Shown here: one piece after another, positions 1 to 64,000 of the stretch | How the letters are laid out: the number at the start of each line of letters is the position of its first letter | Position numbering within the stretch: position 1 is the first letter of the stretch | From: Tetrahymena thermophila SB210 | Taxonomy: Eukaryota > Ciliophora > Oligohymenophorea > Hymenostomatida > Tetrahymenidae | NCBI RefSeq assembly: GCF_000189635.1 | Contig: NW_002476512.1 | Location: 62,001 to 126,000 of the forward strand | Direction: 5' to 3' | DNA length: 64,000 nt | Made by a program: the position numbers and the translations under genes | Notes under the pieces: generated by a model | The model's input: only the letters and a program-made list of their open reading frames with translations | Databases searched by the model: none | Told to the model about the DNA's origin: nothing

Positions 1-1
1 T

Positions 2-526
2 GCAGCAAATGAATCTTAAATCAAGAAAGGATCAAATTTGATATCACTATAAAGCTCTACAGGAGAAAGCTAGTATTCTGCCAGCTCAAATAGAAATCTC
101 AATTATGGTAGCTAGAAATTATAGGGTGGAAGTATAGTTTTCTTCAGTTTAGATTCTCCTTTCACATAGTTATCAATATTTGCTTTTTAAGATTTACTTT
201 CTGCATTTAGCTAATAAGGAGTTTAATACACTTACTTACCTGATTAAGATTATGCTGTATACTTACCTTCTATTGATAAGCTCTAGAATATTACTTTAGG
301 ATTAGTTGCATAGGATGGTTCTGTTTATAATGCTACTCTTGCTCCTTAATAATATACTAAGCTTTTGAGCGATGGATAGTATTAACTTTTGATCATACCT
401 TAGTTCTATACTACTTCTATCACTTTGGGATATCCAGTATTTGAATCTTACTATATTGGTTTTGATTTACCTCACATATCTATTCTCATTGCAGAAAAAG
501 CTTAACAAAATTCTTTTGAAGCATGA
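2..526 (+). CDS. Pepsin-like secreted protein, C-terminal part (cut by window edge)
   Basis: The open frame runs from base 2 to a TGA at 524-526 with TAA/TAG read as Gln, about 174 residues. It matches the C-terminal half of the intact family members downstream. It begins at the segment equivalent to their DxSLIKQGSNLV stretch, continues through FFSLDSPFTQLSIFAF and LPSIDKLQ, and ends in FESYYIGFD, a pepsin-family end motif (compare LGDxFLRxYYxxFD). At the place of the second catalytic Asp-Thr-Gly motif it reads SLDSPF, so this lobe should be inactive. The start and first lobe lie outside the window. A signal peptide is expected from its paralogues but is not visible here. Confidence 0.75.
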
Positions 527-1749
527 ATTAAAAAATATTAAAATCAAAAAGTTATATAAGTGTGAAAACTACTTTTATTCATTTATGTTTTTATATATTG
601 GAATTTAAATATAAAATCAAACAATTAATACAATTTATTTATCTAAATACTTTACTATTTTATAAAATATATTAAATTTGATTTAGGATAATATTTAAAT
701 TAAGCAAGTGTTTGAAGATGCTCAAAAATTAAAACTGTTAGTATATTTTAATTTAAAAAATAATAATTTTTAAAACATTTTCATACAAAGATACTTTCAG
801 AAATTACAAAGTAACTTCAAATTTTGTAGACTTATTGTGAAAGTTTGCTTCAAAAGTGAAATAATAAAATAATATCTTATTAAAATTAGATGTAATAATC
901 ATAATAAAACTTTGTTTTGTTCACTTAATAATGTTATTTTTGTTTTGCAATTAGTTGTCTAAAGTTCAAAAAATATTTAAAATTTTATTATTAATATTAT
1001 TACATAAATTCAGTGAAGAATTTTTATTCGATGATATAATTAAGCATTCTTTGTTTACATAAAATTAATAACGAATTATATATTTTATTTAAAATAAATT
1101 TAATATCATAAATTCCGAAAAGCTTAATTTAATGATTGAATAATTCAATAAAATATAATTATCATAATTAGGAAATTATATTTATATATATAAACTTTCC
1201 AAATTTGTCTTACAGATTTAATTTTATTATTTTATGTTTCTGGCATCTATTAATAAATTTAACTTTTTAAATAAAAGAATTCATGATATAAATCAAATTT
1301 GAATAAAATCTTACTATTCAATTCAATTTTTAGATTTATTTAAAATAAAAATGAAAATAAATTTTATTTTTATATTTATTTTAGGGGCAGATGGTGGATA
1401 TCTGAGCTCCCTAGTGGCAGAGGTAAGGGATATTTGGAATTGATAAGCTGTGAGAGAGCAGATAGTTAGGATGTATATAAATTTTAGAAAAAATATTTGA
1501 TTATTTTAGTTCAAAATTAAAAGGGTTTTTTTTTAATAAAATTTCTGATAATTAACAAAAATCAGCTTTTGGTTATCAAAATTAGGAAAATATAAAAAAT
1601 TAGTTCTTAACATTATTTTCTACAATAATTAGAATTAAATCTTATTTTTAAACTTTTTATTTCATATCAAATTATACTTACAATTACCTGATTTATTAGA
1701 AAAAATTATAAACAAGCAATCTTAACCAAATGTAAATTAAATACCTAAA
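527..1749. other. Intergenic, AT-rich, with one GC-richer patch
   Basis: Very AT-rich with no supported gene. One patch at about 1383-1475 is markedly richer in G+C than anything around it. It has no tRNA fold that I can recognise and only a short open frame. Confidence 0.5.
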
Positions 1750-2445
1750 AGGCTTTTGCTTAGCTTTTTTTTGTTAATAAATTTAACTTTAAGCTAAAAT
1801 TTGAATGTTACATTAAGTTTCAATCAAAATGTTTAGTTAAATTTTACTATAAGATATAACTTACATGGATTTAAATAATGATAATAGAATCTTATTCCTT
1901 CCATCTATTACTGCTCAAATGTCATTACTTAAACAACTTAAGAAGCATAGGAATTTCAATTGATTGACAAAGATTATAATGCTTAACTTCAAGGAGAAGA
2001 CTACTTATCAAACTTTTAGATAGAAAATTAATTAATTTCTTTAGCCTATACTGCTCCTAATGAATCATTTCATAATTATGGTTATAACGAGCTTTGCTTT
2101 AGCTTTTAGGATGATAAATCTCTGTCTATGATATTATATTAGCTATATCTAAAAAAATTAATTACTGAAAAATAAGTTTTCTTTAGCTAAAACTCTTTTC
2201 ATACCTTAAACACTTACTTGCTTGTTCAGAAATTTGATATAGGTTCTGCTGACATTTCATATTACCTTCTCATAGATTGCCGACGATGACTCTCCTTTTG
2301 TTGTTAGATTTAATCTATAACAATATACCTCGCAATTATCTTATAGGTAATATAAATTGTTATTTAGGTAACAAATTCATAATGCAGTTTTGATTTTTGA
2401 AAATAATATTTTCGAGTCTCTCTATGTCTGTTTAATAAAGGTAAG
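1750..2445 (+). pseudogene. Decayed copy of the pepsin-like family
   Basis: This stretch aligns by eye with the gene at 4095-5123 from the signal peptide (FCLA...) to the final FESxY region. Recognisable blocks include the coding equivalents of EKQVFFSLN and LQGEDYLS. The T-run near 1765 shifts the frame inside the signal peptide, a TGA follows soon after, and the middle is deleted so that the DIG(A/S) block is nearly joined to the DxxPFVVR block. It has no usable continuous frame. It is a plain host gene copy lost by decay, older than the duplicates downstream because it is more diverged. Confidence 0.65.
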
Positions 2446-4094
2446 TATTAAGTTCTTCTAACAGAAAAAGACTAATAAATTTCTTCTTAAATTTGAGAAT
2501 TAATCTAAAAAAATAGAAAAATAAATAAAAATAAAGAATGTTTTTTGTATTGCATAATTGTATGAATGAGAATCATAAATGTTAAATAATTAATTTTAAT
2601 ACAAGAAAACCATTTTATATAATTGAACTACAAAATGTTTAATTTATTTATTAAAATTATTAATTGATATATTTTTCATTAGAAATTTGATGTGATTTTA
2701 TTATTTTATTAAGATATAAACTCTTATTTTTAATAATAAAAGAAATATTGTTTTAAAGTAAGTAAGTAAGAAGCTACTAAAAAATATTTAAAATAGTATA
2801 AAAGCTATAATTCAAAGTAAACAGCTTAGATAAGTTAGTTTTTTTATTGATATTTTTACAAAATATTTCTAGGGATTATTGATTTTTTTCTTAAAATTTT
2901 GATAAATCATGATTAAATTTTTTGAAAAATAAAATTTATACTATTTATTATATTTTAAATTCTAAATAGTACCCTCTCTCTAAAAAAATGGCTAAATATT
3001 ACTTTGAAAAAAAGTAAAAAATTAACATACACTAATACATTGAGTTAGACTTTTGTAGTAGGTTACACCTATTTAGCAATTCTAATTAATTTATTAATAA
3101 ACTTTTAGAAATTCGATAAGAAATTTTTTTATTTCAAGTCATAAAGTTAATAAGAAATTTTGATAATATTAACTTATTTCTAACATTTCATCAAAAATAA
3201 GGCTGATTTTTTAGAAAAGAATTTGTTGTTTAACTTAATCATTTCTTATATTTTATTATTCCTTGTGTAAGAAATAGTAAAATTAGTAAAAATAGAAAAA
3301 CATCTTCAAATAGTTTATATGGCATAGTTTAAAAATAGCAGAAAAATACTTGAATAATTAATTTATAAATACTACAGATACGAATATGAATATAAAATAT
3401 TTTATAATTAACTAAATATTTTGCTTCCTTTATTAATTGACAATAATAATTTAAAAGAATTAAAACATCAAATGAAAATAAAATTATTATTTTTAGGAAC
3501 CTTTTAAATTATTTTGACATTGTTGTTTAAAAATGAATTAATCGCATCTATTTGTTTTCTGTTTTATTTAATAATTAAGCTATTGATATGATCTTTAAAC
3601 TATTCAGCTTATTTTCATAATATTCGATGTATAATGAATAAGAATAATTTTTCATTTTGTTAAATTTTTTTATAAATGCAAATTTATTTTTTAGTAAATT
3701 GATACTGAAATGAAATTAACCATTTTTAAATCACTTTGATTCTTCAAATTTGTAGTCAACTTAAAATAATTTTTGATTATTTTCACTAAATAGTTCTTTG
3801 TAAAAAAAATAAGGAGAAAGAAACAGATACAGTCTTGATAAATCTAGAATTATATTATATTATAAATGTAAAATAAAAGATTTTTAATTGAGAATTATTA
3901 TGAGGAAATTAATAATTTAAATCAAACTTTACAGTAAAATGGAATAATATAGTATTTGTTTGATTCGTGATCATAATTTCTTTTATTAGCTCAATTATTA
4001 TTAAACAGATTGAACAGTGCTTAAAAGCAAATAAAAAATCATAGAAAAAATATATAAAATTAAATTAAATAACAAAAAATAAAAATAAAAGTAA
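2446..4094. other. Intergenic, AT-rich, partly duplicated at 10.85-11.96 kb
   Basis: No gene seen. From about 2968 onward the sequence is recognisably repeated upstream of the gene at 11959, for example the shared block around 3045-3070 and 10915-10940 (ttgagttagacttttgtagt). Confidence 0.6.
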
Positions 4095-5123
4095 ATGAAA
4101 AGAAACTTGACTAGCTTTTGTTTAGCTCTTGCGCTAATAAATTTAACTTTGGCTTAAAGTCTTACTGTTCCTTTAAGTGCTAACTAAAACGGAAAGCTTT
4201 TCTTCACACTTAAATATTCATAATATGGATTCAAAGATTGTTAAGTGAATTTTATTCCTTCCATTTCAGATTGTACTAATGTAGTGACTTAAACTGCTTA
4301 AGAAGCAAAAGAGTGTGGTTCAGTTTACATCGGCCCTAATACTTAAGTTTAAGGAGATGACTATTTATCCACTTTTTAGATTGGAGATCAATTAGCTTAG
4401 ATAACTTATACAGCTCCAAATTAATAGTCAAGCTTTTACGGTGAAAACGAGCTCTGCTTTAGTATTTTAAATGGTAAGTTTGAGTCAAACGCTTTAGACT
4501 AGCTCTTTAAAAAGTAATTGATTAGTGAAAAATAAGTTTTCTTTAGCTTAAACGCTTAATAGAACTTAAACTAACCCATTCCAGCTGGAAGAATGGATAT
4601 TGGTGCTCCTGATACCTCATTAATTAAGTAAGGTAGTAATTTAGTTTACTTAAAGAACTTTGGTCTTCAAAATATCTATTCAGCTCCTGCTAATAGAGAT
4701 TTGAAATTTGGTGACGTACCTTTATCTAATGTTTAAGTTGCAGAATTCGACATTGAATCTCGTTTCCATATTTTGTCTATATTCACCTTCCCTAGTCTCC
4801 TTTAAGCTTTTGAAAGCTAAGGAATTGAATACACTTACCAAAACGATAATGTTTTCTTACCATCCATTGAGAAGCTTCAAGATATTACCCTTTCATTGGT
4901 AGACGAAAATAATTAACCATTCATTGTTAGATTATAACCATCATATTATACTTAACAATTACCTAATGGATAATACCTATTGCTATTTAAAAAGCAAATA
5001 CGTAATGCAGCTATTATTTTCGGTAATGCTATCTTTGAGTCTTACTACATTGGTTTCAATAAAGACAAATAGTAGATTATCATAGCAGAAAAGGAATAAC
5101 AATAAAATAGTTCTTAGATTTGA
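4095..5123 (+). CDS. Secreted pepsin-fold protein, catalytically dead
   Basis: A single exon of 342 residues, intact with the ciliate code. A signal peptide covers about residues 1-22 (FCLALALINLTLAQ). Family alignment to A1 (pepsin) proteases rests on three blocks: LFKKQLISEKQVFFSLN (pepsin L.nQGLIs..vFSfyL) at about residues 136-152, MDIGAPDTSLI (pepsin fGG.D.s.y) near 165, and IIFGNAIFESYYIGFN near the C-terminus. The first active-site loop is shortened to CQVNFIPSISDC with no DTG. At the second site the sequence is FDIES instead of DTGT/S. A fold without peptidase activity, acting outside the cell or in the secretory path, is therefore inferred. The ATG is followed at once by the signal peptide. 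It is the parent of the shorter copy at 11959. Confidence 0.85.
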
Positions 5124-5993
5124 TTACGATAAGCTATTTAACTTTATAAAAATAATTGTTATATACATATATATAAAATATATTTTTTTTAAAAATAGAA
5201 TTTAACATTTAATAAAATTAAATTTGCAAATTTATTTAATAATTTTATACTCTAATTATTTTTATTAAAGAGTAATTATGTTTTCATATTTATTTGTCAA
5301 TCTAAATTTTATAATTAATAAATCAATTGCTAAAAATTCAAAGTATTATAAAATTATAAAAGAATCAATTGAATTTTTTATTTATTTTAAAGACTTTTCT
5401 TATTTTTAATAAAAATGGAATCAAATTTTTTTATCTTGAAAATCGATTTTTGAATTAGGCAATCAATCGTATTTATATTCTTGAAATAATGAATTATGTT
5501 TGATTCTTACTAATTTTTAATATTAATGTTGTTTATAAAATTGAGGCAAAATAGCTTTTAATTTGGCGACATTCTTACAATAAAGATAAAACATATTAAA
5601 CTTAAAACAAAATAAACTAAAAATAATAATGCAGTTATTTATTAAATTCTAATAAATAAAAGTATTTAAAACAGAAAAAAATATCTGAATGCTCAATCTA
5701 GAAAATTTAATAAAGCAAGCATATTTTTAATCTGATAAATTTAAATAAATAAATTTATATTTATCTTTTATAATTAAAATTCTGTGCTCCAATGAAATTG
5801 TCGAGATTATAAAAGAACTATTCAGTAATGAAAAACTGCAATTAATGTAGACTGATTAAAAGACTTTTCTATGATCTAAATATTGATTATAAGCTTCTGA
5901 TAAATTTGTAAAATTAAGTAAATTATTATTTCTTTAAATCCTGAGAAATATAATAAAAAATTTAAAGATAATAATTAAAAAAAATAACTAAAA
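5124..5993. other. Intergenic within the array
   Basis: AT-rich spacer between two pepsin-like genes. No coding or RNA gene seen. It is partly conserved in the duplicate at 12532-13139. Confidence 0.6.
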
Positions 5994-7073
5994 ATGAAAA
6001 TGAATAAAAAGATATTGTGTGTTTTGATTATATCTCTTATTTTATTTATAATTCAAACTTAAGCTGCTAAAATTACTATCCCTCTAAGATAGTACGATAG
6101 TGGAGATTTGTATATTAATACAAGTTACGGAACTCAAGATTGTGAAATTGATCTCTTTATTGAATTCACTTAAGAGTGCTACAATATTATTTCTAATCCT
6201 TTACATTAAACTGATGTCTGTGGTGCAAAATATATTGGTATTGAAAATTATTACACTAAAAAACCAAATTACTCAACTTAGTTTTAACTGGGAAACGCAT
6301 AAGCCACTCTATAATTCATAGTATCTAATGAATTTAGCGATATTGGCCGTAGAACACTTTGCTTTTCAAGTCAATCAAATCATCAAGATAATGCCTTTGT
6401 CTAATTATTTGAAGAGAAATTAATTTCAAAACAAGTAGCTTACATTAACTTGAATAGAACTACTTAAGATAAAGCTGATGACTCGGTTGTTGGAACAATT
6501 GACATAGGAGAACCAGATTTGTCTTTAATTAAATAAGGATCTAACTTAGTTGAATTGCAGAAATACACTGTTTAAGATTTAGGTAATTATAGTTCTAATT
6601 GCAAAAAGGCTACTTATTCAGGATAAAATTTAGACCTCTATAGCTTTACTCATATTAACTTTAATTCTCCTTTCACCGTTCTTCATAATAAAGCTTTTAA
6701 TAAAATCCTTCAAACATTTAATTAAAATGGCATTAAATACAGAATTGATTAACCTTCACAATATAAATCTCCTTCCATTTATTTACCTTCAGTAGAAAAG
6801 TTGGAACCTTTGCAATTTTAATTCTAAACAGTAGAAGGAAATGATTTTACTATTACACTCTAGGCTTATCAACTCTACTAATAGTTACCAAGCGGAGAAT
6901 ACCAGTTATTAATCTAGAGTTAACTACCTTCTTAAAACTATTAGTCTATTGGTTCAACCGTTTTTTAGGATTACTATATTGGAGTTGATTTTTAGAAATA
7001 GTCAATTCTCATAGCAGAGAAAGCTTCAAGTTAAAAACTGTCTAATTTCAGAGGAACAAAAAATTTACAATGA
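5994..7073 (+). CDS. Secreted pepsin-fold protein, catalytically dead
   Basis: A single exon of 359 residues. The signal peptide is about residues 1-24 (a hydrophobic VLIISLILFIIQTQA run). Conserved family blocks are a Cys-flanked first loop (CEIDLFIEFTQEC, no DTG), RRTLCFSS, LFEEKLISKQVAYINLN, IDIGEPDLSLIKQGSNLV, HINFNSPFTVL in place of the second DTG/S motif, LPSVEKLEPLQ and FQDYYIGVDF near the end. Both catalytic Asp motifs of A1 peptidases are absent. Compared with the gene at 4095 it is a diverged paralogue with extra residues in the middle and at the C-terminus. A second ATG two codons downstream would only shorten the signal peptide. The substrate or ligand is unknown. Confidence 0.85.
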
Positions 7074-7725
7074 ATATAAATTGTATCAAAAATTTAATAT
7101 AATAATTTTATATCTTAAATAATTTTTTTATTAGTATTAAGTAAATATTAAATCTATAAAAATATTTCAGTTTAAACAGATAAAATAGCAAAATAAAATA
7201 TTTACTATGTTTTTATTCTTATAAAATTTGAGTATTAATTAGGTGTTGTATGTCTTGTTTCTAATTCCTCTAAGTATAAGAATTTTTTTCATTTATGTTA
7301 TGCATTTTATTTGTAATTTTATAAAAGAATTTCAAAAGTAAGATAGGTGTCTATAGATAGATGCTTGTATTGAGAAATAATACCGTAAATTCTCCTTAAT
7401 TAAGACACTCGACTTTTAAATGTTTGATTGAAAAATGGTGTCTTTTTAAAAGGTTTTTAAAAATCTAAGAAATTAATTTAATTTTATTTCAAATTTAAAA
7501 GTAGGCAGTAGCTTTTTGTTAATTCCCGTTCATATTTCTATTTTATCATTAGTGTTTGTGATCATTAACAAAATAGTTTCTATTTAAGGTATGTAAAATA
7601 AAATTGGAAGTTTATTCTCTTAATTATCACTAAATATACAATTAGATGTTTGAAATCCTTTCTCAATCAATATTAAACTAATAATAAAATAAATATTAAA
7701 AATTACTATATTGTAAATTAGAAAA
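7074..7725. other. Intergenic within the array
   Basis: AT-rich. The first 270 bases are the 3' flank shared with the duplicate copy at 14152-14408. Nothing else recognised. Confidence 0.6.
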
Positions 7726-8753
7726 ATGAAAAAAAATATTCTAATTTTGATTTTAATTATTTCAGCTCTGGGTTGTGCTGTATCAAAATAAATTACTGTT
7801 CCTCTCAGGTTAAGCAAGAGTAAATCACTTTAAGTTAGATCTAACTATAGTACTGCTAAGTGTTAAGTTGATTTTTTTATTTCAATTAATTATTGCAATA
7901 ACTCTATTGAAAACTCCAAAGAAGTGCTAGAAAAGTGTGGATCCAAGTACGTTGAAAATAATGCAAATTAAAAGGGTTATGATTATAAATCTAAATTTTT
8001 GCTTGGAGACAAATCCTATGAATTGACTGTAACTTCACCTCATACAGATAAATCTCCATTTTATTTTATGGATATAGCATTTTATGCCTAGGTTTCAAAT
8101 ATCATGATTTCCTATTAAATGCCCTTTAAGAATTACAAGCCTCTAAATAAATTGCTGAATAGAAATTGTTTATAACATTGAATAGCACAGCTCCTTCTTC
8201 AGATAATTAAATCATAGGATAACTCGATTTTGGTACTCCTGATATATCTATAGCTTCAATAAATAACTTTGTGTAAATAAAATACTAATATAGTGTAGTA
8301 TCTTATAAAGCAACTTCTAAAAATTATTTTAACTATGGTTAAGAATAGATTTAAAGTGATGACACTATTTACTTTAATTTAGATTCTGCATTTACTGGTA
8401 TCTCTATAGAATCTTTCTAAAAACTATTATCTTTGTTAGAATAATAAGATGTTGCTTATGAATTCATAACAGAAAAAAATGCTCTATTTGTGAATTCTGT
8501 TGATAAATTATAAGCTTTATAATTTGTTTTATCCTAAAAAGATGATAGACCCTACATTTTAACCATCAACCCAACCTAATATACTAAGAAATTAAGTGAA
8601 AACAAATTCTAAATAATGATTTAGCCTATATACACAAAAGGATTTTCATTTTTAGGATATAATGTGTTAGAATCATACTACGTTGGTTTTGATTTATCTA
8701 CAAAGTCAGTATTAATTACAGAAAAGAAATAAGTTTTATCTGAGAAATATTGA
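7726..8753 (+). pseudogene. Pepsin-like family member with one frameshift
   Basis: The ATG at 7726 opens a signal peptide (ILILIISALGCAVS) and the family first lobe (CQVDFFISINYC). The frame then runs into a TGA, while the homologous frame continues one step off as FYGYSILCLGF..., LQELQASKQI, DFGTPDISI, FNLDSAFTGI, VNSVDKLQ and LESYYVGFDL to a TGA at 8751. The switch lies around 8055-8070. No intron with GT/AG borders restores the frame without removing conserved residues. All else is open, so this is a recent loss, or a single base error in the assembly. The catalytic motifs are missing as in the paralogues. Confidence 0.7.
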
Positions 8754-9876
8754 AATTTTAGTTAAAAATTAATAATAAAAAAAATAAAAAATATTTTATA
8801 AAATATATATATATTTTAGAAACATAAAATTAATTTAAATTAAATTTTCTTTTATTATAATAATTATATTTTTAAATCATTTTTTAAAAATGATTATTCT
8901 TTATATAGCTGTTCCTGGGGAAAATCACTTTTTTAAATTAATTACAAAACTTGGTGTTATTATTTGAAAAATCACAGTTTTCATATTTAATCAATCAAAT
9001 ATAAAAACACACTTGATTTTTTATCAAAAGCGATTGCCTGAATTTTTTAATAAAGAGAAAAAAAACATGTCTAAAAAATAATATTTATAAATATTACATT
9101 TTTAAAAATAATTTAATTGTAATTAATATTTTAAAAATTAATTATTTATATTAATTTATAATATAGAATTCAAATGAATTTCCTATTTTTTAGGTATCTC
9201 ATTCATATTTTATATTGAAAATTAATTGAAATAAAGTGAATAAATCTGGTTGAAGTATTTTGAAATGTACATCATTGAATGATGATTGTTTGAATATTAA
9301 TAAGTCACATTAAATTACATAAATTAAGAATATATTTACTTTTATAATCAATAGACTTTAACTATTATTTGAAAGTAATGATAATTTAGGTAAATCTAAT
9401 TTGTGTTTAAAAACAATAAAAATTTTTTTTGTGTTTATTTTCTTTTATTTTTTTGTGAAATTGTGATTTAAAATATAGTTTTTAATGAATGAATAAAGAA
9501 ACCAATCAATCAATAATAAATAATGATATTGCTTTTGATAAATTAATAAATGGTTTGTTATAAAACATCATAGTTTTATCATTTAATACTTTTGTTTTAA
9601 TTTATTAAACTACTAAATTTTTATAAAAATGTCACTATTCATTTAATAATGATAGTTCTTAATAAAAAGATTTTCCATTAACCCAAAAAATCCTTTATAA
9701 TTTTGAGATTCATTTGTGATTATATTTTTGTGTAAATGAATAGTTTGTGATTCGTAATTCTATACTATATCTTAATATTACATTAAATAATTAACTCGTG
9801 ATATTTAAGATTTCTTTTACTATCTATAATTAATATAAAAACACAATTAAAATAAAAAAAAGTTAATTTTGTATAA
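8754..9876. other. Intergenic, very AT-rich
   Basis: No gene or RNA recognised; homopolymer runs and simple AT-rich sequence only. Confidence 0.6.
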
Positions 9877-10130
9877 ATGAGAAGTACCTTTGCTTTCATT
9901 CCCATATTTGCAACAATATTTGGATTTATTCAAATCAAAGAATTAGTATTCCTTTGAAAGTTAATGATAAGTAGTAATTGTTTTTTACAGTCTAATATTA
10001 TGAAAAATAATGTTAGGTTGATTTAATACCTGATAGTAACTTTTGTTCTAACATTATAACTAAACCTTCATAAGTTGCTGATTAATGTGGATCATTATAT
10101 ATGGGTGTTAAATAATAAAACTATATTTTA
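9877..10130 (+). pseudogene. N-terminal fragment of a pepsin-like family member
   Basis: The ATG at 9877 gives a signal-peptide-like start. One base out of that frame lies a clear family N-terminus: RISIPLKVND, then CQVDLIPDSNFC (the shortened first active-site loop), NIITKPSQVADQCGSLYMGV. After about residue 90 the homology ends in AT-rich sequence and the rest of the gene is missing. The signal peptide and the domain are in different frames, so it is broken. It is a plain host gene remnant. Confidence 0.6.
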
Positions 10131-11958
10131 CTAAAATAATCTTTAATATCCATAATACATACCACTTTATTTTGTTTACTTAATATCTTTACTATTATTA
10201 TTATTATTTTGTAATTAGTTGTTGAAAGTTGATCCTTCCTTTCATGGTTAGAAAATTCATTTTAACTTGAAATATTAAAATTAAATTTACCCAACGATTA
10301 AACAATTATGCTGATATACTTTAATAAAATTATTATTTTGATTTTAAGAAAAATTACCTTTTTTTTGTTTCATATCTATTAGGCTAAAATAAATCCAATA
10401 ATTATAAACCAATCTAACTTAAAAATTATATTTTTTTTAGTTATTAATAATTAAAATAAAAAATTTTACCTCATAATAAACAGCAAAAATTGTCTAAAGT
10501 TACTGCCATCTATATGGATATCTCTTTTTAATTTTTTTAAAAAATGCTGAAAAGAAGAGAGTGCTAATATTATTAATATGATAAAAAATAAGGTTTAAAT
10601 GAATTTGCTTTATCTTTAAGAGAAAAAAAAACCTTATTGTTAAAATAAAAAAGAAATTAAAATGAATAAATATATACTTTTTGATAAACATATTATTAAA
10701 ACAAAATCTTTTTATTTAATAATAGATTTTCGTAATTAAAAATGAATGAGAGTATTTATATTTTAAATATTTTAATAATTAAGTAATTGAAATAATTTAT
10801 TTTTAAAAGATTCATACAAAATATTTATTTATAAATTTTAGTATAAAGTACCCTCTATAAATTGGCTAAATATAAGTTTTAAAAAAGTAGAAAATTTATA
10901 TACAATAACGACTCTATTGAGTTAGACTTTTGTAGTAGGTTACATATATATCAATACTAATTAATTTATTATTTTTAACTTTTAGAAATTAGATAAGAAA
11001 TTTTTTTATTTCAAGTCATAGAATTAATAAGAAATTTTTAAAATATTAACTTCTTTCTAGCTTTTCATAAGAAATAAGACTGGTGGATTAGAAAAGAATT
11101 TGTTGTTTAATTTTATCATTTCTTATATACTATTAATCTTTGTGTAAGATTTTTGTAAAATTAGTTGAAATTAGAAAACATCTTATAAATATTTAAATGA
11201 AATAGTTTAAAAGTAGCAGAAAAATGCTTAAATAATGAATTTATATGCACTAAATATAAGAATATTAGTATATAATACTTCATAGTTAACTAAATATTTT
11301 AAATTGACAAAAAATAATTAAAACAACAAATGAAATTAGTATTTTTAAAAACCCTAAATTTTATTTTGATATTACAGTTTAAAAATGAACCAATCAGATC
11401 TATTTGTTTCTTGCTTTATTTAATAATTAAGATAATCTTAAAACTATACAGCTTATTTTCATAAAATTAAATGTGTAATGAATCAGAATCAATTTTAAGA
11501 ATCTCACATTTTTTCATTTTGTTTAATTTTTAATAAGTGCAAATTTATTTTTGAGTAAATTGATGCTGATAAGAAATTAATCGTCTTTAAATTACTTTGA
11601 TTCTTCAAATTTGTAGTCACCTTTAAATAATTTTATATTATTTTCATTCAAAAATAAAGAGTTCTTTGGAATATTAATAAGGAGAAAGAAGCGACCTTGA
11701 TATATCTAGAATTATATTATATAATAAATATAAAATAAAGATTTTTCATTGAGAATATTATAGGAGGAAATTAATAATTTTTAATCAATCATTATAGTAA
11801 AATGGAATAATATAATATTTGTCTGATCAGTGATCATAATTTCTTTTATATGCTTAATCACTATTAAATCGATTGAAAAAATATTTAAAAACAATAAAAA
11901 ATGAAAGAAAAGTATTTAAAATTAAATAGAATAAAAAAAATAATAAAAGTAAAAGTAA
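10131..11958. other. Intergenic, right half belongs to duplication copy 2
   Basis: No gene supported. From about 10847 it parallels the region upstream of the gene at 4095. A minus-strand Lys/Phe-rich open stretch near 10500-10690 is judged to be chance in AT-rich DNA. Confidence 0.55.
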
Positions 11959-12531
11959 ATGAAAAGAAATTTGGCTAGTGTTTGTTTGGCACTTTTGCTA
12001 ATAAATTTAACTTTGGCTTAAGCTGGAAGAATCGAGTAAGATAGTAATTTAGTTTACTTAAAGGACTTTGGTCTACAAAATGTCTATTCAGCTCCTGCTA
12101 ATAGAGATTTGAAGTTTGGCGATGTACCTTTATCTAATGTTTAAGTTGCAGAATTCGATATTGAATCTCCTTTCCATATTTTGTCCATATTCACCTTCCC
12201 TAGTCTCCTTTAAGCTTTTGAAAACTAAGGAATTGAATACACTTACCAAAACGATAATGTTTTCTTACCATCCCTTGAGAAGCTTCAAGATATTACCCTT
12301 TCATTGGTAGACGAAAATAATTAACCATTTTTTGTTAGATTATAACCATAATATTATACTTAACAATTACCTAATGGATAATACCAATTGCTATTTAAAA
12401 AGCAAATACGTAATGCAGCTATTATTTTCGGTAAGGCTATTCTTGAATCTTATTAAGTTGCTTTCGATTAAGACAGACACTAGGTTATCATAGGAGAAAA
12501 GGGATAACTATATAATAATAATTAGATTTGA
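11959..12531 (+). CDS. Short pepsin-like protein lacking the N-terminal lobe
   Basis: Open from the ATG at 11959 to a TGA at 12529-12531, 190 residues. The signal peptide (LALLLINLTLAQ) is joined in frame directly to AGRIEQDSNLVYLKDFG, the point that lies about 165 residues into its duplicate at 4095. The rest follows the C-terminal half closely: FDIESPFHIL, LPSLEKLQDITL, and a diverged end (IIFGKAILESYQVAFD). The deletion removed the whole first lobe and the conserved DIGAPDTSLI block, yet kept both the signal peptide and the frame. The final YYIGFN has become YQVAFD. It may be a functional mini-protein or a pseudogene that happens to be open. Confidence 0.6.
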
Positions 12532-13139
12532 TTAATATTAGCTATTTAAGATCTATTATAAAATAATTATTATATATATATACATAAAATTTGTTTTTTT
12601 TAAGTAAAATTTCAAGTTAAAAAAATGAAATTAGCAAATTTATTTAATCATTTTTTACTCTATTAATTTTTCAATTTTTATTAACTCATAAAAGTATTAC
12701 TTGAATTTTTTATTTTATTTTTTAAAGACTTTTCATACTAACAATAAAAATTAATAAAAATTGATTCAAATATTATATCTTAATAATATAATTGTTTTTA
12801 AATGAGACTAACAATAGTATTTAAATTCTTGATAAAATGAATTATATTTAATTGCTACTAATTTCTAACGTTAATGTTGTTTATATTGTTGAAGAGACAA
12901 CATAATTATACAAAATGAAACTAAAAAGAAAAATGAGGTTATTTATTAAATTCTAATAAATAAAAAGAATTAAAAAGTGAAAAAAATATTTCGATTTTCT
13001 ATCTAGAATATTTGTTAAATGAAGTTTATTTAATCTGAAAATTTAAATAAATAAATTTATCTTTTTCTTTTATAAAAAACACATTGATTGCAATTTAATA
13101 AAATTGTAAAGATTATAAAACAACTATTGAGTAAAGAAA
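12532..13139. other. Intergenic within duplication copy 2
   Basis: AT-rich spacer homologous to 5124-5993. No gene seen. Confidence 0.6.
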
Positions 13140-14151
13140 ATTGCTGCTAGAATTATGTCCCTCTAAGATAGTATTATAGTGGAGACTTGTATATTAATGC
13201 AAGTTACGGAACTCAAGATTGTGAAATTGATTTTTTATTGAATTCACTTAAGAGTGCTACAATATTATTTCGAATCCCTTACATTAGTCTGATGTATGTG
13301 GTGCAAAATATATTGGAGAAGAAAGTTACTACACTAAAAGACCCAATTACTCTGCTTAGTTTTAACTGGGAAACACATAAGCTACTTTGTAATTTATACC
13401 ATCTAATGAATTTAACTATATTGGTCGTAGAACACTTTGCTTTTCAAGTCTAACAAATCATCAAGTTAATGCCTTTGTCTAATTATTTGAAGAGAAATTA
13501 ATTTCAAAACAAGTAGCTTACATTAACTTGAATATAACTACTAAAGATAGTGCTGATGACTCGATTGATGGAACACTTGACATAGGAGAGCCAGATTTGT
13601 CTTTAGTTAAATAAGGATCTAACTTAGTTGAATTGGATTAAAGTGGTTATTAAGATTTAGGAAACTATAGCTCTTATTGCAATAAGGTTACTTATTCAGG
13701 ATAAAACTTAGACCTCTATGGCTTTATTCATATTAACTTTAATTCTCCTTTCACCGTACTTCATGATGCAGCTCTTAATTAAATCCTTAGTACATTTAAT
13801 TAAAATGGTATTAAATACAGAATAGACTAACCTTCAAAATACAGGTCTCCTTTGATTTATTTACCTTCTGTAGAAAAGTTGGAACCTTTGCAATTTTAAT
13901 TCAAAACAGTAGAAGGAAATGATTTTGCTATTACACTCTAGGCTTATCAACTTTACAAATAGTTACCAAGCGGTGAATACTAGTTATTAATCTAAAGTTA
14001 ACTACCTTATTTAAACTATTAGTCTATTGGCTCAGCTGTTTTTTAGGATTACTATATTGGAATTGATTTTTAGAAATAATCAATTCTCATAGCAGAGAAA
14101 GCTTCAAGTTAAAAACTGTCTAATTTCAGAGAAACAAAGAATTTTTATTGA
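13140..14151 (+). pseudogene. 5'-decayed copy of the pepsin-like gene at 5994
   Basis: From about 13240 to the TGA at 14149 the frame is open for about 300 residues and close to the gene at 5994 (YIGEESYYTKRPNYSAQF, LFEEKLISKQVAYINLN, HINFNSPFTVL, FQDYYIGIDF). The 5' end is damaged. The signal peptide codons are not recognisable, one base is missing near 13150 and one near 13232 relative to the intact copy, and no in-frame ATG stands before the conserved part. It is best read as a recent pseudogene of the duplicated block. Confidence 0.7.
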
Positions 14152-15542
14152 AAATAAATTATGTAAAAATATACTATAAAATAATTTTATATATTAAATA
14201 ATATTTTTATTTTTCTCTTTAGTAATTATTAAATCTATAAAAAATATTTCAGTTTTAACAGATAAAATAACTAAATAAAATATTTATTTTGTTTTTGGTC
14301 TTAAAATGTTGGAGTATTTATTAGGCTTTATATTTATTTCTTGTCTCTATCTAGTTATAAGCATTCTTTGCTATTATCTTTTCAATTTTATTAATTTCAA
14401 AAGTAATATTTATGTCAAAAAATAGATCTTGTATTGTGAATATATAAAAAATATTTATATGATATAAAAAAGAATAATTTATTTATAAATTTTTAACCAA
14501 CTATGCAAAATAACTAATAATATTAAAATGAGATTTTATAAATAAAAGAAGTTAATTCAAAATAATGTTAATATTTTTTTAAAAATACACAAGGATTTAA
14601 TTATATTTCATTTCATTATGAATTGTTCAAAAATTTTTAATTTGTAATATGTTTTTATTAAATATGTTTAATTTAACTGTTTTTTTAATATTTCCATACT
14701 TTCTTTCATATGGTAAATATATTATTATCCAAGAGTCTAATCTGATTTATTATGCTTTGAAAATCTTCAAATTTTACTTTTAAATAATCAAAAATTGAAA
14801 AGGAATTTTTTTTCTAAATATTTATTCTGATCAGAAAATACATTAATTTATCCATTTAATCAAATTTGAAAGTACGTTAATTTTTATATTTGATCAAATT
14901 ATGAGAAAAAGCAAAAAATCTTGATTTAAATTGAGAAAAAATAAAAAAAATATTTTATCACTGACATTTATTAATTTTTCACAATTATGATTAATATTTT
15001 GCTTATTTTATATCAAGTATTGAGAATTTTCAACACTGATTAAGCATAATGAAAACAATATTTTAAAAACAACTAGAATTCAATTTATTTATTTAATTTT
15101 AGTAACATTTTAAAATTGTAAATCCAAATTAGATTGGTTTCAAATTAATATTAAAATAATCTAAAAATAAAAAGCTTGGAAATTTATCAGTTAAATTTTT
15201 CTTATCATTTATGATTATATGTTGATATATAATAGATAACCTGATTCTTATGTAATTTTAAAAACAAGGATGATATGTAATAAAAAGGTAGGTAGAATGT
15301 AATAAAATTAATTTTTTATCTAAAATAGAAAACTGTTTTGTGTTTAGTGATAGAAATATGCTTCCATATTTTAATTAATTACACACAGTAAGACACTAAT
15401 ATAAAACTGAATATTTAAATAAATTTCCATTTTTTTTGATTTTAACTGCATGAAAATTAATTAACTTTTATTTTCGATGAGAAAAGATCAATTTTTATTA
15501 ATAAACTAAATATACATTTATAAAAAATAATTAATACAATTT
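14152..15542. other. Intergenic between convergent genes
   Basis: AT-rich. The first 250 bases are shared with the flank at 7074-7345. Nothing else recognised. Confidence 0.6.
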
Positions 15543-18455
15543 TCAATACTTCATAATTAATTTATCATTTTTCCACTCCCCTGTAGCAAAACCAACAGCA
15601 TCTTCATACATATAATTACCATTTCCGTTTGCTTAGTTGTTAATAAATTGACCAACAAAATAATCGTTGTTCGAAAAAGTGATAGTTCCAAAGCCATCTT
15701 TTTTACCATATTTGAAATCTCCTTCATATTTTACTTAAAAATCTTAAAGCTATGATAAATCTTGATAGTATCTCTCTTTTACTTTGATAATAAATTCTTT
15801 TTATAATTATTCAACTTAGGCTTGTGAAAGAGTTGGTTATTACTAAATTAAAAGACTAAACTATTATATTTGCTATTCTGGTATTTTTAGTGGTTTAGGG
15901 TCTTTATAAAATAATGTACCAAAACCATGATATTAGTCATCTTCCCACTATCCTTCGTATTTAATTGAGCCATTTTAAAAATATTATGTTCCTTTACCCT
16001 TTTTTTATTTTAAAATCATTGATAAGCGTTAAAATTTCATGACTTATTAAATAAAAATAGATTGAGAATATATAATAAAGATAGATAGATCTTACATGAC
16101 GCTTGTTGTTTTACCACTCTCCTTCATATTTTTGTTGATTGCTAAAAATGAATACTCCATATCCATGCTTTTTACCATCTAAAACATCTCCTTCATAGAT
16201 ATTTCCATTTTTATATTTTATTGTTTATTTAATAAGATTCTTATTTATTATTTTTGGTAGGTCTGGATTTTCTATAAAAAGCTGCTTTGATGTGCTAGTG
16301 AGCATAACTTCATTTTATTGGCCTGGAGAAAGGTTGTTATTATCAATTTTTTAAGTTGCATTAATTCCACTGAGATTTATCAGGTGATTATCTTGATCAG
16401 TGTTAATTTGCTAAGGTGATTAGAATTATGATTAATACTATTATGCTCCTAGGTTATTTAGGTTATTCTGCATATTTTATTAAATTATGTTTTAAGAATT
16501 ATTTCCATTTTAAGGTGCAGCGAGTGGTCTAGATTTTGTAGGAGAGTTGTTTGTAAAAGGTATTTCATAATTACCAAGCTACTGCAATTAGTTATTCTAT
16601 TAAAGAGTTTTATCTCCATAAACTCCACCAGATATAGGATTAAGACCTTAGTTGAGCATCATCATTTGATGCTGTTGGTCAATAAAGTTAACTTAACTTA
16701 TTTAATTTTGGTTTGGATTAATTTTTTGGCTTGCAGGATTAAGCAAAATATTATCTACAGCAAACTGAACTTCAGCTCTTTAGCTCTATCTGAAAAGCTA
16801 TTCAGTAAGATAAGAAGTTTTAGCAATAGAATCCTTTAAAATATTAAGAGCATCTTGTTACTGAATGGCTTTAATAATGATATCTTTTTCAGTTAACTCT
16901 TTTTGCTATTTTTCTTTGTCTTCTTTTACTTATTTCTTTCTTAACTCTTCTTGTTTCTTTTGTTCGATTTCTTAGTCAGACATAAAAGAAGCTGGCTTCA
17001 TTTTATATAAATTAGGTACTTAAACCATTTCACATATTCTCCTTCCAAATAATTTAGGACAAGAGCTCAGTTTTCTGTCCAGAGACCTAAAATCAGGTCT
17101 ATATTTTTCATCTAAAATACACATCTCTTAAATAATTTGAGAATAGTCAGAAGAATAAGTATTACTGATTCTGCTTAATTTATCATTTAGAACCTGCTAG
17201 TTTATTGAATGATCAATAAGTGAATATACATCAGCACATGATTCAAAGAGAGATAGATGAACTAAAAGCATTCCCAAAGTAAAAACATCGCTTTTATACT
17301 CATTGTGAACAGGATGTTCTATATTATTTCCATATTGAGTAAATAAAAGTGGTGAGAGATAGATGTATTTATCAAATTATGTGAGTTGATTTTCATAATT
17401 TGTAGTGTAACCCATAAGCTAAGAATCAGCTAATTTAAAGAGTTTGATATTCTTATGGTTCGAATTTATATATATCGTATCTAGTCTCAAAGATTAATGA
17501 GTTAAATCTCTTTCCTGCATAAACTCTAAAACTCCAACAATTGAGTCAAGCAAAAACCAAAGTTCGTCTTCACTAAACTTTTAAATCCTATCCTTTTTGA
17601 TAGTATTTAGTAAGTCTGCTTCAACACTATCGAAAAGCATGAAAATTTTAAAAAATGTAGCACAAAAGCTCTCAACCTTTTAATGACAGCAAGCTAAATA
17701 CATTAAAAAAGACAATATTTATAAAAACAATAAAGCAATTTTTATTTTCAAAAAAGAAATTTATTTAATAAAAATCGTTTATGTTTAATATTTTATTGAT
17801 AATGATATTTTATAAAATATTTTATAATAAATTATGTTTGTTTTAGTAAATATAAAAAATAAAAATATAATTGATATTAGTCTATATCATCTAATAGTAT
17901 AACTAACTAACTATCTTTAAACTTTTAAACTTATCTAAAATAGATTTTACAGAAAATGTAAATTTAGATTGTTTTATTTTAAAATTTATGAGCAAATTCT
18001 AGTAACTCATGTAAATTTGATATTTTATTCAATATGATCAAAATATAATCAAAATTATTTTATGCATATTCACTAAAACTTTGATTATTTCTTATTTTAT
18101 ATCTAAATATTTATAAAATATTACAATGAAGCTAGATTAAATTTGGGTGCAACAGTAAGCTTTAACGCTTTACCCACATTTCAACTTATTGGTTAAGTTC
18201 TTCCTCGCTTTTAGTAAACATTTCTTTCAAATATATGCGAAAATTTTTGTTGTGGATACATTTATACACATCAACGTTTCCTAAATATGGATCTTTGTAA
18301 TTATGCTAAGCTAAGGTAAAATCTTTCATAATCTTTTTGAATCTTGATTCATTGTCAGTTTCTATTAATCCATCTTCGCTTTGTAATTCTGCATTAACAT
18401 TTTTGCTTGAAGCCTCTTCACTATTTCCTAATAAAACAGACTCTAATTAACCCAT
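15543..18455 (-). CDS. Pseudokinase with C-terminal MORN repeats
   Basis: Three exons, 18455-18125, 17693-16096 and 15998-15543, give 794 residues; phases agree at both junctions (introns of 431 and 97 nt). The N-lobe (about residues 55-110) includes YLGNVDVYKCIHNKNFRIYLKEM, with the Lys at the VAIK position. The catalytic loop reads HQSLRLDTI where HRDxKxxN is expected, and the DFG site reads ADSQ, so both the catalytic Asp and the Mg-binding motif are lost. The C-lobe continues with SDVFTLGMLL. A Glu/Lys/Gln coiled region (DQEIEQKKQEELRKKQVK) and an Asn/Gln-rich linker follow. Five MORN repeats end the protein (YEGDVLDGKKHGYGVF, YEGEWQNNKRHGKGTQYF, YEGQWEDDQYHGFGTLFY, YEGDFKYGKKDGFGTITF, FVGQFINNQANGNGNYMY). 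MORN repeats often bind lipid or scaffold cortical structures. A scaffold at the membrane or cytoskeleton is inferred. Confidence 0.88.
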
Positions 18456-21400
18456 TTTTATTCCTATTTCTTAAAATTCAAATAATCAGTGATGATTTTC
18501 TTGATTTCAATAATTTAAAGTTTAGAAACATCAGGTTTTAAGATATAATAATAAAGATTTATAAATATTAGATTGATGATGCTAATGTGATTTAAATCCA
18601 AAATTATTATTGAAAAACCTTAAACGTTAAAAGTATTCAAAAATTTAAAAATCAATTTCTCAAAATTTAAATATTCATTTTATTTTAATCAAAACTGCAT
18701 TATTTTTGTTAAAATATTTGTTTTTTAATAAAATAAATTATCACAATAATATTTAAAGAACTTAATGTTATTTTTTCATAGAAATAAAATGTTTAAATCT
18801 TTTAAAAATAAATGATTTGTATCAAATAAATTTGTAAAATCATAAAATAAATTTTTAATAAGCATAAAAATGTTTAAATATTTTAAAAATAAATTAGTAG
18901 TAAAAGTGTACTTTGATGAAAAATAATTAATTTTTATCAAATAAAATATTAAAATGACTTCAATAACATGTTTAATAAGAACAAAAATATAATGTCTGAA
19001 TTCGGAAATTACCATCAGCAATATTTGTGCTAAATGGGTAGTAAGAAACTCAGGCTGTTTTTGCGAAAACTGTTTTGCTTATACAGAACTAGTCTGAACA
19101 AACTATTAGTAGTTCTCGCTTGATTATGTATTTTTTTTGTATATCAAATAATTAATAAAGAAACTATTTTTATCATAAACAATCACTTATATATTTAATT
19201 TTGTTAGTTTTATGAATTATTTGAGCTTGTAAAATAAAAAATTATGGTTTTCATAATATTAAAATATAATATTCTCACTTAAAATAATTGCTTTTAATAA
19301 GTAAAATAAAAATTTTAAAATAAATAAATATCTAAGCATTTCACTTAGAAAATTAAGATTGTTTTTTAATAAAAGATTTTAAGAATTTAAATTCACTACT
19401 TTCTATTAGATTTAAAATTATTAAACTATAAAAAGAATTAATTGAGGTTTTAAATATATTCTAATCTGATTTTATTTTATTTAAAACAAAATTATTAATG
19501 TACAAGCATTATAATTAGAAATATTTTAAGTATATTTTATTAATATTATTTTTTGGAAAATTTTGTTAATTTTATTTTAAATTTCAATTTATAATTAAAA
19601 TTTATTTCAATTACTTCATTGATGATATTTATTTATTTACTTTTATTTATTCCTTGTTCCTCCACATAGACAATAATTATTTTTCCAGTAAAAGTTTATT
19701 ATTTTGAATTAACGTATATACTATTTAAACCAATTTATATAAAGTATTTATAATAACCAAGTCACAAATGCTTTTTAAATTCTGAAGAAAATAATTTTAT
19801 TTTTTGCATGGCTTATTCAATTTAACTCTGTTTTGAATGCAATAGAATCCTTTTAAAAAAGAAAATATGCTCTAAATATTAGCAGTTTAATATTTTTCTA
19901 TTTTAAATAAAATTTATTTCTAAACAATTTTGATATTCGAAAAAGAAAAGCAATAAAGCTATCTTAAATTTAAGAAAATTTAAAATGGCAGTTAAAATTT
20001 ACTTATTTTTCGTGATAGATGTTATAAGTAATTATTAAAATAGAGATTACTGATACTCAGCTGATTGATCATTATAAAATTTGCGCGAAATAAATTATAA
20101 ATATAATATAAATAGGAGATTCTAATAAAAGTAGATCAATTACCAAATAATCAAAATTTAATGTGAAGATTTTCAAATTTAGTTTATTTCTAACGATCTT
20201 TGAATTTAAAATAATCATCTGGTAAATAAAAAAATATTTGATGGTATTTAAACCAAATAATGTAATTAAGTATTTAAATGAAAAATTTCTAACGTTTTAA
20301 TTACAGTGTATTAATGTAAATACTAAAATAAATTAAAAATAGTAGGTAGCACTAAAAACTTCCTTATTAAGACTATACCAATTTTTCAAATTTTAAACAT
20401 AACATTTTGATAATTAAAATTGGTTATACTGGCATTCATATTTTAGATAAATTTTTGATTGAATTTTAAAATTATTAATAAATGTTTATTTATTTGTTGG
20501 AAATTTATTCATGTAAATTTATTTCATGTTACAGATTGATTGGTTGTTTGTATGTATTTTTATTAGGGAGCTGTACTCCTGCTATCTTTTTTGTATTTGA
20601 AAAAGAAGAATTCAGTTAGAAAAGGTAAAATTATTAATTAAGATATTTTTTCTTTTACATTTGCAAAAGTATTTGGAAGAATTAGAGTGTTGATTTTCTA
20701 TCTTAAGTTGCTTTTTTTAATTTAATTCAGATTTCTATTTTCCTTTTTTTCAATAAGGAAATTGCTTTAATTTTAAACTTAAAATCTAACTAGTACATAT
20801 TTTTTAAAGCTTTTATAGTTTAAAACTAATAGATTTTAAATCCTAAATTTAAAATTGTGAATTATAGTAATGCAATTAATTATTGGAAATAAGCTAATTC
20901 AAAAATTAATAAAGAAATTTAATATAATTTGCGGATTTTCTATTTGTTTATTTGAATTTTTAGTAAACCAGTGTGAATAAGTAACTTAAAAGATACATTT
21001 GAAAATAGTTAGCCAAAAAGCATTCAAATAAATTTATTTCTTGACAATTTTCAAATATCTCTGGATATTTCAAAAAAATTAATTAAGAAACTCTTAAGAT
21101 TCTCTTTCTATAGAGCTCATTTGTTCAATTTATTTAAAACTATAAAATAGAGTTATGCAACCAAACAAGCTTATTAAAAGTTAAATGATCTTCCTTCTTC
21201 TCGAGTTCATCAAAACTAATATTTAGTTCATCAATTTTATTGACAAATAAAATAATATAATCTCTATGTAAGGAAATAGGTATTATTGTATATTGTATGA
21301 ATAAAAAAATGGAATGAGTATATTAAATTATAAAGATATATACAGATTGGCTGACTGACAGACTGAAAGCATGGTTTAAATTTTTGAAAATAAATAAAAT

Positions 21401-22273
21401 TGTGTTTTTAATTTTTGATTGTAAAAAATGTTTGAAAAAGAAAGTAGAAGAAAGGAATTTAGCAAGCAAGCAAACAAAAAAATTTTCAAAAGAAATATTT
21501 GAATTATCTTAGTTTAAGCGAATTTTTAATGCTTTCTTTTTATTTTTTGTTTTTATTTAAAAGTAACATTTTTAAATGAATGAATTTGAATATGTGAGTG
21601 AGGAAAATCGTGTTTTTTTGTTTTTTAAGTCTTTTTAAAAATTTGAAAATTAGGTTGAAATAAAGTGTGATTTGATTAAATAATAAATCTATCTAATGTG
21701 TTTAAAAATTTTTATTAAAAATAATATTTTTAAAAGCAATCATAAAAATGTATTTGATTGTTTTTATTTATTTATTTGTATTTTATTTGATGGGGAAAAA
21801 CAAATTCGATCGATTAATTAATGATATCAAGTAAAATAAGAAAATGACTATCAATTTGATAGGAATTGAATGCAAATTCTTCAAAATACATGGACTGTTA
21901 ATAATTTTTAATTTCTTTAGGTTTTATTCGTTAATTTTATGATTTACATTATTTATGTATTATTTTCCTTATTTAGATGTGATTTTTGATATTGCTTTAT
22001 TAATAAATATTGGCATAGACCTTATATTCTTTTAATTTTTAATACTTTTCAAATCAAATAAAATTAATCTAACAAGAAAAATTAAAAAACAAACAAACAA
22101 ATTATTAAAAAAGTGATCAATCAATCAAACACACAAAATACGATTAAAAATTTTAAAAATTTCGAAAGATAAAAGCACAGGCGCAAATAATATAAATAAA
22201 AAAAAGTAAAAAAGTAAAAAACAAAACATAAAAAGAAAGTTAGTTTTACAACTACATTCTTCCTTTTTTCAAG
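18456..22273. other. Long AT-rich region between divergent genes
   Basis: This lies between the start of the MORN pseudokinase and the start of the CXC gene. There is no supported gene apart from a small possible frame at 18992-19123. The right third has tetranucleotide runs (gactgac, aagcaagcaagcaaac, aatcaatcaat) of the type common in ciliate upstream regions. Confidence 0.5.
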
Positions 22274-24937
22274 ATGAACAATAGCATTTAAAACTCTCAA
22301 GCGAATAGCAGCACTTAAAATACCGTTAGCAATCTCTTCTAAGTAGAGAGCATTCCCATACTTCGCTCAGCTGATTTAAATGTATTTATCATTCTTCATT
22401 TATGCAAAAATTTGATATCCAACATCTCTTAAATTTTCTTCTTAATTTTAATCTCTTAACTATCATTGGAATTTACATGCATTTTCCATATAATTCTAAA
22501 CTGACGGTTTAAAGATCTTAAAATTTTGATTTCATTCAAATTTTATCTTAAACAAACACTAAATAAACACTAACACTGTCTTTCTTTTTTAGTTTGCTTC
22601 TTTAATTTTTTTCAGTTTACCATGCAATCAATCAATATAAATATACATAACATATTTCCTATTTCTTTTACAAACCAAGCTATCTTAATTTACTCTGCAT
22701 TTTTAACAAGAGCAAATTAATTTTTTCATACTTTTACCTTTCATTTTTTTATTTTTCTCCTGATACATTTCATAAAATTTCACATCCCAAATTACCTGCA
22801 TATATACATACTTAAGAGTTTAGCATATACTTACTAAATATATTAATATTTTATTTTGAAAATTTAGACATGCTTTTCAAAGGGATTTTCAACTTCTTTT
22901 AAGCCTGTATCTCCTTTAAATAGCACTGGCAGTAATATCATAAAACCTGTAGCAGTTAAGAGAACTTCCTCATAAGCATCAACACCTCTTGCTGGTTTAT
23001 AGAATTTATTATCGTTCTCAAGTTTATTGAACAACACTTCTAAGAAAACAGATTTGTAATAGACTACTTAAGATTATGAAAAAGAAAATATGTCAAATGC
23101 AACTTTATCATATTAACTTATGAAAGAATTATAGCATTAATTGCAATTAGAGCTGTCATAGCAATCGTAGAGCACACCTCTTTCTTCTTCAACAATAGGA
23201 AATTAAATGAATGAATAATCTATTGCTTCTAATTCTTCACCATTATTCTAATTTTTTTCTTAAACTGAGTGCAATAACAATCAAAACTTACTATCTGGAG
23301 CTACAAATTTTAATAATTAGTTGTTAAACAAGAATAGTCCATGTCTTTAAGCTGCTTAGAAACCAATCGCAGAAGAGTAGGAAGAAGCTACCTCTCCTTG
23401 TGTAGTAAAAAAGAGAAAAGTTCAAAAGAAATCATAGGTTAGCTCCTAAAATCTAAATGAATAAAAAACAGAAGAAATGGAATCAGAGTGCTCTAATGAT
23501 TAAAATAAATCTCAAATATCAGCTTCATTAGTTAATTTACAGCAAGAATAAGTCGAAGAAGTAAAAATAATTCAAAAAAAATCTAAAGTCGAAGGTAAAA
23601 AGCGCTAAAAGAAAAGCAAAAAGAGCTCATAATCATTAGAAGAATAGTAAAGCAATCAAATAGATTTTAATAAAAGTGATTCTCAAAAGGAAAGTCTTAC
23701 AGATACCAATTAAGAAGATTCAAATAAAAAAGGTGATTCTCCACTTCCTTCATAACAGGAAGTTAACAATCAAAAGGAGGATCAATCTAATGAGAACTAA
23801 TCAGACGAAGAAGAAGGTGATGATGATGAGGAAGATATGGAGTAATAATCAGCTGAAGGAAAGCCCCATAAATAATCTTTAAGTCAGTAATAATAAAAAC
23901 TCCTCATGTAAATAGGAGAAAATTAAGGTAATGGCTCAAATAAGAAGACTAGAATTTGTAATTGTAAGAAGACAAAATGCTTGAAGTTATACTGCGATTG
24001 CTTTGCAGCTGGTGAATTTTGTGGAGCTGAGTGTAACTGCTGTGAATGCAGCAATACTGTTGCAAATAAAGAAGCTAGAAATAAAATAGTTGAGGGGCTT
24101 TTAGAAAAAAATCCTTTTGCCTTCAATGTTAAAGATATTGAAATTGAAGAGCCTTCCTAACTAAGCCTCAAAGCATAAAAGAAATTAGCTTCTAAAAAAG
24201 GCTGTAATTGCCGCAGATCTGGATGCCTAAAGAAATATTGTCAATGCTATTAAGATGGGTTATAATGCGGCGAGCATTGCAAGTGCAATGGTTGTGAAAA
24301 TTGCGAGAAGCCTGCTAAAAAGCTCTTCCTTGCTGAGTAAAACTCATTATCACTCTAATCACAAAATAGTACTCCAAACAACAATAATAATACTAATTCT
24401 TTTAATACATAATCTTTATTAATTAATAATAATTTAAGTCTGAGTAAATAGAACTCTCTTAATTTCAATGAAAACTAAAACAAATAATTTTAGGCATCTG
24501 TCCAATATAATAATTAATTAAATACCCAATAAAACACCTCCAAACTCAATAAAGCTAATAATAATTTCCTACTCAACTAGGTTAATACTACCTTTAACAA
24601 TAATAATTATAGTAATAATAATAATAATAATAACAACAACAATAAAAGTTCCAGCAACAACCAACATAATTTATTAGATGAAAGCGCTCAATAGCTTGTA
24701 TTGACTTAAATTTTAAGCAGCATGGTTGCCTAATAAACTTCGATACTTAATAACCCTTTAATATAATTAGCCACTCTGTAGGCATCATTATAGTCAGTTT
24801 TAATGCCCTAGCAATAGCAATAAACCCAATAAAATAGTTTTGAATCATCAATAGAATCACTTTTATTGTAGGCAGCAGCTGTTGCAGCTTCAAATTCTCT
24901 CAAAGACACTTCCAAGCTGAATAAAAAATATGAGTGA
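22274..24937 (+). CDS. LIN54/tesmin-like CXC (CRC) domain DNA-binding protein
   Basis: Two exons, 22274-22381 and 22868-24937 (486-nt intron, phase 0), encode 725 residues. A Ser/Gln/Asn-rich N-terminus is followed by a basic patch (VVKKRKVQKKS, a likely nuclear signal) and an acidic tract (SDEEEGDDDEEDMEQQ). The two CXC motifs are at about residues 395-435 (ICNCKKTKCLKLYCDCFAAG) and 480-525 (CNCRRSGCLKKYCQCYQDG), separated by a spacer that contains KNPFAF, close to the RNPxAF signature of the family. Such proteins bind the CHR promoter element, as LIN54 does in the DREAM/MuvB cell-cycle complex, with zinc held by Cys clusters. The tail is Asn/Gln-rich with a long Asn run (about 24600-24650). 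All expected Cys are visible. A role as a cell-cycle or development regulator is inferred. Confidence 0.93.
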
Positions 24938-25340
24938 TAGATAGAAAGATAAATAATAATTCTTTCAAACCAAACAACATTCTTTTTAAATTATACTTTT
25001 AATATACTTACCTAAAGATTAACTTTAATAACTAAACATTGAAGAACTATTCAATGATCCATAACTCAAACTTAAATGAGACAGAAACACATACACTCTT
25101 CTTATCTTTCTCATAATTTAATTAATTATTTGATCGTTTATTATTAAATAAATATAAATAAAAATTAATAAATAATAATTTAATATTCCCTCACTTCCTC
25201 TTCTCTCTTTAGCCAATCAAAATTACATGTAACAATCTGTTTGTTAATATAATAATTAAATAAAGAGTCAAACCTATAAATAAATATCCCTTTTAATGCA
25301 AAAATTTAGTGATAACTAGACCCTAAAATATGTACAATGA
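24938..25340 (+). other. Possible further 3' exons of the CXC gene, or a 3' UTR
   Basis: After the TGA at 24935 another frame is open from about 24953 (NNNSFKPNN, then LKNYSMIHNSNLNETETH). It joins through a GTTTAT...CTTTAG intron (about 25122-25215) to NQNYMQQSVCQYNNQIKSQ and ends at a TGA at 25338. The composition is protein-like and similar to the tail of the CXC protein, but I find no clean splice from the upstream exon into this frame. Confidence 0.3.
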
Positions 25341-26746
25341 ATGTGTTGAAAAATACTTAGCGAAAATAGAATTAATTTAATCTTATTACAAAATTGAGAA
25401 TGAATTAGCATAGTTGAGCATCAAAAAAATCAATTGATTTAATTTAATTTTTATTTTGATTTTTTATGGTGATTGATAAAAGCTATTTAGCCTCATCAAA
25501 ATAAATTTAACCATAAATATAAAATAAACCAAATTCAAAATGTTTAATGATATGCTAAAGCTTATTAAAAATTTGAAACAAACAAACAACCAAATAAATA
25601 AATAAATAATAAAACAAGCACGAAGAGGAAGGAATAAATTTATTTAAATTTAAATAATTATTATATTAAAATATTATTCTTATTGAATAAAAATTCTAGT
25701 AATTTAATATTAACTCTTAATTTTTTACACTAAAATCTATAATTTATGTATAGCTTTATCAAATAATATACTTAAAATCCTTAACACTTAATTAAATAAA
25801 CAATAACTAATTGAATATATTCTTTTCAAAGTATTTATTATTCATAAATTAAATATAAATAAAAACTAATATGATAAAAGTTATTAATCCAAATTAGTTA
25901 ATTTTTATTAATAGATAATTAAATCTATTAAAACATAAATTTAATTTTCTTTTTTTTAATTATTAATTTATTGGTTGATATCTGTTTATCAGTTTATAAA
26001 AATTAAACAATTCATTTGAATAAATAAGTAAGTGTAAGACTATTTTTAATATCTAATTTTACTAACTTCATATATTAATTTTGATGTTTATACAGCGATG
26101 AAAATATCTTTACCAATTGCTTTATATAAATATATTTAAATCTTTATTACAGATTGATTACTCATTATAAATATATTTTGAAATACAAATTAAGATTATA
26201 AATGTGGTATTCATATTTATAAATTTTGATGGAAATAAGTAGTGCACATATTAACTTATGCTATATCTCCAACATTCTGCTATTTATTTTTCATTAAAAT
26301 TATAATGTACAAAATTTGCAAAATTTTAATGAATTATAAGAAAAAAAAGAGAAAGTATGTAAAAAAATTATATTTATTTTTTTTAAAGGGGTTTTCATAA
26401 TAATAAAAAATTTTTATAAAAAATCTGATTTTTAAAAATAAATTTAAACAATTTATAGATATATTAATTAATTATTTATATTTTATTAATGACACATAAA
26501 AATATTTACTATTTAATAACAATACAAAAGTAGGAGTAAAATGAAAACTAATTTAGTTAGAGATAAATTAATTAATAAAGTTTTTAGAAATTTTAAATAT
26601 TATTTATTTTTTATAAGAAATAATTGTTATTATAATATCTATTTTGAAATTTCCTTTGAATTAAATGAAATTTTTGTTACACAAATTATAAATATTTTAA
26701 AAAAATAAAACATGTAATATAAAATTAACAAAAAGCATCATTATAT
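25341..26746. other. Intergenic between convergent genes
   Basis: Very AT-rich. No gene or RNA recognised. Confidence 0.6.
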
Positions 26747-29520
26747 TCATTTTATTTTTACAACTTAACTTGTAAAATCCTATGTATTATTATTTGCCTT
26801 ATAAGAAGAATTCCTTTTTTAATAGAAGCATAAAAAATAATTAATTAATTGATTAAAGATAATAATATCAAAAACAAATTACTACATTCTTTTTAGATTT
26901 TATGAATCAGTAAATTTTGAATTCAACTTTTATTCTTAAATCTGTAGGGAAGAAGAATGCCCAATTTTAGGAGTTCCTAAACCTTTTCTAGATGTAGTTG
27001 GGCTGGGAGAACAAGATTTTAACATTTGATCATTAATTTTCCTATCTGATTCTACATGATCCTAAATGTCTAAATCAAGTTTATCCTTCTTTAACTAAAT
27101 TTATATAAAAAATAACTTAAATTATTAATTAATTTTTTATTTTATTTTTACACTATCATCTTATTTATGCATAGAGATTTCTTTTTTTCTGGTAAATATA
27201 ATAGGCAAAGGCATAAAAGACTTGTAATTTTTAAAGTTAAGTTTATCAACTTTATTCTTTATTTCTGCCTATTCTAGTTAGAGGTTCTTTATAAATTCTT
27301 CGTGTTCCTTTACTTTTTCTTATCTCTTAATTGATGAAGTATTTAGGTTACCTTTTATTGTTTTTGCCTTTTTTAAAGCTTAGATTTCTCTTTATTTTTC
27401 ATTCATTTAGTGCTCTATAATGTATTTTCTTGATTTGTATTTATCTTTTAGTTTGTATTAACATCAATAAATTAATTTAAATAATTTAAATATTTTAAAA
27501 AAGTTATTTACCTAGTTCTATTTTTAAAACTTCAAAAGAGTAAAATCCTTACTCTCCTATTCCACCAAAAATCAATAGTTATGTATCGAAACAGACAGCT
27601 TCGTGATTAGCTCTATTTTATCTAGTTATTTTAATCAAATTAAAAAATAAATAAATTATAATTTTATAAAGATTATTTACAGCCCAAAACCAACTGTTGC
27701 ACATTCAAACCATTATAAATCATTTAGCTATAAAATAAAGAGGTCATCGTAGAAAGTTTGGTCGTTTTAAAGATTTTCGTTCATACCTCCGTAAACTACT
27801 AGTATTTTTAATTTCGAGTTATAAGTCAAGCTATGATTATACCTGGGCTCTAAAAATTATTAAATTATTTTACCATTTAGATTACTTTTAAGAATAAATT
27901 TTTGATTTTTTACCTGGCTTCTTACCAATAGTCTATGGTTATATAAAGTGCATAGGTCTTGTGCTTGTGACTAAAATAGAGAGCTAATTACTTGCCTCTC
28001 CATTTTATAATTAGCCTCCAAAAAAATATATTCCTTCATGCTTTACCTAGAACCAATTTATTTAAAGTAAAAAAAATTTTTAAACAACTTACTTCATTTA
28101 ATTATTTTTCTGACATTTTTTCTGTTGAATCCTTGAATAAATCTATATGCTTTTTATCAGGATGATAGACAGGACATGCTTTATGAAAAGCTCTACCCTA
28201 TAACATATAACTGTATCTATCTTCGTGCAAGTCAAAGCTCCATCTTTAGTTTGCTTAATTAATTTAAAAAATAAAATCAAAACATAAATAATTTTAACAA
28301 TAACTTACCAATATCCAAAATGCACAAGTCATTTAAAAAAACTCCTTTTTAATTTAGTCCACCTTAGATAATAAAATATCTACCTACAACACAACATGCA
28401 GAATTTCTCCTTGGTTCTATGATATCTCCACTTGGTCTCAAATACTTCCATTCATTTTTTTCTATATTATTTCATTTAAAAATTTGTAATTTAAATTTTT
28501 TTGTTTATTTCTCATCTTAATTACCAGTATTGAAAATCCTTGTATCATTTTAATATACTTTTTGCTTTTGCTCATATTATGCATCTAATTTTTCTCCGCC
28601 GAAAACGATTAAATTTTTTTTGTACATCGCCATCATGTGATTGTATCTTCCTTCTTCTGCTGGTAACTTATCAACAAGACTCCAATGATTAGTTTCTTAA
28701 ATTAATAATAAAACGTATTGTTTAATGTAATTTCTCTTTAAAAAACACTATAAAATATTTTTTCAAACAAAATTTGATAAAAAATTTATTTATAGATTTA
28801 TAGAATTTGAGCATAAAATAATTAAATATTCAAATAGTAAGACTTAAGCTATTTGAAAAATATATAAGAGTTTTACTTTAAAAGTAAAAAATAATTTACA
28901 AACATCATAAGTGCAAAGATCGCTCATAGGCTTACTAGCACAACCTCCATACATATAAATAGTAGCTCCATTGAAAGCTATTTTAAATAGCTCTCTAACT
29001 TCTGGTTTCCATTTAACCTCTTCATTCCTTAATCTATAAAATTAATTTTGTTTAATTTTAAAATAAATTAAATTATCTTAAATAAATACATGTAGCAAGG
29101 AATCAGGTTTGCAAGATTCTTTTTAATCTTACTCTTTGGTGATTGATTTTTTGTTTAATTTTTACTAATACTTTTCATGATGCTAATTCTTTTTGGAGAT
29201 GATGGACTTTCAGGTGAGGCTATTGAGCCTCTAATAGAGAAAATACTTCTAAAAGATCTTAAAGATTCGCCTAACATATCTTTATTTTAGTTATTACCTG
29301 GTTTCTGATTAACTTAAATAGTGTCATAATTTCTATCTGTTTCTTATCGATCTTATATTTATTAACTAATATCTTATATTAAAAATTGGTTTTTTTGATT
29401 TTAGGTGATGTGAGATGAAGGATATTTTCTGTATTACTGTTTCATAATAATTTACTATTATTATTCAATAATATTTTATAGTCTTTAAATACTTTTCATT
29501 TGTTCATTCATGTCAAACAT
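26747..29520 (-). CDS. Six-blade Kelch-repeat protein
   Basis: Ten exons (29520-29090, 29033-28900, 28695-28525, 28461-28309, 28253-28093, 28046-27914, 27849-27681, 27612-27512, 27444-27152, 27094-26747) with consistent phases give about 697 residues. A Gln/Ser-rich leader of about 145 residues precedes the propeller. Kelch blades show the double-Gly signature six times (MYGGCAS, VFGGEKL, IQGGLNQ, FFGGQLQ, VYGGMNE, IFGGIGE), with the usual aromatic after each (NHWSL, NEWKY, QRWSF, LQWFE). A Lys/Glu/Gln coiled coil follows (HQMNEKQREIQALKKAKT), then a Ser/Pro tail. Kelch propellers bind protein partners; the partner is unknown. The last exon may hold one more 69-nt intron of unchanged phase, which would shorten the tail by 23 residues. 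Confidence 0.85.
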
Positions 29521-29869
29521 TTTCAATTAATTTTCCTTTTTTAATTAAGTTAAATAATAAAATTATTTTCAAAATAAATTTTAATTAAAGCAATATAGCA
29601 AAGAAAATATGACTAATAATAGTAAGTAAGTAACTCACTTATATTTATTTATTTATTTATTTAATAAATTTCCCATAATTTGGATAACCCTAAAATTTTT
29701 AATAAGTTGTAAATATTGGTTGTTTGTTAGCGATTAATAATTAAAAGAAATTTTATTAAACTGCTTACTTACTTATTTAATGATATTATGCTACTTAAGT
29801 AAATTAATTGTGAAAAATAGATAGATAGATTAATTAATAAATAAATAAATATATTTTTAAAGAATTATA

Positions 29870-30788
29870 CATGAAATTTATTATGCTAAAGGGTGTATTT
29901 AAGCTTTTATTTATTAGAATAATAACTATTTTTTATATAGCTCTTATCACCTATTTGATTAAATGATTTTTCCATAAAACTCCTTGTGCTATTGTAATTT
30001 GATTGTACTTCTTTAGAATCACTTTTACTTAAAAAGAGATCTTTAGACAATTTTAACAAATTTGTTGTGCTAGATTAACTTTTATACTATTCTTAAAAGT
30101 CTTTCTCAATAGTTGAAAGTAAAATTTCATTCATATCTTTAATCTTATCAAATGAAACAAATCCACTACTATTCTTTTCTATTCCTTATGTAATAAATTT
30201 CCTTGTTTTAAGGTCACCTTCATTTTAATTATGGTCTTTATCTAGCTCTTAATATTATATTCTTGGTAGACTGAAAATAGGAGTAAAGTTAACTTTAAGA
30301 CATCCAACTGACTTTAAAAAAGCAGAATTATTCATATTTTCGTTAAAATATGAATATCCATTTTTATCTTCTTCTCTTTAAATGATAGAGCTATTGTATT
30401 TTGTTATAGTTAAATCTGATATTTTTAGTTTATTTTTTTTCATTTCATTAGCAAAAACTTATGGCTAAAAATAGTTCTTAAATATAGTTTCTCCATTCTT
30501 ACCATGATAATATGCTTCGAAATAGTTGAAAAATCCTTTTTCCTTTGCAATTGGTTCTTCTTCATCTTGCTGATCTTTTGCTTGAATAGTGCTGGATGAT
30601 GATATTGAATTCTGGTTGCTTTGTTATGTAGAGTTCTGATTATCAAATAAGCTCTTTTTTTACTCTTTTTTGTTTTCAGAGCCATCATAGTTTTATTCTA
30701 ATTGATTGGTTTTTTCTTCACTCTACCGATTAGATGCTGACTGTAATGAAGATGAGTTTAATAATGGATTTCTAGCTGATTTGATCAT
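29870..30788 (-). CDS. Unknown Ser/Asn-rich protein upstream of the Kelch gene
   Basis: The ATG at 30788 opens a frame whose first 300 or so residues look like protein: a Ser/Asn/Gln-rich first 85 residues, then EKGFFNYFEAYYHGKNGET, VFANEMKKNKLKISDL, FLKSVGCLKVNFTP and FVSFDKIKDMNEILLSTIEK. I do not recognise a family. In this frame the next TGA is at 29523-29525, only three bases before the Kelch start, but after about 29880 the composition becomes intergenic-like. The true end is probably reached by an intron. One option is a donor near 29874 and an acceptor near 29690, which continues with GYPNYGKF. The start is supported by an in-frame ATG after AT-rich DNA; the end is uncertain. Confidence 0.5.
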
Positions 30789-32473
30789 TTATCAATTTTA
30801 GACTAGTTATATTTTTATTGTTTTGCTATACTTCTACTTTATAAACTAATAAATTAATCAATCAATCTTTTTTTAGTGTCTGAAATTTATATATTTAATA
30901 AAAAACTTTTTTGTTATCAAATAGAAGTTCTTTATTATTGCAAAACAAACTACAAATTTGTTTTGATTTAAAATTGATTGAAATAAGTAATTTTATTATA
31001 AAAATGTCATAAAAAGTACTTTAAATTTATTTTGCATTTCAACTTTTTTGCTTTAATTTTTATTTGATAAGACTCTTTATTATTATTAATTATTTTTTAA
31101 ATAATAATTAAAAAATAACTTGTAAAATAATAAATAATTGTATTTTGAAAGCTGAAGAAATTAAAAGAAAAAACAAAAAAGAAAAAGCAGAAATATATTT
31201 TATTTTGCATATCAAACACTTTTTTCAAGTACAGTCTTATATTTTTATAAAATTATTGTAGTTAACAATTTAAAGAAGGTTTTTTATAAAAATTAATTAT
31301 CTTTTTTTAATCTATTTTTAATTATTTATATTTAGATTGAATTTGTAATATTCTTTATGGTTTATTTTTAGCTATTTTTCATTTTTTTTTTGGATAATTA
31401 TCATATTTTATTACATCATTTAAATAGATACTGAAATAATAAATAATAACATAATTAATAATATTGTGATTGAAATCACAAGAAATTAAGTGAGAGAATA
31501 AGCTAAAAAAAACAAACAAAAAATTAAATATCTTTTAATGATCAATCTCTTTTTTTTCTGATACATATATGACACAGCCATATATTTTTGTTAAATTATG
31601 TTATTAATAGTTTAATTAAGGCATTTAATAAAAATGATTTTTTAAATCTATTTTTTGTACAATCTGGAGTAATAAAATTTATTAATTTGAATTTGTATTC
31701 TTTTTTCTATTTTTACTACATTTTTGTATTTTTACTTATTATTTTACTATATTTTTAAATGATGAAAAATCAAATTAAATAATTAAATAATAATATGTAA
31801 GTATATAGCAAAAATAAGTAAGAGATTAATGAAAAAATAGAAATAAACTTTTCATTTTCATTTTCTTTAATAATCTTTATATTTTTATAAAATTATGGTA
31901 TTACAAGTTAAAGGAGATATTTTAAAGTTATTTTTATTCTTCAAATTTATTTTTGGATTAAATAAATCTGTTTCATGATAATAATTGAATTTATATTTTA
32001 CAATTTATTAAACTTAATATTATTCTTTTATTATTTATTGCTATCATATATTGTTACAGGTTTTTATGTAATAATACTATGTAAAATGTAATTTTGAAAG
32101 CTGAATAAAGTAAGTAAGAGAATAAGCCAAAAAAGAAACAAACAGAAAATGATGTTTTTTAATTTAAATATATACAAATCAAACTCTAATTTTCTTTAAT
32201 AGCCTTTTATTTTTATTATAATTTGATATTTAATGATAAATGGAGACATTTTATAAAAATTAATTTCTTTCTTTCTTTAAATCTATTTTAAGGATTATTT
32301 AGATTTATTTATTTATTTATTTCATCATTATGTTATCGATTGAATTTTTATTCTTAATAGTCGATTTTAACTATGTTTTACAACTTATTTTGTTATTATT
32401 TTAATTGGTTTTATTTAAAATGGTGAGTGAGTGTGTGAGTTTGTTAATGTAAAAAAAGAAAATTTAATTAAAA
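30789..32473. other. Intergenic with degenerate tandem repeats
   Basis: No gene seen. From about 31140 to 32440 it contains three or four diverged repeats of roughly 300-340 bases. Each carries a block like taagtgagagaataagcta followed by aaacaaac, and then a block like tttttataaaattatggta. Clear block positions are near 31143, 31485, 31800 and 32095. Confidence 0.45.
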
Positions 32474-35400
32474 TCAATTCTTTGTAGAATAGGAAGTTGG
32501 TAGAGTCTCTTTTGTATTAGAAGATGAAGATGTGCTCCCTCCATATTAAACCCAAGGATCTTTAAGTATCTATTTTGATAGTTAGAATCATTTTAAGTTT
32601 AATACTATTAATATGAAATTACTTCTTCAACATCAGGACGTTCTTTCGGTACAGGTTTTAATATTCTTTATATTAGCAGCTTTGCACCAGGTGGAACATG
32701 GGGAGGAACTTCTAATTGACATTTTTAAATTTTCTTGTAAAGATCTTTTTCATCATTTCCTATAAATATATCATACAAAATTATTGTTATATTTTAATTT
32801 GAATTAAATGCTGTCTATCTGAATTAATTTAATAAATTATATTTATTTTTTATTACCTCTAAATGGAAATGCTCCACAGAAAAGTACAAAAAGCAAAACA
32901 CCACATGTCCAGACATCTACAGGAGCACCATAATAATCTTTTTTAGACACTATTTCAGGAGCCATGTATGAAGGAGTACCACAAAAAGAAGTTAATTTTT
33001 TATCTTTAGGAGCACAAACAGCAAAACCAAAATCAATAATTTTAACATTTTTATAGTCATCTATAAGAAGATTCTCTAGTTTTATATCTCTGTGGATAAT
33101 ATTTCTACTATGCAAATATTTAATACCTTCTACTACTTGCCTAAATATTTTGCGAGCATCATTTTCAGGCAATCTTCTATTTGGTTTAGCCTTTAGATAG
33201 CTGTACAATGATGAAGTGCCGATATATTCCATAACTAAATTTAACTAGTTTTTTAATAAAAAATTTATTGATTGAATTGTAATATTAACTTAAAATAATA
33301 GTCATAAAAATTAGTTTTTTGTTTACTGTTGTTGGAGCATCAATCACATAGTAAAGTTTTATAATATTAAAGTGAGAAATATGGCTTAAAATTTAAACTT
33401 CTCTCTTCACATTTTTCATTTTATGTGGGTCTTAGAGTTTTTCTTTTTCATACACTTTTATTGCTACTTTTTAATTTGTTCTTTTATCGATAGCTAAGTT
33501 TACTACAGCATATGAACCTGTGCCAATTTTGGCTCCCATTTCAAATGTATCTAATGATACACTTCCCGAACTTAATCCTAAAAAGCTAGATTACTGCTAC
33601 AACGAGATCTAATATTATTACTACTACTACTACTACTGCAATTACTGCTATTGCTGTTACTGAATCTAAAGCTGCAATTATTTTTCTTATATGCTGCTGT
33701 TTGAATTCCTTTTAGAATAAAATTGAGGTTAAGGGACTATGTTATTGTGCTGGGCTAGTATATTTTATTGAATTTATTGCTATTTTAGGATCTGCTACTG
33801 TTATTAATAAAATAAATATTATTTATGAAGGTACTGCGTTTCTTCACTTAAAACCTTCTGATTGGATGAAGTAGGAATTTGTTAATAGTTTTATGAATTT
33901 GGCAATTATTAAAGAATTATGTTGTTGTTGCGGTAAATTTGTTATTTCTAAAAATTAGTGCTAAGTTCTAAATCCCCCTCAGTCGTTGCTTGATTATTGT
34001 TGAAGAAGTTGTTGTTTCTTATTTTATAATTTGCTTACTGAATTTTATTGGAAATATCTTTCAACCCTCTTTAGTTTTACCTTGAATTTACAATCTGACC
34101 GTTAGAATTAGATAAACTTTCAGGAGTATGAGATCTTGGTGGTTGTGTGTGTTGAGGATTGCTAGATTAATAACTTTTTAGCTGAATAACAGGAGTCTAA
34201 TTTTCAATAGCAGATTTTGGCTCATTATTATCTTATTCCTGATTATTATAATTTTCATTTTATGCAGCTGTTTATTAATTATTATTAGTTCCGTTTTCAT
34301 CTTCTTCTTAGTATTTATCAGTATTCGCTTCATTCATTTCTCCAGCATCGTTCAAACTTTGTAATGTTTCTGTATTTTAATTTGTAGGAACTGTGTTTTT
34401 CTTTTGTATTTTTTTTATGATTTAATCTATTTCTCTAAGTACTTTTACTTCATTTTATGGTGCAATAGCATTATTAGCTTAAGTTTAGTTTGTAAATGCA
34501 TTTCCAGATGAATTGTTTAGTGGATTTTAATCATTTTCTGTTTTAAAAACTTGTTGATGATGGTAATGACCTAAAGGTACACTTCTTAAGTCATTATTAT
34601 TTGGAGAGCTAGCTTGAGTTCTATGAGGGTAAAGGCTATGCTTTGTATTTGAAGAACTTCTTGGACGACTATATAGCTATTAAACATGATTTACTATTCT
34701 CTCAGGTGATACTCCCGTAGAAATTACATTATTATAGTATCGAGAAGGATACCCACTATTGTTGTTTGAATTTTATAAGTTAACTTCCATTTCTTATGAA
34801 ATTCCAATTGACTTTTAAGTATAGTTGTTGTTATTATTGCTTGTGTTATTCCCATTTGATTTTTAATTTAAGTAGTTATAGTATTTGCTGCGTTGCATAG
34901 GAGCAGGACTATTTGCCCTTGATCCATACGATGCGAATTAGTTTTATAAATTTAAATTGGCTGTGTTTGGCTGGAAATATGTATTGCTATTATTTTATGC
35001 TACTATTGCCTAAGAATTTTTTTATCTGAAAGGACTTGGTGAATTTTAAATTTATTTTAATGCATTTTAAGCTGATGATTCTGTCTACAATCTTGTTTTA
35101 CTATGATTCAAAGAAGTATTGGCACGCTTGGTTGAACTATTTACAACTATTTAAAAACAAAATTATACTTTTATTTTAAAGTGTTTGTTGCAAATAAAGT
35201 GAATATTTTTATTTGCTTTTAAATATATGAAAAAGAAATAATAATTTTACTAAATTTTTTAATAGCCAAAGATTAACCCTAAGCTTCCAAATAAGATTGT
35301 CTGAGAGGTCTGTATAAATGCTGTTACGCTTGAAGTTTAGAGTCATTTAAAATAACTAAATTTGGGTCTTGTTGGAGTAACAATTTTAAATCGCTTCTTG

Positions 35401-36210
35401 GATTGTTAGAGCCTCTTCTGCTCATAATTGTATTTTAACTATTTTTTCTACTACTCTGATAAAATCTGGAGCTATGAGCTATTTAATAAAAATATAAAAC
35501 ATTATAAGACATTTTTTATGAGAGTGATCAAGTTTATTTAATTTAGGATTTCCATTTATTTCAATTTTGGTATTGCTCTTTTTTGTTGTTTCTTTAAAAT
35601 TTCAAGCTTAAATATTGATTGATTGGCTGACTGATTAATATATGTATGTATGTATATATCTGCTAATTTTGTGTGAAATGAATGATAAAAAACAAAGAAA
35701 AATAGCTAAGTAAAAAGTAAAGAGTCCTTACTATTCATAGATGTATTAGGACGTTGCTAAGCTTATGCATACAATGATTGCGGTATATATGGACTTTGAC
35801 TTTCAAAAGGCATAACTAAATTTGAAGTAAGAGGTCCTCCTATTATAGGACCTACTCCTCCCACGCCTGCAGCATTTTTTAATTTTTATCTATCCATCAT
35901 TATCATTTTTTAATCGTAAACTTTTTGCAATTCTGCTAAATGGATGATTTGCTTTTGCTTTAACTGACTGCTCAATTTATAATTATTATTATTATCACTG
36001 CTAACCTAAATATAAACCCTACTTAGTGTAAAATATAGCTCGCTTGCTTCAAAGCTTATAGTCTTTAGTAATTTAAACTCTATCAACGTTTTAGAGATTT
36101 CTAAAATACCTACTTAAATATTAAGTTAATTTGAAATTACTCTTATTATGATACGTTGATAATTATACAAATTATTCTTATTATTAATTTTTTTTTTGAG
36201 GTTTATGCAT
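32474..36210 (-). CDS. CAMK/AMPK-like protein kinase with long Asn/Gln-rich leader
   Basis: Seven exons (36210-36079, 36005-35732, 35478-35278, 35146-33327, 33244-32857, 32759-32623, 32569-32474), phases consistent, 1015 residues. The first 720 or so residues are low-complexity Asn/Gln/Ser sequence. The kinase domain is C-terminal: MGAKIGTGSYAVVNLA (Gly loop), VAIKVYEKEK (Lys), VMEYIGTSSL (hinge), IIHRDIKLENLL (catalytic loop), IIDFGFAV (DFG), TSFCGTPSYMAPEI (activation segment and APE) and VDVWTCGVLLF. All catalytic residues are present, so it should be active. Motifs such as HRDIKLENLL and FCGTPxYMAPE fit the CAMK group (AMPK/MARK/BRSK type). The domain ends at EEILKDPWV, and about 25 residues rich in Ser/Thr follow. 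No UBA or KA1 domain is seen. The N-terminal exons are less certain than the kinase exons. Confidence 0.88.
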
Positions 36211-37208
36211 AATATTTTTAATTTCAGAATTTCATATAAAACACAGAGAGGGGCATGCATACACACATATATTCATTTATTCATAAAAAAAAATAATTAA
36301 ATATACAACCATATATTAATAAGCTGTGGAGTTTCAATGACTATCTAATTATCGTTGATAACTTTACCGAATTCAATTAAAAATACTTATCTTTCATTAC
36401 CATGATTCACTAAAAGTATATTTATTTTTACTACTAATTTTTTAAGAGTTGTCTGGATGCGCCTTACTATTATCTCCTACTTGTAAACCTCTTTTTATCA
36501 AGTTATCAAACTAGATAATTTTTTAAATAAATTCATGATCTCATAGTTTGTTTAATATGGCATTTGTGTAATTATAAAACTATATTTTTTTTGATAAATA
36601 TTTAATTCTTTAAATAATTTACATTTTTAAAAACCATTCATTTTGTCCCTAACTACTTAATAATAAATTAATAAATATCTGAATCTTAATCAATTTTTCT
36701 AAATAAATTCATTCTGAAACTAGGTCTATTTCTTTGCGCCTCAATCTCAATATTATTTTTATTAATTAAATATTTCGTTTAATATTTATTTATTTACCAT
36801 TAAATAAATAAGTTAATTTCATATTATCTAGAAATTTGTTCTTAATCCAGTACCACTCACTCTCTAAAATTAAATATCTTCTCACTTTCATTCACTTTCA
36901 AATTATTTAAATGTTTTTCAGAAATGGCTCAATAAATTATTTTATTCAGAATTATAAAATTGAAAAGAAAATTTGCATAAAGATTATTCTTTCCGTTAGG
37001 AATGTTAGGTGGAAATGAATATTTTTAAAAAAATCCTAAAAATGTTTTTTTGTTAAAATATTTTTTATTTTAATAAATAAAATATAAATTAATACATTTT
37101 GAAGTAGCAAATTATTAGTAAATCTTTAAAATGGATATTACTCAATATGCAAAAATATATTTAAAATATTTAATAAATATTCAATCAATTTAATTATTGG
37201 AAAATCAA
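36211..37208. other. Intergenic, AT-rich
   Basis: Upstream region of the kinase gene and downstream region of the phosphoglucomutase gene. Nothing recognised. Confidence 0.6.
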
Positions 37209-39789
<2,581 letters not shown>

Positions 39790-40811
39790 TTGGTATATTT
39801 TTTAGTGATCTATTAAATTTTTAATTTTTGATTTATTAATTAATTATAGGAGTATCTTTGGAATACTCTACGTTTTTGTTTGATAGAAATAAAAATTTTT
39901 AATTTATTGAAAGAGTAGAGATACAAGAACATAGTCCTATCTAATCAGATAAAAAGTGCGTATTTATTAATAATGATAGTTTGTCAAGTTATTATTATTC
40001 AATTATATCGAGTATCTTTCTTTTTATTTTAATTGATAAGCTTAATTATTTTTTCGTCATTATTTTACTGGTGGGAGTAGTTGCTATACCTACTTATATT
40101 ATTACTCATTCTCCTACTAATTTTACTTCTATTATTGTATAATTTCTTGTACATTATCTAAATATTGTGTCATTTAAATTCAATAATTTAATTGAAATCA
40201 TCGAATAACAAAGCAAGTCCTTAAATGATTGATTTCTTAAAATAGTAATGAATTTATTCTTTACTTTGCTTATTCTTTATATCTATAAAATTATTTTACA
40301 AAATAGAAAATACTTACGATAAATTAAAAACTAAATTATCTTTTCAACTCCTATCCCTGTTTTGTCTTCAAAGATATAAATTTCCTTTAGTAAATTAAAT
40401 TAATAAAACTAAATTTTATTAACGCAGCAATTAAGAAAATGTATAAGAAATTTTTGCTTGCAATATAATTCAATATATTTAAAAATTTATTTTTTTTAAT
40501 TTATTTAGAATTTTATAAATAATTCCTACATTTTAATAAATAATTCAACAATCATTCTAATTAATACTATAGAATATTTTATATTATATTTTTAAAGTTT
40601 TATACAAAAAATATATGATTTTATGTCTAAGATATGAAGAAAATACAAATTTAAAAAAAGGACTTTGTTACTTTTGATAAAAAAAGATATTCTTTTACAT
40701 TTAATATAATTTTTTGAAAATAGAAATGTGGATCAATAATGTGGTTAGGTAATACACTAATTGAAATTAAGTTTAAAATCCAAATTATGAATGAATAAAT
40801 AAGATTGAGTT
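39790..40811. other. Intergenic, AT-rich
   Basis: 5' region of the phosphoglucomutase gene and 3' region of the gene at 40812. Nothing recognised. Confidence 0.6.
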
Positions 40812-43050
40812 TCAGAAAGGTGAAAATTCATCTTGATAGTCAGATTTCTCAAATAGTTTTAAATTGCTTTAGCAAATAATATCTTCATTTCTTGCTATGT
40901 ATTATATGTGATTAGTAATTCTAGGTAGAATTTATTTTTAAGGCTTATACTTTTTGCTTTAAATCTCAGAACTGATAGTTTATAACTTAGGAGAGTAAGT
41001 AGAAGAAAATTTAGCTAGACCCTTATTTTTTTTATTCTAATCTTTTTCATTCTATTATAAATTAGAAAATGATTTGCCCATTGACTTTAAGTCATTTTTC
41101 ATAGGGAGTTTCTTTTAGCTTAGAGTGGTTCTGTTAAAGGGATCCAATTATTTCATTAATTATTTAAGTATCTTCTTTTTATCATATTAATCATCTTCTT
41201 TCTCAATTTCCTATAATTCCTCATCAAATTTGACAAAATCATTCTCATCTTATAAATAGAAGCTATTCTTAGCAGCCTGCATAGCAAATTCATTTTTTTG
41301 ATCATTTTCCATATCTTTTGTTTTTTTTATTTCATTTTTACTAATATTTAATCCACTCTTTTTATTCTCTTAAAATTATGGCTTGCCTTTGCCTTTATTC
41401 TGAAGACTTTAGTAAGTTTAAAGGCTTCTTCTTTTATTCATCTACTAATTATATTAGCCAAAGAATTTATTTTCTATTTGCTGAACATCTCCTTAAGCCG
41501 TATCTTATGTAAACGAGTCTTCAAGAGTTACTAGATGTGGCTGAAGTGGAATATGTTGCAGTTTACTTCGAGAAAAGAAGTTCACTGAATTTTGCAGCCT
41601 AAAAAATAGAAATTAATTTCATTAAAAAAAATTTTCAATCATGATTTAATTAATTACCTTTTTCTTAATACATTTTCTCTGCAAACACCTTCAACAACTA
41701 CATTTTTATATTTTAACCATTATAGTCCTTCTAAATAAATTCTTCGAAGTTTATAATCTTCAGGATAAGGCTTTATATTATTTTACAAATCTTAGATCAT
41801 TTTATTGGGCAGGACTACCATATCCTCCCTTTATATTTGTAGAATTTCACAAGGAGTGTAAGCAACTATGCTTACTGTGCTTTTAATCTATTTAAACTGT
41901 TCATAATCTGCAAAAACAGATCCTTCGTCTTCATATATTATAACAAAAACATTAAATTTTTTAATATAATAAACTATTTATTATACATATCTCATCTATT
42001 TCTAGGGAAATATCTTTGTATTATTTGTTTTAAATTTCTTAAGGAGTCGGATCTGAGTAATCAAGAGGTAAGAGCTACTTTGTAGTAGGATTAATCCTAA
42101 ATTTTACAATTCTGTTAACCTTACAAAAATTATTTTAACATTACATAAAGAAGCTTCTTGTTAAATATAAAACAAATTTTACTTTTACAACCCCTTTTTT
42201 GATAAAATAAATCGATGACACAAGCTGCCCTTATCTTATAATCAAAGAATTCGATATATAATTTGTCTATTCAGTTTTAGATAAAATCTATATTTTTTCA
42301 GGCAGGTCCAACTGATAAGGATATAACACAAATTGATCATAAAATTTAAGAATCTCATGAGCGTTTGGAGGAGTTTTATATTTAATGTATTTCTAAAAAA
42401 TTTCTTTGCGAAGCACTATAAAAGTACTCTTCTTGCTCAATTTTATAGTAGCATTTCTAATCGAGTTAAATAGTAGAGCTAAATCACCAAAAGAATCACC
42501 TGCAGAAAGTTTTCCTATTTCTTTCTATTCGATACCATTTTTTTTTGTTTATACATTGATAAGCACAGCTACTTATCCCTCTAGAATTATAAAGAATTTT
42601 TCTCCTATATCTCCCTTTATGCAAAAATAATATTTTTTACTCAATTTATTGAATTTTCAATAAATAATTTATACTTATTAAAATAAAATATGTCCTTCCT
42701 CATATTCTTCAACTTCCAAATATTTACACATTTCTAAAAATTCTAAAGATTTAGTACCAATAAATTGCTTTAAAAAGTTCACATTCTTTAAATTAAGTTA
42801 AATTAATATAATAATCCTTCTATTTAAACTAAATTACTTCTATTTACTAAGATAGCAGTATAATATCTTAAGTATTTCTTTCATTACTGCTTTTTTTTAA
42901 AACTAGTTTAATTTATTCTTCTTTAGTTAAATTCTATTGCTAGCTTCTAGATGTTGATGTATATGGAGAGTTAGGTGTGTGTATTCCTTCTGCATATTTT
43001 TACTTAAAATTCAAATTAATTTAAAGTGGCTTTCTTGGAGATATGCTCAT
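40812..43050 (-). CDS. Protein with two cyclic-nucleotide-binding domains
   Basis: Six exons (43050-42838, 42785-42675, 42614-42183, 42119-41987, 41928-41658, 41598-40812) give 648 residues with consistent phases. After a Ser/Thr/Gln-rich 70-residue leader comes CNB domain A: FLEMCKYLEVEEYEEGHILF, GDIGEKFFIILEGQVAVLI, then the phosphate-binding cassette FGDLALLFNSIRNATI. The usual FGE is FGD here, while the Arg that contacts the cyclic phosphate is kept. A second, degenerate CNB domain follows (IIRQGQLVSSIYFIKKGVV, then GSVFADYEQFKQIKSTVSIV) without the cassette Arg. The C-terminal 260 residues are Lys/Asn/Glu-rich without a kinase or channel part. It is thus neither PKG nor a channel, but a free CNB protein, possibly regulatory or ciliary. 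Confidence 0.88.
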
Positions 43051-43673
43051 TTTAAATAATTTTTATCAAATGTAAGTTTATTAAAAATTGTATTAGCAAT
43101 TAACTAATCAATAAATTAAATTCTTTGGAAAAAAAAAAACTTTATTTATAGTTCTACTCTCAAATATCAATAATCTTTTAATTATATTTAGTCAGTAAAA
43201 TAAATAGTATTTACAACATTTCTTTAAAAACTATAAAAGTCTCTTAAGTTAATCTATCAAAAATTTATTTTGAATAATCAAAAGAAATTGAAATTTATTT
43301 GCTTTATATTAATCATTTATTACAGTCAGAAGTTTCAAATCTACTAAATAACTAAATAACTGATAAAGATTTTTAAATTTTTAAGTTGAATAGTTGCAAA
43401 TAATATTATCAATAATGATAAAGAGCATTTATAAGGATAAAATAGCAAAATAATACAATTAATTACTGATTTATTTATTAAACATATATGAATAAAAGTA
43501 TTTCAGATAATTTCTAAAGATTATTATAATTTTACAAAATTTTACTATCTAAAAATATAATAAAAATATTTTTTTAATTTTAAGATTATGTAATATTACA
43601 AATTAGATTATTTTATTTCATTTAAATATTTTTAAACTAAAACCATAAAAGTTTATTAATAGTAAATAAATAA
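43051..43673. other. Intergenic, AT-rich
   Basis: Upstream of the CNB gene. Nothing recognised. Confidence 0.6.
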
Positions 43674-44084
43674 TCAAAAACCAGATTAATCTTTCATTCC
43701 ATACATAGCACAGCGCTCATCACATTTAAAAATTTAATAAAAGGCTTCAGAATCTTCTTTTTTAGGAGCACAATAATATTTACATCTGAAAAAACTCTCT
43801 TACATTTTTATTTCTTAAATATCTTTTTAAATTTCTTATTCCCATTCTTCGCATTCATAAGATTTTTTTTAACAATTTCTATAATTTGAGAAAGCTTTTT
43901 CACAATTATGGTCTCCTAATTCGCATTATTAATAATTGCAAACACTTTATAAGCACTTTAAATATTCAATGATTGTAGGATATTTTTCCTATTAATGTGA
44001 GCTTTTGAATAATAATCTGATAGTTAAACTTAAAGATATAAGAATAATAATTATTATGATTATATTTTTTGAAGTAATTTTCAT
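43674..44084 (-). CDS. Small Cys-rich membrane-anchored or secreted protein
   Basis: A single exon of 136 residues. Residues 7-30 form one hydrophobic helix (NIIIIIIILISLSLTIRLLF), a signal peptide or signal anchor. The rest is polar with about twelve Cys, several in spaced pairs (YLKCLQSVCNYQQC, NYRNCQKKSYECEEW, FRCKYYCAP, FKCDERCAMYG). This regular Cys spacing resembles a small disulphide-bonded helical repeat. I recognise no named family. The start is the ATG directly before the hydrophobic run; the end is a TGA at 43674-43676. Confidence 0.7.
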
Positions 44085-44459
44085 CTCTAAGTAAATTTTA
44101 GTATTACAAAAATATAAAAATATTTACAAAAAAATTAATTAATTAAATATTAATTTACTTTATACAATTAATGCTCATCATTTAAGGTAACCTCCTTCCC
44201 TGATTCTCTCTAAAAATCTTTACCATGTCTTAATAAAGACTGATTAAAATTATTAGGGTGGTTGAAATGAATTTCTTTTGAAAGTAATTCACTCTTAATC
44301 TCATATTCAAAGCTTGGATATTACTAGATAGTATTCTACTCGATTATTTTGTTAAGCTAATTAAATTACTGGCTTTGTAGTAAAGATGGTTAAAAATGTA
44401 ATAAAATATATTATTAATGTAAATATTATTTTTATTTAAAATAAAAAAATGGAAAACAT
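44081..44459 (-). CDS. Hypothetical small membrane protein
   Basis: The ATG at 44459 gives a strongly hydrophobic first 28 residues (IIFTLIIYFITFLTIF). A 46-nt GTAATT...TCTAG intron (44369-44324, phase 0) then joins to a clearly protein-like exon: YPSFEYEIKSELLSKEIHF, NHPNNFNQSLLRHGKDFQ, RESGKEVTLNDEHQLYK. The exon frame stays open to a TGA at 44081-44083, overlapping the ATG of the next gene. A second intron starting at the GTAAAT after LYK may end the protein sooner. The family is unknown. The exon is convincing by composition; the start and end are less sure. Confidence 0.45.
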
Positions 44460-44572
44460 TGACTGATAATATAAAATAATAAATGATATATTATTTATTA
44501 TACACTTACTAAGTATGAAATAGTTAATTATTACAACTTATAAGAATTATATTATTATATATATATATTTAA

Positions 44573-46330
44573 TCAATTGGCTTTTTATTTTAACTACTCA
44601 GAATGCTTATTTACACGTGCTAAAGTTTACTTTTTGTGTAATTCTTTTTCTATTTAGGTTTTTTAGACACTACCTCTATTATTTGGGTGAGATGCTTTCT
44701 CTTACTTAACATCCTCAATATTGCTATTTGAGTTTTAGTTGCTGTTGCTATTATTGGGGATATTTTAATTATTATTTCCTGTTAAAGGCTAGTTAAGGAT
44801 TACGGATTTTTTATTTGTGTTATTAGCTACAGTGTAGTTATTATTGCTTAAACTGCTTGGATTGTTATTTAAATTTGATGAGTTAGAAATTTATGAATTA
44901 TTTTTCATAACTTTTTCCTTTTATGAGGCTTAGGCGTTGGTATTTTGTTTTTCAGATCTAGGTGGACTATCTTCTTCTTTGATTGTATTATTATGCTAAA
45001 ATTTGTCAATTGAATTTCTCTTTCTTATTGAACTAAAATTGTTTTCGTCATTTTCAATTTACTCTTTTGACTGTATTAAGTTAAGACTCATTACATAATT
45101 AGATATTTAAGTAATTTCTTGTATTTTTTAAGCTTCTCCTAGATTAGATTTTCCTAATATAGCTTAAATTTCTTGAAATTTAATAATTAGAATATCTCTC
45201 TCATCTATTAATTGCTTTTTCTACATATTCTCTAATTTTAATTCTTTGCTTTTTGATCCTAAGATGTATTAATTTTTCTCTAAAGATTTTAAAATGGGAG
45301 ACTTGCTTCTTGTAACCATTTTTTTTCTTAAGTACTTCTAGTCGGCACTATTATCATTTTTAGCTCCTCTCATTGCCTTTAATTAGAAAGATATTTTTAA
45401 AAATGTTAAATAGACTTAAATTGTAAAGTTTTACTGCCATTCTCGAGTTGTCTCTCATATCTAGAAATGAAAAATCAGTTTCTGAGTTTTGGATTCCTCT
45501 TTTTGCAACAGGATCATAATCCTTAGCATTATTTTAGCCATTATTTATGTCGAAATACCTTTTCATCCATTAAGCAAATTCAAGATTGTCTTAATACTTT
45601 GCTTTTGAAAGTTTCTCAATCTACATATTAGGAAATAAAAATGCTCAATACATTAAAATCTAATAAATTCTAAATTATTTTAATTAGTTTTTTAAAGTCT
45701 TTTTTAAATTTTTTAACAAGTAAATTACATTACTTAATTTAAAATTTTCTATTCTTTCAATAAATACAAAAAAAATTTGAACATCAAACGTCATTTTAAA
45801 ATATAAATAAATAATGAGTGAGTTAACAGCAAAGAAACTAAATTTTATACCTCAATGTATTTTTTGATGTTGTTCTTTTGAAATGCTTGTTGTAGATATT
45901 TCAAATTAACTATGAATTCCCACTCATTTCTAGCTTTCCAGTTAATTCTATTCATTTTAACAGTGCCTGGATAAAGTACGTCAATTATTTAACAATAGAC
46001 TGATCCTGTTCCTAGTTGCTCAATTTTCGTCAAATTCAACTAAATTTTTTTAATACAATATCTACGGTTGGGATTGATATTTATTCTTGAAATAAATGAA
46101 ATAATTGAAATAATATTTTATGATGCAATAACAAATCGTAAATTAAATAGAATTTTTCATCTTTTATAATGTATTTTAAAGTAGGCATTATCTATTAAGT
46201 TAGAGATTTGTATTTTTAAAAAAGTTAGCAAATAAATTTATACCTAGAGCAAGTTGTTGATCCAATTAAGAATTTCACTCTTTGGAACAAAGAACGCTCC
46301 TTCCATTATACCTATTGAAGCTTCAGACAT
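44573..46330 (-). CDS. EB1: Microtubule plus-end-binding protein EB1 (MAPRE family)
   Basis: Four exons (46330-46244, 46039-45851, 45620-45435, 45376-44573), all phase 0, 421 residues. The N-terminal calponin-homology domain is clear: ILNWINNLL, LNLTKIEQLGTGSVYCQIID, VLYPGTVKMNRINWKARNEW, VVNLKYLQQAFQKNNI, VEKLSKAKYQDNLEFAQWMK. These match the hallmark blocks of EB1 (NYTKIEQLCSGAAYCQ, KLVKGKFQDNFEFIQW). A coiled coil follows (LENMQKKQLIDERDILIIKF) with the EB-homology helices (FQEIQAIL, EITQISNYVM). The C-terminal 190 residues are Asn/Ser-rich and do not end in the usual EEY/F motif that binds CAP-Gly proteins. EB1 tracks growing microtubule ends and in ciliates is expected at basal bodies, cilia and spindle. 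Confidence 0.95.
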
Positions 46331-47312
46331 TGATTGCTATTTATAAATTATTTTGAAGGATAATTTGATTTTACTACTAAAATCAGAATATTTTACAATT
46401 TCTATTCAAATAATTACTATCTCAATAATTAATTTTTTTTTTCACTTTTAAACAAAAGAAAGTTTATTTTCTCATGTACTATTTATAATAATTATGATAA
46501 TAAAAGTGTTTGTTAACAAATTCAGTATTTTTCTAAATGACGCATAAATAAATAATTGGTGTTTGAAATCTCATTTAATATAAAGTTAAACTTTATTATT
46601 GCTTGCTTAGGAATAATTTAAAAAAATCAGTGCAATATTTTTTTAATAACCAACTAAAGCTTTTATGTTCCTTGATAAAGTTAAATACCATAGAAAACAA
46701 ACATTTATATTATATTTATTCCAAAATAATAAGGTAGAATATTTATTTATCTTTTTATGTCTCAGATAAAAATTAATTTATGTAAAACCTAATTGTTAAC
46801 TAAATCGCTCTAAAATTTCGTAAAATTAATTTAGTGGTTAGATCTTCATTATCAATATAAAAACTAAATAAAAACAACCACAGAATATTATTATTAAATA
46901 TTCTCTCGTGTCATGTCAGAGCGTTATAAAATACTTAAATTGATATAGATCATTAAAGATTAAGTTAACTAACAAAGGGATTCAAAATCAATAATTTTAA
47001 TCACACACATTAAGTTTAATGTAAAATATAAATTCAAAAAATGTTACTCTCTAGATTCATATTATAAATATAACACATTGTTTTAATAAAAGATTTTCTA
47101 TAAATATCTACATTTTAAAATCATTAATAGAACCTAAAAAATGTGAATTTGAAAGAAAAAGATAAAAATCTATTTTTGTTGCAAATTTTTTTAATTGTTA
47201 TTAATAAAATATAAATACAAATTTATTAAAGCATATGTTTGTTTTCATGATTTAATTTCGATTCTAGATACTCAAATTATTATTATTTATAGCATAAAAT
47301 TTGAAAATAACT
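46331..47312. other. Intergenic, AT-rich
   Basis: 5' region of EB1. Nothing recognised. Confidence 0.6.
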
Positions 47313-47645
47313 TCATTTTTTAAATGCAAGAAGGATCCACCCTAACATCATAGCCATACCACCGTATGGGGGAAGTCTTTTAAAATCTTCATTGTTTGTA
47401 AATGTTTTATAATAAAGAGATCCGCTAAAGCAAGTCACTCCTATCAAAAAAAGAATAGTGGAATAGTTGAATGGGTTATTATATGACCCTATAATCATTC
47501 CAGTATTTGAGATAAAATGATAAAATGTAGCTTTTGTCAACAAGTCTTTTCTCTCTTAGGTCCATTCCTTTTTATGACCTCCTGCAGCACCTATACCAAT
47601 ACCTAGAACAGTGCTTAAACATCCAGCGATATATGAAAAGTTCAT
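47313..47645 (-). CDS. TMEM256/DUF423 family membrane protein
   Basis: A single exon of 110 residues. Four hydrophobic helices can be drawn: IAGCLSTVLGIGIGAAGG (1), ATFYHFISNTGMIIG (2), TILFLIGVTCFSGSLYY (3) and PPYGGMAMMLGWILLAF (4). The G-A-x-G-x-H near the start, the YHF in helix 2, the FSGSLY in helix 3 and the PxGGxxxMLGW in helix 4 are the family signatures. TMEM256 is a small protein found in mitochondria or membranes of animals and DUF423 is its bacterial form; the activity is not established. Length agrees with the family (about 110-125). Confidence 0.9.
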
Positions 47646-47982
47646 TCTTTCTTTTAATACTAACCAAACAAATTTTTAAATTTTTGATAAAAAATTAATA
47701 AGATTATCAATAAAATTCTTATTCATTTAGATTTTTAAGAAATTCTAGAAAATTTTCGTAAAAAAGTAAGTAACTAACTATGTTAGTACCAAAAAATTTA
47801 AGTGAAAATATTTTATTAAATAAATTTAAATTTCATAATTTTAATATAAATAAAATTAAAGCAATTTTTTTATTTGTTTTAAAATGAATAAAAATAAAAA
47901 TTTTTCTAGTTTTTGTTTGCAATTTTGCTAAGATAAATAATTAAGCAGCACATTTTTCTTTTTGCATAAAAAATAAAACAAT
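47646..47982. other. Short intergenic region
   Basis: AT-rich. Nothing recognised. Confidence 0.6.
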
Positions 47983-48756
47983 TCAAAATAAGTCAATTAT
48001 CTTAAAGAAATGCATTTTTTAATTCATTAATATGTTATCTAATATTAGAATAGGATATTTTTCTGTAACGTTTGAGGTTATTAATTCAAAACTATTCTAT
48101 GAATCACTTAATATAAGCTCTTGTATATCAAAGACAGAATTTTCTTTTAACAAATAATAGTTCGGAGTTTCCTTTGAAAAATCCACTTTATAATCAACTT
48201 CTCGATATTTGTTTGAACCTTTGTTTTTAATTCCCCATATGTTATTTAATAATGAAGGGATTATAGATTTTGACAAATAAATTTTTTGCTCAATTTTCAT
48301 AAATAAATTCAATGAAATTTAAATCCTGCTGCTTTCTTTATTTAGAGAAACAGAATAACTTGTATCGTAAATTATGTCTAATGAAAACAATCTTGTTTTG
48401 AATGTACTTAGAACATTTGAAAAACCTTCTTCAAACTCTCCTATTTTGAAATAAATAGAGTTTTTAATCAATTCTAATATTTCAGATTTAAACTTTTCAG
48501 CTTATCCTTTGTAGTTACAGTGAATGAACCCTCCTATGCAATTACCTCCTTTATTCTTTTATAGCTGGTTTTCTATTTCATTGGCTTAACATGATTTTTA
48601 GCAATTATAATCTGAAGTTTATTCTAAAGGTAAAATAAAATATGTAGTATTTTATTATTTTTATGAATACATTGATTAAGAGCTAAAATAATATTTTAAT
48701 GAATCCAATTAACCACTTTCTTAATCTAAATAGATGATTTCGAGATCTTCGTCCAT
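47983..48756 (-). CDS. Unknown 257-residue protein
   Basis: A single exon from the ATG at 48756 to a TGA at 47983-47985. The N-terminus is acidic (MDEDLEIIYLDQESGQ). A Cys-containing central part follows (YNCQKSCQANEIENQLQKNK, GGNCIGGFIHCNYKG), then a mixed alpha/beta C-terminus (KFKSEILELIKNSIYFK, SLNLFMKIEQKIYLSKSII, LLNNIWGIKNKGSNKYREVD). There is no signal peptide or membrane segment, so it is probably cytosolic or nuclear. I recognise no family. The frame uses TAA/TAG Gln codons throughout and is free of TGA, which supports a real gene. Confidence 0.75.
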
Positions 48757-50371
48757 ATTTTTTTTCACTAATTTAAAAATTAATATATTTAAATAATTTG
48801 CTATTCTTAAAAATTATATAATAAAAACTAATATTAAAATATAAAAACAAACGTTTTTTCTTATTTCTTTATAATTTTTATTTAACCATAATGGATCATT
48901 AAATTAATAATTTAAATAAATAATATGCCATCTTTATAAATAAATAAAAAACTCATTCCTAAAATTAAAATAAAAAGCCAAGTGATCAGTACAAAATAAA
49001 AAAAAATGTTGAACATTATAAATTAAGCTTAATAAATATGATGGATGACAAAGCCATATAGTTATTTGTATATAAAAGAAGTTTTTTTAAAAAAGAAGAA
49101 GTAAATAATATATCTTAATACATTTAAAAATTATTTATCAAATAAATGTTTATAATATTGATTGATTGATTGAACTGATGATTATTGTGTTATTTTTAAA
49201 TAATTTAAATTTTCAACTTTATTTAAAAAATTACTTTTTCATAAATTTTCACAATCAGCTTTAACTAAATTGTTTTCTAATTTAATATTGAATGAAGCTT
49301 AAAAAAATATTTATTGTTTATAGAAAGCAAACAGAAATGCAAATTCAAAAAATTTATAATTATTTAAATTGTAAATTGAAGTTTTTTATAAATTAACATT
49401 TTTTTGAATGTCAATCAATATTGGTAATTATTTATTTTAAAAAAACATTTATTCTTAGTTTTATATTCAACAAAAAGTATGAATTAATCCAACTCAAAAT
49501 TAATTTTGTTTACAAAGAAAGGAAAAATAAAATTTTAAAATATCAATTTTAGATAAACACATAATATTAAAAAAGATCTATCAGAAAATAAGTATATGTT
49601 GACAATTATATAGATAAATAGTATAATTTAGAAATACAAAATATAAATAATTAAATCGATCCAAAAACAAATAAATACAAGTGCTTAACCAAATCTAAAA
49701 TAGAAATGAAATATAATTAATATGTATCTTAGATATTTTATTTTTAAATTTGATATATGAATATTAATAAGAAGCACATTATGGTAAAAATAGATAATAT
49801 TAATCTAAATATTATATATAAGCTAGGATAAATATTTTTAAAATTAAATTATTGAATTATCCAGTATTAGATTTATTTAACTTTTAAATATTTCTAATTA
49901 AAATTTAAATAAAATATATCCAAACTTATTACATAAGTAAAAGTGGATGGATATATTAGCTTATTAAATGATATTTATGAAATATAAATTTACTGAAAAT
50001 AAAAAATTATTGTTTTTGATAGTTTATTGAAAACTTCAAAATATGCAAAAAAAATGTACTATTTAGAAAAATGCTTAGAAATAATTTTAAAAGAAGATAT
50101 AAAAACTCTTATGAATGCAAATAAAAAATAGTTATTTATCACCAACCATTCATTTTATGAAAATCTATGTAAAATTCTTTAATCAAAGATGCAATTAATA
50201 AGTTAATATTATTGAAGAATTTTTTTTGCATAATAAAAATTAATTTTTTAGAGTATTTAAGTAAGTAATAAATAATTTAGTGTAGAAAAGCATAGCTTAG
50301 CATAAAGCTTTAAAAGTTTTTTTAGTTATTAAATATAGGTTAGAAAATAATATACATTATTTATACTTTCT
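48757..50371. other. AT-rich region between divergent genes
   Basis: A shared upstream region of 1.6 kb. No gene or RNA recognised. Confidence 0.6.
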
Positions 50372-51223
50372 ATGAGCACTAATGATTTAAAAAATTAGCC
50401 ATTCCAATGGGATCTCTTATATAAATTATATAAACCATAGTTATCAAGCGAGATATTGAACTTGAATTTATTTGAAGATAAAAAAGTTAATTCAATATTT
50501 GCAAATTTTCTTATAGCGTATTCATTTGAAAGGGGGACACAAGTTCCTAAAGATACCTAAAAGGCCCTATAAATGTATAAATATAATGCAAATTAATTAC
50601 TGGACCCACTAAGTCTTTATCGTCTTGCAGAAATTTATTCTGTAAAGACAGAATTTAATATTGAACCAAATTTTTAGAATTCATGGTACTACCTTCTACT
50701 TTTTTCGAGTATGATTTAGCCAATTTACGACATAGACTTTTTTAAAGGAACTTCGTGGCTTAGTAGAATCTTAAAATAAGCAGATCCTTCATTTACAAAT
50801 AGTTATAGCTTACTTAAAGAGTTAATTCCTAATGATTTTATTGAATTATCTGAAATTTTAATAAATTTAATACTGCTTAAGTTGGATATTAGTTATGAGT
50901 CTAAAACAAACTAAGAAAGATATGACGATATGATAGAATAGTTAGGAAATATTCTAGAAACTCCCAATAAATATAATTCAAATATGCTTTATTGCACTTA
51001 CAATATTCTATTTGGTATAACATTTTGTAATTTTCCTGGCGTAAAAGAAAGATAATATCCTAAAATTCTTAATATACTCTCACAATAAATAGAACTTACT
51101 AACTACAAGGTTAAAGAGCTATAAATAGAGTCTCTTTTTACCAAGTATTTTATTCTTAATTATAATTTTTTATCTTTTTTACACTCCTCTTAGTTTATTG
51201 AATTGATAATTCAAAATTGTTGA
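50372..51223 (+). CDS. Sel1-like helical repeat protein (unknown role)
   Basis: Open from the ATG at 50372 to a TGA at 51221-51223, 283 residues. The section FANFLIAYSFERGTQVPKDT, QKALQMYKYNANQ, DPLSLYRLAEIYSV fits the Sel1 pattern (A..yE.G.gv..d..kAl..y..aa......lA.iY). The rest is helical without a recognised motif (SRILKQADPSF, LLKELIPNDFIELSEILINL, FGITFCNFPGVKE). It is cytosolic in appearance. It lies in the same direction as, and about 260 bases upstream of, the pseudokinase gene, so the two could be parts of one gene split by an intron; no clean splice was found. Fairly sure it is coding, less sure of the family. Confidence 0.65.
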
Positions 51224-51486
51224 AATAGATTGAATAATGTTTTAATTTTAAATATATTTAGCATGTTAATTTATTCTTTATTAATTATGAGAAAAAGAAT
51301 AATATTCAATCAATTGAGAAGAACATATTTATTTAATTAAATATTTTTAAAAAAATATTGATTTTTTTATTAAATTATTATTTGATTTAACTTAAAAGGT
51401 ATTAAATTTAGGATAACTTCTTTTCATAAAGACTAAGAAATAGCTCATAGCAAATATTCTGGATAACTATTTAAGCTAAACATAAT

Positions 51487-52222
51487 ATGTTAGAATAAGC
51501 TAAGTTAAATAACAATTAATAACAAATTAACAATATGAATTAAAAAGATGTTTTGATTAAAGAAACAGATGAAGTTTAGTAAAATATTTTGCATTCGTTA
51601 ATTGGGAATTAAACAATAAATCTAATTTAGGATATTATATTGTGCAAAAGAATTTATGTATATTTGCTATATACTGGGAATATTAAAATCGAGGAGGCTT
51701 TATAATAATCTTATATACAAATAGAACTAACGAAAAACGACCCTAACCTTTCAGCTTAAGCTGAATACATGATATCTAAAATATACTTTAAATTAGAATA
51801 GTTCTAAAAAGCATTTGAGATCGGATAAATATCAATAAAGAAATTCGAAAATAGAATTGCATAGTCTCAAAAAGATCCTGAAACTCTGCTTTAGTGTTAC
51901 TACTATAAAGGCAGGATGGAAGAAAAATTATATAAGGATAAAACTGATGCAACTGATTCTTATATGAAAGGATTAAAAGTATTCTTAGAAAACTATGAAT
52001 CACTATTGAAAATTAACTCTTTTAAGCATATTATTTATTAAAAAGGATTGATTAAACATTTACTTAAAATATCTGACTCTATAAGCTATATTGATTAATT
52101 TGTACAATATGCCTAGCAAAAAAATTTCAAGGTCCTAATTCCCTAAATTTATTATCAGCTCAAATCAAAATAAAAAAGTATCAACTAAAATAATCATAAT
52201 CATTAAAAAGGTATGTTTATTC

Positions 52223-52254
<32 letters not shown>

Positions 52255-53554
52255 TTTCAATTTCAAACATTTTTAATTTTATATGAGCTAAAAAGAATTA
52301 GCACTTCGATTTATCATTTTTACAATAAATAAATAATTTATACTTTTAAGCTTTAAGTTTTAAGTTTTATTTTAATTATTTAAATTAGACTAAAATGAGG
52401 AAGAAGTGAAATAAACATAAAATTATAATTAAAATGCTCAAGAAATAAAATTTTTTAATGAAATTTACATACTGTGTAAATCAGAAGAAGATATTGATAT
52501 CCATTCTTAAAGAGATAATTTTAGCTTTGATGAAACATTAAATGATAGTAATTACAAATTAACATATCAATAGCGACCTTCTGAAATGAATATTTAGGGA
52601 ATAATTTCTAGCTATAAATCAATTAAGTAGTATGCAAAAAATGAGAAGTTATTCATAACTTAAAATCATGTTTTTGAGTTAACCAAAAAGTATGTATTGA
52701 ATGAATGTAAAATGTTAAAGATCGAACCTTAAGAAATTAAGCTTAAAAGTATGATAAAAAAGGGAGATTTAGGTGCTATTTATGGAGTAAGATACAACTC
52801 AGAATATTACGCTGCCAAAGTCATAACTTTTATCAGCTAAAAGCAATTGAAATAATTTATAGATTTTTAAAATAAGCTTCCTAACTGTTTAAATCTTTTA
52901 AGTATATTAGGTTATTCAATAAGCTAAAATAAGGATGGAGCAGTTAATCTTTATCTAATAAGCGAAATTAGACGTTCCAACTTAGAGAGTTCAATGCAAA
53001 AGAATGAGCTTACTAAATTAGAATAAAGATTTAAAATATTTGAATAATTATTGGATTGTGTTAATATGTTGCACAAAAATAATATTTATCATTCTAACAT
53101 CAAGGATACAAATATACTGCTAGATTCTCAGTGTAACGTTTATCTATCAGATTTAGCTGTTTCTAGGGTATTGAAAGACTATGAATTTGGAGAAAACTCT
53201 TTTAAAGAACCTTATGGAGCTCCAGAATAAATGAATTAAGAGGAGCCTAATAACGGAAAACCAAGTGATATTTGGGCTGTTGGAATTGTTTGTTTATAGT
53301 TGTTTACCAACATACAATAATACACTCCTTAAAAAATAAAAGAATTAAACATATACTCTAATAATGATTTCAAAATAAATTCTGTTTCATCTTCACCTAT
53401 TCCTGAGATAAATTAGTTGGAGAACTAAATTATACTTTTTATAGAGTCTCTTTTAAGGTAAGATCCTAAAAAACGTTTATCTGCTAAGGATGCTGTGAAA
53501 AAATTTGAATCAATAAAGCTCATTTTTAATTCAATAAAAAAGATTTAATCATGA
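51487..53554 (+). CDS. Pseudokinase with helical TPR-like N-terminus
   Basis: Exons 51487-52210 and 52389-53554 (178-nt GTATGT...TTAG intron, phase 1) give 629 residues. The first 240 residues are helical with TPR-like spacing (AEYMISKIYFKLEQFQKAFE, CYYYKGRMEEKLYKDKTDAT). An Asn/Gln-rich link leads to the kinase fold at about 370-625: IKKGDLGAIYGVRYNSEYYA, AAKVITF with the VAIK Lys, YLISEIRRSNLESSM (hinge), YHSNIKDTNILL where HRDxKxxN is expected, YLSDLAVSR where DFG is expected, YGAPEQ and SDIWAVGIV. The catalytic HRD Asp is Asn (HSN) and DFG is DLA, so phosphotransfer is unlikely. The frame is open upstream to an acceptor at about 51412, so a 5' exon may exist and the ATG at 51487 or 51535 may not be the first codon. 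Confidence 0.8.
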
Positions 53555-54265
53555 CCTAATAATTATCAATAATATGCAAAAATTTATTATCAATAATATG
53601 CAAAAACTAATTATCAATAATATGTACACATTTAATAAAATTATATAGATATCTCATTAAAAAAATATTTTATGTGTTTGTAAATAAATAAATCAATCAT
53701 AAATGTTTGTTCGGATGTTTCATAATTTTAAGTATTTCTTTAAAATAAATATATTTACAGATAACAATTGTTAGAAAATTTTATTTAATCCAAATATGTT
53801 CCATAATAAAAAAATTAATTTAATTTACCATGAAAACTAATTTAAAAAATTTATGATGATATCAATAAGTTTAAAAGTTAATAGAGTAATTTTAATTAAA
53901 AAAAATAAAATTTTTCTTTTATTTTGATATTTTAGTCCATAAAAAACTATTTAAAATTTACTATTTGAAAGATAAAAAAGATTAATTTATTTTTAAAAAT
54001 TAATAATACATTCCTTTTTTAAAAATAAAAAAATATATTATCAAAATAAAACAAACATTAAATAAGTTTTAAAAAAGCTTAAATTCAGAAATGAATTGGA
54101 ATTTGCTAAATTTATAATGGAAATGGTTGTCACAATTTATTTAAGAGTAAATGAGTCATAGTTTATTTATCTCATAAAAATATATAGATGACTATTTATA
54201 TATTTGATATATGGCTAATTTAACTGTACAATTTATTTAAATTTATATTCAAATATTAAAATTGA
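53555..54265. other. Intergenic between convergent genes
   Basis: AT-rich. Starts with a short tandem repeat (53561-53626). Nothing else recognised. Confidence 0.6.
53561..53626 (+). repeat. Three-copy short tandem repeat
   Basis: Three copies of a unit of about 22-26 bases with the core ttatcaataatatgcaaaaa, directly after the stop codon of the pseudokinase gene. The third copy has gtac in place of gcaa. Confidence 0.85.
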
Positions 54266-56136
54266 TCATATACGATGAAGATATTCACCACCCTTAGTTA
54301 TATAACGAATCCATTTTGTAGGGTGATAACCACTTTTTTCATGAATACGCAAGAATCTTACTCTCAAGCCACTTGCTGTAAATGATGGAACTTAGAATTC
54401 AAGAGATATAGGAGGTTTTACCCAATTTTTATCAAGAGCAGTATTACTCAACACGATTTCACATCTAAGAAGAGCTTCAGTTTCTCCCTAGAACTTCTTT
54501 ATTCTCCAAACGATACCTCCTTATTCTGGTTCATATTTAGCTCTTCCTATACTAGCAGTGTTTGATGTGTTTGCAGTATTTTTAGGGCAAGGAACCTTTA
54601 AAGCAACATTAGTTGCATATTGAGTTTTATCAAAAATAGATTTTAGCTTTACTCTTACTTCAATATTATTTCCATCTTCGTTAATTACGGGCATTATTTT
54701 GAAAGGTAAATTGACATTCTCAGTAATTCTGTAGCTCATTAGCTAGAACTCACCATCAGGAGGAGTGAATGTGATAGCTCTTTCTATATATAAATAGAAA
54801 TAAAAATTATTTTGAAAGGATTTAAATTTGCACTAAAGTGAAAATCCTATAATAAAATTGAATTATTTGAAATTTTATTTTGCAACATTTATGTTTTTTT
54901 TAATCCTTCTTTCTGTTTTATATTATTTTTTTAAATAATTCAAATTTTTGACAGAAATCAAACATATCTATCTATTTCTTAATTTTACTATATTTTTTTA
55001 ACTTAATAATGAAATTTCATAAAGGAGATCAAACCTTTTTCATTTAAAAAACTAAATAAATAAATAATTACCTTTGTCAAACTTGGGAAGGACTACACAA
55101 GGATGGAACTTTAAGTCATCGATTGTAATACCCTTATTGTTTTAGCCACCTTATTAAGGATTTGAACCTGGTTTAGGAGGTTCTTTTTCCATTAAGACCT
55201 TGTCATTCATACCAAATTTACAATCAGGGACACCACTGAGTAGAGCTTTTACCATAACTTTTCCTGAGACATCAGCTTTAAGGATAGATCCCTTAACTGA
55301 CATACTTACATTTACGCTTTCTATAATATCAATGTAGACTTCATTCTTTTTGTAGAAAATGTTTGGTGCTCTCCACGATTAAGCATTAGTAGCTTATTAA
55401 GTAAATTATTTTAATTTTTCTATATCAGTCATGCCATCTTGCTTGCCTCCTTCTTGAATTGATTACTTTAAAAGATCGGGGTCTAGAATTTAAGGAAGAC
55501 CATAATCCATAATCTTTTTTTATAGAAAGAAAAAAAAATTTTTTTTTTTGATAAATTAAAGATTTCAAATATTTCATTTTTATTTAGAAAGAAATATCTT
55601 CATAAATCCATTATTCGATTGTATTAAAAGGATATTTTATTAACCTTTTCAATAGTCAATTACACTTTGATTATAAATGTTATTTAAATAACATAACTAA
55701 CTTTATTTTTCGTTTTTTTTTAGATTTTTGGGAACTAATAAAGATTGGTTTATCATATTAATCTATTTCTAAATGTTAAATTTTAAATATTTACTTCATC
55801 GAGCAATTCATAGATGAGAACAAACTATTTACGAATATTGTTTTCATCGAAATCACCAAAATAGGACTTGCAAACATTTATCAACTAATAAAGAAACTAA
55901 ATTGTCATAGCAGCATTTATATTACATTTAGTTGTGGCTAATAATATTATATCTTTGTAGCTGACGTGGATAAATGAAGTACCATCTATGTTTACAATAG
56001 GGGATTCTTTGCTTTCCTTACGAGCTACTACATTTGTGCAGAATTACATAGTCTCTGCTCTGCTAATATCATCCTTATAAATTCTATAAATTAAGATTTC
56101 ACCTTTAGAGTTAATAAAAACAATAGAGCTAATCAT
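54266..56136 (-). CDS. APM2: AP-2 clathrin adaptor complex subunit mu
   Basis: Three exons (56136-55795, 55513-55072, 54783-54266) give 433 residues, almost exactly the length of AP2M1 (435). The N-terminal longin-like part reads MISSIVFINSKGEILIYRIY, DDISRAET, SPIVNIDGTSF, NINAAMTIQFLY and FVLIYELLDEIMDYGLPQ. The C-terminal mu homology domain includes KKNEVYIDIIESVNVSM, LSGVPDCKFGMNDKV, FTPPDGEFQLMSYRITENVN, FTASGLRVRFLRIHEKSGY and WIRYITKGGEYLHRI. The CKFGMNDK and RITENVNLPF blocks favour AP-2 over AP-1. AP-2 selects plasma-membrane cargo with Yxx-phi signals for clathrin-coated pits. The linker that carries the regulatory Thr156 in animals is short here. Confidence 0.95.
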
Positions 56137-57180
56137 ATTTTAATTTCCTTTTTTTCAAACCAATTAATCTAATTAACAATATATATTAATATTGATTAAT
56201 ATTTATTCAGATGATTTATTATAAGTACTTTTTTTATTCATTTTTCAATAAAAATGATAAAATTTAATCAAAATAAAGCTGCCCAAACATTTTTATTTTA
56301 TTTTATTTCAATAATGAAATAAATAAACAATTGATTCTTCCAAATATCTATTATTTATTTATTTACATGCTTTTTTTAGTTATTTATCTTCATCTTTTAT
56401 AAGCTGATAAGCAGTATTTCAAAAATAATATATAAATAAGCTAATAATATCATTCATTCTTCATAACATATTTAAAACAAAAAAGCAATTATTATTTTTT
56501 TTATATTTCAAATTAATAATCAAAAAAACAACAAAGATTTCAAAATTTTTAATTTCAATATAAAACAAAACAATCAGATTTATTTTTTTTATATTCTACA
56601 ACGATTATTTAAATACAATTTTTAAAATAGAATAAATTATAAAAGTTATATAAAAAAGTTGTTTTAATTATATCAATCCTTCTAAGAAAAAAAGAGAGTA
56701 TAATTATAAGTAAAATACTAGTAATTTAATCTTTTACATTTGTAATTAGTTTTAATTATATTAAAATTTTCTGTTTTTAGTATATTTATTTTGTAAGATA
56801 GTTAATTCTATTATAAATGAATCATCTCATTCTATAAAGCTCAAAATTTTTATTTAAAAAAATAATTTTTAATAAAAGTTGTTTAAAAATTCTTAATTTT
56901 GTTCCTGCAATATTTAAAAAATAATTTAAAATAACAACAAAAAATTAATAAATTAATTAAATAAATTTATCAAATTAAGTTTATTTAAAAAGAAAATAAA
57001 TTTATTTTTCTGGTTTTTTATGTATAAATTTGACATAAATAATAATATAAAAATTAATTTTTAGATGTTAAATTTTAGATATATTATGAAGATATTTATT
57101 TTTTAATTAATAAGTTTCTAAATAAAAAGAAAATAAAAAAAGTAAAACTTTTAATAAAAACAAATAAACTCTAAGATAAA
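56137..57180. other. Intergenic between divergent genes
   Basis: Extremely AT-rich. Nothing recognised. Confidence 0.6.
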
Positions 57181-60100
57181 ATGAGCTTAGTTAATAACAA
57201 TCTTAAAATTAAAACAGCTAGCTTTTGCTAAGATTAAAATAATATTTTAGAGTAGCTTTTAATTTATTTGTAAAATAATTACAAATAATTTTAGGATTTA
57301 AACTACTTTTACGACAATTCATTTTATTTAGTTTTAACTTCATTAAATGCATAAAGAAATTAGGAAGTTGGTTTAATTATTCATAGATTAAAAAAAACTG
57401 AAAAAATTGAAAACTAATACTCTTCTTTACATGAAATAAACTAAATATAAAATTAAATATAATTTGGTTAAATTTTTAGTTCGTTCATGATTATAATTTA
57501 AACTGAAGAAAGTCATGAATTAGAATAAAACTAAAATTTTTTTCAAGAAGCCTTTTTTGTCCAAGAATTAAGAATTATAAATAGTATGCTTTTTTTGTTT
57601 GATATTAGCTACTTAACATTTTTAATTATTAAAAAATCATAAAGATTAAAATTATAAAAAAGAGAACAAGGTTTTCACTCTTGATGAAGTAAAAATAAAA
57701 CTTTTACTTATTTAACCTCTAAAGAATTTAAAATTAAATTATTAACATTTCTTAGATAAATAAGGAGAATTCTTTAATGGTATCTTAACTTATGATAGAT
57801 TGTGAGTAAATAAATTTTTACTGTTATATTTTAATTAATGAATCAATTTTATTCTCAAAATAATATTCAAATAAATCATAGTTGGAATCAAAAATTTGAA
57901 TATTATGAAGAAAATTTTATCTAAAAGTTGGAAATGTGTAAAAATCTGAATAGTTTAAATTACTAATAACTGTAAATATTTAACTTTTAAACAGCAAAAT
58001 ATATTAATGCATATATAATTAACTAACAAATAAACAGATATAGTGAAGTTTCTGAAGAAGATCTTAATAAAATATTCCTAAAAATAGAAAAATGTGAAAA
58101 TTTTATTGATCTAACACTATATTTCAAGTAAATTATAATTTATTTAAACAATTGAATTATATTTATAATTATTATTACTAGGATATAAGACTCAACAATT
58201 GATTTTGATAGTTATCTCAATAAGCTTTAAAATTTAAATAAATTGGTTAATTTAAATATAAAAATATAGTAAAATTTCATATTTTTTTACCTGAAAGTCA
58301 TTTTAATTATTTTTTAACATACAAGAAATACAATTAATTAAATTAAATTCAGTAGTATTGGAAATTTGTCACAGTTAAATCAACTTTCAATCATTAGATA
58401 CAAGTATTGAAATTTATACTTCATATCGTTTTTAAAATAAAAATAATGAATAACCTTAGTTCGCTTATCAAAAACTAATTTGATCTACAAAGTTTAGCAG
58501 AAGCAATATCAAAGCTTAAAAATCTAAATCACTTGACAATTCACCTTTAGTAAAACACAATTTATTTTAGAAAAAAAATGTATTTATAGATTTATTAAAA
58601 ATAATAAGAGATGAAGAAAATTAATTGAATTCATTTTTTTAAGGTTTTCCAAAAAGTTCAAATATCATTTATCTTAATTTAGAACTTACGTAAGTTTGTT
58701 TACTTATTAACTTATTTAATTAGTTAAATTCATTAATTATAATACAGGTTGGATTTCTAAGGTTAAGAATGGACAAATTATTTTGGGAAAATGCTAGCAA
58801 ATCAAATCTATTTAAAACAATTAACTATTTCTATAAAGTAAATTAAACAAACACACAAATTATTATAGAAGCTTTGAATATATTATAATTAATAGGTAGA
58901 ATGATGTTAAATAAAATAGTTTTAGATCTTTAATTTCTTCACTATAGTATTTGAAATATCTTACAGATTTAAATATTACTCTTAAGTAATTTCTAATATT
59001 TTTATGAAAAGCAAAATTTTTATTTTTTCCTTAAAATAGATTCAGCTCCATTAATTTATAAGGGGTTGGTGATGAATTATCAAAGTGTAAAAATTTAACT
59101 TTTTTTACTTTCCATCTAATGTAAATAAAATATAAATTAATAAAATTGTTATATAAATAATTTAATTCTATAAGCCGATCAGACGACATATTAGCTTAAC
59201 CTTAGGAACTGATTAATGGCTTAGTAGAACTTCCGAAATTAAAAGTTTTATATCTGAATTTCTAGTATTTTTTTTGAAAATGTAAAATTTCCTAAATTTA
59301 TAAATTTAAACTAGAAGTATATTGGAAGACAATAATATTTTGACCTGCTGCTGTAACTTACTCTCAAAGAACACCAATATAGAAAAATTTAATCTATAAT
59401 CTGAGTAATTTTTGTTTTACTTAATAAAAACTTAATCATTTTAGATTTAATTTATTAATCTAAAAATTAATTAAATTTTTTTGTGATATGAAATCTGTGA
59501 TTTTACTGAAATTGATTTTTAACAGTAATATTAAAAAATTATTTTATAAAAAGGGGATTTGTAATTATTGAGGACAAAATTATAGTTGAAGAACAAATAA
59601 AAAACCTAAAGTCTCTTAAATTTCATTTTCGGTAAAATGAATATTTGACAATAATTAATAAAATTATTAATTAAAATTTCTAGTTTTTAAAATTAGAAAA
59701 TAGGATACTTTACTCAGTTTTTGTAGAAATGTTCTTAACTTAACAAATTAAAACTCAATCTATCGTAAAAATTTCAACTAACTTAATTTCTCCTTACTTA
59801 AAAAATTTATTCCCTCTTCTTAGAAAAATATTTAGAAGGCTTTATAATTTTTTTAAAATATTGATAAATACATTTTTCTACTATTAATTAGTTCTAAATA
59901 ATTGAGTTTTAATTAGAAAAATGTTTGTAAAAAGATAAAAAGGGTTTTAATTTTAGAAGAGCTCTATTATTAAATAGAAATAATTATTGTATTATAATAT
60001 AGAAACACTGATATAAAATTTGAAGGCTTAATTGAATTAGGAAAATGCATAAAAACAATGAGTAATTTATACTCATTTTAATCTGATTTTAGGTAAAATT

Positions 60101-60440
60101 ATTTAATAAAAATCAAATTTTGTAGTTTATTTTATATTTTTTAGCTTTGGCGAATAAGAAAATTAAGCATTCATACAATTCTTTGAGCTCTTATAGCAAT
60201 GTTAAAATTTAAAAAGACTGAAAATGAGAATGTGGTATTTAATATTATAAGTAAAATATTGATGCAGCATATTTTATATAAAAGGCATGTTGATTTAAGT
60301 TCTGATGCTTGTATTTAAATTGCAAAATAGTTAGCTGTTTTTCCTAAATTAACTCAACTTCGTTTTGTCATGTAATATTTTGCTTTTGAAATTATAAAAA
60401 AATAATTAAACATAAATTATGAAAGATCATCGTTATCTCA
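57181..60440 (+). CDS. Multi-exon leucine-rich-repeat-like protein (exact exons unresolved)
   Basis: A series of short exons separated by GTAAA...AG introns carries a repeating CKNLxxLxLxL-type signature. Examples are LEMCKNLNSLNY (about 57880-57970), FLKIEKCENFIDLTLYF (58040-58128), DELSKCKNLTFFTFHL (59050-59118), EEQIKNLKSLKFHF (59560-59630), FEGLIELGKCIKTMSNLYSF (60010-60092), LLQQCQNLKRLKMRM (60170-60235) and AKQLAVFPKLTQLRFVM (60290-60375). Several introns follow the repeat period, so exons and repeats match roughly one to one. This fits a large ciliate family of LRR-like proteins. An ORF from the ATG at 57181 to a TGA near 57680, and another overlapping frame from about 57505, may be its 5' part; I could not decide between them. 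The role is unknown. Boundaries are approximate. Confidence 0.5.
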
Positions 60441-61223
60441 ATAAACTGCAGATTCTATGGTTAAGATTCTAATTAATAACTAATTAATTAATCTGCTTGC
60501 AATAGGTCTAAAGTACATAAATAAATAAATACTTTCTTTATTGAGAACCTTATTAATATTTTTTTTAATTCTATAAAAATAAATAAGTCAAGTATATGGA
60601 AAATCAATAAAAAATTTAACAAAGAAGAGTATATTAAAAATGAGAAGATTAGTTCATATTTAATATAACATTTATTGAAAAGCTCTTATTGATCTTAAGA
60701 GCAAATAAATGTTTATAGAGAAGTAAGTGACCTCAACAAAACAAAATAAAAAATTTAATTTAAATTGATGCTAAATTTAATTTTAAAATTGTATAATAAC
60801 TACTGATTAAATTTTTTCATTAATATCTGATTTGATAGAAATAAATTTTATAAAATTTTATGAGTTATTTCTACATAAAGTTGTTAAATCAAATTATTAA
60901 AATCAATTTAATTTATTTAAAAAAGAAATTTAAATTTTACATGTTAATAAAATTGTCAATTTTTCAAAATTATTTTAAAAATTTTTATGTGAAAAAAACT
61001 AAAAAAATCAATAAAAAACCAATTATTTTTGAAATTTACTATCAATTTTGTCTTTTTTAGACACTTCTTAAAGTAAAAATAAATATAAATTTAATAAGTT
61101 AAAACAAACAATATAGTATAACAATATTCTCACATACAAACCAAAATAGATTACAAAATTCATTATTTATACAAAAAATATCTATGACTGTAAGCATTTA
61201 AAACTATTTTTTTTAGAAATATT
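60441..61223. other. Intergenic, AT-rich
   Basis: Contains open but compositionally random Lys/Ile/Phe-rich frames. No gene supported. Confidence 0.5.
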
Positions 61224-61418
61224 TCATTAAGCTCTCATAAAACCTAATAATGTTTTTTTGAGATTTATCAAACCACGAATGATCGGATTACAATTTCTAC
61301 ATTAGCACCTACATCTACAAGATGTATCTTAATCAGATGCTGCTAAACCACAAGCAATTACAGCAAAAGTAGATAGAGTAATTGTAGAGCTAATTATCAC
61401 AGCTGCTTCTTTTAGCAT
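61224..61418 (-). CDS. Small signal-anchored peptide with CxCxCxCxxxC motif, copy 1
   Basis: A single exon of 64 residues. The first 28 residues form a signal peptide or anchor (EAAVIISSTITLSTFAVIAC), followed by SDQDTSCRCRCQCRNCNP with five Cys in an alternating pattern, and a basic tail (RGLINLKKTLLGFMRAQ). It is clearly related to the next gene at 61964-62137 by layout, the RNC motif and the LKKxLLG tail. No known family is recognised. Alternate Cys spacing suggests metal binding or a compact disulphide knot. Confidence 0.65.
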
Positions 61419-61963
61419 TTTTAAACTTTGATATGCCTGATAAATATTTTGATAAAGATATTTCAAATTAATTAATTTTCTAGATTAACTTTAAGTGAAT
61501 AGTTTTAAGTATATTTTTAAGATTATTTATATTAATTATTGATTATGTAAATTTTAATTGACAAATTATATGTTACTTGAAAGCAAAAAAAGTTCGATTA
61601 TATACACATAAAAATGCCAGTTTAGATCATTTTTATTATATCAAAAACTTTAGAACATAAATAATAAAATATTATACTTATTCTTGCAGCAAATTTAAAG
61701 AAGAATTTAATGAATTAATGAGTAATTGAACAAAAACAATTATTATTATTATATTTATAATTTTTTAAAGATTATTAGTAGTGAAAAAGTAATAATGTCA
61801 TCATTACAATGCTAATTCTTAATCTAAATAACTTTTATTTAAGCATATAAAATTAGAAAAAATGATAAATTTACATGAATATAATAAAAATAAAGTGAGT
61901 TTGTATAAAATTATTTTATATTATAAATTAATTATATTTTAAGTAATCTTTTAACTATCTATT
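61419..61963. other. Intergenic, AT-rich
   Basis: Between two members of the small Cys-motif family. Nothing recognised. Confidence 0.6.
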
Positions 61964-62137
61964 TCAACCTAATAATCTTTTTTTTAAATCGCCAAAAGTG
62001 CGTCTAACAAGACTACAGTTTCTGCATAAGCAATCGCAAGAACACTATCTATCAGTATTTATTCTATCAGAATACATAATCGCTGTTAGAGTTAAAGCAA
62101 TTGTTGAGACAAAAACTATTGCACCTCTTAATCCCAT
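61964..62137 (-). CDS. Small signal-anchored peptide with CxCxCxCxxxC motif, copy 2
   Basis: A single exon of 57 residues. The hydrophobic N-terminus (GAIVFVSTIALTLTAIMYS) is followed by QCSCDCLCRNCSLVRR and a basic tail (TFGDLKKRLLG) directly before the stop. Five Cys occupy the same pattern as in the gene at 61224. The conserved parts are the CxCxCxCRNC core and the DLKKRLLG/NLKKTLLG tail, while the hydrophobic segment drifts, which is the pattern expected of a real secreted or anchored peptide. Confidence 0.65.
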
Positions 62138-62490
62138 CTATTTAATTAATTATTCTAAAATCTTTTTGTTGCTAAAATATTAAAAACTTATCAAAAAACT
62201 ATTTAATTATTAAAATCTGTCTAAAAATATTTTGAATGAATTATTAAAATTTAATAGAATTTAAAAAGTCGAACAATCTATTTATTTTTCATCATATTTT
62301 TTACATGATTTATTTTACATTTTTTTACTAATAAGTCTTTAGTATATGTAAAAAAGCAGGTCAATTAATCAGTCAAACAAATCATATAAAATATATTATG
62401 GATTTACTGGAAAATATTGTTTAATATGCTTATAAAAAATAGAAATTTAGGTTATTTTAATATAAAATTCAAAAATGAAATCTAATTTTT
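62080..62490 (+). repeat. Local tandem duplication, left copy
   Basis: This holds the 5' coding end of the peptide gene at 61964 and its upstream DNA. It is repeated at about 62690-63105 with good similarity, including the block gcaggtcaattaatcagtca (gcaggcaattaatcagtca in the other copy). Confidence 0.8.
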
Positions 62491-62587
62491 GAAAATATAT
62501 TCAAATTATTAGTCTATCTGAAATGATGGAAAGTACCATAAATTATCAAAAACTCCTTTCATATTATTAAAATTTAGCTTAAAATTA
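62138..62587. other. Upstream region of peptide copy 2
   Basis: Mostly the duplicated flank described for 62080-62490. No gene seen. Confidence 0.6.
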
Positions 62588-62737
62588 TCAGGATAAGAAA
62601 TAGAAAATGTAAACATTTAATGTTACTTATCTAGTATAAGCATTTGGAAAAATTACATTTAATTCATAATCATCTATAATTGCTTTTAAAGTTAAAGCAA
62701 TTGTTGGGAGAAAAAATATTGCTTCTCTTAATCCCAT
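62588..62737 (-). pseudogene. Copy 3 of the small peptide family, Cys core lost
   Basis: The ATG at 62737 starts MGLREAIFFLPTIALTLKAI, nearly the same as copy 2 (MGLRGAIVFVSTIALTLTAI). After residue 21 the homology ends, and the frame runs on through unrelated sequence (DDYELNVIFPNAYTR) to a TGA after 49 residues. The Cys motif and basic tail are absent. This is a partial duplication that copied only the promoter side and the signal segment. Confidence 0.6.
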
Positions 62738-63105
62738 CTACTTAATTAAATAAAATCTTTTTGTTGCTATAATATTAAAAACTAATAAAAAAACTATTTA
62801 ATTATTTTGCGAACTTAATACTTAAAATCTGTCTAAAAATATCTTGAATGAATTATTAAAATTTAATAGAATTTAAAAAGTCTAACAACAATCTATTTAT
62901 TTTTCATCTTATTCTTTGCTTGGTTTATTTTATATTATTTACTTTAAAGTCTTTATTATATGTAAAAAAGCAGGCAATTAATCAGTCAAACAAATCATAT
63001 AAAATAAATTATGTATTTACTGGAATGTAATTTTAAATATGTTTATAAAAAATAGAAATTTGAGCTATTTTAATGTAAAATTCAAAAATGAAATTTAATT
63101 TTTGA
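62690..63105 (+). repeat. Local tandem duplication, right copy
   Basis: Right copy of the block at 62080-62490. It differs by small insertions, such as an extra ttgcgaacttaatac near 62806-62821. Confidence 0.8.
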
Positions 63106-63346
63106 TAACTAACCTCAAATTAGTTTGGATAAAAGTATCTTAGCTCATTTAAAATAAGATTTTCAGTTTTATAATCTCTTGAATATATTTAATCTAATTA
63201 ATCTATATTAGAAAAACTTACTCTTAGTTTTTATTAATTAAATTGTTCCGGGTCTTATAAAAATATTATTAATTTTTAAATCAAAGCAGAATTTATGTGA
63301 TGGTTGTTTTATTCGAATTGTAAGTACAATTTTTAACTATAAGTGT
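62738..63346. other. Upstream region of peptide copy 3
   Basis: Duplicated flank up to about 63105, then AT-rich DNA without a recognised gene. Confidence 0.55.
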
Positions 63347-63994
63347 ATGTTACAAATATTTTTTGCTTTTAATACTAATTACCATCTATTTTGTAAATTT
63401 AAATTTTCTTGTTTTATTATTTTGAGAGAAAATATATTTTTAAAAACAAAAAAAACTCTTCGCTATTGTAAATATCAAGGTTGGATAACTAGATATCTAT
63501 ATTCACACGATTGGCTAAATAGCGTTGCTGAAGATTTTATATTTTATCTTATAAAACACTCTAATAATTCTGGTTATTTAAATGTATATCCCATCTTAAA
63601 TTAAAAGGTCCTCTGCGGTAATATTAGTAATAGCAATAGAAGCTTTAGAATGTTTCTAGCAAATTAAAAATAAAAGTAGCATAGATAACTATATCATAGG
63701 AGCTATTACCATGATAAATTGCTATTTTTATTATAAACAAAAAGAAAATAGTAATGCTCTATGCTTAGATATTTATTATTTAACTTATAGTTTAGCCATC
63801 CATTTTATTTAATGCTGACTAGCTTAAAATTGGTTATTTTTAAAAAATTAAATTGCCATTTTATGAAGGATCAAAATAACCTTATTTAAAGATAACTATT
63901 TCACTAATAATAATAAGTGAATAAACTGAGATAAACCCTAAATGATAAGATATAAGTTATGCTATCATAAGGTAGAAGCATACTTTTTTACAAA
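63347..63994 (+). CDS. Uncertain ORF at window end; an overlapping minus-strand ORF competes
   Basis: On the plus strand a frame from the ATG at 63347 is open for 215 residues to a TGA at 63992. Its first 85 codons contain no TAA or TAG at all, unusual here, and the second half is rich in them (HQQQQVNKLRQ). On the minus strand, 63712-63503 encodes 69 residues with a good signal peptide (IQLSMLLLFLICQKHSKA) followed by SIAITNITAEDLLIQDG. Both cannot be right. I favour the minus-strand frame slightly because it looks like a secreted protein start, probably with a further exon. No family recognised for either. Confidence 0.25.
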
Positions 63995-64000
63995 TGATTG

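Follow-up and report, generated by a model that had tools for sequence, protein, structure and literature searches.

The window analysed here, a 64,000-nucleotide stretch of contig C60 from the freshwater single-celled grazer Tetrahymena thermophila, was read with TAA and TAG as glutamine codons. Its first 14 kb (positions 2–14151) contain a tandem array of eight copies or fragments of genes related to the digestive enzyme pepsin, all on the plus strand (Table 1; coordinates with the prefix C60 refer to the whole contig). Each of the eight copies listed in the preliminary description was found, and the two proteins of 342 and 359 residues that it had taken as intact are encoded by uninterrupted open reading frames of 342 and 359 codons (P0001 and P0006). 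The array is beyond chance, since searches of the organism's own genome with these two frames recovered the queries themselves at E 6e-203 and 2e-217 and their nearest window copies at E 2e-79 and 2e-152. The copy cut by the window edge belongs to an intact gene of 340 codons (gene B, C60:61504–62526), whose start lies beyond that edge. P0001 comprises a hydrophobic signal-like N-terminus, an N-lobe with cysteines C49, C60, C74 and C121, and a C-lobe in which D219 occupies the second catalytic column without forming a D-T/S-G motif. The deletion copy P0007 lacks the invariant Y318 and the near-invariant G320 of the family. The Tetrahymena snoRNA TtnuHACA14 is also present in the window, and a TERT fragment matches the TERT chain of T. 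thermophila at 102 of 102 positions; both fit this organism.

Table 1. Pepsin-like gene copies and the block duplication in the window.
Position in window	Strand	Copy	Description
2..526	+	gene B	3′ end of intact gene; 174 codons and stop, C-lobe
1750..2440	+	type C	broken; pieces in three reading frames, TGA in the matched frame
4095..5123	+	P0001, type C	intact gene, 342 aa
5994..7073	+	P0006, type D	intact gene, 359 aa; second catalytic column holds Asn
7726..8753	+	type A	duplicate of C60:59285-60307; frame break at overlap of two open frames (8022-8181)
9877..10121	+	type B	N-terminal fragment only, broken frame
11959..12531	+	P0007, type C	internal deletion; signal-like N-terminus joined in frame to C-lobe, 190 aa
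13148..14151	+	P0002, type D	no signal sequence; frame broken near 13225-13231; open over 306 residues
7449..14440	+	block duplicate	second, decayed copy of block C60:59046-69376 (window up to 7376); order and strand retained

Six collinear matched pieces link the two blocks, four of them with 79–90% identity and two with 71–73%. The array had been called expanding, a term that needs qualifying: its 3′ half duplicates the 5′ half as a block, and every copy in the 3′ half is broken or internally deleted.

Beyond the window, the family is spread over the genome, with at least 25 full-length open frames of 335–374 codons in addition to broken and single-lobe copies. The set of 25 leaves out the broken or fragmentary copies (window pieces, C193:99.5k, C363:153k, C7:281.5k and C15) and the C174 and C250 open frames that encode a single lobe. 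Pfam profile PF00026 scores P0001 at 13.8 bits against a curated cut-off of 19.9 and does not match P0006; four of the 25 members match it with E of at most 0.01 (lowest 1.4e-5), and none of the 25 family places is among the 65 matches listed by a PF00026 search of the same genome. Single-protein searches of Pfam and PDB returned only sub-threshold or unrelated matches, and a literature search, judged by titles and abstract starts, found no description of this Tetrahymena family.

Profile-profile comparison, structure search and phylogeny support the assignment of the family to a single clade homologous to A1 (pepsin) peptidases, in line with the pepsin fold originally proposed. Comparison by hhalign with eight rows of active A1 proteins from this genome, of which some are partial, gave 98.6 and 96.4% under two settings; the mature part gave 96.7%, versus at most 0.8% for 20 shuffled profiles and 0.4% for the reversed one, and an active profile enlarged to ten rows gave 96.9–97.7% over 24 settings. 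These values provide the sequence homology by which A1 non-peptidase homologues are recognised. The C-lobe alone scored 96.2%, and its homology to A1 is secure. The first half of the N-lobe scored 0.5% against A1, no better than shuffled profiles; judged by sequence, it is no longer recognisable, and pepsin homology is not demonstrable there. The 60 of 67 sequences listed by a PDB profile search are all A1 proteins (best E 0.0044). Foldseek searches with two predicted models listed 50 hits each, every one of them titled as an A1-family protein (best E 4e-10 and 5e-11). The superpositions are loose (TM 0.41 and 0.54 for the best hits, rmsd about 10), and pLDDT falls below 50 over most of the N-lobe in the P0001 model and over residues 53 to 132 in the P0006 model; the overlay on pepsin suggested in the preliminary description therefore fails in the N-lobe. 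In the tree, a single branch with support 100/100 parts the 25 inactive rows from ten active ones, which supports the earlier proposal of a shared inactive state. The enlarged profile and the tree comprise ten of 11 active rows, L069_p_5874 being dropped because it has no detectable D-T/S-G.

Active A1 peptidases carry a D-T/S-G aspartate in both lobes. None of the 25 aligned full-length members has this motif at either catalytic place; D[TS]G occurs elsewhere in three of them, for example as DSG at residues 35–37 of P0006. At the second site, all 24 hhalign settings paired D219 of P0001 with the Asp of the catalytic DSG. The corresponding column contains N in nine members, S in eight, D in four, K in two, and T and Y in one each, and the T/S-G following it is gone in all 25. 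The match at the first site is positional only: the ten-row active profile places DTG on S56-I57-S58, reached in 12 of 24 settings, while with the eight-row profile the Asp falls on S58 instead. The claim that both catalytic aspartates are lost is thus too strong as worded, since four members including P0001 retain an Asp at the second column, but it stands for the motif at both places. One member (L053, on C7) has Asp at both approximate places without D-T/S-G. Together with the retained second-column Asp and the single-lobe frames on C174 and C250, this could be taken to indicate proteolysis by an unusual mechanism, involving one Asp, a His/Asp arrangement or C-lobe dimers. Such activity is very unlikely, given that the second-column Asp is missing in 21 members, the following T/S-G in all, and that the N-terminal stretch described below is also absent from every one of the 25.

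The end of the hydrophobic N-terminus lies 46–69 residues (median 57) upstream of the first catalytic Asp in all 15 active genes measured, versus 24–37 residues (median 32) upstream of the first-site column in all 25 family members. About 25 residues are therefore absent throughout the family from the stretch that in active genes would represent the removable zymogen prosegment. This designation is a reading only, because the distance is counted to the positional first-site column, and the three active genes scanned with Pfam gave no propeptide domain. The measure covers 15 of 20 active rows; left out were L003 and L070, whose open frame lacks an N-terminus, L005, for which the second site was matched, and L008 and L076, with no clear signal within 110 residues. 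The N-lobe cysteines, on the other hand, are conserved as the preliminary description had stated, with C49, C74 and C121 present in 25 of 25 members and C60 in 24. The missing prosegment-matching stretch and the four near-invariant cysteines are the new features reported here.

A hydrophobic N-terminus is present in all 25 proteins, and no later 19-residue stretch exceeds 1.6. Because of this N-terminus and the absence of a second membrane-like segment, the proteins appear to be soluble, and to be secreted or luminal rather than anchored at the surface. The same properties, along with the near-invariant cysteines and the many paralogues, would suit structural or storage cargo, a stable disulphide-bonded fold packed in secretory granules or lysosomes with a cleft that holds no ligand. 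This explanation is rather unlikely, and passive cargo is hard to square with the positive selection in the C157 cluster described next.

The dN/dS analysis across paralogues proposed at the outset was carried out on five gene sets comprising 17 of the 25 genes. It yielded ω of 0.10, 0.12, 0.16, 0.20 and 0.50, and ω = 1 was rejected in each set (2ΔlnL 24.5 to 261.9). The trees of two sets are long (5.2 and 7.2 changes per codon), and these sets have the gene L053 in common, so their values are rough. NG86 pairwise estimates exceed the maximum-likelihood ones; young pairs, for instance, have 0.43–0.79, and w4095/w11959 has 0.68. Four sets (ω 0.10–0.20) are under strong purifying selection, consistent with the earlier claim that the inactive form is selected, and in the fifth there is positive selection in the rebuilt half-lobe. 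The view that the array is functionless and decaying draws on the five of eight window copies that are broken or internally deleted; it is disfavoured by the ω tests and by the 25 intact open frames across the genome, and is very unlikely.

In the four genes of the C157 cluster, ω is 1.27 in the N half-lobe and 0.24 in the remainder (p 2.7e-8 for the difference), and comparison of models M1a and M2a for the N half-lobe alone gave 2ΔlnL 15.2 (p 5e-4). The whole-gene site test (p 4e-6) is not taken as the main result, and the region-restricted test is preferred, because the N half-lobe and the remainder favour different trees, so that exchange between paralogues may inflate site tests. Diversifying selection is absent from the other sets, with N half-lobe ω of 0.12–0.23 in the unsaturated ones; one pair has 0.81, not different from 1. 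A three-gene site test (L053/L052/L054, 2ΔlnL 7.4) was set aside owing to its saturated tree (length about 50). For the copies in the window itself an arms race was rejected, with N half-lobe ω of 0.15 (w5994/w13231) and 0.20 (type A).

The family probably consists of ancestrally inactive, secreted or luminal pepsin-fold binding proteins that are old in Tetrahymena. The missing cutting motifs and the selective preservation of the members tested suggest binding rather than cutting, and a binding role is a reasonable inference from the data; the part in defence, in feeding or at the cell surface that the preliminary description suggested is conjectural. Once catalysis was lost, the prosegment would no longer have been needed, and disulphides may have taken over from the first catalytic loop as scaffold. 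The proteins would then bind a partner, whether protein, peptide or glycan, that occurs in the secretory pathway, the food vacuole or the medium, with the C-lobe as a conserved scaffold and the N half-lobe as an adjustable face, the latter clearly seen only in the C157 cluster. A rival explanation casts the proteins as decoys or inhibitors whose fold mimics that of A1 enzymes and which would associate with these, or with proteases of prey, and control digestion. Potential counterparts exist in the 65 PF00026 matches of this genome; D[TS]G[ASTV] occurs in 33 of 51 matched ORF pieces examined, many of the others being fragments. The precedent is that of rhomboid pseudoproteases regulating rhomboid signalling (PMC3149277). 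The array itself, however, yielded no PF00026 match, and the nearest ones found on the same contig are about 660 kb away; we consider this explanation unlikely. A more specific form of the binding reading is a doubtful but possible one: a secreted recognition repertoire with a conserved C-lobe frame, deleted prosegment and catalytic loop, and a disulphide-bonded, positively selected N half-lobe shuffled between paralogues. Such a role would not be general, because N half-lobe diversification is absent in the other sets, including window types A and D. If true, it would be the protist analogue of a diversified family of binding proteins derived from a dead protease, and the C157 cluster makes the location of the new binding face testable.

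If the binding reading is right, at least 25 A1-like genes of T. thermophila are not proteases and are mostly missed by Pfam, and the family would offer a genetically tractable model of the change from enzyme fold to binding protein, with active site and zymogen control lost together. Pepsin-fold pseudoenzymes are already known elsewhere, and the Tetrahymena family would be a variation on them. The ruminant pregnancy-associated glycoproteins (PAGs) are likewise a large secreted pepsin-fold multigene family, often in tandem; in the account given in PMC2682831, conserved catalytic-centre positions are substituted in many modern members in a way that may preclude activity, and ancient ones are predicted to be active. 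Unlike PAGs, compared here by description, the Tetrahymena family has lost D-T/S-G at both places and the prosegment stretch, and its N half-lobe is unrecognisable. Plant TAXI-type xylanase inhibitors, presented in PMC2761423 as non-peptidase A1 homologues, use the fold to bind instead of to cut, as the Tetrahymena proteins may do. This analogy, drawn in the preliminary description, holds for function only: the Tetrahymena family has no xylanase link, and of the TAXi_N and TAXi_C domains only TAXi_C was matched, in P0006 and below its cut-off (13.5 of 23.9 bits). Bla g 2, an inactive cockroach A1 homologue described in PMC9541408 as a gland secretion component of unknown function, accounts for two of the 50 hits that Foldseek listed for P0006; the identity is 14%, in alignments resting partly on the low-confidence N-lobe. 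The genome's own active A1 peptidases share the C-lobe fold and, in several cases, an I-P-L/I strand after the signal, but differ in possessing D-T/S-G, in the greater length of their N-terminal stretch and in scoring strongly against PF00026, and lie on the opposite side of the tree.

Searches of the Tetrahymena thermophila genome (101 Mb in 445 contigs, with TAA and TAG translated as Gln) with the products of two intact genes of the array, P0001 (type C) and P0006 (type D), revealed 33 places with each query, while three other members used as queries found 13, 20, and 34. The P0001 and P0006 places yielded 25 full-length open frames of 335–374 codons, intron-free along that length; since only the best candidates were scored, the family has at least 25 members. 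The 65 PF00026 matches listed for the genome include none of these 25 places; four of the 25 members hit PF00026 with E ≤ 0.01. Two further open frames, L057 (C174:219.7–220.2 kb) and L058 (C250:30.8–31.3 kb), are single-lobe, with the C-lobe placed directly after a hydrophobic N-terminus, the same architecture as in the internally deleted copy of the window.

Single family proteins used as queries gave only sub-threshold or unrelated matches. In a PDB search, the 25-member profile matched A1 proteins with E down to 0.0044, and these account for the best 60 of 67 matches; the four residue alignments examined span the last 70 residues of BACE1. Alignment of the family by hhalign to eight rows for active A1 proteins of this genome, not all of them complete, gave 98.6% and 96.4% in two settings and 96.7% without signals, versus at most 0.8% in 20 column shuffles and 0.4% in the reversed control; with ten active rows, 96.9–97.7% was obtained over 24 settings. 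The C-lobe alone reached 96.2%. The whole N-lobe reached 30%, yet its score of 28 exceeds the highest value obtained in 20 shuffles (13.7); the first half of the N-lobe (0.5%) was no better than shuffles. Two AlphaFold2 models, built with only window sequences as input, have mean pLDDT of 56.7 and 58.1, with confidence mostly in the C-lobe. The titles of all 50 Foldseek hits listed per model are those of A1 proteins (best E 4e-10 and 5e-11), but the superpositions are loose: TM-scores reach just 0.41 and 0.54, and rmsd is close to 10. We conclude that the family is homologous to A1, securely so in the C-lobe, and that the first half of the N-lobe has been rebuilt past recognition.

The preliminary description regarded FDIES as a replaced second catalytic site. 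The motif is indeed lost, but the Asp is not: all 24 hhalign settings pair D219 of P0001, the D of FDIES, with the Asp of the second catalytic D-S-G. Among the 25 members this column is occupied by N (9), S (8), D (4), K (2), T (1), and Y (1), and in none of them is it directly followed by T/S-G. Of the 24 settings, 12 extend to the first D-T-G, and these place it on S56-I57-S58; the smaller eight-row profile puts the first catalytic Asp on S58 instead, and both placements rest on collinearity. Some members carry Asp at position 56, 57, or 58, and only gene L053 on contig C7 combines this with Asp at 219. Catalysis by these proteins is therefore very unlikely.

In active genes, 46–69 residues (median 57; all 15 measured, out of 20 printed) separate the end of the hydrophobic N-terminus from the first catalytic Asp. 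The same interval, taken to the first-site column, is 24–37 residues (median 32) in all 25 family members, about 25 residues being absent from the place of the A1 prosegment; the identification as prosegment is our own reading, and a Pfam scan of three active genes found no propeptide domain. The presence of an I-P-L/I strand directly behind the signal in several active genes, as in the family, indicates that the family probably retained this strand and dropped the remainder. The N-lobe cysteines C49, C74, and C121 (P0001 numbering) are present in all 25 members and C60 in 24.

In an unrooted tree of the 25 members and 10 active genes, a single branch divides the two groups (support 100/100, recovered in all of 200 bootstrap trees), so that one loss is enough. 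The active-profile search also found A1-like ORF pieces without D-T/S-G (L064 at C160:83.4–88.2 kb, L065_m_1069 on C439 and L061_m_459 on C51), and thus catalytic loss may have occurred more than once in this genome.

Selection on the inactive form, proposed earlier, is borne out by dN/dS analysis for the genes tested. Maximum likelihood omega is 0.10, 0.12, 0.16, 0.20, and 0.50 in five gene sets covering 17 of the 25 genes, and omega = 1 (kappa held) is rejected in each (2ΔlnL 24.5 to 261.9). Four tandem genes on contig C157, for which a separately written codon code reproduced the IQ-TREE lnL and omega, show omega of 1.27 in the N half-lobe versus 0.24 in the rest (2ΔlnL 30.9, p 2.7e-8). In a single-ratio test the omega of this N half-lobe does not exceed 1 (2ΔlnL 1.1). 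The M1a–M2a comparison assigns 24% of its sites to omega 5.7 (2ΔlnL 15.15, p 5e-4), and finds no positively selected class in the rest of the gene (2ΔlnL 3.77, p 0.15). Site tests were performed on four multi-gene sets: C157 was positive, two were flat, and one was saturated and set aside. The remaining unsaturated sets show good constraint on the N half-lobe (omega 0.12–0.23), except in the pair L050/L051 (0.81 against 0.56). The N half-lobe and the remainder of the four tandem C157 members (L041/L042, C157:475.8–488.0 kb) favor different trees, which points to exchange between paralogues by gene conversion or recombination.

No second hydrophobic segment was detected by hydropathy in any of the 25 members, suggesting that the proteins are soluble. 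For soluble proteins that are rich in conserved Cys, lack the prosegment and the catalytic motifs, and have been maintained by selection, the simplest mode of action would be binding of a putative ligand, with feeding, defence, protease control, and cargo as candidate roles. A1-family precedents are pregnancy-associated glycoproteins (PMC2682831), a plant xylanase inhibitor (PMC2761423), and Bla g 2 (PMC9541408). For T. thermophila, 43 aspartic proteases have been reported (PMC3341644), and a microarray study names one highly expressed "eukaryotic aspartyl protease" (PMC2636879); searches of open-licence papers brought up no title or abstract start recognizable as a description of this family.

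The array extends from about 51.7 kb to 76.1 kb of contig C60, and its 5' part therefore lies outside the window (C60:62001–126000). All eight copies or fragments originally counted in the window are present.

Copies and fragments of the family in the window (forward strand)
Feature	Window position
3' end of intact gene	2–526
Broken copy	1750–2440
Intact gene (P0001)	4095–5123
Intact gene (P0006)	5994–7073
Copy with frame break	7726–8753
Fragment	9877–10121
Copy with in-frame internal deletion	11959–12531
N-truncated copy with frame break	13148–14151

DNA self-comparison revealed that C60:69449–76440 is collinear, in the same order, with C60:59046–69376 (identity 79–90% in four of six block pieces and 71–73% in two), indicating that the array comprises an A-B-C-D block of copy types and a decayed duplicate of it. 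On contig C334, an A-type paralogue adjoins a D-type paralogue.

An intergenic segment at window 1351–1500 has 34–35% G+C and strong G skew, its neighbours having 11–20% G+C; a DNA search of the genome with window 1380–1480 found only the segment itself, and no Rfam family was matched at E 1. Beyond the array, the Tetrahymena H/ACA snoRNA TtnuHACA14 (RF02321) is encoded at full length on the reverse strand (18990–19122, 166 bits). This snoRNA supports the assignment of the DNA to T. thermophila, as does a telomerase fragment of the genome that agrees with the T. thermophila TERT chain in the PDB at 102 of 102 residues. ORF pieces at 15550–17890, also on the reverse strand, resemble by eye a protein kinase domain followed by MORN-like repeats, and are spread across frames as though split by introns.
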